Below the pieces are notes generated by a model. It did not search any database and was not told the origin of the DNA. It saw only the letters and a list, made by a program, of their open reading frames with translations. From Sphagnum magellanicum (lineage: Eukaryota; Streptophyta; Sphagnopsida; Sphagnales; Sphagnaceae), in NCBI GenBank assembly GCA_021904315.1, contig CM038917.1:13190041-13254040 (forward strand): 64,000 nucleotides of DNA. The letters are read 5' to 3'. Both the position numbers and the translations under genes were made by a program. Shown piece after piece: positions 1 through 64,000 of the stretch (position 1 is its first letter; each line of letters opens with the position of its first letter).

Positions 1-1340
1 TATTTTTTTGCTACTACTCCTGTGTTTCCAATTGGGCATCTTTGGAATTCTGCTGGGGTTTCTGAGGATTCTGCTTCTGCTAAGATGTAGAATTGCTCTC
101 CCATGTATTGCTTGAGTCTCCTCAACTTCATTGAAATGTTGATGCCATTTCTAGCAGCAACCATGTGGTTCTTTTCTAGTTTGAAGTGCTAAAAGTCAGT
201 GTTGTCCTTACGAGAGGTTACACCTTGACCACGCTGCCTGGATGCTTATTGAAGCATAATTCTCTGGGACTGTTGACACAGACACTCCTAAAAAAACTGC
301 CACCTGCTTTGTCTAGTATTACAATCAGCAGAGTTCCTGTTTGCCATTTGGTATCATTATGAAGAAATTGGTGCAGCAAAATGTGTAGTAGACTCCATGG
401 CATGGTGTCTTTCGTTCTCATAAGACGTACTTTCAAGAAAGTTCAGTAAATTTGTGCAGGTCATGGTCTAGGTGGTTGTTCATCGTGTGATACGAGGGAA
501 GCATTTCTCCTTTGCTACATGCTCAAGAAATGACAGCATTTGCCAACTTGCAAAGATTCAACTTCAGCTGTAGGTATGCCATAGATTTGTCACAAATGAG
601 AAAATGTTTACATCCCTCTACTAAGGAACTGGTCAAGTGCACTTATTGGGATAATTCTGGCTTTCTTCCATTGGCTTTGTATGTGTCTGAAAACCTCATA
701 GGGTTGCTGCACAGACTGGAGTATATGATGAGTCTGTTAAGGCAGATTTCAGGCATTTTGTTCTAAAGTTACTGACAGGCTGAGGTGTATGCAACCTTAG
801 CAATTCAGGCGAGTTTGAAAATCTACATTCAGATCACACAGGAATTATAAGCCACTTAGTCTACTACTACCATAGTACCTTGGTAGTTTTAGACACAAGT
901 CTGTTGAATCATTAATTAATATTGAAATTTTCATTTTGACAAATAGGATATTCTTGAAATTTCAACAATTCCCTTCACAAATTTTTGTTATTTGAATTTT
1001 TTTCCCCAAAAAATCAACATTTCTGAAAATAATATAATTAGTGTTGAAGCTGCCAAGGTACCTTGTAGGGTAAGTATGTGGAACATGAATCAAGGAAGAG
1101 CCATGAGGGTCATGCCTGTAGTAGCAAGACACCATTCTCACTTGTTCTTATGTCCAGCTTTCTGTTTTACACCGATTGCAACCCAGAAATGCCAGTAGTC
1201 TACTATTTAATGGTCATTTCTTGTTTACTTCTTCACTTGTCTTTCGATGAGTTAGTTTGGCTAAGAGCACCAAAGGTTTCACAGATACTGATTGAAGGAA
1301 ACAAATTGAAAGAATAAGGTGAAAAAAATTGGAGTAGCAT
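1..1340. other. Stretch without a recognisable gene
   Basis: Only short open frames occur on either strand (the longest about 110 codons), and none shows a domain, a splice-linked continuation or coding-like composition that I recognise. Base composition is moderately AT-rich. It could be intergenic DNA or the end of a gene lying to the left, but nothing in the sequence supports a gene call. Confidence 0.5.
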
Positions 1341-1342
1341 CA

Positions 1343-1392
1343 CAAAGAAAGAAAGAAAGAAAGAAAGCAAGCAAGCAAGCAAGCAAGCAAGG
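1343..1392. repeat. Compound microsatellite (AAAG)n(CAAG)n
   Basis: A run of about six AAAG units passes directly into about seven CAAG units. The change by one base within the unit suggests expansion of a mutated unit. It produces Ser/Leu/Phe/Cys-rich shadow ORFs on the minus strand that are not genes. Confidence 0.9.
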
Positions 1393-1568
1393 AGCCTCCA
1401 CTGAAAATCCATTGAGCTTTTAGGTAGACTTAGAGCACAGGCCAACAAGACTGCATGAACACCCTTTATTGTCATTAACAAGCATGAGATTCTCAGGTCC
1501 ATGTGATCTGGTTTGAATGAAGACAGGAGCTTGAAAGCCCATGGCCCTTGATTCAAAGCCATTGTAGC

Positions 1569-1654
1569 TTACTCTATGGGCTACATTTTGTGAGAAATAT
1601 CGTACCTGCAATTACTCTATGGGTTACGTTTTGTGAGAAATATCGTACCTGCAA
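1569..1654. repeat. Tandem duplication, 43-bp unit, two copies
   Basis: Two adjacent copies of a 43-bp unit beginning TTACTCTATGGG and ending TCGTACCTGCAA. They differ at only two positions, both transitions (GGCTACATT against GGTTACGTT). This is a local, fairly recent duplication with no coding sense. Confidence 0.85.
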
Positions 1655-2214
1655 CTGATAATTGGCACCTTCTTTGCTGAATATTTGTTTATTTTAGAAA
1701 ATGAAGTTCTGCAGATTCAAATTTAACTTTTCAGAATTTCAATAGTTGAGGAATAAGTATGCAAAAGTACACCATGTATTGTGTATGTGCAATAGTTACT
1801 CAACGGTTGGGGCAATAAACATAAAAGAAACTGGAATTTTTTATCCCATTTTCTCTCTTTTCTCTTCTTTCTGCTTTTGTTGTTGGGGACTTATCTGGTA
1901 GCTTGTGTGTTTTCAAATCTGTTTGTGCTACTCGTGGTGAGGACCATTTTTTTAATTTGTTGGTCTTGACTACCAAGGCAAGAATATTGTGTTTAAATTC
2001 ATTATAGAGTATAGTAGCTTAATGGATTTTGGCCACTAGGTAATAGGTCTATTTTTATATGAGGATTTTTGAGAGATGATATTTTGACTTGTGTTGAAAC
2101 TTGAGATTAGTTATAGAGTTATAATATCTTTAAAGGTTTTGATTTCTTATAACTATAACAAAAAGGTGTTCTTGTATGTCAAGTGATTTCATTAAATTTT
2201 CAATGAATTCAGTG

Positions 2215-2305
2215 GTTTTAGTAAACAGGGATTAGTGGGAAAGTAGTGCATTCACTAATTTAATGAATGGGGATTAATAAATTGCACTCACATTTTGTAA
2301 TAATG
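2215..2305 (-). repeat. Inverted copy of the CACTA-like element terminus
   Basis: Read on the minus strand from 2305, the sequence starts CATTATTACAAAATGTGAG and continues into a region resembling the left ends of the elements at 8292, 20024 and 21131, with a similar terminus at 26153. No partner terminus was found nearby, so this is an isolated end or a short deletion derivative. Confidence 0.35.
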
Positions 2306-2975
2306 ATTTTTAGAGGATTTTCTTAAAACATTGTATTTTTGCATGGTGAAATAGTTGAATTTCCATAATTCTTCATTTGCCTTAAGATACTTTTTAATGT
2401 AAATGGCAAGGCCACTGTGAGACAGACCCTTTGTTATCCTTCATACAATGTGTCATTGTCCGTGCTAATAGCATGCTGATTCTCTTTCAGGTACAAGAAT
2501 GAATGAAAAAGAAGTACCTTCCCAAAGGTACTCTGCCAGCATCACCGGAATCATCCCAATTTCATAAGATTTAACTCACATACATGACCTAAAAATACAC
2601 TAAAAGAACAAACCTTTACCAGCAGTAAAAATACCTCACCTCTTCTTAAGGCATGAATATGAACCAGGGAACTTGACATGCATCTATCACCTCATTTAGT
2701 GCAGCTGGGAAGTTGCGGTCCTAATAAGTGGCTAGGAGGGATGCTTGAATCTGAAGAGGCAATTTGTGATGGCCATGCAGTTTAGGCTTATTGTGGTGGG
2801 AAAAGTCATATTCTATTGGAGTGTTGGTGGAGAATGGTTACATTTAGGCATTCCATTTTTCTCACTTAAAATAAAGCATAGCAGGACCAAGTTGATGAGA
2901 ACCACAATCCGCCCAATGTACAAACTCTGCTATGACCCCGAAAATTTGCCAACACTGGATGAGGCAGCAGACCAA

Positions 2976-3093
2976 AGGTCTATTTGCCATCACCACCAAT
3001 TTTTTATTACCTCCATAGATTCAAACCATCCCTCAGGTCTATTTGCCATCACCACCAATTTTTTATTACCTCCATAGATTCAAACCATCCCTC
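2976..3093. repeat. Perfect tandem duplication, 59-bp unit
   Basis: Two back-to-back copies of a 59-bp unit starting AGGTCTATTTGCCATCACC (2976-3034 and 3035-3093). I see no difference between them, so the duplication is recent compared with the decayed DNA around it. A 110-codon plus-strand ORF (2745-3077) runs through it but has no recognisable domain, and the duplication changes its frame, so I do not treat it as a gene. Confidence 0.85.
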
Positions 3094-4440
3094 AGGTCCC
3101 ACAAACTTTGGATGATTGGACATGCTCCTATCAGCCCCAACGATTTGCAAGCCCATCAGTTTTGGTCTGAGTGAACCAGCAAACCAGTGCACCATGCCAG
3201 ATGGATGGTATGTACTAACTACCCAAACATATCTGCCTACCTAGTAGGCACCAAGTGCATTACCTACCTACTTATGCCTATGTAATCACTTACATCCTTA
3301 CCTACTTGTCTACGAACACTTTTATCCAATTTCATAGGTAGTTTCAAGTAGTGTGAGGTGGAAGTGAGAGGGTTTACATGATAGGTTACCAAGGTTTCTG
3401 GTGATTCATCCAGAACTGAGTCATAAGTCATAAGGGGTTTTCAATGGATGGTGTACTGTTGGGTACTGAGTCACATAATCCATCAGTTTCACCAAACAGT
3501 TGGCGATGGAAGTACCCATGCTTGGTAGATGAGTTAAAGGTTACCAGGATGGGTAAAAGCTAGATGAACTAATTGTGATTTTGTACTGACAATAAACAAG
3601 GTGGATTCATCATGAGTCACACATGGGCGCTGGGCTATTTGAGTGAATCTCAATGCAAGATGGGCATTGACACAATCCACACATGTACACACACAAATAT
3701 AGTGCTTTTCCCCTTTCTTTTCTTTTCTTTTTTGGTTTCAAATTTCTAATGTAACTGAAGTGGCAATCATCCATGAGAAAATTAAATTGAATCTGTTTAC
3801 AAACAAAAAAAAATGAAAGTAAAAAAATAAAAATTCAGCATCCTTAATGACAATCTTAAGAATAAAACTTCATGGTGACATGGATGTTCATGGTTGTAAC
3901 TTTTTCCGTGTGATGTAAATGCAAACCTCTCCCTACTCTAAAAATATATATAAAACTTCACTTCCTTCATTCAGATGATATGGATGGCACAAGTAAAATA
4001 CTACCTTCAATTCTCTGATTGTCACTTTAGTTACAAATGTGAAAGCACTTGAAGAAAATTTGGAGTGTAAGTGGAGGGCACCTTACATACAGGAAGTTCC
4101 CTCCTCAAAATTGAGAGTGACATTATGCCTACTCCTTCAGGGTGGGAGGGAAATTATGCCTACTTATAGGTGTAAGAATCATCCCACTATTGACAAGTAG
4201 ACATAAGAACCCCCCATTCATACGCCTTGTGATCTACGTAGGTTTGGTTCATAATAAAATTTGTTTCGTGCTTTATGATAGGTAAAGTGCATGGTTGGGG
4301 GACATTCCCAAAATGTGGAGCTGGACTCAGATTTTGCCTCATCCTAGGCTCCTTATTTAGAGAATATCCCCACCCTAGGGCTTTATCCTACACAAAAATT
4401 CCTCGAAAAAACATCGCATGTAACTGACAGAAGCTAGTTG
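3094..4440. other. Non-coding, AT-rich stretch with ACCTACCTACTTA-type repeats
   Basis: No ORF of note. At about 3225-3310 lies a cluster of TACCTACCTACTTA-like words that recurs near 19110-19250 and 43590-43700, pointing to a dispersed repeat family. An A-rich stretch follows near 3800. Confidence 0.45.
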
Positions 4441-5300
4441 CTGGAGACAATCAATATATTATGTTGGACGTAAAATGACAGTTCTTTCATGCGGCCCAGG
4501 ATCAGTTCAGGACAATCTTGTCACAAATCAAACCCATAATTTCCCAGTCCTCGTAAATGCGCCAGCAGCCAGATACTTTTCATGTGGCTAAGCAATGAGC
4601 ATATTCGGCAAGAAGAGCGCGGCGTCAGAGCCTGCGAGCACGTGCTACTGCTCTGTTGCTGATAATATGCAGGGTGGGCCGAGTTTAGTGCCTTAAGATT
4701 TCTTTCCTTAATTGGGGATGGGTTATTTAGGATATTATATGCGTTTGAGTATTCTCTACTACCATGTTTTTCGAACAGTGATTTTAGGAGGCTGTCGTCG
4801 CTCGGGATAACTCCGCAGATGATCGTCACCTAGAAGCACAGATGTGGATATTGCAGTATTGCTGTCCGCCCAGATAGCTTGCATTCACACGGCGAAGGAT
4901 CGATGGAAATGGGAGAAAGCTGGCTGGCAGCATCGGGGCACGGCACGGAATAATGCTCAAAGGATCACGGCATATGCCGGCATCAGGGACGGTACATTAC
5001 ATCGCGCTTCCTGCCATCATTTTCGTCCACCACTTCCTGCTGCCAAGTCCCGCTGTTTTTGGTGTTGTCAGTATTTGGTTTTGGTGTTTTTGCTGTTGCT
5101 GTTAGCAGTTTTTGGTGCCATGCGATAAACTGGCTAAGATGTATGAATCACGATACTTACATATGTTACAAACGCTGTTGGCTTCTTCTTCATCGCGATC
5201 ATCATCCTCATAATGGTTTCAACGGGATACATTATAATACAAATAGCAAATGCTATTGGCTTCATCATCATCAGATCATGTGACCCAGCACCCCCCAATG
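4440..5300 (+). other. Higher-GC island with an unrecognised 94-codon ORF
   Basis: This patch is clearly richer in G+C and CpG than its flanks. It holds a 94-codon plus-strand frame (4844-5128) that ends in a hydrophobic Leu/Val-rich segment near residues 75-90. The frame has no domain I recognise, no homologous neighbour and no clear splice partner. It may be a fragment of a gene or transposon, or an unmethylated island. Overlapping frames on both strands make a chance ORF quite possible. Confidence 0.2.
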
Positions 5301-5334
5301 CACCCTCTATTCTAATTTGGAAAACCCTTGTGTA

Positions 5335-5394
5335 GGGTAAAGAACCCCATAGAGCCTACGACCTTATATTGGTGAAGCTCTGGGGTTCTTTACC
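5335..5394. repeat. Strong hairpin (about 20-bp stem, about 19-nt loop)
   Basis: The left arm GGGTAAAGAACCCCATAGAGC (5335-5355) is complementary to the right arm at 5375-5394 apart from a single unpaired base. Weaker pairing extends outward. It could fold as a compact stem-loop if transcribed, or be a relic of a short inverted-repeat element. No expression evidence is available from sequence alone. Confidence 0.7.
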
Positions 5395-5409
5395 CCGTGT
5401 AAACAACCT

Positions 5410-8288
5410 TTGAAAAAAATCTCCTGTTCTTTTCTTTTTGTCTCCTTTTATTTTTTTCCACTTTCCAAATTTGTTTCTTTGCATGTGGATGTGAATTGCA
5501 TGTTGATCCTGGTCATCTTACTATCTTTTTGTCGCCAGATTTGGTGTCTACATGCTGATTTTGGAAGGTGGAAAACAATGAAAGTGCACATGAGAAGGGT
5601 TGGTTTGATTATAGAGCTCCAATTTGAGTTTGCTACTTCTAGTGATTTTGTTGTCAATTCTTTACCAACATATTTTCAAAATGTTCTTGCAATTGTTGAA
5701 GTTTTTATTGAAATTTCTACTTTTGCAATTAAAGACATTCCTATTGTTTTACCCAAGTGTGTTGATGTAATTACTATAGTGCTAATTGACAAGTTAATTG
5801 TTGATGTGCTGATTCTTGTTGATGATTTTGTCGTTATAACACAAATTGATTATTCAATTTTTGACATGTTTTTATTATTATTGATTATGTCATTGTATTT
5901 CTTGTTGATGAATCAATTATGTCTACATCATCGCTTAGTATAATTGATGTTGTGGCTTCTATTTGTGATGTAATTCCTATTTTGGATCCTATTATAAGTT
6001 TTATATTTTCAACTAATGCTTTTATAGTTTATTATGTGCTTTATAATCATGTTTTTTGTGTGTAGTGGTCCTTTTATTTGTCATGTGCCTTACATTCCCG
6101 TGATGGATTGTGCATCGATTATAAGGATAACAATCCTCATATATCTTTGAATCATATTGATTGCTCCGATTTTTTATGACCTCAATTTGAATGCCAATGA
6201 AAAATCTAGTGATGATGACAAATTTAATGATGGAGACAACCCCACTACAACAATTTTTTTCGAATCTTGCACTTTGCCCCATTTTGTTAATGATGCGCTC
6301 TTTGTTGTTGTCACCAAAAGCCTTGCTAGATGTTTTGCTTTGCATATTATTCTCCTTAACAAGAAGAAAGATCTTATTGATTTTTTAAAATTGTTGCCGA
6401 CATGCAAAGGAATGGAAAAACAGAATGAAAGGAGTGAAAGAATTCATTAAATGTTTTTAATTATTTTGACACATACACAAGCAAAGAAAATTCGAAATCT
6501 TTTTTTAGTTGTTATTGTGACATGTGAAGGAGTTAAGTGTTTAGTCACATTACAATACTATTATAAGAACTTTCAAAACTAGAAAAAAAGGATTGGGAAT
6601 CTTCCACTCACCCCTAAGTTCTAACTACTAACATTTTAAAAAACTATTAATGAAAATGAAATCGATAGCTTTCATGTGAAGGAATTACAATATTAATGTA
6701 ATATTCACATCGTGGATTGTTGTCCAATGAATACTTGTTAGCAAGTTGATTAATTCAACCAATTGATTATTGTTGGGCACGTGTTGCTTCCTGATTTTGT
6801 ATAATACTAGAATCATTGTAGGTTAATGCTTACTCAAACTTCAACAAACTACATAATCATGATTTTGTTTTGGTAGGTTCTATGTTGTGCATGTAATGGG
6901 GCATACGCAACCATCATTCACATTTAACTTGCAAATGAACCAATAAATTGCATTTATAAGACTTTTTTGTTATTTTATGGTGGGAATGTGTTTATTTATA
7001 CCATAGTACCTAGGTGGCTTCAACATAAATTAAATTATTTTCAACTTTGCTGAAATTTTGAAAAACAATTCAACCCTTTCTATCAAAATTTTCAAAAGCA
7101 CATTCAAGTTACCAACCAATTTTGAACAAGGGACCTACCTGACCAAATTAGTTACTTTACATCCATAGATGACCACTAATGCAATGAAATATCTTTAAAA
7201 TACTAACGAATTTTATTACATATATTACACATATGTTGAAAGTTTTAGAATTAAAAAGGTAGTTGTTAAACCAAAATTTTTGGATTAAATTAATTATTTG
7301 GCAAAGAACTGCCAAAACCACCCAAGTACTACAGTTTAAATAAAAAATTACACGTATAGAAGTGGGCTTACTCGCTTCATATCCCACCACAAAAAATTTA
7401 AATGTATGGTAAGGCTTCAAGGTGGGTGAATTCTTGGAATAAAGAGCCTAGGATGAAGCAATAGTTGAGTGATGCGCAACAATTTGGGAAATGATGTCCT
7501 TCATCTATATTAGCTTAGGACCTATCCATTATGAAGCATGAAGTGCATGTTATCATGAAACTAAACATACACACATGTACACATAGGTAGATGAGGAGGC
7601 AATATGATTGAAAGGCACCTTACCTTACAAGAAACCTCTTAGCATAGTAAGGTAATGTTCAAAAAACAAAACATTACTTTTTATAATGCATTGGCAAAAA
7701 AATTCCATTTTTTCTTTTGATATTAATTGGGTATCATGGGGAAAACAAGAAAAAGAAGCAAGACATTTTTCAAAATGACTCACTTTTACAAAAAGACAAA
7801 TTATGTTTTATAATGTGTGTTAAGGGAATAGTTATTGATGGTAGAAGTTAGTTAGTATATTTCTACTTACTTAGTTATTGTTTTAGGAATTACCAACTAG
7901 ATTACATAGTTTTTATCATCGTTTGAATTTGAATAGATCATAGGATTGTTTTTAGATGGTTATATCTTGGAAGAAGGAAGAAAATGAAAAAGAAGATATT
8001 CATTATAGAATATTGAATTTTGTGGGAGTATGAAACAAAATCATTTTGTTTTTTGGAAAAACTTCACCCCCATAGTCAAATTTGTTATTTTGATGTTTTT
8101 ATCATACTTTCATTATTGAATTTTAATTCTAAAACTAAATATGAGTGGATCTAAATGAATAGATTTATTTAATATTAGTTTTATGACATGTTTCAATCTA
8201 GATTTAGATCAAAATATAGGATTAAAATTTTTGTATTTACCAGTGTGTTCTTAAGTGAATGCAAAGCATAATGGTTCATTTTTTAAGT
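5410..8288. other. AT-rich decayed DNA without a supported gene
   Basis: A 177-codon plus frame (5410-5943) and several shorter frames exist, but they are low-complexity, dominated by Ile/Val/Leu/Phe from T-rich DNA. Frames follow one another with stops between (5410-5943, then 6157-6450), consistent with an old transposon coding region decayed beyond recognition. No catalytic motif is visible on either strand. Confidence 0.45.
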
Positions 8289-8291
8289 TAG

Positions 8292-10226
8292 CACTAATAC
8301 AAAAGTGGGGTGTAGTTCACTAACCTAAATCACTACGGGATTTTGAAAGTGAAATAGGTTCACAACATTTTGATGATTTTTGCTTAATTAAAATGATTTC
8401 ACTATAAGGTCACTATGTAAACGTCATGTTTCATTACTAATTCACTATTATAATTTACTATGGTAAATTGGTTTTTTTATGTTATTTTAAATACCCTATG
8501 TTATTTTAGGTTATACCTTATGTTATTTTAGGCCACCTTAGTTATTTTAACTTATACCTTAAGTTATTATAAGTTATTATACCCTCGACCATACCCTAAG
8601 TTATTATAGGTTATTATACCTTAAGGTATTTAAACTTATTTTAAGCTTTATATTTTAAATTATTTTAAATTAAATTATTTAACTAACCCTAGGTTATACT
8701 TTAGGTTATTTAAGGTCATTATATTTTATATTATTATACATTATTTTATTTAGAAGTATAATAATCTAAAATAACCTGAAATAAAATATAATAACCTAAA
8801 GTGAAATTACATATAATAAATTACATATAATAATTTAAGTGGAATAACTTAGTGTAGAATAATTTAAAATAATTGATAATAACATTGATAAAATAATTTA
8901 GACTACCCAAGAATAATTTGTGTACCTAAAATAACCAATAATAACCTATGACAAAATAACGAATAATAACATAAGATTAAATAATTTAAAATAGTAAAAA
9001 ACAACCAAAAATAACCTATTATAAAATAACCAATACTAATTCAAAATAGAATAACCAATAATAACATGTGATATAATAACCAAAATTAATTTATGATAAA
9101 TAACCAATAATAACTTATGGTAAATAACATTGAATGGCCAAAAATAATAACTTATGATAAAATAGCCAAAAATAACCTATGGTAAATAGTTTAAAATATC
9201 CAAGAATAGCCAATGCTAAAATAATAAAAAATAACTTAAAGTAAAATAATTTAAATAACCAATAATGGCCTATGATAGAATAACCAATAATAGTATATGA
9301 TAAAATAGCCAGCAATAATTTACGATAAAATATCCAAAAATAGCTTGATGTAAAAAAATCTAGAATAGCTAGTAATAGCCTACAATGTCATAACCAATAA
9401 TAGCTACGGTAAATAACTTAAAATATCCAATAATAGTTTATGATAGAATAACCAACAATAACCTATGGTAAATTAGCTAAAAATAGTCAAAATAACGTAT
9501 GATAAAATAGTGGAAAATAGGCAACAATAACCTACAATAAAATAATCAATAATAACTTAAAATAGCTAGAATAGCTAATGGTAAAATAATTTAGAATAAC
9601 CAACAATAGAATCTAATATAATAAGAACAAATGGTAATACAACTTATAATAACATATAATAACCTATAATAACCAACAATAAAATAGGCGTTAATAGCCT
9701 ATGGTAAAATAGTTTTAAATAATCAACAATGGTGTTTGATAAAATAACCTACAATAGTTTATGGTAGAATAACAAAAAATTACCAAAAATTGCCTAGAAT
9801 GGCCTATGGTAAAATAACCAAAATTTGCTAAGAATAACCAAGGGTTAAAAAGAATGTGCATCATAATATGTTATGACCAAAAAATATCATTTATTTAAAT
9901 AATGGTTCAATGGTTAAGGACTTGTTCCTTAAACATGGAAATAAAAAAAGGTTGGTGGGAAAGGTGTTTAGGTGGGCTAGGTACTTAACTTAGGTTAAGT
10001 AGTTTAATTTAAGTTGTGATTAACTACTAATGATTTTGTTATTGATGATTTAATTATTAGTGAATTTGATTAATTGTTGGTGATCAATTCAATTAACTAT
10101 TACTGAATTCCCTACTTGTAGCAATTGGTCCCCGTTTATTAAAGGGTTGTTCACTTTCACCATGGTAAATTTATCCAATTTCATTCAAAATCTATTGAAA
10201 CACAAAATGAACATATTGGTGTAGTG
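8292..10226. mobile_element. Non-autonomous CACTA-like DNA transposon with 3-bp target duplication
   Basis: The left end begins CACTAATACAAAAGTGGGG. The right end, read on the minus strand from 10226, begins CACTACACCAATATGTTC. Both thus start with CACTA and share several further positions. The trinucleotide TAG flanks the element directly on both sides (8289-8291 and 10227-10229), matching the 3-bp target duplication of the CACTA/EnSpm superfamily. No transposase frame is present; the interior is a ~230-bp conserved head, an ATAACC-rich minisatellite and a ~350-bp tail. Head and tail recur in the nested elements near 20-24.7 kb. CACTA assignment rests on termini and duplication only, with no transposase evidence. 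Confidence 0.55.
8740..9850. repeat. ATAACC-rich degenerate minisatellite inside the CACTA-like element
   Basis: About 1.1 kb of short degenerate units of the form AATAACCTATGGTAAAATA, with about 15-18 bp between successive AATAACC words. The array is heavily diverged, A+T above 75 percent by eye, and bounded by the conserved head and tail of the host element. The same kind of array fills the related elements at 20-23.5 kb. Confidence 0.75.
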
Positions 10227-10326
10227 TAGGTAAAAAAAAATTTAATGGGTCGGTATATATACATACCTACTTAATATGTAAGTAGGGTACAAGGCAAATA
10301 ATATATAACATTTTTATCTATTTGTT

Positions 10327-10640
10327 ATGCCCGTACATGGCCTCATATATGATGGCTAGTTACGGGCATGCCCATCCTGCCTTTTAGGGTTAATGTAAGT
10401 TTTTAGGGTTAATGTATGTACTTAGGTGATTGTACACTATTAGGTGCTTAGGGTTTCAGCTTATTGGCGGCTATATAAAAGGCCAAGCCCTTCTCTTCTC
10501 TTTTTAGTTTTTCTAATATTCCTTTGTCAATCAGAGTTTCCTCCATAGTCAGATTAGATGTTTAGATGCTCACGATGGCTATAACACGACCACCGTCTAC
10601 ATACACTACATGTTCTTTCCTTCTTTGCAATTCAATTCTA
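10327..10640 (+). promoter_or_regulatory. Possible 5' LTR or promoter region of the gypsy element
   Basis: Begins TGTTATGCCCGTACATGGCC, and an inverted partner of TGCCCGTA (TACGGGCA) follows within 40 bp. A good TATA box (TATATAAAAGG, 10472-10482) is followed by a pyrimidine-rich leader. TG start, TATA box and position upstream of gag suggest a 5' LTR. However, I found no matching copy at the 3' side (18.9-19.3 kb) and no convincing primer-binding site, so this stays an inference. Confidence 0.35.
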
Positions 10641-10979
10641 AAAAACTCCTTTCTACTGCTTAATGTTGAAAGTGGCAAATTTCTTTTCGCTTTGAATTAT
10701 TGAATTTCTTTTTGTTGTTAATGTTGTTGCTACTGGTGTTGCGACTGCTTGAGGGAGCTTGTGATGTTACACCTTCGCCAACCAATAGTGCCAAGATCAG
10801 AGGAGCTGGGAAGAGCGAGACCAAACAAGGAGTGACATATCCTAGAGCAAGTTTCAAAACTCTCTTTCTCTTTTTCTTTTTTTCGCTTTTTTTTTCTCTT
10901 TCTTTCATGCGCAAAGACACAGGAGGAGGCAATTGGAGACTCTTGAAACTACTAAGTAAATTTTTTTTAAAAAAATAAG

Positions 10980-11180
10980 TTTATGCAACGCCACCTACCA
11001 TTGTTACAAAACAACGCAGCGTCACCCACCATCGCTATAAAATAACGCAGTGCTGCCCACCATTAGCGCAATCGTTGCTGAGTAATGCCACGAACTTGTG
11101 GCGCATGCTACGCCGCGATGTCGTCAGCCATCACCATGGAGTTCACGGGCGCTTTGCAGCGCTGTGATTTCTCATGTCAC
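10980..11180. repeat. CpG-rich patch with short tandem repeat in the gypsy leader
   Basis: Three imperfect copies of a ~32-bp unit (AACGCAGCGTCACCCACCATC and variants) are followed by further CG-containing sequence up to about 11160. It stands out from the CpG-poor surroundings. It lies between the putative LTR and gag; no function can be assigned. Confidence 0.5.
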
Positions 11181-11498
11181 ATCACTAACTTCCATTTGTC
11201 CACAGACTTCTGTCCATCCACCGACATTTTTTTTAAAAATTTTTTTTAAATAAAAAAATAATTATTAATATTAATTAGTACGTACATCTACATACTCTCA
11301 TTTTAATACATACACTTATGTAATTTTATTAATACATAAATATATGATTATTTCTTCCTCTACTTTGTCATTTAACACTAGTGATCACAAAAACTAAAAT
11401 TTGCTTAAGGTATGTTCTCTTCAGCACTTCACATTTCAATTTCCATTACAATTGCATTTAATTGCATGGTTGTGTTAGAACTTTATAATTAGTGCTTT

Positions 11499-12826
11499 AT
11501 GTTGTTACCAAATTTTGAGGCATGGGACAACACCATGTCCTCGAATGATGAAAGCACCAATGTTCAGCCAAAACCAAGGTATCAGTTACAAAGTAACACA
11601 CAATCATTTGAGTCAATTTTTTTAAATTCACGATCTTCACGACAGTACCATCAAACATCTACAGCACACCGTCATCTAGTACAACTCCTACCAAGAATTC
11701 AGGTTCAGGTTACATTACATCAATGGTACCTTAGAGTCCATTTGGAGAGGTTATTCAGTGGGGTACACCTATTGCCGGACCTGCTTTCACACCATCACCG
11801 TATATTCCGTTACAAGCCGTGACCTCTACACCCATATACACCATGGAGGTCAGAAATTCCTATGGGAAAATTACGAAGTTTAATGGAAGGCCAGGTACCA
11901 TTTCTTTGAGGGAGTTCAAGGCAACTTTCTCAACTTTGGTCTGCGAATTGGAATTCAAGTATGGCACTAATTACACCGAGGCGTTCGCATTCAAACAACT
12001 AGCCTGTTATGTGCACTATGAGGCATTAGATGTCTATGAGTAACATTTTTCAAGGATTTTGGGCATCACCTAAATCCCCAATCCAGCTTATGCCACATCC
12101 ATTACCATCGCCTTTTAAGTTGCACTATAAGTTGCCATTGCACATCATGGGATTATGCCCAATAATCCAAATTCGGTACTTACTTTAGTAAACATTTCTC
12201 CTCAACAACTCATTGTTGCTACTACAAACATTCTTCCCACCATCGATGCACTAGCTTTTACTGATCCAATGGGGGAATTCTTTCAAGTTCTTGAGTTAGA
12301 ATTTTCGGTCAAGAGTTCGGAAAAAATTCTACAGTTCGCCACCTTCTCTCAATAAAAAGATGAAACCCTCAAGATGCTTTGCAAAATGCTTCTCAAGCTT
12401 AAAAAGGATACTCACAACATCACAGACCTGGAAGCTGCCCATTGGTATAATCATTCGTTGGAAGGTACTTCAACACTCCATGCAAAGGTTTTACAACGGG
12501 TTTTTGCAGAATTTGGAGATTCGTACACTTTGCTAGATGTGTACAACATTTTTAAAAAGTTAGATTTAGCTCATGCACACTATGAGGCTAATACTATAAG
12601 GTTTCCCTCACATTCAAGGCCTCAACCTCCACTAATTGCGCCAACTAGATCATCACATTCTTTTTCAAAGGCTAAAGCGATGCACTTTACTACACCCATG
12701 AATGCAATATTCCTTTCGATGATCTCTTTTATGATTATTGTGGAAAAGAATGACATCATGAAGCTGTTTGTTTTGCCAAATTCCCGAAACGGAAGCAACT
12801 TCGATTACCATGACAAAATCTGGTAG
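11499..12826 (+). pseudogene. gag remnant of the gypsy element
   Basis: Broken capsid-like coding region. The frame at 11819-12043 contains a stretch typical of retrotransposon gag proteins (SLREFKATFSTLVCELEFKY). After a gap with stops, 12374-12826 continues with Leu-rich gag helices (TDLEAAHWYNHSLEGT, VFAEFGDSYTLLDVYNIFKK). The Pro/Ser/Arg-rich tail near 12600-12660 resembles the linker before a zinc knuckle. The protein would have formed the virus-like particle shell. At least two frames and several stops separate the parts, so it cannot make a capsid. The assignment rests on order relative to protease and RT plus helix composition; there is no catalytic motif to confirm it. Confidence 0.65.
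12730..12771 (+). pseudogene. Degenerate CCHC zinc knuckle of gag
   Basis: In frame one can read Y-D-Y-C-G-K-E-stop-H-H-E-A-V-C. The spacing fits C-x2-C-x4-H-x4-C with the first Cys replaced by Tyr (TAT for TGT) and a TGA stop at the glycine position usual before the His. Gag zinc knuckles bind the element RNA for packaging. Both lesions are single transitions from a functional knuckle. Confidence 0.6.
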
Positions 12827-13959
12827 CATCTTCCATTGCCCCTCAATCAAAAGCCAAGGCACCCCAGCCTTCCACTCAGGTTTTCCCCACCAAGGGTAAT
12901 TCCAGTAAGAATGTTAAGAAGAAGGAGCACAATGCTGACAAGAGGGAGGTGCTTCAAGCCCATGCCGCTCAAGTTCAAACTCTACAGATGAACTCATATC
13001 ATTAAGGGTTTAACTTGCTAATCTAAAAAGCAAGTCTTTCCAACCAACTAGTCATGCCCAACCTATACAAGGTTCAAGATCACGAAAGGGACCTCCTAGG
13101 TCATTATATGGCCTTTCACATGATGCCACGGTTAGGGAATATGTTTTTTCATGTGCACACAATTTTAGTTTTAACCCAGAAATTGCCATTTCTTTTTGCC
13201 CTTCCTACTTTGCAACATAAAAGGCTAATGTGGCACCCATAGTTTTTGCCACTAGGCAAATAATTCAGATTGATGGATTCACATCTGGTTTAAGTCCTAT
13301 TACTAGGGTTAGAGGAGCTTGAACAATCATGACATAATCTTTTTGTCCTCTCAACACGGAAGAAGAACACACCTTGTTGGCAAGGGGGGAGGAGACTATT
13401 ACATCGCAAGCTATTAGGGCATCAAATTCTCATGTCCCAGGAGTACATGTACATCAGGAAAACACACAATTTTTTGCTGATCAATTTATGGAATGCCAAC
13501 TTTAAATGCATGAAGTGGCGCAAAAACTTGTGAATACACTGTTGTTTTGTTTTCAAATTTTGAAACTAAGCACCAGGGACATAATTGCAATATTAAAAGA
13601 TACCCTACACACTACATCAAGTCCTCTACCAATCCCTGATCCACATGCTAAAAGGGTCCCATCCAACACCTTAGAAAGACATTCAATTGGCTCACGTGTT
13701 GTAGATGGTGTTCGTAATATGGTAATTAGTTTTAGCATGGTTAAACTAGTGGGCTCTCCTACCTCTAATTCTACATTCACATATCAAAAGGGAGTTAAAA
13801 ACACCTCACTTGTGGATTTGTTACTCAACAAAAGCATTGTGGATAGCCATTCTCTTCATGAAATATCTCACTCATTTCCGAAGGTGGTGCCTAGTGAGAG
13901 AACTTCCATCACCACCAGAGTTGCCATTGTCGACAATACCGAGTCAATAATCCAAAATG

Positions 13960-14412
13960 GGAGGACATACACCCAGAGTGGTACTTCTTGATACAAGTGC
14001 CTAACTAATGATTCTTGGAGTTCAATTCGCCAAGAAAATGGGCATGTTTGATTCCAAACTATGGAAATCTATGTGGCAAATTCGCACCATTGGTGGGAAC
14101 GTAAAGGAGGTACTTGGGGAGAGCTCAAATTTGATTACATTTAATTTCAATGAAAGTAGAGATCATGAGCTTTGCCTACATGTCAGATGTTTAGTCACCA
14201 ATGCCACCAGTTACGATGTGCTCATTGGGCAAGAGGCCCTATTTTCACCAAGATTCACAATTAATAACTGGTTCAAGCATGCGTACTACCAAGTGGATTG
14301 GGAGACTGATGACCACCACCTGGGATACATACCCTTTGATGTACATGGGAACCATAATCTTATGGCTCACCACTGCATGCTCAAGGAAGCACACACCATT
14401 TCCTACATCTAA
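13960..14412 (+). pseudogene. Retropepsin-like aspartic protease remnant
   Basis: The frame reads PRVVLLDTSA (13972-14001), then a stop, then LMILGVQFAKKMGM. This matches the retropepsin pattern of a hydrophobic strand leading into D-T/S-G/S-A followed by a hydrophobic turn. The catalytic Asp codon is at 13990-13992. The open part 14008-14412 continues with the second lobe, including a VLIGQEAL-like stretch near 14217-14243. The enzyme would have processed the polyprotein. The TAA at 14002-14004, just after the active-site loop, inactivates this copy. Frame and position between gag and the methyltransferase-like domain support the call. Confidence 0.65.
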
Positions 14413-14640
14413 CAAACTAGCCATGAATGGATAGAGGGAGATGAAGAGGAGACAATTTACGCCCAAGCTACTAAAAGCTTGAAGATGATTCCTACGAACA
14501 TTCAACACAAACCAAAGGTTTTATAGAGGTTCAAAGCAGCCCACGAGCCCTTCGTCAAAACTTTGTCTAGTTTTGAAAACACATAGAGCCATGGTGAACC
14601 GATTAAATTCGTATTTCGTTAACTAGTCACCTAGACACTG

Positions 14641-15605
14641 CTTAAAGAGGGGATTACATTACCAGAGCTTTTTGGTGGCATTGGTACAGGTCCTGAAGCC
14701 CTACTATAGTCAGGGATGGTGGTTTGAAAGTATTTCTACATGGACATTGATCTTGTTGCAAGGCAAGTGGCAACATCGAAAATGAGGGAGCTCATAACCA
14801 GATTTCCACAACAGTTTGCAACCACCGCATGGAAGGCCAATTTCATGTTTTTGCCTTCTAACATACAACTAATTCAAAAGAAACATATGGAATTATTTGG
14901 CCCCGTGGACCTCATCATTTCAGGTTGGGAATGTCAAGGATTTTCAACAACTCAATTTGGAAAAGGTTTGAGTGACACAAGATCCAATCTCTTCACGGAC
15001 ATGGTACGATTGATCACCTGGGCTCAATCCATTTCTCTTACACTTGGTTATGTAATTGAAATCACCCCTTCTTAGCTTGACTACAGGGAAAAAGTCCAGG
15101 AGCACTACACAGCTGGTCAAACATTACCTTGGAGAGTCGTTCCTACTCGACGCAACACAATGTGGTTCTTATGTGCACCTACCACATAATTGGTAGACCA
15201 ACCTTGCACCACTCTCAGTTCTGTAGTTACCTCTGAGATACACCATAGAGACCCCAACCTGCAGGTTTTTCACATATTGTATGATCAAAGCTCTTGCCAA
15301 CCAATTACAAGGCAAGAGAAACTTGTTTGGTTTCCTTCGAACACAATAGGAAAACTAGAGGTGCTTGGGCCACCTTTGTTTCCTTCCCATGAGCAAACGC
15401 CTTTCAGGGAGATGGACCAGGCTTGGTATATTATCGTGTTTTAGCCATTTGGGATGAACTAAACCTAGAAGAAAGAAGAAGGGCTGTGGGGTTCCAAATT
15501 GGCACTACTAGTCACACCAAGGTGACTAAATTGAAGCGTAACACTCTACTAGGGAGAGGCATGGACCTGAACTCCCTTACATGGTTGTTAGTAACCTGTG
15601 TACTC
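14641..15605 (+). pseudogene. DNA cytosine-5-methyltransferase-like domain inside the gypsy polyprotein
   Basis: C5-methyltransferase motifs appear in the correct order. Motif I: ELFGGIGTG (14665-14691), the AdoMet loop. Motif IV: GWECQGFS (14923-14946), catalytic Cys codon 14932-14934, with Glu where the usual Pro of PCQ stands. Then GLSDTRSNLF, like the conserved G-x-D-x-R-S-x-L-F helix. Motif VI: IEITP (15055-15069), near the usual ENV. Motif VIII remnant: DATQCGSYVHLPHNW (15149-15193), with its Arg residues lost. Finally a C-terminal part, ERRRAVGF then LLGRGMDLNSLTWLL (~15475-15590), resembling motifs IX-X. Motif VIII (D-A-x5-H-x3-R-x-W type) is closest to DNMT3/DRM enzymes. Stops at 14717, 14735 and 15073 and two frame changes make it inactive. 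It sits between protease and RT and shares the element's decay, so it belongs to the transposon. Confidence 0.75.
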
Positions 15606-15739
15606 TTTCAAATGTACACAACATTAGCATTTATTCAATTAGCTTGCATTTTTGGCGATGTGACCACATGGCACCCCGACCAAGTACACTTGCTTATCTT
15701 CAACATTCTACATTTCACTCTTAGTGTTGGGGGGTAGGA

Positions 15740-16225
15740 GGTACCATGTAATTTGACTCAAGTTGTTTTTAATACACTTGGATGTACATCAGCTTCTGGA
15801 GAAACAATTACAACCTTCTATGAATCTGCACAGTTGGATAGTGGAAAACCCAATACACCAAGTTCATTAAACACACTTTCCAATTCCATTCCATGTGTTC
15901 CAACTACCCTTTCGTTATGGGGAACCAGCTCACCAAGAAGGAGAGAGACCGCGTCATAGATTTGTTAATTAAGTATGAGAATGTGTTTGCATTCTCAATG
16001 AAAGACTTATGTAGGTGTAAGACTATATAGTTTTCTATAAACCTTACAAATGAGATCGTCTATTGGAGGAGGTATAGGTTGAATAAGCATGAGTGGGAAT
16101 TGGTAGATGAAAGATGCAAAAAGCTCCATGAGGTTGGTCTCATTCTGTTGTCAAGTTATAATTTCGCAACCATTACAATAATGCCAGCAAAAAAGGATTA
16201 AGTTGGATTATGGACTGAAAAAAGG
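15740..16225 (+). pseudogene. Linker between methyltransferase-like domain and RT
   Basis: A Ser/Thr/Pro-rich open piece (15753-15959) is followed, across a stop, by a segment reading DRVIDLLIKYENVFAFSMKD. That segment resembles the conserved stretch just upstream of RT in gypsy polyproteins (LL-x2-Y-x-D-V-F-A). The RT N-terminus follows at about 16080. No enzymatic motif is present. Confidence 0.5.
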
Positions 16226-16880
16226 ATGTGTGAGGATTATAGGCCTTTGAACCTATTTACACCTCAAGACAAGTACCCCATGCCCATCCTTGAAGAGCTG
16301 TTTGATAGCATTGGAAACTCAAACATCTTCACAATTGTGGATTTAAGGCAAGGCTTCAACCAAATTGTGCTCATTGCAAAGGATTGTAAGAAAACCACAT
16401 TTCATGGAAACAACAAGTTGTGGGAATGGCTTGTGATGTCTTTTGGATTGAAGAATGCACCTGTCTTCTTTTAGCGAATCATGAACCAGGTTTTCGAAGG
16501 GGTATATTTCTTGAAGTGCTACATAGATGACGTCTTAATGCATAGTAAGGGACTCCTATAGCATTTGGCTCATCTTGATAAGTTATTCAAGAGGTTCCAT
16601 GAAGTCAATATGAAGATCCATCCTAAAAAGTGTGAGTTTGTTGTCACTTCAGTAGTTTACTTTGGACATAAAATTTTGCCAAATGGTATTATGGTTCATT
16701 GGGCCAAAGTAGTAGCCATTTTAGAGATGCCCAATCCTATTGATGTTCACACTTTGAGGAGCTTCATCGGACTATGTAATTACTATAAAATTTGTGTCCA
16801 AGATTTTAGTACTATTGCTCATCCTCTCTATGAATTATTAAAAAAGGATGTTGCTTGGACATGGAATGATGAAGCTTAGG
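16040..16880 (+). pseudogene. Ty3/gypsy reverse transcriptase remnant
   Basis: All RT landmarks are in one frame. These are MCEDYRPLN then DKYPMPILEELFD (RT domain 1-2), FTIVDLRQGFNQI (first catalytic Asp), MSFGLKNAPVFF (domain 4) and YIDDVLMHS (16520-16546, the two catalytic Asp of the Y-x-D-D box). Then come VYFGHKILPNG and the thumb-proximal LRSFIGLCNYYKICVQDFS. The YIDD form and the FGLKNAP signature are typical of Ty3/gypsy. In-frame stops at about 16472, 16559 and 16877 disable it. The enzyme would have copied element RNA into DNA in the particle. Confidence 0.9.
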
Positions 16881-17345
16881 AAGCTTTCAACACACTCAAG
16901 GAAAAGCTTTAAAAGTTCCCCATTATGAGAAAACTTGATTTCAGCAAGGTCTTCATTCTACACAATATCTGGAATGCTCTCAGTATTGGTGTTATTCTTG
17001 GCCAATTTGATGAAGAAAGCAAGGAATATGTTATCACCTATGCATCTCGAAACAACAACAAGGCTAAAAGTAATTACTTTTCATACGAGGGGGAGTGCCT
17101 TATTGTTGTATGGGCCGTCATACATTTCAGGCCCTATCTTTATGGCACCAATTTCACTTTGTATATCGACCACCAGCCTATTAAGTGGTTGATGACCAAC
17201 GATAAATTTACTGGTAAGTTAGTTCGTTGGGCGCTTATACTTTAAAAGTATGAGTTCAAAGTTATTCACTGACCTGGTATTACACATCAAAACGTGGATA
17301 CCATATCACGAAAACCCCTCACTACCTTTGAAGAAATTTCAAAAG
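16881..17345 (+). pseudogene. RNase H domain remnant of the gypsy element
   Basis: Continues the RT frame. Recognisable parts are AFNTLKEKL and the segment SIGVILGQFDEESKEYVITY. Then come NYFSYEGECLIVVWAVIHFR (the usual Y-x3-E-x-E-x-L-A-x-V-x-A motif) and LYIDHQPIKWL (the usual T-D-H-x-P-L motif). The strand with the first catalytic Asp has become SKVFILHNIWNA, where D-A-S would be expected. Stops fall at 16910, 17243 and 17270. Family knowledge: this domain degrades the RNA strand of the hybrid during reverse transcription. Confidence 0.85.
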
Positions 17346-17440
17346 CCAAGTAAGACTTCTACCAAATTTTAGCAATACATGTATCTTATGCATCTAGTCA
17401 TCTTGCACTACTATAATGTAACCTAGTTGAGCATCCCATT

Positions 17441-18640
17441 GTGCATATATGGGAGGACTTGGACACTCTAAAGTTTCTTCAACATGGGGAATACCCTCCC
17501 CAAGTTACATCAAGTCATCGGGATCACATACAACAACAGTCCAAACGCTACTCATGGAGGGACAATGACCTCGTTCGATGCTTACCACAAGACGATAGAG
17601 TGGTTCCTCCACCACATGAATGGCTTTGTCTTATTCAGAAGGTACACTCGAAGCTTAGACACTTTGGAATTAAGTGCATTTATAGCCTTTTCGCTCCTCA
17701 TTACCATTGGAGAAGTATGTATGCTCAAGTCAGAGATGTCATTACTAGGTGTGAACAATGCGATAAATTGAGAACTTCCTTCTCCTTTCAACAGCTCACG
17801 CTTTCTCCACTCCCTATTCAAGGCATGTTTTATCGTTGGTCATGTGATTTAACTAAAAAGTTACCACAGACCTCCAAGGGTAATGTGTACATCATGATTA
17901 TGATTGAACGTTTTTCAAAATGGGTCGAGTTTGTTGCGTTGCTAGACAAGTAATCACTAGCACCAGCTAGGCTTTTTTACAACATGTCTTAAGTAGGTCT
18001 AGGCTTGTGCTAAATGCCTTACTAATCAAAAATTCCAAGACCTACTTGACCATGCTCTCATTAACCATCGCCAGACTTTAGGAGATCACCCCCAAGCTGA
18101 TGGCTTTGCAAAGAGGACGATTTAGACAAGAAAGGACTTTGGAAGATTTGCCTCACTAGGAACAAAGAAAATTGGGACTTGGCCCTCCCTTACATCGCTA
18201 TGGGTTACGAGATGTCCAAACACGCCTCTTTGTCTCATTTCTCTACTTACATTTTATTTTTTGGGAGACATCCCATTCCACTTTCTTCCATTGCTACTCA
18301 AATGGACTAGGTTGTGGACTTGGATTCTCCATCCACTTAGGTTAAGGCCATCGCAGAGAGGGCTACTCTATTCAAGAGGGTTATGCCCGTGGCCATGGAA
18401 AACTTGTCCATTGCATAACATTGAAACACCTTACGGTATGCACACACACAAGGTGCTAGTTACAAACCTAAGGTGAGACAATTTGATGTTGGTGACTTTG
18501 TATATCTCCAACAACAACCTAATGATATTTTAGACACTTTTTCCGATCACATTATCTTAAGGATTAAGGCAATTAAGCCTTTAGGTGTGTTGGAGTTGTA
18601 AGGAGATGACAAACGCACAATTCGGGATCACTTTAAAAAT
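17441..18640 (+). pseudogene. Integrase remnant (HHCC finger, core, GPY/F-like module)
   Basis: The N-terminal zinc finger is visible as HSKLRHFG, then DVITRCEQCDK, i.e. H-x4-H and C-x2-C (about 17645-17765). The core begins at about 17840 with the first-Asp strand (WSCDLTKKL) and continues to ERFSKWVEFV. The region around the second Asp is damaged by stops and a small deletion near 18000-18040. The third-acid region reads DHPQADGFAKRTI with Lys where Glu is expected. A distal module reads FDVGDFVYLQQQ, then ILRIKAIKPLGVLEL, like the GPY/F region that binds DNA or chromatin. It once joined element DNA to the genome; it is now inactive. Confidence 0.85.
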
Positions 18641-18715
18641 TGTGCACCCTGCCACTTGCCGAACTTGGATCCTACCATCATCATGTCAACTTGGATTCCT
18701 CCACTTGACTACCCA

Positions 18716-18850
18716 TGTCAGGTATGTTAGCGGATAGACGATGCTAATCAAATGTTGTTTTGTGATAAGTGTAATGGTGGATACCATTTCTTCTGCCTCA
18801 AGTCGAAACTCACTCAAGTTCTTGCCAACATTTGGTATTGTTCATCATGT
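18716..18850 (+). pseudogene. PHD finger at the C-terminus of the integrase
   Basis: In the RT-integrase frame the residues give C-x2-C-x11-C-x2-C-x4-H-x2-C-x14-C-x2-C, an exact C4HC3 PHD-finger spacing (first Cys codon 18716-18718, last 18848-18850). The core reads MLFCDKCNGGYHFFCL, then IWYCSSC, including the Trp two residues before the last Cys pair that is typical of PHD fingers. The only lesion is a TAG directly after the second Cys (18728-18730). PHD fingers bind histone H3 tails. Placed where chromoviruses carry a chromodomain, it may have directed integration to particular chromatin (inference). Confidence 0.8.
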
Positions 18851-19079
18851 TATCCTACAACACCTTGATTTCTACTCAGACCATGCCACATTTTTCCCAG
18901 CTCAGGTCTGGGGTGGGGATACATGAGAATTTCATCTTAGCCTCCTCTTGGGCATTGTATATGTATGTGTGTGCATCTCTTTTTGGTTGATTAGTTTCTA
19001 CCTTTGATTGGTTTTAGTCTTTTTGTTTAATAGAATTTATTATGGATTTACACCCTTATGACACCATACATCACGACAC

Positions 19080-19270
19080 TACACATCACGACATATTATT
19101 ATTTGCACCCTACTTACATATTACCTATCTACGTAATAACTTACAACCTATTACCTACCTACTTAGGTAATTCACAACCTACCTATACTTAACCTACTAC
19201 CTACATACATACCTACCTAGGTTAAACTAAGTAGGGTAGCTAGTTAGGTGGGCTAGGGTAATTAATTAGG
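19080..19270. repeat. TACCTACCTACTTA-type repeat cluster
   Basis: Dense copies of ACCTACCTA and complementary TAGGTAGG words with partial inverted arrangement, related to clusters near 3.2 kb and 43.6 kb. It lies just beyond the gypsy coding region. No gene occurs from here to 20020. Confidence 0.5.
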
Positions 19271-21699
19271 CTAAGCAAGCTAGTTTGATAAACGAGGGTC
19301 CAAATATGTTGGTGCACCTTGTACATTGTTTTGGAGATGGCTTAAAAAGATGGATGGATATATGTATTTAAATGAATGGTTGATGGGGCATATAATATGG
19401 ACGAATTTATGATGTAATATGACTCAATTAATGGATGGACAATGTGGCATATAATATTGATGAATGGATTATATAACATGTAACAATGGTGGCAATGTGT
19501 CAACAAAAAATTGAATTACATTTGTTGAAATTAGAAACTAGTCATGTCAATTTGCAAAACTAAACATTAGTTAACATCCTAATTATAGCCACATAATGGG
19601 AGTTCATTTTATATTACATTTTCATTTAAACTTTGAGTTTTCTTTTTGCTTTGGTTTGATTTTGTTTTCAATTACTTTTGTTTAAGCCTAACTTGTGTTT
19701 AAATTTTAACCCAGATGTAGTTTATTAATTTTTGGATTTTTTTATAAGAATGGACCTTTTTTGGCTGTGGGTAACTTCAAATCTTTCACTTTGGGAGTTC
19801 AAACATTCATTATTAATTTATTTATAAGTGGCTTTAATTTTTTCAATATATTCAAGTTTTAAAAAAAAAATTCAAATGTTGTAGTCTTTAAACATTCTTG
19901 TTATTAAACATATTAAAATCATATGGTGTCAATGTAAATAAATGTGGATAGCACAAGGTTCACCAAGCTTATGGAGTTTTGAAACCATTGTCACACATAC
20001 CATTCAATTTATAATGTTCAAATCATTTGTCTAAAAGTGGGATGCAATTCACTAACTTAAATAACTATGAAATTTTGAAAGTGAAATAGGCTCACATCAC
20101 CTTAGTCATTTCACCTTGTTTAAAGTTGTGTCATTATAAGGTTATTATGTAATTTTCATGTTTTGCTATTAATTGACATAATTCATTACTAAATGAATCA
20201 ATTCACTATAGTAAATTTGTTTTTCTTAATGTTATTTAAAATTATTTTAGGTTATTCCACCCTAAATTATTATAAATTATTTTCAACTATTATAGGCAAG
20301 CCCACTATAAATTATTTTAAATTATTCCACCCTAGGTTATTTTTAAGTATTTAATTTAGGTTCTTTTTGGTTATTTTCAATTATTTCGCATTAGTCTATT
20401 TAAAATTATTTTTTTATTATTATTATTTTAAGTTATTTAAAATTATTCCACTTGAAATTATTATAAGTTTTTATTTGTTATTCTACCATAAGCTATTATC
20501 AGCATTATTATTTTGAATCATTATAAGTTATTTTAGGTTATATACCCTAGGTTATACCTTAAGCTATTATAACATAGACCAATTAAAGGTTACATAACTT
20601 AAAATAACTTAAAGTGGGATAATTTAAAATAACAAAAAGTAACATAAGGTGGAATAGTTTGAAATAACCAAAAAAACCTAAAGTGAAATAGTTTAAAATA
20701 ATTAAAAATTACTTAAGGTAAATTAATTTAAAATAATGTACAGTGGAATAGAAAGAAAATAACCTAGGGTGAAATAGCCTAAAACGACTAAGAATAACAT
20801 AAGGTAAAAACCTAAAATAACCTAGGGTGAAATAATTTAGAATAATAAAAAATACCCTAGGGTGCTATAACCTAAAATAAGTTAAGGTGGATGAATTGAA
20901 AATAACAATAACTTAGGGCTAATTTAAAATCCTAGCTTATAGTAGGTTAAAAATAACCTACATTATCTTACACTAACTTAGGACTAATTTAGGACTAACA
21001 TAAGAACTCATCATACAATAACTTACACATATGTTAAGATAGAGTGTAAATAATAATGTGTGGTGACAAATCATTTCATTTATTTAAATAATGTTCAAAT
21101 GGTTAAAGACTTGTTTTTAAAACATGGATACACTATTACAAAAATGAGGTGCAGTTCACGAACTTAAATCACTATGGGACCTTAAAAATGAAATAAATTC
21201 ATTGCATTTTATTAACTTCACCTTAATTAAAGTTATTTCATTATAATATCAATATGTAAACATCATGTTTCGTTACCAGTTAACATAATTCACTATTATA
21301 ATTTATTGTAGTAAATAGGTTTATTTTTATGTTTTTAAAAATATTATATATATGCTACTTTATGATATACCTTATATTATTTTAAGTTATTTAAGTTATT
21401 TAAGTTATTTAACTTATACCTTGTGCTATTATAAGTTATTATAGGATATTATAAATTATTATACCATAAACTATTATACGTTATTTTACCTTAAGGTATT
21501 TTAACTAGTTTATTATAAATTTTTAAATTATTATAAATTAAATTATTCAGCTAACCTTAGGCTAAACCTTAAGTTATTTTATTTTAAATTAATATATGTT
21601 ATTTCAAGTTATACTTTAAATTATTCAAGGTCATTCTATTTTATGTTATTATAAATTATTTTATCTTAAATATAATATATAACTTTAAATATTTAAAAT

Positions 21700-23520
21700 A
21701 CCCTATAATATAATAATTAGTAATAGCATATGATATTATAACATTGAATATCCAACAATTTATAATACAATAATCACCAATAATCGTAATATAATAATTT
21801 CCAATGGCTTATAATGGAATAACCATCAATACCCATTAATAGAATAAGCACCAATATCCATTAATATAATAACATTAATAACCATCAATATCCACCAATA
21901 ACCATTAATAACCACCAAAAACCATCAATATCCATCAATAGAATGTCCACCAACCAATAGCCATTAATAAAATAACCACCAATAACCACTAATATCCACT
22001 AATACAATAACCATTAATAACCATCAATATCCATTAATATAATAACCACCAACAACCATTAATATAATAACCACCAATAACCAGTAATATAATAACCATT
22101 AATAACCACCAATAACCAGTAATATAATAACCATTAATAACCACCAATAACCAGTAATATAATAACCATTAATAACCACCAATAACCAGTAATATAATAA
22201 CCATTAATAACCACCAATAACCAGTAATATAATAACCATTAATAACCACCAATAACCAGTAATATAATAACCATTAATAACCACCAATAACTAGTAATAT
22301 AATAATCATTAATAACCACCAATAACTAGTAATATAATAGTCATTAATAACCACCAATAGTCACTAATATAATAGCCATTAAAAAACACCAATATCCACT
22401 AATAAAATAGCCACCAATAGCCATAATATAATAATCATCAATAACCACTAATATAATAACCATCAATAAGCACTAATATCCACCAATAGAATAGCCACCA
22501 ATAACCATAATATAATAATCACCAATAACCACTAATATAATAACCATTAATAAGCACCAATATTCACCAATAAAATACCCACCAATAGCCATTAATATAA
22601 TAGTCATTAATAGAATAACCACCAATAACCATAAATAGAATAGCAGCTAATAACCATTAATAAAATAACAACCAATAACCATTAATAAAATAGCCACCAA
22701 TAACCATTCATAGAATAGCCACCAATAGCCATTAATAGAATAACCACCAATAACCATTAACATAATAATCACCAATCGTCATTAATAGAATAGTCACCAA
22801 TGGTCATCAATAGAATAGTCACTAATATCCATTAATAAAATAGTCACCAATAGCCATTAACATAATAGTCACTAATAACCCGTAATAGAATAGTCACCAA
22901 TAACTTGTAATAGAATAATCATCAATAACCCATAATAAAATAGTCACCAATAGCCACCAATATAATAACTACTAATAACCATTAATAAAATAACCACCAA
23001 TAAGCATTAATAAACTAACCATTAATAACCACTAATAACCACCGATAAAATAACCATTAATAGCCACAGATAAAATAGATACCAATAGCCATTAATAACC
23101 ACCAATAACCCTAATAAAATAACAACTAATAGCCATATATTAGGATTGGTTAAGATTGTCAAAAATAATGTAGGGTGAATTAATCTATAATAAACAAAAG
23201 TAGCTAAAGGTTAAATAGCCTATAATAACCTATAATTACTAATAATAACATAAGGTGAAATAACTTTCAATAGCCAAAAATAACTTATAATAGTTACAAG
23301 TAGCCTAAGTTGAAATAATTTACAATAGCCAAAAATAACATAGAATAGCCAAAAAATTTACAACATCCAAAAATAACTTAAGGTGAAATAAGATTAAGTA
23401 GACAAAAGTAATTTATAATAACCAAAAATAACCATAAATAGCCGTAAATAATGTAAGGTGAAATAATTTAAATTAATGAAAAATAGTCATATAATAATTG
23501 AAAGTAATTTTAAATAAATA
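21700..23520. repeat. ATAACC-rich minisatellite array
   Basis: About 1.8 kb of degenerate units built on AATAACCACCAATAACCATT, with variants such as AATAGTCACC and AATAACCCGT. Divergence rises toward both edges, while the centre (22066-22330) is nearly perfect. There is essentially no open frame. It forms the core of the nested CACTA-like element. Confidence 0.85.
22066..22330. repeat. Homogeneous 35-bp tandem array
   Basis: About seven head-to-tail copies of a 35-bp unit made of two related halves (CCACCAATAACCAGTAATAT and AATAACCATTAATAA). Several consecutive copies are identical and the last copies carry CCAG to CTAG changes. This is a recent higher-order expansion inside the older degenerate array. 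Confidence 0.9.
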
Positions 23521-23819
23521 ATATTATTATATTAGCAAAAAATTTATCCATTTATTAAAATTTGTTTTTGCAAAAAAATGGTCATTGAAATGTTATTGAA
23601 CAATGATATTCAAATTTGTTTTGTTCAAATGATTTTACATTTTCAAAAGGAAATAAATGTAATTATGTACATTATTGAATTTCTTTAAAAAGTAAATTCG
23701 AATCATTTCATTTGAACAAAATTTGAATAAAATATGAATTTTCAAATTTTATGTTTTTGTAATGTTTAAAATGAAGTATTTAATAAATAGAATGTAATAT
23801 AACAAATTTATCACAACAA

Positions 23820-23890
23820 GTGGGGTGGCTTGATGATAGGGGTGTTTGATTCCATTTCAGAGGTCAAGGGATCAAACTTCATGAATGGTG
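23820..23890 (+). repeat. tRNA-like / SINE-like module (A-box and B-box words)
   Basis: A TGGCTTGATGAT word (A-box-like) is followed about 40 bp later by GGGATCAAACTTC (B-box-like, compare GGTTCGANNCC). Spacing fits a tRNA-derived pol III promoter, but the remainder does not fold as a tRNA by eye. Similar modules lie near 40.46 kb and, split by the nested element, at 21.09/24.34 kb. Confidence 0.3.
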
Positions 23891-26089
23891 TTGTGTGTCA
23901 TTAACAATGGTAAATTGATCAAATATTCTTTTATTCAGTTCCCTAAAATAGATGCCTAAGTTAATTACATGGCCTACCTATATAGGTTAGGTTTTAAAAC
24001 TAACCTAGGTAGTGACACATGTCACTAAATCATACGTTGAAAATCATGAAATTATCAATAAATTATTAATATTATATATTAAATAGTTTAATTTTAATTG
24101 ATTTCCATGCTGGTTAGTTAATTAACTAACAAGTGAATGGTTTGGTAAATTTGTATTTCATTTTAGAGTAACCTTGTTTCACTAGGTACAAATGAAATAA
24201 TTCATTGTCCATAACAATTAGTCTTCGTTCACTAGGGGGTTAATCAATTTCATCAAGTAAAAATGTTCAAATTCATTCAAAATCTAGTGAAACTCGTAGT
24301 GAACTAGGACGCATTTTGGTGTAATGATTTGAACGGAGGTGAAGGGTTCAAATTTTCACACTTGCACTTTAAATTAATGGGCTAAGCTTTTAGGTGCCCA
24401 ACATAGCTGAGGTTTCCTAAATGCTTTAACTTAATTTAAGTTTTTAACCTAGGAGGCTAGGTGGTTAGCCTAGGTTTTAATTGTAACCTAATAAATTATC
24501 AACTAGAAAATTAATCTAGTGAATTAAGGAATTTGATTAATTATTAAAGAACTCACTTATCCATAACAATTGGTCTTTGTTCATTAAAAGGTCGATCACT
24601 TTCACCATGATAAATTTGTCCAAGTTCACCCAAAACTTGGCGAAATATTGCCAAGTGAACCAAAACACATATCAACATATATACATATTTTTTCTTTTTC
24701 CTCCTACTATGATCTTTTCCTTTTTTTTTTTCTTTATTCACCGTACTAATTTCCATCATGTTGCATTTTCTTTTCTTTTCAATTAGTTTTTCATCTGAAT
24801 TTTTATTAGTTTAATTTCTTTTCCACCAATTCAAGAACAAGAACTTGGGCATGAAAAGCCAAATTAATGAAGCATCTCGACATCAATGCATGTTAATGGC
24901 ACTCAGGTAGATAGGCCCAAAAAATCGATATTTTTCAATATCTTCACCATGTTCTTTTTTTCTTTTTTTCCCAAATAATTAATGTGATCACAAGTAGGAA
25001 TGTGAATATAATTCACTAAGAACTTTTCATTAATCATATGGATGAAATCACCACTAATTCATTATAGTACAAATTTAGTCAATTCACCATGTCTCTTAAT
25101 GATTGGCAATAGGTTGATATGGACAAGTGAATTCATTAACATGTGACAATGTAATTTTAGGTTATATTTATAATATTTTGCTATTTTTATCATCATTTTT
25201 TAAATTTTATTTTTCATATTTTGTTCAAATGAAACAAATGAAAAATCATTTTTGAAGGTTTTTCTAAAAATCTAAACATGCATAATAAATAAACATACCA
25301 AATTTCAAATCATTTGAAGGAAAAGACATTTGAATATCATTGTTTACTAACAATTCAAAACACATTTCTTCACAGACAACGTTTAATGACAAAATTTGTA
25401 AATAGACATTTTTATAATGAATTGTCAATAAAGAAAAATTATCCAAAATATTTTATGGTTAACATAATTAAATTAAATTTTTTTCATTTATCATATTTTA
25501 ACCATTTATATTAATTACAATAAAATTTCCATTCGCCTATAACATTAAAAAGTTGAAAGTATTATGCCCCAAAACATAAAATAAAATAATTGAATTAATA
25601 TTTATTATTTACTAGATTTGAATTATGAAATAAATAATTCATTAAGTATAATTTATCAATATATTATAACATTATGCTGAAAACCTTTCAACATTTGCAT
25701 AATGTATTATATATATATACATTTTAATGATATCTTTGAATTATATGTACTAAATTAGATTTTATATCAAAACCAATTATTTTATTTTAAATTATGAGGA
25801 TTGGATTTTCATTCTTTTTAATGTTTTAACATTTTATGAAATGTAGGCCTAAAATAAAATATAACATTTTGTCTAAATTATATGTAAGAAAATCTTACTA
25901 AATTAAATTGAATCTGATATAAAAAATCATGTAATATGTCATTAAATGGTTATACTAAGTCGTAAATTATTCTTATAAATAATTTTATAAAATATTCTTA
26001 TTGAAATATTTTGAATACAAGTGAACACGACAACTATATAATGATTCAAGTTTCATTCAAGGTAAAATTTGACAAGGGTACGGTGATCT

Positions 26090-26153
26090 AGTTCACTTTT
26101 AAAGGTCCTTAATGAATTAGGTTAGTTAAATAATCCCACTTTTTGTAATAATG
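26090..26153 (-). repeat. Inverted terminus of the CACTA-like family
   Basis: Read on the minus strand from 26153: CATTATTACAAAAAGTGGG, then a stretch matching the head of the 21131 element (shared word AAGGACCTT against GGGACCTTA). It is followed directly by AAT. It is either the true right end of the outer element or a separate inverted copy. Confidence 0.5.
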
Positions 26154-26159
26154 AATGTT

Positions 26160-29100
26160 GCAACCATTACATTCAAATTTGAACACTTCACAATCTTGTT
26201 TTGTAAATGCACGGAGTCAAAAGTCATTTTATTTTTTAATTTGAGTTTTTGGTTTGGACTAAGTTTTGATCAGATTTCAACAATTTTTGATTAGGTGTGT
26301 GAGGACAATACACCTCAAAACATTTTGAGAACACTTCAATTGGGTTTTGACTATGGGTCGATGTTGTGTAAGGTGAACCAAAATGTGTGCCATTTTTATC
26401 AATTATGTATGTTTAATTTTCCATCTTCCAAGGTGGTTTTTTTCTTGTTGGAAGTTCTTGATTTTTAGCTACTAATGGAATTTTTTTTATTGATCTATTC
26501 AATGTGTTTACAACTACTATAGTTTTCTTTAATGCATATTATTTAAAAATTCATTTCTAGCAACTTTAAATTAAAAGTGTAGAAATGAATTTTCCTCAAT
26601 TCAAAGTGTAGGGTGCAAACATGAGTAATTTGAAAAAGCTAAAACATGGGCCAACAAAACAACAATCCAAACACCCATGCAAATCAACAATGGGTCCACA
26701 TTGATATTAATGCATTAGCATAGAATGATCATCTCGTGGGAGATTATTTTCATCATTCCAACAAATATTTGATTAACATTAGCACATTTAGGATGTTGTT
26801 AGGAGCATTTTTCATGTGGGAACAATGTTTTCTTGCATAGTTTTGAGATTGGGCAATTGAAGGTTGTCCTTAGTGCATTGTGACTTTTTTGAACTATGTG
26901 TCAACCTGTAATAACACCTATAGGATTTGCATTCATAGTTGATAATGATAAGAAAATTATGCCCCTACTATGGTTTGATCTTCTTTAGTTAATTTCAATT
27001 TGGTGTATTGTCCACACACTTTAGCCTTGGTAGTTTTATAATTGTGATTGTAATCCAACTTTTTGTTGATTAAGTTTTGACTATAATTTAACTTTTTGTC
27101 AATTAATTTTTTATCACAATTTAAATTTTATTGAATAAATTCTAACCACAATTCAACTTTTTTCAACTAAATTTCAACTAAGTATGCATGACACAATTAT
27201 CCATAAGCACCATATGGCAAAAAAAATTTGTCATAATTTTGAATATTTTGTTCATGTAACATCTCGATCTTATTAAGGAAATTAATTATATTTTGATACG
27301 TGTAAGATTAATAATGGCTACATATTTAAATTAAGTGTTGAGATTGTGCCACATGTCACTTTACATTATTAATCCATCCAAAATTTTCAATATATATAAC
27401 TTTAAAAATACCATACCATACACATGGCACACATTGATTATCTTGTTTTTATGGAAGCCCATTAATGCCCATGTAACACGTTGTAACCAAAAAAGAGAGG
27501 GTCTTGAAAACACAGCGCACTGACTGCCTTCACCGAACCCAAGCGTCCACGTCTTCTTGAGTCACTCGCATACAACTTAGACCTCCAAAAACACAACACA
27601 CAACCTACCTACTGACTCTTTCAAACAAGCATCACGAAATCAAAGACCTGCAAACATTTTCTTCCTACACAACAGCAGAACAAGATTTCAATGGATCTAT
27701 CTCCTGCCTTACATATTCCCACAGATACCATCAAGGGAAACTCTTTTGTTTCATTACAAACTTTGTACATTCCCCGAAAGCACAAGCTCGCTTCCCATCT
27801 GAAATTTTCACAAAAACATCAGATTCCCATCACTCTCTGAGCTCTCTCTCTCTGTGATTCTCCTGTAGTAACTTGACTGATTCTCAGGCACAGCGGAAGT
27901 TTCTAACCTTCAACCAAGCTACCGTCTCACAAAGCTTTTTCTACCTTTTCACAAGGATTGCTCCTCTGTCTCTGTTCTTAGTGTTCTCACTCCTTTTTTT
28001 CAAAAATCTGCCTGCCTAGTCTTCACGAAGTTTCTTCTTCTCTCCCAAAACTCTGTTACGTCCAAGCGTCTTGCCGTTCTGTTCCACACCAAGCTTCCCC
28101 ATCAAGCTTTTCCTCCTTTTCCACCTTTCGGCGCATCAATGCAGCTCCACTCCCCTTCATCATTCGCGCCGCCTTCACTCCTGCACACCCACTCACATAA
28201 ACGTCCCATGCACAGCTATGCAGCCGTCATGGACAAGAAACATCCGCCGCCAAAATTAGGACGACTTAATTATACCAAAACACACCCTCAACGCCCAGGT
28301 GTTCACACTGTGTGGAAACCCACTTTGGTGTGACAACGTGTCAATGCCACAATGTTTAACTATTGAATCCAACTACCTACTCCAACTACCTAGTGTAATC
28401 ATGTTTAGTTTACATGTACCCATGTTTGATATTTTGAAATAGGCATAAACACAGGTTGAGCCCTTGATTTTCCCAAGATGGATCAAATGATAAGTTAGTG
28501 GATGAGGTCCATATTCTTGGTTAATTGTAGTCAAAAATTGTTTTCAACTAAATCAATAAAGGTTGACAATGAATCAACATGTGATTATTGTCATGCTCAA
28601 CTTGTCATTGTTGACTTTAAGCCTTTGTAGTTGAAAAGAAATTCAAAAAAATAGTTTCAACTTGAAATTATGGTTTTTAATTAAAATTACAATTATGGTT
28701 AATGGTCATTTGAAACCCTAACCTTAATATGATGTTTTAAAATGAATATAGGACATATACCTAGCAATCATGTGATCAATTGATTTATAGTCATATGTGA
28801 CTACAAATAGTTAGTCGTAACTATGATTGCACTATTTCCCTCGACAAATGACATGTGGCACATTTTCCTTTGTCATATACACAAAATTTTTAATAATGAA
28901 TGTGACACTTGTCATACAATGCATGGCTTCTAGGTTGCCATGTGTCAATGTTTTTCAATGGACATTGTACTTGCATTGTAGTTGCACGCATAATTTTATG
29001 GACACATTTGAATATGTGTATATAATCAACATATGTGTATTCTATGTTGCAAAAGTTCATTGGTCGTTTGTGACCATGGTCAGTGACAACTTGTTATTTG

Positions 29101-32100
29101 TTGCTAGGTTAATTTTTAGTTGTAAGTGTTGTTTGTAACGAAGAACTAGTTGCAAATGACAATTTTTGTTTTAGAGTGTTTTGAATAAAATTCAATTTTT
29201 AAAAAAAATATAAAAGACAATATTTGTAATAATGACAACCATGAAAAAGTTGAAAATTAAAGTTATAGAGCTAACACAAATATGGGCAACGCAATTTCAA
29301 TACAAGATAATAGGGAATGATTAGTGGTACTAGTTCAAGTGTGGAAACCCAAAATTGAGCATTTGACAAGTGGCAAGATTTGAAATTTACAAAACACAAG
29401 ACCTAACTACCAATTCCTAAAACTCATTTTACAACAACTTGCAATCAATGATCATTGTACATTCAACACAAGTCCAATGCAAATCATATATGGAATTCAT
29501 ATGAAACAAATGTTTAAACAAATAAACAATTAGGAGAAAAGGTTATGGTTAGGAAAGGATAAAATGTAATTTAAATCACCATCTTCAAGTCTTATGAATA
29601 GTTAATTGCAAATTGTGTAGTAAATGTAACTAGAGGTGTTCTATTAAGGTTTTACATTTTCAAAAATGAAAGACTATGGGATGATTACATCAAACTTTGC
29701 ATACCAAGAACATGCATGACAATATTAAAAAAAAGACTTATTTTATAATCAAAATGTTTTTATTCTTCTTCAACAAGTTTGTCTTAGGTGGAATTTCTTT
29801 AATCAATTGACATTTATTAGTTTTGGATGGTCATGATAGTCATGTTACAATAGAAGCAATAGATCAAGCAAAAGAATTTGGGTTAGACATGATCGCCTTG
29901 CCTTTTCACACATCACATGATCTAGAAACTCTAAATGTATTTTGTTTTAAGCCTAAATTAAAACAACCATGATAAAAGGAAAGGGATGCAATTATGGTTA
30001 GAAATAATTAGATCAAATTAAACAAAATGAACTGAGGTAACAACCACCATGGTTGGTTGGCTACAGAACTGGAACCGAACAGAAAACTGTTTCCTGACCA
30101 CTTACCATTCATCCTTCCTGGTGAGGTGGTGGGTGCTTTGGTTCACTGTGACCCTTCACTAATGTAGAGTGAGTGCAGATGGAGTTTAGTCAAGTACTCA
30201 GACCTTGGTGGAAATAGAGTTGAGCTACTACAAGAGGGAGCCATAAGACCATGGTGCTCAATGGTTAACTCATATTGGAGTAAAACTAACCTATTTCAGT
30301 TACTTGGGTCAGATCGTATGCTTATCAGTTCCCAAGGGAAACTTGACACTGTAAAGTGCTAAGTGGAGAACTGGGAGTATACTTAAGGATATTCTGGATT
30401 GTCTTAGCCGAGGCTAACTAGTTGAAGTGTGACTTATAGAAATAACCCAGGAGTGGCATTTCATGCTACATTGATAGTGTAGAGTAAAGCCAGAGGGTGC
30501 AACATTCGCAAAATAATGGGCATAACATGAGGCAGCAGTAGCAGAGTTTCTTTTAAGGATTTTTCTTTTATGTAGTCAAAGTGGTAATTATCCAGAAAAT
30601 GATTTAGCCAAATTTGGCTACATACTAGATATGAAAATAGAGGAAAAACAGAATTCTTCTATATTCTTGGCTACCTACTGGAACTTAGCATTAAAATCTG
30701 GTGATCTGGAAAAAAAAATTAAAAAAATCTTCAAAATCTGGCAAATTTGGGCTATTTTTTTCCACCAAAAACGCCCTTTGTTTAGGTTGAAGTCATATTT
30801 TTCAGGTTGAAAATTGACGAGTAAAAGAAACGCCAAGCCGTAGGTGAGTCTTAGCATGCATTTTGGGCAACTCTCCTACCCATGGGCTTTACCCACAAGG
30901 CCAACATGATCATGAAACATACATGGATTATGAAGCATACAAAGAGGAAGGGTTCTTACACGTCTTGCTCCTTAAGAGTAGGAGGGATCTAGGAGTAAAA
31001 TCCAAGGGATATTCAAGGACACGAGGTGCCCTCCAAAAATAATATCCTAGGAAATTTCTTGGAGTGTTTTTACTAATAATTTTTGACACATGTCCAAGAC
31101 ATTGAAATGCATGTTTTGTTGTTTTCACTAGGTAGTATTGAAAATTTCAAAATGCTAGGTTTTTTTTGGGGGGGTGGGGGGCCTCATATTTCTCACATTG
31201 AATGACAAGTGTAAGTGGCGGAGCTCGATAAAATATGGGAATGTACAAAGGGTGTATTTGTAAATTCCCACATTTTATCCTTGTTCACTTGTGAATATAG
31301 GGATCCATATTTCTCGGTGATATATTACATTGTTATTTGAATACTCTACTTCAACATCATATTTCTTGGGATGTGTGAATTTTTTTCATAATAAACATTA
31401 AGTACCACAAATAAAACAATTAAAAAAAAAAAGAGAAACTTGTATATCTTCTTCCCTCTTTTTCCTTAAAAGCAGAAAAGAGAATATTTCAGCTGTATCT
31501 TGATTGTCGAGTGCGGCTCTTTCTTTTTATCTGGGGAAAACACGTGAAGGGATTACATGAGCTTGCATTTGAAATATTGGCAAATAAAAAGATTTTACGG
31601 ACGGAAACCACGTGAAGTAGATGAGCATTCCATTAAAATTGCACTTGAAATATCATAGAATCAAAAGGACGGTTGTCGATAGCTTAGTACTTTTTAGGTT
31701 GTAGAAGAGTAGAAAATACACTACCAAATTTCTTATTCTCCCCCCTCCCCAAATTGTAGGGAATGGTTTTTGTTGTGGCAAAATTTTGCAATTTTCTCAA
31801 AGAAATTCAGAGAAAACCTTTTTAAGAAAATGTTTTCTCGGTTGCGAGACTTGTTATAGCAAAATGTTGCCACTTAGGCTATTGCAAAATCAAAAAAGAA
31901 AAATGTTCACTGATTGTATGCATATATATTCATTCCTATTCATGAAAACCTTGACCTGATCCAAATGCCCCAAATTATTTTGTCACAGTCACTTACATTG
32001 GTCTAGGCCAAACATAATGGGGCAGTTGTAATGGGGGACTTTGGTGTTTACAGAAATCAAGTGTATAATTAAGAAAGATATTACTTACCAATTTTCAAGG

Positions 32101-33035
32101 AAATTAATTGTGGGTAATGTTTAATATGACGCCACAAAATTTTCAAGATATTTTTTGATGTGAGGAAGGTGGTGAAGATTGTGATTTTTATATTTAATAT
32201 GTTTCTTAAATTGAAATTATATATATATAATTAATTGAATAATTGATTATTAGTTCAGCTAAATTAAAAGGATATACTCCACTAATTTTCAAATGACCCC
32301 ACAAGGGTGTCTACTTCTATATGTTCATATTTGGAAAGAAAAAACTCCAATGGAAAGCCAAGTAATCACATAGATCTGTTTAACTGAGCACATTCTATGT
32401 TTACCTATACTAGTGTAGCTTCTGCCGTTCACCCAAGTGGGAACACATTGAGAGCTCAACTGATTTTTCCTTCTAAACCCAATTTTTGCAATTTGTTTGA
32501 ATTTCCAGCAACAAAATCCACTCAAACATCAATATCTTCACATCTTAGCTCTGAAAATTGTAAAATAAACTCTGTTAAATCTGACTGGTGGAGGGCTTTC
32601 CAACAACACCAAAGACGCTTCCAAATTGCAATATGGTTTTCAGTTTCAATTTTATTTAATTTTCATTGAGAAAATGGTTCAATAATCAATAGCTTCTACA
32701 CCGCAGCTCCAAACACTATCAAACCAAGTCAGTGCACCCCTACTCTTTAAGAGCTTTCCAAAGATACCAGGAGCATGACATGAAGCATCGTGGTCTGAGA
32801 GATTCAGCATGACAAAACAAAACAAAACTACCTTGCTTCATAGATATATAGCCCAATCTCCAATTGAGATTCATAACTAAGAGCAAGCTTTACCCTTGTT
32901 CAATATGTGGCCCTGCAACAATATTTCTCACATCTAAGTTATTTACTTTTTCCCACCTTAGACCAACTCCACTAATGCTCTCAGTATGTGACCCTGCAAA
33001 TTGAAATTGGATGAAGAAAAGATAAAACATGCCAG
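26160..33035. other. AT-rich intergenic stretch without a supported gene
   Basis: No domain or splice-linked frame found on either strand. Parts of the first half are poly-A/T-rich and share dispersed repeat words with other regions. A block near 30030-30540 is less AT-rich and reads like an old mobile-element or gene fragment, but no frame exceeds about 60 codons there. T-run and G-run low complexity lies near 31158-31180. Confidence 0.45.
27500..28333 (+). other. Pyrimidine-rich block with small ORFs, possibly a mobile-element leader
   Basis: C+T-rich on the plus strand and clearly distinct from its AT-rich flanks. It contains a 49-codon ORF (27691-27840, starting MDLSPALHIPTDTIKGNSF) and a 64-codon ORF (28139-28333) with a basic Pro-rich C-terminus (KKHPPPKLGRLNYTKT). 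Neither is recognised. A long pyrimidine-rich leader followed by a truncated basic frame would fit the 5' end of a LINE or LTR element cut off at 28333. It could also be an abandoned gene 5' end. Confidence 0.25.
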
Positions 33036-33039
33036 TTTG

Positions 33040-33735
33040 GCTCACCAACATGGTTTTGGCCCAGCATTTTTGCACTGTTTGCTAATGCTGCTGAAAGGCA
33101 TAGCAAAGACTAACACCCACCAGAGAAGAGTGTAATATATATGATGTGGTTGTGATATTTGTCTGATCCCTTGTTTCTGATTGGCCGATGATTATGATCG
33201 GACAAGGTGGTTTGCTATTAGTAGTCTCCCACCTATCATAGTACCAAGGCTGGTTTGGCAACAAGGCACATAAAATTATTTTTTTTATCACAGGTATCTT
33301 TGGTAATGATAATAATAAGAATATAATTTGGCATTATACTACTTACTGAAGCTATTGTACTTGAGAGCTTCACTCAGATTTTTGGCATGGTAGGCACATA
33401 TTTTTCCAAAGAATTGGCAATTCCAAAAATTAATTGATCAGTATTAGCCATCCTAGATACAACAATATTTGCAATCCCAATTTTAGTTTTATGGGTAGGG
33501 TTGAAAAATTGTAAATAACTAAACTTTGAAAAGTATTTTTGCAGGCTTGCATACTGGAGATGCTCTCAGCCATAAAACTAATACTGGGACTATAAAATGT
33601 AGGAGATTACTAATAGCAACCCACCTGGACCAATCAAACCATTTAACCAATCAATAGCAGGTGTTGGGCTTTGCTATGCCTTTTGCTAGCCTCAGCATCC
33701 TGTGAAGAAATGCTAGGCCAAACCAACATTTTGAC
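33040..33735. mobile_element. Long-inverted-repeat (MITE-like) element
   Basis: The left arm at about 33048-33125 and the right arm at about 33655-33735 are imperfect reverse complements over about 70-80 bp. The shared words include AAGGCATAGCAAAG near AACACC, TTTGGCC and AGCATTT. The interior has no coding frame. Flanks on both sides contain further partly inverted sequence (GATGCTCTCAG words at 33559 and TGCTCTCAGTATG at 32978), suggesting one element inserted in or beside another. The exact ends and target duplication could not be fixed. Confidence 0.45.
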
Positions 33736-33914
33736 TTTCTTTTTGTTCAAAATTTGTTGTATGTCGCACAAGGGCCAGTGCTCTAAGGGCTCAACTCCAG
33801 TTTGTGAGAGAATGTGTGTGTGTATTGGCACAAATGAAAGAATTCATTGCAAAGAAAAAGGCGCAAAGAGATCCCCGCCCAAGGGGGAGCACCACATGGG
33901 CTTAGAGGACAAAC

Positions 33915-34703
33915 CTAACTAATGAAACCCCTTGGGAGGCCATCGTAGCACCACCTAACATAGTTCTCCAATTTAACACAAACCACATGATTCCTAGCCT
34001 CTAACAACTTCCTTTCAGTAGAAGGGGACAGTTTGATTGACTTCAAACACCCATCCCATGCCACCCTACCATGGTCAAGTAGAGCTTCCCAAATAGCTTT
34101 ATGAATTTTGACCATGTGCCACTTTTCATTGTTGAACACCAAATCATTACGCTCAATCTGTAAAACCCATAATACGATCCCTCTAATCAAGGACCATAAT
34201 CGAATGATGTTGGAAAATCGTTTTGGAACCTTGGCGACAAAGACACAATGTTTCGAATGCAATGGGGTTTCTTGCTAAATTGGCCTTCCAATCCCATTTA
34301 TCAAGCCATTCATGATTTTCTACACATAACCCCAAGCCCACTGGGCATGCCTCCATTCCCAAAATTTTACAAAATAGATTTGTCCAAAAGTCCACACAAG
34401 GGGCAACCTTTGTTGCTTGACCCATCAACTATTGCCCTCCATATGTTCACCACAACTACTTTGTTCCAAAATAGCCGATATGAAACCAACTTTCTTACTA
34501 GGATGTTTGTCCCAACTGCTAGACCACCTCAGCTTGAAATTGGATGGAAGGAGCTCTCGCCACCTCTTCTCTACAATGTTTGCCTTTGGTTTTGATGATC
34601 TCAGCATTTTCCTCCCAATAGCCGTGTTATAAAAAAACAAAAACTCACATCCTTTTGGGTAATAAGCCTTTGAATTTGGTTCCAAAGCCCCCCACATTGC
34701 CAC
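33915..34703 (-). pseudogene. LINE block 3: C-terminal region
   Basis: The frame 34703-34425 reads GRKMLRSSKPKANIVEKRWR, then KLRWSSSWDKHPSKKVG. The frame 34262-33915 reads FSNIIRLWSLIRGIVLWVLQ, then IERNDLVFNNEKWH, which resembles the zinc-binding/C-terminal end of plant LINE ORF2 (W-x-I-W-x-E-R-N-x-x-x-F). The 34183-34428 frame fills part of the gap in another frame, indicating frameshifts. The 3' end and poly-A tail are not clear near 33900. Confidence 0.6.
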
Positions 34704-35391
34704 AAAACATTAGAAAGTGTAACTTCTTTTGACCTTTGGTGACCTCCACCACTCTTACTTGGGCCACTACACCTTCACAATTTTGAAATAGTCCCTCTTC
34801 CACACTTTCATTCCTTTGGAGGGTCAAGGTTTTGAATTGCACTCAAATAAAATACAACTTCACTTCTTTTGAGATGCTTAATTGTTGTGTGAAAGCTCCT
34901 CACCTTGGTCTGAAGTCGGGCAAAACTTTGCAAACCAAAGAAGGAAGAAGTTCATTCCCCATATACACACTTACCCACTCTCTTGTTGGACGATGGCCGT
35001 CATGTGTCTTAAGTATGCTTCCCCAATTTTCTTGTAGTTTAATGACCATTTTGGCATAACTTGCTTCATCTTTTAGTGACCAATAAAAATTTCCTTTATT
35101 TCTTATTTGGATGCGAACCTTCTTTCAGCAGCAACCCAAACATCAGCAATAACGATCCATCCTAAGTTTATAACTGGGTTATAATAGTTCAAGTTTGTCT
35201 CCCTACTTGCTACCAATCAAGAAAGCTATTCACTTTAGCTCATTAATGTGAAGGCTAAAAACTTGGCTAAATAGCTCCAACACCTTTACTAACTAACACA
35301 TGGTAGCTTGGGAGGCTTTTACCATAGAACTGGTATCATCACATAATGTGCAATTAATTGTTGTTTTGTTGATATAGGCAGCTTGAACCCC

Positions 35392-35862
35392 CTAGATTAT
35401 GTTATTTCTAAATTCTTCATGGACCACCATGTTGAAGGTTTCCCCTATTAATGAAACAAGTAAGGTGGTGTTAAGGTACAACCCTACCGCACCCTTGAAT
35501 TCGATTACAGACCCTTCAAAAGTTTTCCCATTAACCATAATACTAACTTTTGCATAAAGAAGCAAAATTTTGGTCATATTAACAAACTCTTCTAGAATCC
35601 CAAACCTATCCATGCAATTGAACAAGAAGCCCAATCCACCTTGTGGAAAAATCTAAATTGAGAAAAAACAATGGGTTGTTTAGATTTTTTAGCCCATGAA
35701 ATTGTTTCATGGGTTAAAATAATGTTGTTCAAGATGTACCTCACCAACACAAATGCTCATTGGTGAGAATTAATAGCTTCCATCAAAGTTGATTGTAGCT
35801 GCATTTGAAGAATTTTTGCAACGATCTTAGATGTCACACTGTGAGCTCTACCGACATGGCCA
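35392..35862 (-). pseudogene. LINE block 2: RT core entry
   Basis: Minus-strand reading gives SKIVAKILQMQLQSTLMEAI, NSHQ-stop-AFVLVRYI, THETISWAKKSKQPIVFSQF and KVDWA. This corresponds to the LINE RT segment I-x-A-K-x-L-x-x-R-L through Q-x-A-F-x-x-G-R to the D-x-x-K-A-x-D-x-V-x-W region. The catalytic-Asp segment is changed to SQFRFFHKVDW. The open frame 35634-35392 continues with FGILEEFVNMTKILLLYAKV and IMVNGKTFEG, as in the next RT strand. The usual R-Q-G-C-P-L motif has decayed. Confidence 0.7.
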
Positions 35863-36424
35863 TGGCTAGTAGTCTCAGTATTTAAAGATTGGGTTAGGAA
35901 TATGTGAGTGTGGTGAAGTTATTAGGGGGGTTTAACAACTTTGTGTTAGAATAGGGGTTGATGAGTGTGCACAAGGTGTGAGGGGGGGGTTTAATTGTCT
36001 GAAATACGATATTAGTTGGGTTAGTTCTTTTCTGCAGCAAAGAGTTGATAAACCATAGTTTTGGAACCTTACTAGCGGAAGTAGGGATGAAAAATCTCTA
36101 GAAGGCTGGGGAAAGAAAAACAAACACCAGAGTTCATGGTGTGCGACAAAACATTGGTCTAGTATTAGTAGTTGGCAAGTAGCAAGAACGCTGGGAATTT
36201 ATGAAGTAGGGTGAGGGGGTTAGTGAAAGGCCCAATAGAGCTAGAGCAATCTTCAACCCATAGGAGCGAAAGATTGATTCAAATCAGCTTAATGATTAAA
36301 TAGACGATGTGATAGTGTGCCAATGATAATAGGAGTTTCTTGAGGACTGAAATGTTTATTTAGATTATGAGTAAGCTCAACAAGGAGCTACAAATACATG
36401 TTAAGTCCTAAGCTACGTTTTAGC

Positions 36425-36847
36425 TCATAACTGTAGGAAGTCTAGAATGCGTCGAATGGTACGAACTAGGTAGTCCGCTTTGCTGTTAGGAGGTAGTCGA
36501 CGAATCGGACCGCGCAACCAACGATAGTGTCCAACGCCGGGAACTGAAGACCAAGCGAAGATAGAAGTGTCTTCGGTTTCATAACAACCTTCGTAGACAG
36601 TTTCGGGTTCGTCACCAGAAGCGAGGTCAACTTGTAATAAGATCACCAGGGTGCGGGAGTTTGGCAAAATACGTTAGTACCAAGCTCGAGGGGGTTCAAC
36701 TTCGAGACAAGCGCGCACTTCGCGAGGTTCGGGTTCTTCATCGCGAGGACGCTACGTTAGGGTTAAATCTAAAGATGACTCCGAAGGCGGTTCTGCATCC
36801 GCTTGTGCGGCTTGGGGCCCGTAGGATGTGACTGTGCGCAACGCCAT
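36425..36847 (-). pseudogene. CpG-rich coding remnant of unknown identity
   Basis: From an ATG at 36847 a single minus frame of 141 codons runs to a TGA at 36425 with only two internal stops, one after about 31 codons and one after about 57. It begins MALRTVTSYGPQAAQADAEP, continues as an acidic Glu/Pro-rich segment and ends in a basic part (PIRRLPPNSKADYLVRTIRR). It is conspicuously richer in CpG than everything around it, unlike the CpG-depleted neighbours. It sits inside the DNA that split the LINE. I recognise no domain; a transposon accessory frame, a captured gene fragment or a foreign insertion are all possible. Confidence 0.4.
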
Positions 36848-37081
36848 ACTTTCAAGGAAGAGAGGAAAGATCTTCAACAAAATTGAATTGACAATGGAGG
36901 TGGGGTGGACTTGTGACATCAAGTTTTGCGGTCATGATTTGTAGGCCGAGGAAAGAAAGAGGAGGTGTAAATGATGGCCTAGGACCATGGTAAAGTAAAA
37001 ATTTAAGGTCAAAGGATAAAAAATAAAATAAAATGAAGGTTCAAATAAAGTTGCTCAAGGGGAAGTGGGAATAGGTAGCAA

Positions 37082-37549
37082 GGAACCTTCTTCTTCTCCT
37101 CCCATTGACCACCAAGCAAGGGATCTTCATTAACCACCAAACAAGGAACCTTCTTCTTCTCCTCCCATTGACCACCAAGCAAGGGATCTTCATTGACCAC
37201 CAAGCAAGGAACCTTCTTCTTCTCCTCCCATTGACCACCAAGCAAGGGATCTTCATTGACCACCAAGCAAGGAACCTTCTTCTTCTCCTCCCATTGACCA
37301 CCAAGCAAGGGATCTTCATTAACCACCAAGCAAGGAACCTTCTTCTTCTCCTCCCATTGACCACCAAGCAAGGGATCTTCATTGACCACCAAGCAAGGAA
37401 CCTTCTTCTTCTCCTCCCATTGACCACCAAGCAAGGGATCTTCATTGACCACCAAGCAAGGAACCTTCTTCATTGACCATCAAGCAAGGAACCTTCTTCT
37501 TCTCCTCCCATTGACCACCAAGCAAGGGATCTTCATTGACCACCAAGCA
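37082..37549. repeat. 63-bp minisatellite
   Basis: Six full 63-bp units (37082-37459) are followed by one 27-bp truncated unit (37460-37486) and one more full unit (37487-37549). Each unit holds two versions of TTGACCACCAAGCAAGG and a CTTCTTCTTCTCCTCC tract. The 36-bp loss in the short unit fits recombination between the two internal copies. Units differ by rare transitions (TTGACC to TTAACC). Because 63 is a multiple of three, frames stay open on both strands, giving 120-150 codon repetitive shadow ORFs. A TTTAAAAGG TATA-like word follows at 37580. Confidence 0.9.
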
Positions 37550-37789
37550 TGAGATCCTCCCTCCTCCCTTCTCCTTCTCTTTAAAAGGCGGCTCGGATGA
37601 TTGGGGGGTCTCTTTTTTTGCCTTGGAGAATTTCCTTGAATACTTGTTTCACAAGCTTTTTGAAGGGAAATGGGGATGAGACTTAGGAGAGGGAAGAAGG
37701 AAAGGAGTGGAGGGAAGATCTTGTAATAGTTTTAAGGAATGGGGGTGAGGAATGATGAGGTTGGAAGGTTAGAATTTAGAGAAACTTCA

Positions 37790-38130
37790 CAAAAAACCTC
37801 TCGGGTTTCATAGTATAACTTCCTAGTTATTTAGCTGCAGAGCCTAAGATTTGGTAGGTAGATGCGCCTTGTTGTTAGCTTTCCAGAGAGCTATAGCAAG
37901 CTAGATTTGGATAACGTATGTGGGAGAAACAATTCTCCAAGTGACTGGGGGTCTGGAGTCGAGTTGGACCAATTTCCTTTGCAAAACCCTCTCGGGTTTC
38001 GTAGCATAACTTCCTAGTTATTTAGCTGCAGATCTTGATATTTGATGGGAAGGTGCGCCTAGTGGTTAGCTTTCCAAAGAGCTAAAGCAAGCGAGATTTG
38101 GACAACCTATGTGTTAGAAACAATAGTTCA
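37790..38130. repeat. Imperfect direct duplication of about 195 bp
   Basis: Two adjacent copies, each starting near ACCTCTCGGGTTTC or CCCTCTCGGGTTTC. They share ATAACTTCCTAGTTATTTAG, GCTGCAGA and GTTAGCTTTCC, then an AGAGCTA-AGCAAGC-AGATTTGG run. By eye they differ at roughly one position in six. Related GCTCT/AGCGAG wording recurs in the 47.45-48.25 kb duplication. Confidence 0.7.
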
Positions 38131-38492
38131 AAGGCTTGCTGGTTGTAGCCAAGTTTAAGAAGGTGTTGAGTCCATAAGTGTTCATTAAAAGGGGTGACAA
38201 TTTGATATAAGGTTCTAGGATTTGGAATGTGTGAATCTAAATAACAAATCTATCAATGTTGAATTGTGAATGATGTTTGGAAGGCAAAATAATTAACTTC
38301 ATCTATGAACGCAACCTAATAACTAGACATACATTCGCATTCGTCCTTCATCGGTAGCAGTTGTGCTTTCAAGCATAGTCACCTTGTAGAACCGGAGGTA
38401 GAGGGACAAAAGTTGCCTCACACACACATTGAGGAATGTGATTGGTCATCGTTTCAACAATTGTTTCCTATCAAATAGTTTAACTATTGCCA

Positions 38493-39190
38493 TCAGATGA
38501 GTAAGCAAGTGTCTTTATGTGTGATGGCATAAACTCTTCCCTTATGCAACAAAGTGATCAACCCCTTGGTTACCCTTAAGGGGAAGCGCCCTTTTTGAAT
38601 TGAAGACTGAACCATTTTAATGTATTCTATCCCTATGGCTAACCACACCCTTTGGAAAATTTCCACCACCACACCATTAGGGCCTAGGCCTTTGCCCTTG
38701 GCCATTGCGTTTAAGGTAACTAATTTTGCTTTTGTTATAGGTTGTGTCAAGTTACATTTCACGTGCTCATCAATCTTGTTTTTTAGGATCCTCAAAAAAT
38801 CATTTTTAATTTCAACAAAATTTGTGTCACAAGCCTCCTTAATATGGAGTTTTGAATAAAATTCTTTACACCAAGCCTCAAGTCCAACTTGAAAGGAAAA
38901 AACCTCCTCCATTTCATTCTCTAGTTTTGTAACTAGCAAATGAGAGTTGCATTGTTTAACTACAACAAAGAATTCATAAGTTACAACATGCCCTTTTTAT
39001 AACCACCTCAATTTAGAATTTTTTTCATTTTGCTTATTTTTCATTCTTCAAAAGCCTTTAATGTCTCTAGTGACTTATCCATTGATTACTTAGTTGCATA
39101 GTTAAAAAGGTCTTTTTGTAGTCCACTTGTGTGGTTTCTAAATGGTATTGGGCCTCTTTTTCCAACCGCTTGATTTTCTAAACCACAAAT
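38493..39190 (-). pseudogene. LINE block 1: pre-RT and RT start
   Basis: Near 39180-39090 one frame reads LEKEAQYHLETTQVDYKKTF, a typical LINE linker. After a gap, the frame 38939-38493 gives GLEAWCKEFYSKLH, then LTQPITKAKLVTLNAMAKGK, LGPNGVVVEIFQRVW and GRFPLRVTKGLITLLHKG. These match the conserved plant LINE RT start (P-I-T, M-x-x-G-K-x-x-G-P-D-G, E-F-F, G-L-I-x-L-I-x-K), with Asn for the Asp of GPDG. Beyond about 38540 the frame runs into the inserted sequence, which supplies the terminal residues and the stop. Confidence 0.75.
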
Positions 39191-39465
39191 ATTTACAAAC
39201 CTATCCATTATCTATGCATAATTATTATGACAACTATTTTCCTACCATGGATTTTACACATTCATAAATTATGCAAAAATCTTTGAAGACTAAAATTTCA
39301 ATTCCTTTCACAATTCTATTTTATAAAACCTTTCACTCTTGCAACAAGTTGTTTTTATCAAGTTGTTTCCAAAAGTCCCAAACACCTATTTATATACAAA
39401 CCAAAAGGAAATTTTTTAAAAAAAATCCTAATGTCTTACACATCATGTGGCTCACCATATAATTC

Positions 39466-39845
39466 AACATGCACATTAATTTATAGCATGATTTTTTTAA
39501 TGAATCATCATTTTTGAATCATGCTCATTAATTTATGCAAAGATTTATTTTGTGAGTCATCATCCTTGAGTTATGCACATTAATTTGTGCAAAAACTTTC
39601 CTTGTGAATCACCATCCTTGAGTCATGCACATTAATTTATGCAAAGATTTATTTTGTGAGCCATCATCCTTGAGGTATGCACATTCATTTGTGCAAAGAC
39701 TTTCATTGTGAATCACCATATTTGAGTCATGCACATTAGTTTATGCAAATACTTTCTTTGTGAATCACCATCATTGAATCATGCACATTAATTTATGCAA
39801 AGATTTTCCTTGTGAATCACCATCCTTGAGTTATGCACATTAATT
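39466..39845. repeat. 52-bp tandem repeat, about 7 copies
   Basis: The unit contains TTGTGAATCACCATCCTTGA, TGCACATTAATTTATGCAAA and a short T-rich spacer. Successive TGTGAG/TGTGAA starts at 39551, 39603, 39655 and 39707 are spaced exactly 52 bp. Adjacent copies alternate between two subtypes (GAGTCATCATCC and GAATCACCATCC), implying an earlier 104-bp dimer expansion. No coding sense. Confidence 0.9.
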
Positions 39846-40454
39846 GAAACCATGACTAATTAGTGATGACTCACCAAATTATTATGAAATTATAAAACCC
39901 CACCACCTAATAAATTTCCAAAGTTAACCCCGAGGTAATTACATAAATAATAAACTATTGACATCAACTGACAACCCCATTTCATTTTTCTTATTATCGA
40001 ATGAAAATTTCAAATTGCCTTTGTAATTAAAAACATCTTTCATTTCAAAATGATCTTTTAACATTTCCCACATTAATTAACACAAATATTCCCCACTACT
40101 TATCAAAGTTAAATATATAGTCATTTGATGTTGGTCCCTTGAAGATTGAACAAGTCCAAAACATAACAAATATTTTGAAAATTTGGAGATTTAAGGAACT
40201 TTATCATTTGTGTGGTTATTTAGTTAAGACAATTTTTTGGCCATTATTTACATCACAAACTGGAATCCCCTCCCCCCCCAATTATTAGTAAAAAGAAACA
40301 CCCACAAATATTTTTATGTGAAAATAAAATCCAATTGTAAATAATCTTATCTAGTTTTCAAATTTCCAATTCATGACACATTGTATCAAAGCACATGTGA
40401 AGTTCACAAATTGTTGGAATTCTTCTTTGTGTTAAATATAATTAATATAAAAAA

Positions 40455-40520
40455 ATGTGGTGGTCCAATGGATGAATACTTGAACCCCAAAGTGAAGGTG
40501 ACAGGTTCAAGTTTTCATTC
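40455..40520 (+). repeat. tRNA-like / SINE-like module
   Basis: TGGTCCAATGGATGA (A-box-like) is followed about 40 bp later by AGGTTCAAGTTTTC (B-box-like). Similar wording occurs at 23.82 kb and at the split module 21.09/24.34 kb. It resembles a degenerate SINE head or tRNA pseudogene; no cloverleaf can be drawn confidently. Confidence 0.3.
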
Positions 40521-43500
40521 TTACAACCTATGATACCTAAGCCATTTGGTTTAAGTTATGTGACCTAATTTAGGCTTCTTGGGCTAAAAGTCCAAACTTT
40601 ATTTTTAATTTAGGCCACTTAACCTAGGTTAGGTAGCCTAGGTTGTGTAACATAGGTAGTTAACTTAACTAGGTTAAATTAGGTTGACTTTTGGTTATGC
40701 TGATTACATGAGCTAAATTAGGTTGACTTTTGATCATGTGCAATGACTCATAATGTGTTTATAGATTTTTGACACATGTCATCCATCCATCAAGGCTTCT
40801 TTTGTAACATTTAGTTGAATAAAATGACTAAGTTGAGATGGTATGCACTTTACATGTCATACCAAGGTTAATGATGGCGTGGAATTTCCTTATTACAAAA
40901 TTTTTTTAAGTCATTAAAAGGACTAGGCTTTATAACTAAGCATCCCTTGTGATTAAATGGGTGAAACGACATGGGTTTAACAAGTCACTAGTCACTAATC
41001 ACATATGTCCTTCCTGATTAGTATGTAGTTGTAAAGGCTAGTCACAAAACCCAAAATGTATTGTTGTGAATATTGCACAACACACCATGCAATATTTTAG
41101 ACATTAGGGAACAATGGAGGAGGACACCATTTTTGTTTATAATTCCAAAGATACATGGATCAACCACATGAACTACTTTTCCAACTATGTGAATGGGTTC
41201 ACTAACATTTTGGAAAGTTCTATGTAATCAATATCTCCAAGAAAATATTACACTAACCATGACAAGGTGATGAACTATCAAGCATGCACCCATAAACCAT
41301 AAACAAGAACATGGAAGTTACCATTGCTTTCAATTAACCTTGTCCAACATTTTGCTTAGGTAACAAGTTTTTAAATTTTGTTTTCCTCTTGAGCTTCTTG
41401 CATTCATCCTACATTATTGTTGCAACAAATTATTTTGTTATTATAAGTTTCCCTATTAGCATGGAGTTGTGAATATCATTGTGTGCATGTGATGCTAGTT
41501 TAATGGATTTATTTTTTATCATTCTACTGGTCATGAGCAACTATTGTTGACCTTGGGGATTTAATATTTGACATGGGATGAAATTTTGTAGATATTGATA
41601 TGGGTACTTCCATGTGGTGAATATTATTCATGGGGCATCTATGCGATGAATGGGAATGAAAATCTCACCAACAACAATGAGGGAATCAATCCATAGCATT
41701 CAACTTGGAAAATTCAAAGAGGTCACCATGAATCAAGTGTGATGGAATCTCAAATGTGGGAGGTCATCATAGAATTGGCAAAATGTTTGTAACATTTTTA
41801 TTGATCATGTTTTGTTTATTCCTTATAATGGCAACTTTGATAATGCAAATTTATATGCCAAGGCCAGTAGCTTTTCAACTCAACCACCTTTAGTTGTTGG
41901 TGTCATGATCACTAATGACTTTCAACCCCAAATGTTTTGATCATTATGGTTCAAAGAATCTTTGATAACAACCCCCCAAAACAAAATTTAGTATCTATAC
42001 TTGGGAATGTAATTTATAAATTAGTGATTTGCTTAGTATTGCGAAGGGTGAATGCATGTTATGTTGTACACAAAAAAAAATTGTCACAAGGTGACAACTT
42101 CTAGAGTTGTTGAAATTTGATTCATCTTGGTAGATATTTGGAAAAGACTTTGTGATGAAAATTTGAAATTATTGGTGATTTACATCCTAATCTATCATTA
42201 TGTTGTGAAATTGGGTGCATGTACATTCTACTATTAATCGAAATACATTTCTAATTTGTAAGAACAATGGTGCAACATTACTACAATGGTAAAAAGGGAT
42301 TAATAATTTTTTTAATGGAATTGTCCATGCACATTCAAAAATACAACTATAAGGAACAACATTTTCCATCAAAGCTTTGAGGTTTTTTTGAAATTATGAA
42401 GTTTAAATTAGATGATATTCAAATTTTCGTGTTATACATTATGTTATGATAATGTTGATAGTTATCATTTTTTTTAAGATTGTAAAATGTTCTTGGACAT
42501 TGAAGATGTATTTGGATTTAGTGTTTATTTTGTCGTTTCACAAAAATAAAGTTAATAGAAAAATGGAAGTTTGTTGTCAAGTAAGGGTTTTAAACAACCC
42601 TTATAAAATTATTGGTGTACATTTATACGAAGATGGATGCAATTATGAAATCATTGCATATTCATGGTTTCGATAACTTATTCGATTATTGAGGCCCAAA
42701 TTGATCATAGTTGAACTTCAAAAAAATTCAAAATGAGTGAAAATTTTATTTGAAGTTGCTTTTAGTCCTATATGTAATTTTGGTTTTGCTCAAAACCATG
42801 TACACTATACCATGCATTTACCTTAAATGGTGAATCTACCAAGGACAACTTTGGTAATGATGTAATAAGAACTTGGAATTTATAAAAATTACTTCCTAAC
42901 CACAAAATTTTTTTGTTTGAAAATTTGAAACTCTACATGGGAAACCACAATTTTGATATTTTTGAAATAAGGTGGAAAAACCATATAGGGTGCAACTTAT
43001 TGATTTTTTTCAAAAACAATTATTGTAAATGTAAATAGGGTGTTTCAAACTAGATGATGAAAATATAAATAAAGTATATGTGGATAGATTTTAATTAAAT
43101 AATTTATTTAAAATATCAATTTTCAATATTTTGTTCTTTCATAACATACCAAAAAGATACCCTTTTATTTCACATGTTTCATAAAATATACAAAGATTGA
43201 GTTCTTAAAAAAAGAGGTACTCTATTAAAGATGACACAAGATTTTAACAAATGCACTCCATTTTCTTTTAATTTACATGGGATTTTGTAGACTCTTAGGT
43301 GAACCCCTTAGTTTAAGGTCACAATATACTAAAATATGGTCTCCATGATCAAATATATGACTACACTTATAATCGTAAAGGACATTTATAATCCTACCAT
43401 GACTATCAATTGAAATGGATTCATTGTAAATGCCATTGTAATCATGTTTTGGTTTTAATTGTAAATGTCATTCTACATGTAATTGTGGTGTTTCATTTTA

Positions 43501-43589
43501 CTACAATAATTGCAAATGGTGTCTTTTATTATTACAATAGCGATGGAAAATGGTTTTGTACATTATTGGTTGCCATATATCACATTAAT

Positions 43590-43700
43590 TAAGTACATAC
43601 CTACTTAGTTATTACCTACCTACCTTATATATGGATTCAAAGCAAAACAATTGATAAGGTTTGTAGGTAAAGGTGATAAGGTAGGTGGGTAATAAGTAAG
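43590..43700. repeat. Imperfect hairpin of TACCTACC words
   Basis: ACCTACTTAGTTATTACCTACCTACCTTA (about 43598-43626) pairs imperfectly with the sequence ending GATAAGGTAGGTGGGTAATAAG near 43675-43697. It is another member of the dispersed TACCTACC repeat family. Confidence 0.55.
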
Positions 43701-46700
43701 CAAAGAGGCAAAGCAAAACTATTCAATGTTTTTAGCCGACATCATAAAATTATTTATATTTCAACATTAGTACAAGGATGCACACATGGCGAAAAGGTGG
43801 ATGACTTCTAGCATGTCATCCATTCCAATTTTTTACTAATGATATGAGTGTGATTTTGGTTGACCCTAGTTAGATTGGGGTACTATTAGGGACATACTAA
43901 AACATAACCTCATTTTACAATTCTATTAACATTTTTATATATATATATATAGATTGTTCAAGGAAAAAAATCTTTTGAAAGTTTTTTACAATATCCGAGA
44001 AACATAAAAGGCAATGCATGTGACTATTCATAAAACTGAAGGGTCTTAAGGGACATTGATGAGATTTTTGTGACTTCTTGACATGGTCCAAAAAAACATA
44101 AGGGGCATTTAACATTCATTCTTAAATGTTAACATAAAATCTTTCATTTAAGATATGGCAAATGACAAATACATGATACATGGAAAATTCATGGTATTGA
44201 AGATATGGCAAATGATGATACATGGATAACCTAACTAGAAATCATAGCACAATCAACTCACAATTCACAAAGTTGTATTTACAAGAGGTCCACCATCTAG
44301 CTAATACATTAAAACATAAGCATTTGGTTAAAATTAACTTTTAATTACATTGGACATTTTTATTTGGATGTTATAAAGATCTCTCCCTTCTCTTACAAAT
44401 ATGTCTTGCACATGTCCATGGTTATACACATGGTTTGTTTTTTTCAATTTACATCATCACCTAAGTACATTGATTTTGAAAAAATACATTATGTAATTTA
44501 TGTACCCTATGCATAACCAATGGATATATATATATATATAGGAAAAATATTTATTGCACAACATGGATTCAAACCAACTAATGTGGTGTCTGCCATTGGA
44601 ACATATATTGAAACATATTATTCAATAACTATTGCATTACATGTCTAAGCATTAGGAAATTAATTTGATACATCCCTATTCATTAAAAGCTTTGTAGTAG
44701 TGCCAATAATATAGCCATGGCCCTCATGGTTTGGGAGATTTCAAAACAAAACATACAATACAATCAAACAATTTTCTTTACTAGTAAGATAGTTTGACGA
44801 TTACTCATTTTGGTGGTTTAAAATTGGTTAAAATTAGTGTGGATCAATATATTTATGGAACCCATGTATATAGATTGGTACGAATCCTAATTGAATTCTT
44901 TATGGTGACTAAATGATACCTTGTTGATACCCAACATGAATGATACATAACTTTTGATTATATGAGTTGAATGGCCATTTTCATAATAAGTGTTATGCAA
45001 TTTTAATAGAGAACTAAAGGTTTCAACTTTCAACAAACTAATGTTTCATTTATTTTTATGACGTTTAGTTATTCAATGGGAAAACTTTGACGGTTAGACT
45101 TTGATTTCTAACTAAAAGACTTGTTGAAGGAAAATTATCAGTTGTGTTGATGAGTTTCAATATTAAACTTTGCTTAGTACATTTTCAAAATTGGGGAAAA
45201 AGTTCAAGGATTTCAATTTCCTTTATTTTTGGTATGTTTAAAAAAATTCAATTATCATCTTCCTAGAAATATTATACTAATATTAAATGGTATAAAATTT
45301 GAAGATCACAACCATTGCTACTAACTAATGTTACATTAATAGTCAAGGTATTTGTATAAGTTGATATTTAAATTTAAATTTTCTTGACTTGTTAGCACTC
45401 AACATGTGTTAAATCCTTGAAAGATTTTATGTATACATAATACATATTCAAGTGGTCTTTTTAAAATATGATAATACCCCAATAGATCAATGTTAACCAA
45501 TTTCATATAACCAAACCTACATATCATTTTGATGGTGGTTTAAACCAAATCATGCGATGAGGCTCTTGTTATAAGTGGACCTTACAACATATTGCATTCT
45601 AAAGCTAGTGTTACAATAATGTTGCAATTTTCATTTACACATGGATCAATTTTCTAAGTAGTGGAAACAACCAAAAAAAGACAAAAGAAAAAATGTTCAA
45701 TGAACAAGGAACAACTAATGGAACCTATTTTGATTCCATCCTAATAATTACATTTGAAAAGGTTAGACACAAATATGATAGTCCAATCTATTTACCTATG
45801 GAGACAAGTTCAAAACCCAAACAAGAGAGCAAGGAAACACAACAATAAGAAAAACCCAAAATTTTATTTGGTAGAACTCTATAGGTTGTAATTATAACAT
45901 GATAGTTGATGGGCTTTTTCAATCGATTGATAAAATATTTCGTGATATCAATCTTCCAATTCTTCAAGGTACTTTAGGTAAAAGGTAACACCTCCATATT
46001 GGTATACAAAACATGCATATTAAAATTAGAGTCACTAACATAATGCATCTCTTATGCAATTCAAATGAAAAAACATTTATTGCAATATTAGGCAAGACAA
46101 TAGTTAACGTAACATTAGCATAGTTTGTTTGGCACTTATTTTGAAACAACATCGTTGCTTCCTCACTTAACTTAGATCATCATTTTGTTTTATTGTCTTC
46201 TTCAATCATGCTTCAATAGCCTTTGTAAGTACATCATTTCTCACAACTTTCACAACACAGCCTTGGGTTGATGAAAATGTGAAATGGCATGTATTGAAGT
46301 TTTAACCAATCTTTGGGTTTGTTTTGCTAGAATTAGATGATTGATAGCTCAAAGAAGGCCATGTACATTGCTAGAGAAATAATTGAATCTAAAAACATAA
46401 TTTGAAACAACAAACAAATTGACAAAAAATATATTAATATAAATAGATTGACCAAAAAAAAACCTTTTGCATGGATATAGACTTTTGCCTTTTTTCTTAG
46501 CTTGAAAAACAAATTTGTGGAACATGTCAATGAAACTAGAAACATTTAACATGTCTTCAATGGTGAATTTAATGTCAAATTTATGATAAGTCTTTCATTC
46601 ATTGAATGCATAACATGGGTTCAATTCTTGGTTGTTTTACTTCACCACTTACCTTCACATTGTCAACATTCTTGGAATCAAGAGGGCATTAACAAGAACT

Positions 46701-47449
46701 ATGGACATCACCAATAATCAAAATATTAACAACTTTAACATCACACTATAGAGGACTCTACAAGACACATCATTTTTTGGTCATTTTTTGGCCTAACGTG
46801 AAAGACAAACACGTTCATAATTATTGTTGGGCGGTTCTACCACAAAAGGTTAATCATAGTTTTAGATCTTGTAGTTTTTTGAGTTTCTTGAAAGAAATGA
46901 AGTGGATGGTTCAAAGTTCAAATGCATGAATTACAATTGCACTTCTCATTGTAGTGTTCTATTGTTGAATGTTAGCTTTCATCTACCTTTTAGATGTCAA
47001 TATATGATTATGTATATTGCATTTTTTAAAATAAAATTGTAATTTTTTTGTTTTTTTTTTCCAAAGACAAGATTAATCTAGTTCGCTAATTGGATCATAA
47101 TGAAAGACTAACCAAAATCTATTCCAACCTAATTGCTAATTGACCTATTCAAACATAACCACTAATTCGGAATTAGACAAAGATGTTTAAAATAAAATTG
47201 AATTTGGATCCACCTCACAATTGAAAACTCAAACCCAACCAGGATGGCAATTTTGACCTTTTGAAATAACCTAATTAGATTTGTAACTTGGCCTCTAGTT
47301 TGGTTATAAAACCAAAATTGAGTTCCACAAATTTTTTTACATTTTCAAAGAACCCAATCAAATTGACACGTTATGTTTTTTCATTGGAAATTGGAATTAG
47401 AGGTTTATCCTAAAAGTTCAAGAACCACACAACATTGAAAAATACATGT

Positions 47450-48250
47450 ATTGTAATCTATTTATAAAGGAAGGTTGTTTGTTTTATTTGTTTGTTTATT
47501 TATCATGTTGAGATCTCTCAAACCACGTGTCTCTTGGTGTGCTCTTGGTATTGTTGGAAGCCCTCAATGAGAAGGGGTGCACCGAGTTGGTTTCATAATG
47601 TTTCGACTTATTATGGAGAAGTTATTAAATATTGAATATTTTATTATTATAAATTCATTTAAATGAGAACTAAAAACGGTAGGGGAATTTGGGTGCATTC
47701 CTGGCACTATTGGAAAGCCCTTAGTGAGTAAGATTTAATGAGGATAATTAAATTTTTTAAAAAACCTAAGGTACAAGAGATATTGAATTTTGAGTAGTTT
47801 TGTCATTGAAAATTCAATTAAATTACAAAAGATGACTTTGGAAAGAAAAATTAGGAATAATCTATTTATGAAGCAAGGTAATTTGTCTTGTTTTGTTTGT
47901 CACACAGATCTCCCAGATCATGGTGCTTGATGCTGTGCTCTTGGTATCTTCGCAAAGCTCTCCACGAGTAGGAGTGCATTCACTTCGTTTGAGACTGTTT
48001 GGAACTACAATGTGGAAGCTATTGATTATTGAACTATTTTCTCAATGAAAATTAAATAAAATAGAAATTTTTTTTATTGGAGTTTAGGGCCTTCTTGGTG
48101 TTGTTGGAAAACTCTCAGCGAGTCAGATTTAATGGAATTTATTCCATAATTTTCAGAGCTAAGTTGTGGAAGATATTGATTTTTGAGTGAATTTTGTTGC
48201 TGAAAATTCAAAGAAATTGCAACAATTGGGTTTGGAAGGAAAAATCAGTT
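47450..48250. repeat. Imperfect ~410-bp tandem duplication upstream of BTA1
   Basis: The unit at about 47450-47865 (starting AATCTATTTATAAAGGAAGG) recurs from 47866 (AATCTATTTATGAAGCAAGG). Each half contains two ~200-bp subunits around a word like TTGTTGGAAARCYCTCARYGAG, near 47555, 47715, 47955 and 48105, so four related subunits are visible. It ends about 350 bp before the BTA1 start codon. Confidence 0.65.
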
Positions 48251-48399
48251 GAGCTCTCAATGTGTTCACATTGCCGAATTTAGAAAATTTCAAAAATTTA
48301 ATGTGAAAATAAAGAATGTGTTCACACTTGGGCCAACGGCACAGGCTACACTAGTAATAGCTATAAACCATGAAGTTTTTAAACTTATAAAGTGACTTG

Positions 48400-48605
48400 A
48401 TTCTTACCACGGGCAGCAGGGCAGATCCGGGCAGGACAAAGGGAGGGAGGAAGAAGACGACGAGAGAGCGAGGAGAAGGCGCGGAGTTCTGTCTGTCGCT
48501 CTCTTGTGATATCGCACAGCGCAGTTCTTTCGTTTGTTTGCCCTCTCATCCCTTTTCCTCTCCCCCCTCCAGCGCTCCGCGCATCACAGTTGTTTGCCAG
48601 CTGCG
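48400..48605 (+). promoter_or_regulatory. 5' UTR / proximal promoter of BTA1
   Basis: A sharp change from AT-rich DNA to a GC- and CpG-rich block with purine runs, then pyrimidine tracts (TCCTCTCCCCCCTCC), directly before the ATG at 48606. This looks like an unmethylated plant 5' UTR. No convincing TATA box is visible in the 100 bp upstream of 48400, so the transcription start is unknown. Confidence 0.5.
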
Positions 48606-51600
48606 ATGGTGTGGCCCATGGAGAAGGTGAAGGGTTGGAAGCAGGATATCGACTGTCTGGCCGCAATGTGGTTGCGAGGTGTGCAGGGGAAGTCGCACAA
48701 GGAGCGTCTGGAATTTTTCTACGGACCTCAAGCGCATGCTTGTGAGTTTGTGATTTCGCTTCGATTCCCTGGTCCTGTTGTTCGGATGTCGCCTCGGGAC
48801 AGAGGAGGGAGGTTGCTAAAAGCCCGTGGTCTCTTGGAGTTCGTTCTTTTTATAGTTTCTGAGAGTTTGTCGTTCCAAGCCTGATTGAGTAGTCTGTTTG
48901 TTGTTATTGGTGGTCGTACATGCAGGTGGTGATCTTTTTCTTGTAGTTATACGTATTAATTGTTACGTCTGTCTTGGAGAGTTGATCTCAATCTCATTGT
49001 ACGTGTGTTGGAAATCGTTAGTGGAGCTGTCGAAGCTTGTAGGAGAGGGATGTTAGGATGTTTATGTCTGCAGGGAGGTGTTTTCCGAGGGGGTTGTGCG
49101 GTGTGGTAGATGGGATTGATTAAAAGCAGCTCATATTCCGCGATGAGAGTAGTCATTGAGGACGTGGAGTGAGAAGATACTGATGTGATGCTGCAGTTGT
49201 CTTCTAATCTTAGAGGTTTTAGTGGCAGACTCCTGCTGGCCAAACGTTTTTTCCTTCAGCAGCCAGTGGTAGTGAGAAAGGAGGTAGTCGATGCAAACAC
49301 TGCGTGTCAAGTCCTGTGAATACGAACAGTCTGCGAGGTTTTCTGGAATGGCTTGAGTCCAAGGCTCACACTCTCTTCGCATCTGTTATGTAACGCTTGG
49401 ATACTTGTTATCTGCGGGCAGCTACGGGATTATGAGCGTCATTAGATCGATTTTCGAAACTCGTCTGTCAGCAAAGTTGTAGAAGGTTTGCAGGGGAGTT
49501 TGATTGAGCGGAAAAGGGAGGGAGCTTGAAATGCTTGTTGTTGGCAAATGGTGGAAAACGCAGATGACAGGTTTCGCGCGAGCTTCTTGCACGGACGCAT
49601 GCCGATGTTGGCATCTTGCGCAGCACGATTGCGTGGGTCAACAGGCCTAACATGGGTGGACATGGGCGGAGGCACGGCTGAGAATGTGGACATGATGTCG
49701 CAGTTGATCGATCTTGAATCGTTTGAGAAGATCTATGTGGTGGATATCTGCTCTGCTTTATGCGAAGTTGCTCGGCAGAAAGTGATCAGTCGAGGCTGGC
49801 ATAATGTTGAAGTGGTGGAGGGTGATGCTTGCACTTTTACACCTAAGAGACCTGCCACTCTCATCACCTTCTCCTACTCGCTGACAAGTAAGTCGTGAAC
49901 GACGCTTGATTTGTTTGCGCTTTGCTCCATGTAGTGTGTGAAGGAAGGACCCAGGTGAATTGTAGATTGAACTGCAAACCATGACATACTTCTGATGGAT
50001 ATCTTGTTGTTCTTGTGCCTTGTGATGCAGTGATCCCTGATTTCATGTCAGCAATTGACAATGCTGTGACTAACTTAGAGGAAGATGGAATTGTTGGTGT
50101 TGCCGACTTTTTTACCTCTGCTAAGTATGATCTCCCAAATCGCCAGCACAGCTACATACAACGATGGTTCTGGAGAAGTATCTTTGATGTTGATGGTATT
50201 GGTAGGGGTCTCTGCTTGGCTGATTTCTCTCAACTGATGTGCCTTTCTTAACTGGCAATATTTTTAGAGGCAGAGAGAACACTTTGGAAGGTGCTCACTG
50301 TGGGAGGTCCTTCATGTCCTGCTTGACTCATGTTGGTTGCAGGGTTACCATCGGAAAGATATGTGCCTTGAGATACTGGACCTGTTCGTCTGCTTTTTCT
50401 CATCTGTTGTTTCCTTTGTTTTATGGTAATCTGGACCATTACTGCTGCATTTTAACTACTATCTGTTTGAACTTGCAGACTTGGGACCTGAGAGGCGACT
50501 TTACCTTGAGCACAAGCTTGAGCCAGGTACAGTGATTTCCTGTATCATTCAAGGACTTGGAGGAAAAGAGATCCAACTGTGTGGCATTCTTATGCAATGT
50601 GATAGAGCCAATAATGATCTTGAGCTACAAGCACACAATCCCCAGCAGATCATGTGTTAAGTCATCCAACAGTTGTTTCTTACTTGCCTTATGGAAATCC
50701 TATTTAATTTGATTGGCTGGACTAATGTAGGCTCATCCAAAATCTGGTTTGAAAGGAAAGGGCAAAATATCTTCAGTCACCAGTGGACATCTTAGGATCA
50801 TGGTTGTAATACTTAAAGTTGCACATGTTTGAGAATCGTAAGGCCTCATGTTCTGTGGATACAGTTTATGAGTACAATGCCCGGGGAAAGATCCCTTATG
50901 TGCCAGTGCTTCGGGCTCCCTATTACCAGTGGATTGGTCAACGGCGTGATTGCACAAGTAAGTGCGCATTTCATTCTGCTTTCTCATCTCACTTTGTTAG
51001 ATTGGAGTACTGATTCTGGCTCAATTAGGCTCTTTTGAAACACAGCAAGTATAGCATGCCACACCCTGCCAGTATGACAGTGCTGAGAGAAAGTTATACC
51101 TGATGACAATTGTCAGCAGCTGGGACCTGAGGTTGTTGCTGTTGTTATGCAAGACTAATGTTGACAATGAACTGGTGCCCACAAATCCTGCAGAGCAAAA
51201 TCTAGTGCGCTTTCCAGCTAGGGCTTCAGATGAGTTTGAAGCAAAGAGGCCACCTGCATTCCCACCCACATTCCTCTACTCTCTGTCCTGGGAGGACCCT
51301 CGTGAGGATGACAAAGTGCTGGATATAAATGGAGATGACACAGTTCTAACTCTAACCTCTGGAGGCTGCAATGCCTTGGACCTTGTCTATCAGGTAGTTC
51401 ATAAAACTTATTTGTAATATTTTTTGGTTGCACCATTGTGTTGGATTTGCCTATAGACCTTTTTACATGAGTTCAATGGGCACATTTCACAACTGACAGC
51501 ATTGATTGATCCATTGTAGGGTGCTGGCCAAGTTGTGGCTGTGGATATCAACCCAGCCCAGAGCTATTTGCTGGAGTTGAAGCGAGTGGCAATTATCCGG

Positions 51601-54600
51601 TATGATCCTTGTCTGCAGAAAACCACATGGATATTGTTGAACTGCTGGTGACAGTTTACAAGATGGTACATAAATGTAGAACAATTACTGATTTTTTTAG
51701 GAGGAAGAGTTGATGTATTTCAGGTTACCATTCCAAGATGTTTGGCAAATGTTTGGAGAGGGTGTCCATCCAAATTTTCCATCATTGTTTAAGAAAGAGC
51801 TTGCTCCTTTTCTCAGCCAAGGGGCTTCCAAATTTTGGTAAGTTTTTTCTGGAACTTCTCAATTTCCTCACTGACAACAGTTGCTCTTAGAGCATGTCAC
51901 CATGATATTTAATGGCCAGGGATTATTTTAGGCTGCACAAAATATGTATCGATCTTCTGAAAACTGGTCTGATTTGGTGTTTGCAGGTCAAAGAAGAGAC
52001 GATACTTCAAGAATGGTTTGTACTATCATGGTAAGTCTAAGCTACTGTACACAATAGTGAGCATCTGCCATTATCTTCTTTTTATATCAGTCTTACCTGA
52101 CCAGTTGGAAAGTTTGGGGGTTTTCTGGACTTCTGTCACAGGTGGTATGGGTCGGCTAATTCGGGCTGTACGAGCTCTGGCCAGAATTACACGACAGGTA
52201 TAATGATAAAAATAGTAATGCAACTCCTTCCTGGCAGCATGTTCTTGGAGAAGCTCTGTGAATGAGGAAAAAACACATTGGTGGCCTGAAATGATCATGC
52301 TCTTAAGATTCTCCATGTTGTTTCTTTGTTTCTCTTCCTCCTTACTTGTTGAGTTATTTTTTGGCTTTTATTTTTTTGGTGTTTCCCTTTCTTCTTGGTT
52401 TTCGTGGTCTTCTCTTCTCTTTTATGTCTTGTTGAGGTAGCCAACATCATGGCTATTACTGCTGGTCTTGTGACAGAAACTGAAAATGCTAGTCAATGTA
52501 TGACATTGATGTCCACCCACAGCTGGGGGTTGAGGAAGTCAGTGCAGATGTTATATTAGTTAATCACTACAGTACATGTTGCTGTTGAAGGTCATTGAAT
52601 GTTGGTGACTGTCACTATTGTTCATACTGCATCTTGTTTTTGTCAATGGTTGGTCTCTGTTTCCTCTTCACAGCCCTGGTGCCAGATCTGAATTATTTAT
52701 AACCTTATTATTGGGTCATTTCTCTATTCTATTCAGACTGATTCAACTTGTAATTATGGAGAAAGTTCTGAATGCTTACGAACATATTATTTACATCAGT
52801 TACATCTGGTTTGCAGCAACACTGGATTGACAGCCTTGTGAATGCCCCTACTTTGGAACATCAGAAAGAACTTTGGTTAGTCTGGTTCTCTTTTCTACCC
52901 TGGTAATGAGCTAACAATTCTTTCAATATCAGGAAGCAGTATTACTCTAAAGAACCTGAGGATTGTTACTGAAGTTCCATGAGACAATCTTGGACAGGTT
53001 TGCTACAGTTGGCAAGTGGCTCTTACAGGCCAACCTTGTCACACGCCTCTCAGCTTTCCTCGTAACAAATCCACTAGTGCTATGGTTCTGTGCTGGTGTT
53101 TGCAAGGGTCAACTGAACCTTATCCGCAAGGAGGATAACATCTATAAGTAAGTTTCAACATGCAACGTTGTTATTTGATCCTGCAGAATTATAATGTTTC
53201 TGACTTTAGTGTTGTATGATATGCACAGCTTTTATATGACAGAACTACAATTTGTCATTGAGAGTCTTGGATTGTTAACATATTAGAAGGAACTGAATAT
53301 CATCCATTGTTGGCTATGCAGCTATGTGGTACGATGCTTGAACTCTACAGCTGAATACTCCCATCTTCGGGACAGGTAAGTCACAAGCTTGCACATGCAC
53401 CTGTTCCATAGTTAGTAAAGCATTTATGTAATTATGAAAGGGTTAGCCTTATGAAACCCCACCAAATGGATTGAGAGAAACTGTAGAGGCAGTGGCATGT
53501 GTTTGGGGCTTTGAGTATTTCCATGTGCTTCATTGGAATGTGTTTCAGTGTAGAATTGTCATTTGCTGATGTCATGTAGTGGATACTTTGAACAAATGTT
53601 AATGAAATCTCATAAAATGAAATTCCAAAACAAGAAGCATGCATGCTAATGGCCTCAAAAATCTACGTGTGTTTCAGCAATTATTTCTATCGATGCTGCT
53701 TGACTGGAAAGTTTTCAAGGCATTGCTGCCCAAGGTTTCTGGAAGAAGAGGTTTTCAATAGGCTGAAGGTAATTTGCTTCCTTGCATCATGACTTCTGTC
53801 ACCCTGTAGTGTAAAAAAACACCCATAATTTGGGGTGGGTTAAATTCAATATTGGAGTCTTGCTCCTGGTGTAGATATATTCCTGGAGGGCTGTTGGGTA
53901 AGGGAAGTCTGAAGCAGTGCTACTATTTTTTAGCAACAGTTACCTTTTCACTTATTGCTTTCTGATTAACAGACTCAAGTGCTATCTTTGATTTAGCAAA
54001 TGTATCTAGAACATTGTAGTTTTAAATGATTACAGGTCGACTTGGCAAATAAGGAGCGCCTCCTAATCCGAACTACTGCATTTGTTGAGGAGTTGAGGAA
54101 GCGCATGTACACAAAGGTGAGTCATTGCTCTGTCAGTGATCATAAATGGGAAGTATCAGGGTACATTTGATTCATCTGCCTTTTTCTTAACTCTTCTCAA
54201 TCATATTTCATCAACTGAATATGTTTCTGAACTTTGCAGGTTATATTGATGGATCATGTTGACTGGCTTGACCAAGAAGATATTGATATATTGTGTGCGG
54301 CCTTGAGGGATCAAGTGAAGGTAAGAATGGAGAGAAAATATGATCCTCACTGAAGCCCAAAGAAGCCATTTAGCATGTGTTATAATGAGGATCTGAAGTT
54401 TAAAGTATTTTACTGTGGGCAATATTTGCAGCCTGGAGGTCGTGTGATTTGGCGAAGTGCCTCCCGCCGCCCTAAATATGCAAAGTGTATTGAGGATGCA
54501 GGATTCAATGGTGAGTGTCATTGGCAACTGATTTATGTGAATCTATGCATACAGAAGAAAGATTATAAGCTCTTCCAGCTAGTAGTGGCAACTTTCTTGT

Positions 54601-55129
54601 CTTAGAAAGAGGTTGCTAAAAGGTCACTGCAGAGACAGCCAGAGTCTTTTTTTGTTAGATGGTGATGAATAGAAATATCAAAGAATCCAGAATAACAACT
54701 TGCCTTGGAATCTAGGTCTGCCCCTCATAGAACAAGAGACATACTTGCATCTGAGCCTACCATCAAAGTGTACCTTAACCATGGTGGTTGCAAATAATAT
54801 CTCATATGATCTAAATCTCATGGAACCTTTTCAATAAAATGTTCTCGTGAAGAATCTTAGTCATTCCAAACATATAACAACAGAAATTTTGATAGATACA
54901 ATTAGTTTGTGTTCTCAGAAGTTGCACTGATACTTGGTTTTACACTGTCCAAATGGGTTCAGTTGTGCGAATTACATCGAGTGAGACATATATGGACCGT
55001 GTCAACATGTATGCAAGCTTCTATGTGGGCATGCGCCATGGTGAGCCCAGTGTGGAAATTGCACGAAAGCTATCTGAAATTAATCTTGACTCCCTAGATT
55101 CTCTTCTGCGAGCAACTACTGCACTATAA
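48606..55129 (+). CDS. BTA1: Betaine lipid synthase, bifunctional BtaB-BtaA fusion
   Basis: Makes diacylglyceryl-trimethylhomoserine (DGTS): the BtaA part transfers 3-amino-3-carboxypropyl from AdoMet to diacylglycerol and the BtaB part N-trimethylates it, presumably at the ER. Eighteen exons: 48606-48741, 49564-49887, 50031-50201, 50479-50526, 50865-50957, 51194-51393, 51520-51599, 51724-51837, 51987-52030, 52142-52197, 52817-52875, 52998-53147, 53322-53375, 53678-53768, 54036-54116, 54240-54320, 54432-54510, 54963-55129. All introns are GT-AG and phases agree throughout, giving 675 aa, close to the roughly 650-aa algal enzyme. BtaB-like half: DMGGGTAEN (78-86), IYVVDIC (acidic Asp106), VEGDAC (130-135). 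BtaA-like half: SWEDPREDD (289-297), LTLTSGGCNAL (309-319), VAVDINPAQ, and VILMDHVDWLD (568-578). The starts of exons 6 and 12 are the least certain: exon 6 was chosen for phase and a TCCTGCAG acceptor, exon 12 because every earlier acceptor meets a stop or wrong frame. No transit peptide is evident. Confidence 0.9.
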
Positions 55130-55600
55130 CCTGATGTTCTCATTCAGCAGTGTCTATCTGATTGCCATGTTGTGCTGGCTCTCCTTCCAGTTTTGTTCCC
55201 ATGAAGTTGAGAGTCCTTTTGGACATTTCTCTAACAGGCACTGTTCATATCAAATCAACTGCCTCATTTGACTTGTCATACAGATCATTATTTGACTGGA
55301 TATAATACAGTTGTGCCTTAGTTATTACATGTTTTGGTAGCCTTTCTGGGTCTTCAACAGGAGTGCTTATCAGATGAGTGTTTTCCTTCAGAATTTGTGC
55401 AGTCAATTAGGGATTGAAAGCGGTTTGTCTCCAATTTTGGCCCTTGGTCCAAAGAGTCAAATGCATCTGCTTTGTATTTTAAGACTATGCTGGTTTGTTC
55501 TTCTCTTGCAAGACGAGCATGTTAAGTTTTGCCCCCCTGTAACTGTAGTCTTCTTCTCAATAAATACACCACTCAATGTCTTGATATCTAGTTGTCTTAG
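55130..55600 (+). terminator. 3' UTR and polyadenylation region of BTA1
   Basis: T-rich non-coding DNA follows the TAA. An AATAAA word lies at about 55559-55564 (TCTCAATAAATACACC), about 430 bp after the stop, and is a plausible polyadenylation signal. T/G-rich sequence follows. This is inference from signals only. Confidence 0.35.
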
Positions 55601-55716
55601 TCCAGATGTTTGTCTCTTTGTTGCTTCCTCCCTTGAAGTGCAGTGCTAATGATATTGGGTGACCCTTCTGCTTCATGCCAGAAGATTCAAAAAGTTCCGG
55701 TGCAACACCCTGTGCA

Positions 55717-56010
55717 CTTGCATGAAACTGTAGCTAGAATATGCAAATATAGTAACTAAAAATTTAAAGCAATCAGTGAGATTTCTTAGTGTTTATTTTT
55801 ACTATTGATAACTTTTGTGTCCAATTCGGATTTGGTAATAGTTATCAATAGCAGAATTATCAATAGCAAAAAAGTTATCAATAGCCAGAGGAGAATGGCA
55901 TCCAAAACCCAGAGTTATCAATAGCTAGAAAAACACTAAGAAAGTTTCACCAATTGCTTTACATTTTTAGTTACAACTATTTGCATATTACAGCTACAGT
56001 TTCATGCAAG
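55717..56010. mobile_element. MITE with ~75-bp terminal inverted repeats
   Basis: The left arm starts CTTGCATGAAACTGTAGCT and the right arm is its reverse complement, ending at 56010. Pairing runs for about 75 bp, including AATATGCAAATA, GTAACTAAAAAT and TTTCTTAGTGTTT. The centre holds four to five copies of GTTATCAATAGC. There is no ORF; total length 294 bp. It lies downstream of BTA1 in the intergenic space between convergent genes. Arms differ at several positions; no clear target duplication. Confidence 0.8.
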
Positions 56011-58226
56011 CTAAGGCCTCATCCTAGAACTCAGCTTACGCCTCATCCTTGAACCCAGGGGTTTTACCTTACACATATTTACTCTTATTTGTCCAGGAAT
56101 GAATCAATTGATGCTGTGTTACCATCAGGTGTTGTGACTTGATTTCTGTGTTATTTTGATGGGAGGAAATACTTTCTTGGGTGTGAAATGTCACTCAACC
56201 CAAGGATGAAAGTAATAAGAACCTTATATCCTCCAAAGTCCTGAATGTTGATTGGGATGGTCAGTCCATTCCATTTGCTTTGGGCATTTGGTGTCCTTGC
56301 TTAGTTCTATCCACAGGATCTGAAATTGGTTGGTGAATCCAAATCCATTTTGGAGTGAACTAACATTTTTTTGTAGTTGTGGCAATATCTGCAGAATTGA
56401 TGTCCCATTTGAGTCTCCCACAGAAATGTACTAAGAACCAGAGAAATGTTGTTCAGTGCTGTAGGATATTTCTTCAATGGAACAAAAAGGTCACATGTAG
56501 CTTCAGAGGATGGAATCTTTAAGAGAAATCTCTCTGACACTGTCCCAATAGATGGAGGACTGCCTACCTTCACTTATCATATTCTCTTAGATATTATCCT
56601 GAGCTTTACAAGTTGATAGTAAGTGTCAAATGTTCGTGTTCAGAACTTTGACAAACCTTTTGTGTAGCCATCGTTTATAAGAAGCAGATTCCAGGGCTGC
56701 CAAGTTGGAAATCAAGCTGAAACAACAGTTCACAGTGTTGATTGCTATAACCAAACAAAGCTAATATAAACCTTTGCCTTCCAGAACTAATGCAATGGGG
56801 ACTACAGTTTTAACATTTGATGTAAATCTGCCTGACTTTTATTGCAAGAGGTCACAACAAAAGTGAACAGGGTGAAAGGAAATGAGAAACAATATAGGTC
56901 AAACAAATTTTTTGGCATCTGCTGGCTAGTTATCTAGTGCAATTATGTGAAGACCAACAACCACAATCATGGCTGAACTGTCAATTGCAAGTAATAGATA
57001 GGAAGTGAGAATGGGAGGTGGTTGTGCAAGGGGAGCAAGTTGAGAGGTAGCCAACCCCTCAGCTACCACTCCACTGAGAATCAAGGATACTAGCGTCTTC
57101 TGAAATGCTACTGCTCCACTGAGAATGGAGGATACTTGCATCTTTTGAAGTAATGAGAGGATTGAGAGCGCAGACCTTCTGGACCTTTGCTGGGCTTCGT
57201 TGTCAGACATGATAGGCCTGAATGTAGTGACATTGTTAAAAGTTGTGAACAAGTTGATGCTCCAGGGATCTGAAAAGTCTTGTTTCTTGTTGTATACTGT
57301 ACTTCATCCTTGATACACAGGACGTTTTGGAGCCTTTTGGAGCTGACTATCATTGTATTTTTGCTGCTTCTTATTCCAACATTGTTTGTCTAGTTTGCTT
57401 CAAAGAATTTTTGAAAGGGAGACTTGGGTTTATAGTGTTGCAGGAGAAGACGGTTCTCCAGCTTATGATATCAGTATGTCATGTAGGATGCAATTTTTTT
57501 GCCTGACACAGTATTGCACAAATACAATAAAAAAACCTTGAGCATCTGATTCAAGTAACAGAATGCTCAAGACTATTTCACTGTTGCTCTTACAAAATGT
57601 ATTGCTGGAGCAGTGAGCTCTTATGAAAGAGCTCCTTCAAACAAAGAAGTAAACTTGATTAAGGACCAAGCTAGCTTTTTGAAAACAAGGAGGGCAGAGA
57701 TCCTTTGACCCAAATAAGTGGAGCCTGGAAGTACAGGGCCTAAAATAAAACATTAATTTGAGAAACCCAGAGCTCTTTCATACTGCATGCTATTGAGAAT
57801 TCAAATTGGAACTTTAGGGGTAATTTGAGCACCACCACACCTGGGAGGGTCTTGAGAAGATTAGTAGCCATGTAAAGAGTATGTACTGCTTATTCCTTGA
57901 GTCAGGAAGTCGTCCTCTGTGATACTTACAACCTGTTCCCCCTTTGTGATGTCTTTACATCTCCATTGCTATGATGCAAAGCTAGCCTTTTGACTGATTT
58001 CTCTACCTAGTTTAAGAAGAATCTCCATGTACCAACCTATCTTCAGAAATGAAAATAATTTAGTAGGACCAACTCTCAGCATACAGAACCATCCTTCAGG
58101 TTTAAGCTCTGATAGATTCATGTTCATCATGAGCTATGGTTGAACTAGTCAAAATAAATTCTCTGAAATAAATGAATTCAATCCTCATTCTAGGAGATTA
58201 GTTCTTTAGATGGAAGGCACAGGAAG
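56011..58226. other. Intergenic region between convergent genes
   Basis: No supported gene. A short imperfect duplication (CTCCACTGAGAATC-AGGATACT) lies at about 57065-57145. Small frames on both strands lack domains. The right part should include the 3' UTR of the minus-strand ABC1K gene, below 58227. Confidence 0.5.
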
Positions 58227-61200
58227 CTAGAGCTTAGCTGTAGCTGGAAAAGACGGTGGCCTCAGCAATTGCTGCAAAGTACGAGCTGCCAATCGCCGTG
58301 TCACACTCTCTGCAACTCGGCCACCCATAGCGCGAGCTTGAGGTTGCAACAAAACCTAATCCCCCCAAATATAACAGTGACACATAAGTTAGGATAATGC
58401 CATTTCAGACTGGGAAAGAAAATCCTCTCACCAATGGGTGCCAATTTTCAGCAACATACTGATGAATCTGCAGCTTGCTACATTCAGATATCCACCCTGA
58501 TGAAAGCCCAAGGCCACATCTCATGAGGTCAACTTTAAGAGCATAATGATACTGCCCAGTCACAATTTCCAGGTATACCGGATTGAGATGTAGGAAAAGC
58601 TCCTGACAACATGTTTGCAGTTCCTGCATTTCATTACATTGTGGTTGCACTAACATGCAGAAGCTCCTCCAAGCTGCAATTGACCTTTCAACTTCCTTGA
58701 TTTATTCATCACCAAATGGATCAGGTTTGAGTAGACCATGTGTACCCATCAAGATCATATAGGAGATCACAGCACATTGTTGGAACATCAGCAGTTCACA
58801 AGCACTTTTGCCAATGGGTAGTTAAAGACATGCACAGGTGTAGGCACAGCTGTTATTTGTCTCTTTGAAAACAGCTGATTTTCAGCTGTTCTAGAATGAG
58901 GGAACTTGAACTATGCTTGTGATAGTCCATGTTCCTACAGCATTGCTGAGGCTGATGTATTTTCCAATCTGAGGTTTGATAGGTCTTTGCCTATCCTAGC
59001 ACTGTCATTTCATTGGTCACATAACTGGACTACCCTGTATACAATGTCAGAGTATCCTACCTGTACAAGAGGCTGAAGCATTGCAGGGTCAAAGCCCCTG
59101 GAACTCTGCAGCAGTCCCCACACCCGAAGCACTTGCTCACGAAGCATTAGCATCGCAGCTTGATCCTTGGTGCTGGCATTAACTGGTGGAAGCAATGCCC
59201 GCACAGCAGGTGGAATTGAGCTGATACCTTGAATGGCAGTGCCGACAATCATAGCCTCTGTGACTCGAACTACCTCTCTTTCCACCAGTTGTTGCAGTTC
59301 ATCTGCCTCAGGTGCCAGGAGGAGCTGCAGCACAGGTTGCATCACATCCTTGGCCTGGTAATCAGCATCTTTCCGTCCCTGTTTTAGCAGATTTTCAAGC
59401 CGGTTCCACCTGAAAGTTGGAAATTAACTAGATGAGTACCATGAAGTAGCAACATCACTTCCTGATGCATGGAATGAGACAAAATGTCCTACTGTGGTTA
59501 GAGTGAGGGTTTCGATCTCTCTAATGTATGTGGTTTTCTTCAGTTCTGTTGTACTGTTTAGTGTGATTCCAGTGTGCAGGATTGTCTGGATGGATAGCTG
59601 ACTAACCTGAAGCTGCCATCCTTGAAAAGAAGTTCGATCAATGCATTGCGCAAGTATGGGTTAGGGTCAGTCAGTAGCCGTTTGGCAAAGTAGGGATAAG
59701 AAGCCGCCAACACCTTGAAATTTGGGTCGGTGTACAGAGCGAGGCCCTCCAGTACAGTTAGTGATCTGAGGATGAGGGCATAGTATGGAGGCACTGGTGC
59801 ACAAAACAAAGTCATTTGTTCTTCCCAGAATCAGGTTTTTTGAAGTCTGACCAGTCATCATTACAGAACCACATAATGCACCGATGACATTTTCAAGAAA
59901 GAATAATTGCAACCCCAGCTGCAAATTGACTTATCAGGGGAAAAAGAAAAAGAAGAATGAATTAAAGAGTTGAAAAGAATCACATTTATGATCCTCTCAA
60001 CTGTCACATATCGCCAGGAAAACGTACCATTGAACGGAAACTGATAAAGCACAGATCCCAAGCCATCAACAATTCTCTTGAAGTTGAGTTCACTGACACT
60101 GGCTGTGAGCACATCATCAAAGAAAGATTGAAGGGCAGGAACAATGGGTGAAACATCCACATCTGGTGATAGAAAATCCAGTGCATAGTAATCCCTGGCC
60201 ATGGCATCATAATCACGGTTCACCAGATGCACCACATGCCCAATAATGGCAAATCTGGCACTCTCTGGTGTTTCACTCATCATGCCAAAGTCAAGAAAAG
60301 CAAGACGACCATCAGGAGTGGCAAGAAGGTTTCCAGGATGAGGGTCTGCATGGAAGAAACCATGCTCCAGCAACTGCCGGAGACTGCACTGAATGCCTGT
60401 GTCCACAAGCTGCAAAATGTTTAAGCCCTGTTCCTCAATTATCTGTTGTTCACTCAGCTTCACACCTTCCACCCATTCCATGGTCAAAACCTTTGTACTT
60501 GTATAATCCCAGTACATGCCTGGTACCAACACATCTCTTCGATCACCATAAAGTGCCTTGAACCTTTTTGCATTCCTTGCTTCCTGTTCCCACAAGCTTA
60601 CATCTTGTCAAACAAAACTATATCCTTGCTAGGTAACAAAGTTGGCCCAACCTATGATGTTCTTCAACACCACTGGAACTAGCTTAAGAACTGAAATGAG
60701 CAATAAAGGGAACAATTCCATAGAGCAAATAAATAATGGACATCCATGTTTTAGTATGTCCAAAAGTCTCCATTCCTCACCACCAGGATGCAACTACACC
60801 TTAATGCAACAAAACCTGAAATCTATGTAGCTGAATGTCTTGTAGAAGAGTGATTACTTCAAGATGAAAACACCGACTTTTTGGATTGCCAACAGTATTG
60901 GATACCTCACACAGAAGTCAAAACCCACCTGCACATAGTTGAGCTCCTGGTAAACCCGGCTTGCAAACTCATCCAACAGACCAACCACACTACTGGTGAT
61001 AATATCAACATAAGAGTCCACAAATGAAGCCAGAATTCGCACTAAGTAGAAGTCAAGCCCCACTGCTTCTTCAATTCCTGGTCTTTGAACCTTCACTGCA
61101 ACTTCTTGTCCAGTGCTGCGCAAGCGAGCTTTATAGACCTGCCCCAAGCTTGCTGCTGCAATGGGTGCTGCAGTTATTTCAGAATATACTGACTCCAATG

Positions 61201-63121
61201 GCATGCCTAATTCTTTTTCAATACATTCAAAAGCCTCCATATCTGGGAAAGTTGGCAAAGCATCCTGCATCAATCACATACAGAAAATTTGAAACAAGGT
61301 TCCCAGCAATATAAAAGAATGTTCTTTTTGGAGATCAAACTTCTGAACTATTGCTCATCCACATTATAAACTCACTTCCACAAAAAAGATGGTGAAAAGA
61401 ACCAGAAAGCTATCAATGCAAAACCCTCAATTTGTGCTGTTGAAGGTCTCCAAGAAAGAGTGATAAGACAAGTGGGAATGCATTGAAGTGGAGAGAAAAC
61501 ACATTGGCACTAGGGCTTGTTAGATTATAGATTATTTACCTTGGCTAAGGTGGGGAGAGACCCACCTGCAGTTCGGCAAGCTGTTCGAGATACTCAGGTG
61601 GGCATAAATCTGGCCGTGTAGACAAGCCTTGGCCAACTTTGACAAATGTAGGACCAAGCTTTGTGAGCCTCACCCGCAAATCTGCTGCTCGCTTCTGCAT
61701 ATTCTTCTGGATCTGCCCTTGCTGCCGATCAAGCAGCAAGCTGAATGCAAACGATCCCAATGTTGACGCTATTTGCCATGTTCGACTCACCACCTATGAC
61801 CAGGCCAGTAACCTTAGCAACTATCCACCACAACCTTCATCCTCTCTTCATTATTCCTGAATACAAGACACCAAGAATCATTCTCAGGGTGGTTGGCCTT
61901 GTGATGACTACTCGAAAAGAAAATCCACATGTACAATTGTATTATTAAGCTCCTGAATTGGTTTGCAGCAGTTTCTAGAGAAATCCTCCATAGATTAGTG
62001 CAACGAAGGCACTCGACAGAATAGTGAAGACATGGTGGTGTTTATAATCCACACAAATGACTTCAACATTTAACTGTCAAAAAACACTTGATGACCTATT
62101 GCAACTGTGCCCTGGGGCAAACCTAGTTACTGAGGTCATTAACATGCCAAGAAAACCCAAAGAATGGAAATATTCTCTCCATTCATTCACAGTGATCAAA
62201 GTCTTCTCACAGTAAGCATCCAGGATCACAGGAACCTAAGCAAATGGGGTAGAAATTAAGGACTACAACATGTGGCCATACATGCTTACTTCAAATCTCA
62301 CAAACTCTTTTGTGGTTCTGTCCTAGAATCAGTCTTTACTACTTTAGTTCCCTTTGTAGAAACCCAAGGTTACACTCTCAGGAAACGACCTTGCAATGAA
62401 CACCAGCTCATGCTATTCCGAGCTTTGGAAACTAATAATGACACAAGTAAAATTTCTGTGTGGGGTGGTAAGGTCACATATTCTTAAGCTCGTATTCACA
62501 GTAATCACCTTCATCAGTTTTTTCTAGCAGAAATAAGATGTAGAAGTTCCAATCCACATGCATTTGGGGGATTATAAGAATACAGAATTAGCATGGTACC
62601 TTGAGAGGTTGCCGTCCATAACGCTGAGATAGAACTTCTGCATTATACTCCGTCGCTTGCGTGGCCCTCAGGCCTGCCCGTCTCTCAGCATCCCTCTCAT
62701 TCATCTCCGCAATTCGAAGAAGAGCTGTAGGTGCTTGCCGAGTGACCTCTTTAGGGTCCCTGGTGTTCGCTCCGCTAGTGGCTGAGGAATCCCCCGCAGC
62801 TGCGTCGTTTGGTAGCACCTCCACCAAAACGGCTGTTACAACACCCGCTCGTCGTGGCTGACTCATGTTCTCGTACACACGTTCTTGAAAGAATAACTTC
62901 TTCGTCTTATTCAGCGAAGAAGAAGCTGGCGGCAGCGCTTTCTCGATTCCACCGTGCCGCCATCCAACTGTAGTTGCCGAACGAATCCTTCTGGGCAAAG
63001 CGCGAACATCTTCAAAACGGCTCGAAGAAGAAGGAGAAGAGAAGAAGATCAAACGCGAAGTCGTGGTCGACGACGAAACGCCCATGGCTAGAGCCAGAGA
63101 ACAAGAAGAAGGCAGAGCCAT
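58227..63121 (-). CDS. Plastid-type ABC1/UbiB atypical kinase (ABC1K family)
   Basis: Atypical kinase/ATPase of the family that regulates prenylquinone and lipid metabolism; plant plastid members sit largely in plastoglobules. Seven exons, minus strand: 63121-62600, 61793-61566, 61264-60929, 60583-60028, 59793-59607, 59409-59061, 58355-58227. All introns are GT-AG and phases agree, giving 768 aa. The first ~60 residues are Ser/Arg-rich and acid-poor, like a chloroplast transit peptide. Kinase signatures: KVGQ (226-229), the AAAS alanine-rich loop (286-289) replacing a Gly-rich loop, VAVKVQ (Lys308), QELNYVQEARN, catalytic loop HADPHPGN (440-447) and DFG (460-462). All key residues are intact. 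A C-terminal helical extension of ~250 residues is typical of plant ABC1Ks. It is closest by eye to the ABC1K3/ABC1K6-like plastid group, but subgroup is uncertain. An in-frame ATG at 63205 exists; 63121 was chosen because it opens the transit-like sequence. Confidence 0.9.
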
Positions 63122-64000
63122 AACTGAAGAAGCAGCTCTACAGGAGGTCGATTCAACATATATTGTCACAACCCAATTTCTCTCTCCATGGCCACTTGAA
63201 TGCACCCGGAATCGAAAACAAAAAGCCCCATCACACTAAATACTAACTACAACCCTGCTAATGCAATTCTCTACAACAACATAATGCAGCTAACTATTTT
63301 GGATTTCTAATTCTCTGCTTCCAAACTCTGTTTTGATCAATGTTCGTCAAGCTTTTAAGTCCCGGTACAGTCGTTGTAGGTCCAAGTACATCAAAAGACT
63401 GCCGATGCTACTATGGACCATCATCAACGATCTACTAACTTTCTCGGTTTCAGAGAGCAACAGCATAGACACAAAAAAACAAAATGAAAGGATATGACAT
63501 GACCGTGCAACAACCGGTGCAACAACAACTTCGAAGAATAATAAGACAGCAGCAGCAGCAGCAATTGGTTCATGGATTCGGGATTAGGGGTTTACACGTT
63601 TACACGCAAGTCTTGCGTGGCCCCTTGGTGTCTCTCTAGTTTTACCGGGCAGTTAGCCAACGGATAATGATAAGCTTTCTTTTTTTCTAGCGCCCACCAT
63701 AATCTAGTTCTCCAAAAGAAACCCATCTCACAGGATTCTCTCTACACGTTACCTACATGATGATCCAACAAGCCCCGACTGAGAAGCTACAACTCTCAAC
63801 CACGTAAATGGGGGTGAGTTCTGGCCGGTCCTCGAGAGATTGGCCTACCCAATGCAGCAGCACATACTACGACTTTTTTCAGCCCACTAGATGGATTCTG
63901 CCCGGGAGTTGAGATCTGCAATTTTTGTGGGGCCAGGCTACTGCGCTACTGCCCGTGAGAGAGGAGAGAGCGCTAGCATTACAGGAACCACTTCTGTTCA
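63122..64000 (-). promoter_or_regulatory. Upstream region of the ABC1K gene
   Basis: Higher GC than the transposon tracts. It contains a (CAG)n tract (AGACAGCAGCAGCAGCAGCA, near 63547-63566) and a GAGA-rich stretch at 63958-63970. No TATA box could be placed with confidence, and no coding frame was recognised. It probably holds the 5' UTR and promoter, and possibly the start of another gene beyond the window. Confidence 0.35.

Follow-up and report, generated by a model that had tools for sequence, protein, structure and literature searches.

Retrotransposon-encoded DNA methyltransferases (DNMTs) have been described in Klebsormidium and in dinoflagellates. As set out in the available text of de Mendoza et al. 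(2018; PMC5890265), gypsy elements of Klebsormidium nitens (KnitGypsy-Dnmt3) carry a Dnmt3-type domain together with DIRS-like repeats and show purifying selection. Dinoflagellate DIRS and LINE elements (SymbioDIRS-Dnmt3 and SymbioLINE-Dnmt) also carry DNMTs under purifying selection, which that text treats as independent acquisitions. The dinoflagellate DIRS domains methylate CG in yeast, the Klebsormidium domain gave an inconclusive negative, and DIRS elements are noted to carry an adenine-type methyltransferase as well (PMC5890265). The words “moss” and “Sphagnum” are absent from the text of that paper. PMC12344493, in its available part, speaks of streptophytes and dinoflagellates and adds no land-plant or chlorophyte case; the available parts of PMC6453930, PMC10952607 and PMC9033089 do not mention DNMT-bearing retrotransposons in mosses, liverworts or chlorophytes, and we found no report of them in the open-access text covered by our literature search.

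The elements described here share with KnitGypsy-Dnmt3 an LTR gypsy polyprotein whose Pol part holds a Dnmt3-type domain in non-rearranged form, purifying selection on that domain, and DIRS-like repeats (PMC5890265). They differ from it, as its published text describes it, in their hosts (mosses, liverworts, Closterium and chlorophytes), in a PHD finger, in a putatively leaky stop in some lineages, in two alternative DNMT positions, and in integrase-type ends with a 4-bp duplication. From the dinoflagellate elements they differ in being gypsy rather than DIRS or LINE.

The window, a stretch of 64,000 nucleotides of Sphagnum magellanicum contig CM038917.1 (C11 in our search of the genome, 439 Mb in 31 contigs), holds one such element at 10323-19093 with TATT flanking each side. 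Two different terminal units, A and B, enclose its body (A-body-B), and by homology its domains run gag, protease, DNMT, reverse transcriptase (RT), RNase H, integrase, PHD finger. Its features are as follows:

10319..10322, no strand: target site duplication, left copy, TATT, matching 19094-19097
10323..10638, plus strand: terminal unit A, 5' end of the integrated element, starting TGT; 78% identical to A of L012
10472, plus strand: TATA box inside unit A
10506, plus strand: predicted RNA start region inside unit A
10635..10647, plus strand: putative self-priming primer-binding site, decayed in this copy, placed by comparison with L012 and L016
11816..12987, plus strand: gag remnant (tblastn with the gag part of protein P0001)
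13866..14547, plus strand: aspartic protease remnant (tblastn with P0001 residues 700-930)
14650..15647, plus strand: DNMT3-type C5-methyltransferase domain, decayed, with stops and a frameshift around motif VIII (Pfam and homology to an intact relative)
16013..16852, plus strand: RT remnant by homology; Pfam RT match 16202-16471, E 7.7e-8
16850..17359, plus strand: RNase H remnant by homology
17570..18415, plus strand: integrase remnant, zinc-binding part and core, by homology; Pfam integrase zinc domain match 17417-17950, E 3.2e-10
18686..18865, plus strand: PHD finger remnant with one internal stop, 78% identical to the PHD finger of P0001
18905..18918, plus strand: G-rich tract directly before B, putative polypurine tract
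18919..19093, plus strand: terminal unit B, 3' end of the integrated element, ending ACA; 85% identical to B of L012
19094..19097, no strand: target site duplication, right copy, TATT

On either side of the element a loose repeat (about AAAATAACC...) forms AT-rich arrays, at 9008-9845 and 20213-21881, which are partly inverted relative to each other.

A sequence-only reading of the window had claimed a series of C5-methyltransferase motifs between protease and RT and had proposed a profile search. Run on the window reading frames, that search placed the open piece 14728-15072 above the cut-off for Pfam DNA_methylase (E 6.4e-8; 32.8 bits, cut-off 22); the pieces 15393-15734 and 14005-14409 gave no Pfam match of their own. 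By comparison with the intact relative, the domain starts with motif I at about 14650 and reaches 15647; it is split over two frames, with 66% and 77% identity, and lies between protease and RT as claimed. The quoted motifs were located at about 14665 (ELFGGIGTG), 14924 (GWECQGFS), 15052 (VIEITP) and 15547 (LLGRGMDLNS); DATQCGSY, at about 15149, is the motif VIII region, which is frameshifted and followed by a stop. The PHD finger, the ends of the element and a second family, all described below, go beyond that reading. The order I, IV, VI, VIII, X is the conventional one for C5-methyltransferases. A DRM identity was rejected because the rearranged order (VI-X before I-IV) is absent, and a CMT or MET1 identity because four frames gave no BAH or chromodomain match (E <= 0.1). 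Structure prediction gave a DNMT3 catalytic fold for the whole catalytic domain, and the best solved relatives by sequence and by fold are the DNA enzymes DNMT3A and DNMT3B. Identity to these is about 20–26%; they have PCN in motif IV where the element domains have ECQ or PCQ, and, unlike them, the element polyprotein has no ADD or PWWP domain. The window segment is a decayed copy of a DNMT3-type methyltransferase domain from a Ty3/gypsy lineage of mosses, liverworts, a charophyte and chlorophytes.

The domain is abundant in the S. magellanicum genome. We found at least 124 matches to PF00145, a few of which are host genes, and at least 126 matches to the window-type DNMT domain itself; both counts are lower bounds, with 125 of 1061 candidates scored. 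Numbers of this size place the DNMT segment beyond chance. One copy, L009 on contig C17, is a single uninterrupted frame of 2379 amino acids with Pfam matches to protease (728-824), DNA_methylase (1025-1112) and RT (1487-1641), then RNase H, integrase zinc domain and core, and a PHD finger (2330-2374). P0001 runs PR, RVT_1, RT_RNaseH, Integrase_H2C2, rve, which is the Ty3/gypsy Pol order.

Copies without the segment, which would count against the sequence-only reading, proved scarce when we compared the best 40 of 127 RT places with 66 of 126 DNMT places. Of these best 40 RT copies, 34 are accompanied, where the element order predicts it, by a listed DNMT match that spans no fewer than 282 of 320 residues. 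We retrieved five of the remaining six; four contain the entire domain broken by frameshifts, and L051 retains only the last 45 residues. The sixth, L021, has a DNMT domain nearby on the opposite strand. Thus 39 of the 40 hold the domain fully or nearly so. At L021 itself (C17:19327100-19331700) the opposed orientation of DNMT and RT indicates an inversion or a nested insertion. The suggestion that a host or foreign gene had landed in or beside one copy, as a chance neighbour, conflicts with the number of domain matches, their identical place in the element, the frame shared with RT in intact copies, and relatives in other plants and algae. We give it a negligible probability and rejected it; the earlier claim that the domain is part of the transposon, not a later neighbour, was borne out.

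Selection on the domain resembles that on RT. In 12 younger copies, summed over pairs, pN/pS was 0.235 for DNMT and 0.234 for RT; protease gave 0.268 and RNase H 0.326. Among 13 older copies the values were 0.409 for DNMT and 0.443 for RT, a rise expected from decay in older copies. The copies were picked by hand, and L006-L008, L023, L026, L036, L001, L003, L004 and the window copy lie outside these sums. In this genome, DNMT is constrained like RT. We regard it as almost certain that the domain is transposable-element-borne, folded, constrained and of DNMT3 type.

Motif IV sets the window family apart. DNMT3 enzymes are recognised by PCN or PCQ at this site; the window family has ECQ in 32 of 32 rows, with the catalytic Cys kept, and retains the motif VI Glu in 31 of 32. 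A second moss family (L001, L003 and L004), whose DNMT is 41–42% identical to that of the window family, has GWPCQGHS and ENVP, with PCQ in 3 of 3 rows. Among wider relatives, GWECQ and GWPCQ occur in 17 and 11 rows with DNMT before RT and in 18 and 13 of the others; each form is therefore found in both element groups, and the few other forms include some DCS or SCE. The ECQ that replaces PCQ across the whole window family and in many of the relatives, an unusual change adjoining the catalytic Cys, is compatible with an inactive or structural subunit that would bind DNA or Gag without methylating, as DNMT3L is to DNMT3A. The negative yeast result for KnitGypsy-Dnmt3, the nearest relative assayed, points the same way, although its authors called it inconclusive (PMC5890265). 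We nevertheless consider such a subunit unlikely, since the domain retains its catalytic Cys, motif VI Glu and motif VIII region, PCQ and ENV are kept in several lineages, and the predicted catalytic fold is entire. A functional methyltransferase is our preferred reading.

We also rejected recoding of in-frame stops in the window family, because in the five long-framed copies that have an inner stop the stops lie at differing places. CpG depletion as proof of self-methylation was likewise rejected for this family. The CpG observed/expected ratio of its intact frame (L009) is 0.38, and that of host DRM exons 0.31 and 0.37, so base composition shows no sign of self-methylation in the window family; the ratio is 0.25 in the PCQ-type family (L001, L003, L039) and 0.75 in L043. 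Two matches, L002 (C17:13028485) and L005 (C15:12755590), are host DRM-type methyltransferase exons with the motifs SPCNNLSG and SPCQNFSG. No host DNMT3 gene was identified among L002 and L005, L037 (which has no frame of at least 120 amino acids) and L038 (an element copy).

Protein searches listed DNMT-bearing polyproteins from Haematococcus, Monoraphidium, Chromochloris (named from the label Chrzof1) and many metagenomic sources, and from Marchantia, Calypogeia and Closterium; Sphagnum troendelagicum, S. jensenii and S. fallax gave DNMT-bearing matches as short or broken gene models. The expectation that a land-plant case would extend the charophyte and dinoflagellate ones thus holds for both mosses and liverworts. 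No protein named K. nitens appeared among the matches listed. By domain order the relatives are of two kinds. Mosses, liverworts and Closterium, along with some of the unnamed sequences, have protease-DNMT-RT; the named chlorophytes have RNaseH-DNMT-integrase, as do most of the unnamed sequences.

The two insertion points in Pol could reflect independent captures of DNMT3-type genes, one by bryophyte-charophyte elements (DNMT before RT) and one by chlorophyte elements (DNMT after RNase H); the accessible text of PMC5890265 argues such a capture for Klebsormidium alone. In an RT tree of 128 sequences (RT match of at least 230 aa, plus the partial L003b), the DNMT-bearing elements, 23 of the first kind and 47 of the second, form one clade (0.849) together with seven in which no DNMT was found. 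All 47 of the second kind lie in one subclade (0.914) that contains none of the 23, beside or inside the first kind, among which inner supports are low. The outgroup of this tree was thinned by dropping 14 of the 16 Cordylochernes proteins P0154-P0169, and Calypogeia and Chromochloris proteins are absent from it. A DNMT tree with eight outgroups, built from 32 hand-picked domains of 76, likewise nests the RNaseH-DNMT-integrase kind (99), with the window family as its sister (87). It groups the element domains with DNMT3A and DNMT3-like phage enzymes against the dcm type (100); monophyly of the element domains is supported at only 55, with human DNMT3A fragments as the sole host DNMT3, and this leaves room for separate captures. 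So does an earlier DNMT tree (domains of at least 290 aa), in which the protease-DNMT-RT kind is a clade (0.968) and the root, unlike that of the RT tree, falls among the RNaseH-DNMT-integrase kind (0.717), although that root is the one long branch of DNMT3A. Against separate captures there is also the PHD finger, present in both groups (12 of 23 DNMT-before-RT and 42 of 47 DNMT-after-RNase-H elements). On balance we judge independent captures improbable. One capture and one move within Pol would be the simplest history, and transfer between hosts may also have contributed.

A host is one possible source of the domain among others: a profile of 14 element DNMT domains scored DNMT3A pieces at 76.8 bits, a Vibrio phage enzyme at 77.0 and S-CBS2 at 71.1. 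Among 50,697 phage records, 177 matched the second family's domain (E <= 1e-5), the best being 29% identical over 95%. The IMG/VR scan yielded a single relative, L042, a methyltransferase encoded by a phage-like contig; the GTDB scan yielded four, namely the gypsy element L043 and three bacterial-type methyltransferases (L044-L046). The L042 enzyme (3267-4571 of IMGVR_UViG_3300044799_000109) is a C5-methyltransferase with a GWPCQG motif IV resembling that of the elements.

The PHD finger of the intact copy matches PF00628 at 5.4e-11. It is most similar to those of KMT2D and KMT2C, then KDM5D, WSTF, KAT6A and UHRF1, and several of these read the H3 tail. Chromoviruses are Ty3/gypsy elements with a chromodomain after the integrase; the elements described here are like them in having a chromatin reader C-terminal to the integrase, and differ in that other gypsy integrases carry a chromodomain at the place of the PHD finger. 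No PHD finger was recognised in 11 of the 23 DNMT-before-RT elements, nor in Closterium-type proteins. Four relatives (P0250, P0257, P0260 and P0268) have a PHD finger without a recognisable DNMT, apparent domain losses that make DNMT seem dispensable there, and P0031 has two PHD fingers.

In the second moss family the gag-protease-DNMT frame terminates at TAG CAA CTA in 3 of 3 copies, and in L043 at TAG CAA TCA. RT follows in the same frame after the TAG in L001, L004 and L043; L003 has a frameshift past the TAG. We take this to be the readthrough context UAG-CAR-YYA known from tobacco mosaic virus. In liverworts, six gene models (P0036, P0040, P0041, P0043, P0046 and P0048) end 62–78 amino acids past DNMT, as a stop there would give; other liverwort models are cut inside DNMT or, as annotated, continue into RT (P0038, P0042, P0044, P0055). 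If the UAG after DNMT is leaky, elements of the second-family type would make DNMT at the level of Gag. In the window family the intact frame is continuous, with no stop at this place.

The element ends are unusual. Members of the window family have unit A (311 bp) at the 5' end, and at the 3' end either B alone (178 bp; L009, L013, L016 and the window copy) or B-GC-A-B (L010, L012, L014, L015). Among eight 9.5-kb copies examined, neither unit was matched in L011, and no 5' A was seen in L010. None of these copies showed plain long terminal repeats on both sides; the forms present were A-body-B or A-body-B-GC-A-B. Both 3' forms also occur in the second family (L039; L041). The split direct repeats A...B-A-B are seen at both ends in L012 and L015 (where the second B is cut by the locus end), partly in L014, and at the 3' end only in L010 and L041. 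Repeated units are nearly identical (A 99.0% in L012 and L015; B 97.8% in L012, 98.9% in L014 and 100% in L010), which indicates rather recent insertions. Integrated ends are TGT...ACA, with a 4-bp duplication in 4 of 4 testable copies, three with B alone (window TATT, L009 CTCT, a second-family copy on C18 CTTG) and one with B-GC-A-B (L012 CAGC).

The inner junction, CACGACA-GC-TGTCATG, is identical in both moss families and reads CACGACA-GC-TGTCACG in the L043/L058 contig. It occurs 106 times in the genome with at most one mismatch (both strands, palindromic variants counted twice), against none for a reversed control, and at least 18 of the best 40 RT copies have it 1.8–3.1 kb downstream. 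On C4 a single RT copy is followed by two inner junctions, at 3308682 and 3309170 (488 bp apart), an arrangement that three copies of the repeat unit would give. In the window family the G-rich tract adjoins B on its 5' side and the TATA box lies inside A. The last 2 nt of A and the 12 nt that follow make up a 14-nt stretch which, in L012 and L016, is exactly complementary to the sequence found 32 nt past the TATA box start; L009 and L015 depart from this by one base. The arrangement is that of Tf1-type self-priming, here a putative signal. The signal was not found in the second family, where the longest complement is 8 nt.

Split direct repeats A...B-A-B are also known from DIRS/PAT-like elements and from TOC1 of Chlamydomonas; DIRS/PAT elements insert by means of a tyrosine recombinase, which leaves no target duplication. 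The moss elements share the repeats and differ in having a DDE-type integrase and a 4-bp duplication; four frames gave no tyrosine recombinase family match at E <= 0.1, and an rve integrase is present. Transcription defines the repeat as B-GC-A and the integrase defines the ends as A...B, so the two are circularly permuted. The plain reading is that a circular DNA would be cut at the junction. Ordinary LTR rearrangement or tandem insertion could yield both forms with no circle in the life cycle, as recombination between two B units could turn A-body-B-GC-A-B into A-body-B. Yet both forms have the same TGT...ACA ends and 4-bp duplication (seen in three A-body-B copies and one A-body-B-GC-A-B copy), three lineages have conserved the GC spacer with its flanks, and a repeat running from the start of B to the end of A lacks TG...CA ends. 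Contig CADCWO010000201.1 (L043, L055, L058), filed in a MAG under the label Synechococcales cyanobacterium, represents a gypsy-DNMT element whose ends overlap by 127 bp and close to a circle with a B-GC-A junction; it is either a real circle or an assembly-graph cycle, and in the latter case would agree equally well with a life cycle that has no circle. We find that alternative doubtful and favour a circular intermediate.

Taken together, these data suggest the following life cycle. The gag-protease-DNMT-RT-RNaseH-integrase-PHD polyprotein would be cut by its own protease, bringing DNMT into each particle; the putatively leaky UAG of the second moss family and of one further element would put DNMT in every Gag-protease chain and RT-integrase in few. 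The RNA would run from unit A to the second A and, in the window family, prime itself. The DNA copy, with B-GC-A as its replicative repeat, would then be circularised, and the integrase would cut ACGACA-GC-TGTCA, discard the GC and insert TGT...ACA-ended DNA with a 4-bp duplication. The PHD finger may guide insertion to histone tails, and DNMT may methylate cytosines in the DNA of its own element, either ahead of insertion or during it, which would make the new copy resemble host DNA. We put the probability of this whole explanation, comprising the identity of the domain, the life cycle and self-methylation, at roughly two in three.

Within it, DNA is the probable substrate of the enzyme, and the odds that the element's own cDNA or circle is the main target are about even. 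Methylation of RNA (genomic RNA or a primer) instead of DNA is raised for LINE elements in the accessible text of PMC5890265, and gag-linked expression would put DNMT alongside RNA; with the DNA enzymes DNMT3A and DNMT3B as best solved relatives, we hold an RNA substrate to be a distinctly poor prospect. Tentatively, and with less confidence than in the parts above, we propose a distinct kind of LTR-type retrotransposon whose integrase uses circular DNA through a palindromic junction, ACGACA-GC-TGTCA, inside the replicative repeat. Circular-intermediate retroelements might have repeatedly gained DNA methyltransferases (of adenine type in DIRS; of DNMT3 type in SymbioDIRS, in Klebsormidium and in the elements described here) because naked circular nuclear DNA would need a self-mark before integration, and PHD finger and DNMT might together place pre-methylated copies in chosen chromatin.

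The land-plant and chlorophyte hosts, the PHD finger, the two domain positions, the putatively leaky stop and the integrase-type ends of permuted repeats appear to be new, although priority is not certain. The repeat structure suggests an unrecognised route by which a DDE integrase could use circular DNA. Hosts silence transposons by cytosine methylation, and an element that has kept its own DNMT in chlorophyte, charophyte and land-plant lineages therefore offers a handle on why a parasite would want methylation. The question is open to experiment, since such elements are present in Marchantia, a genetically tractable model plant.
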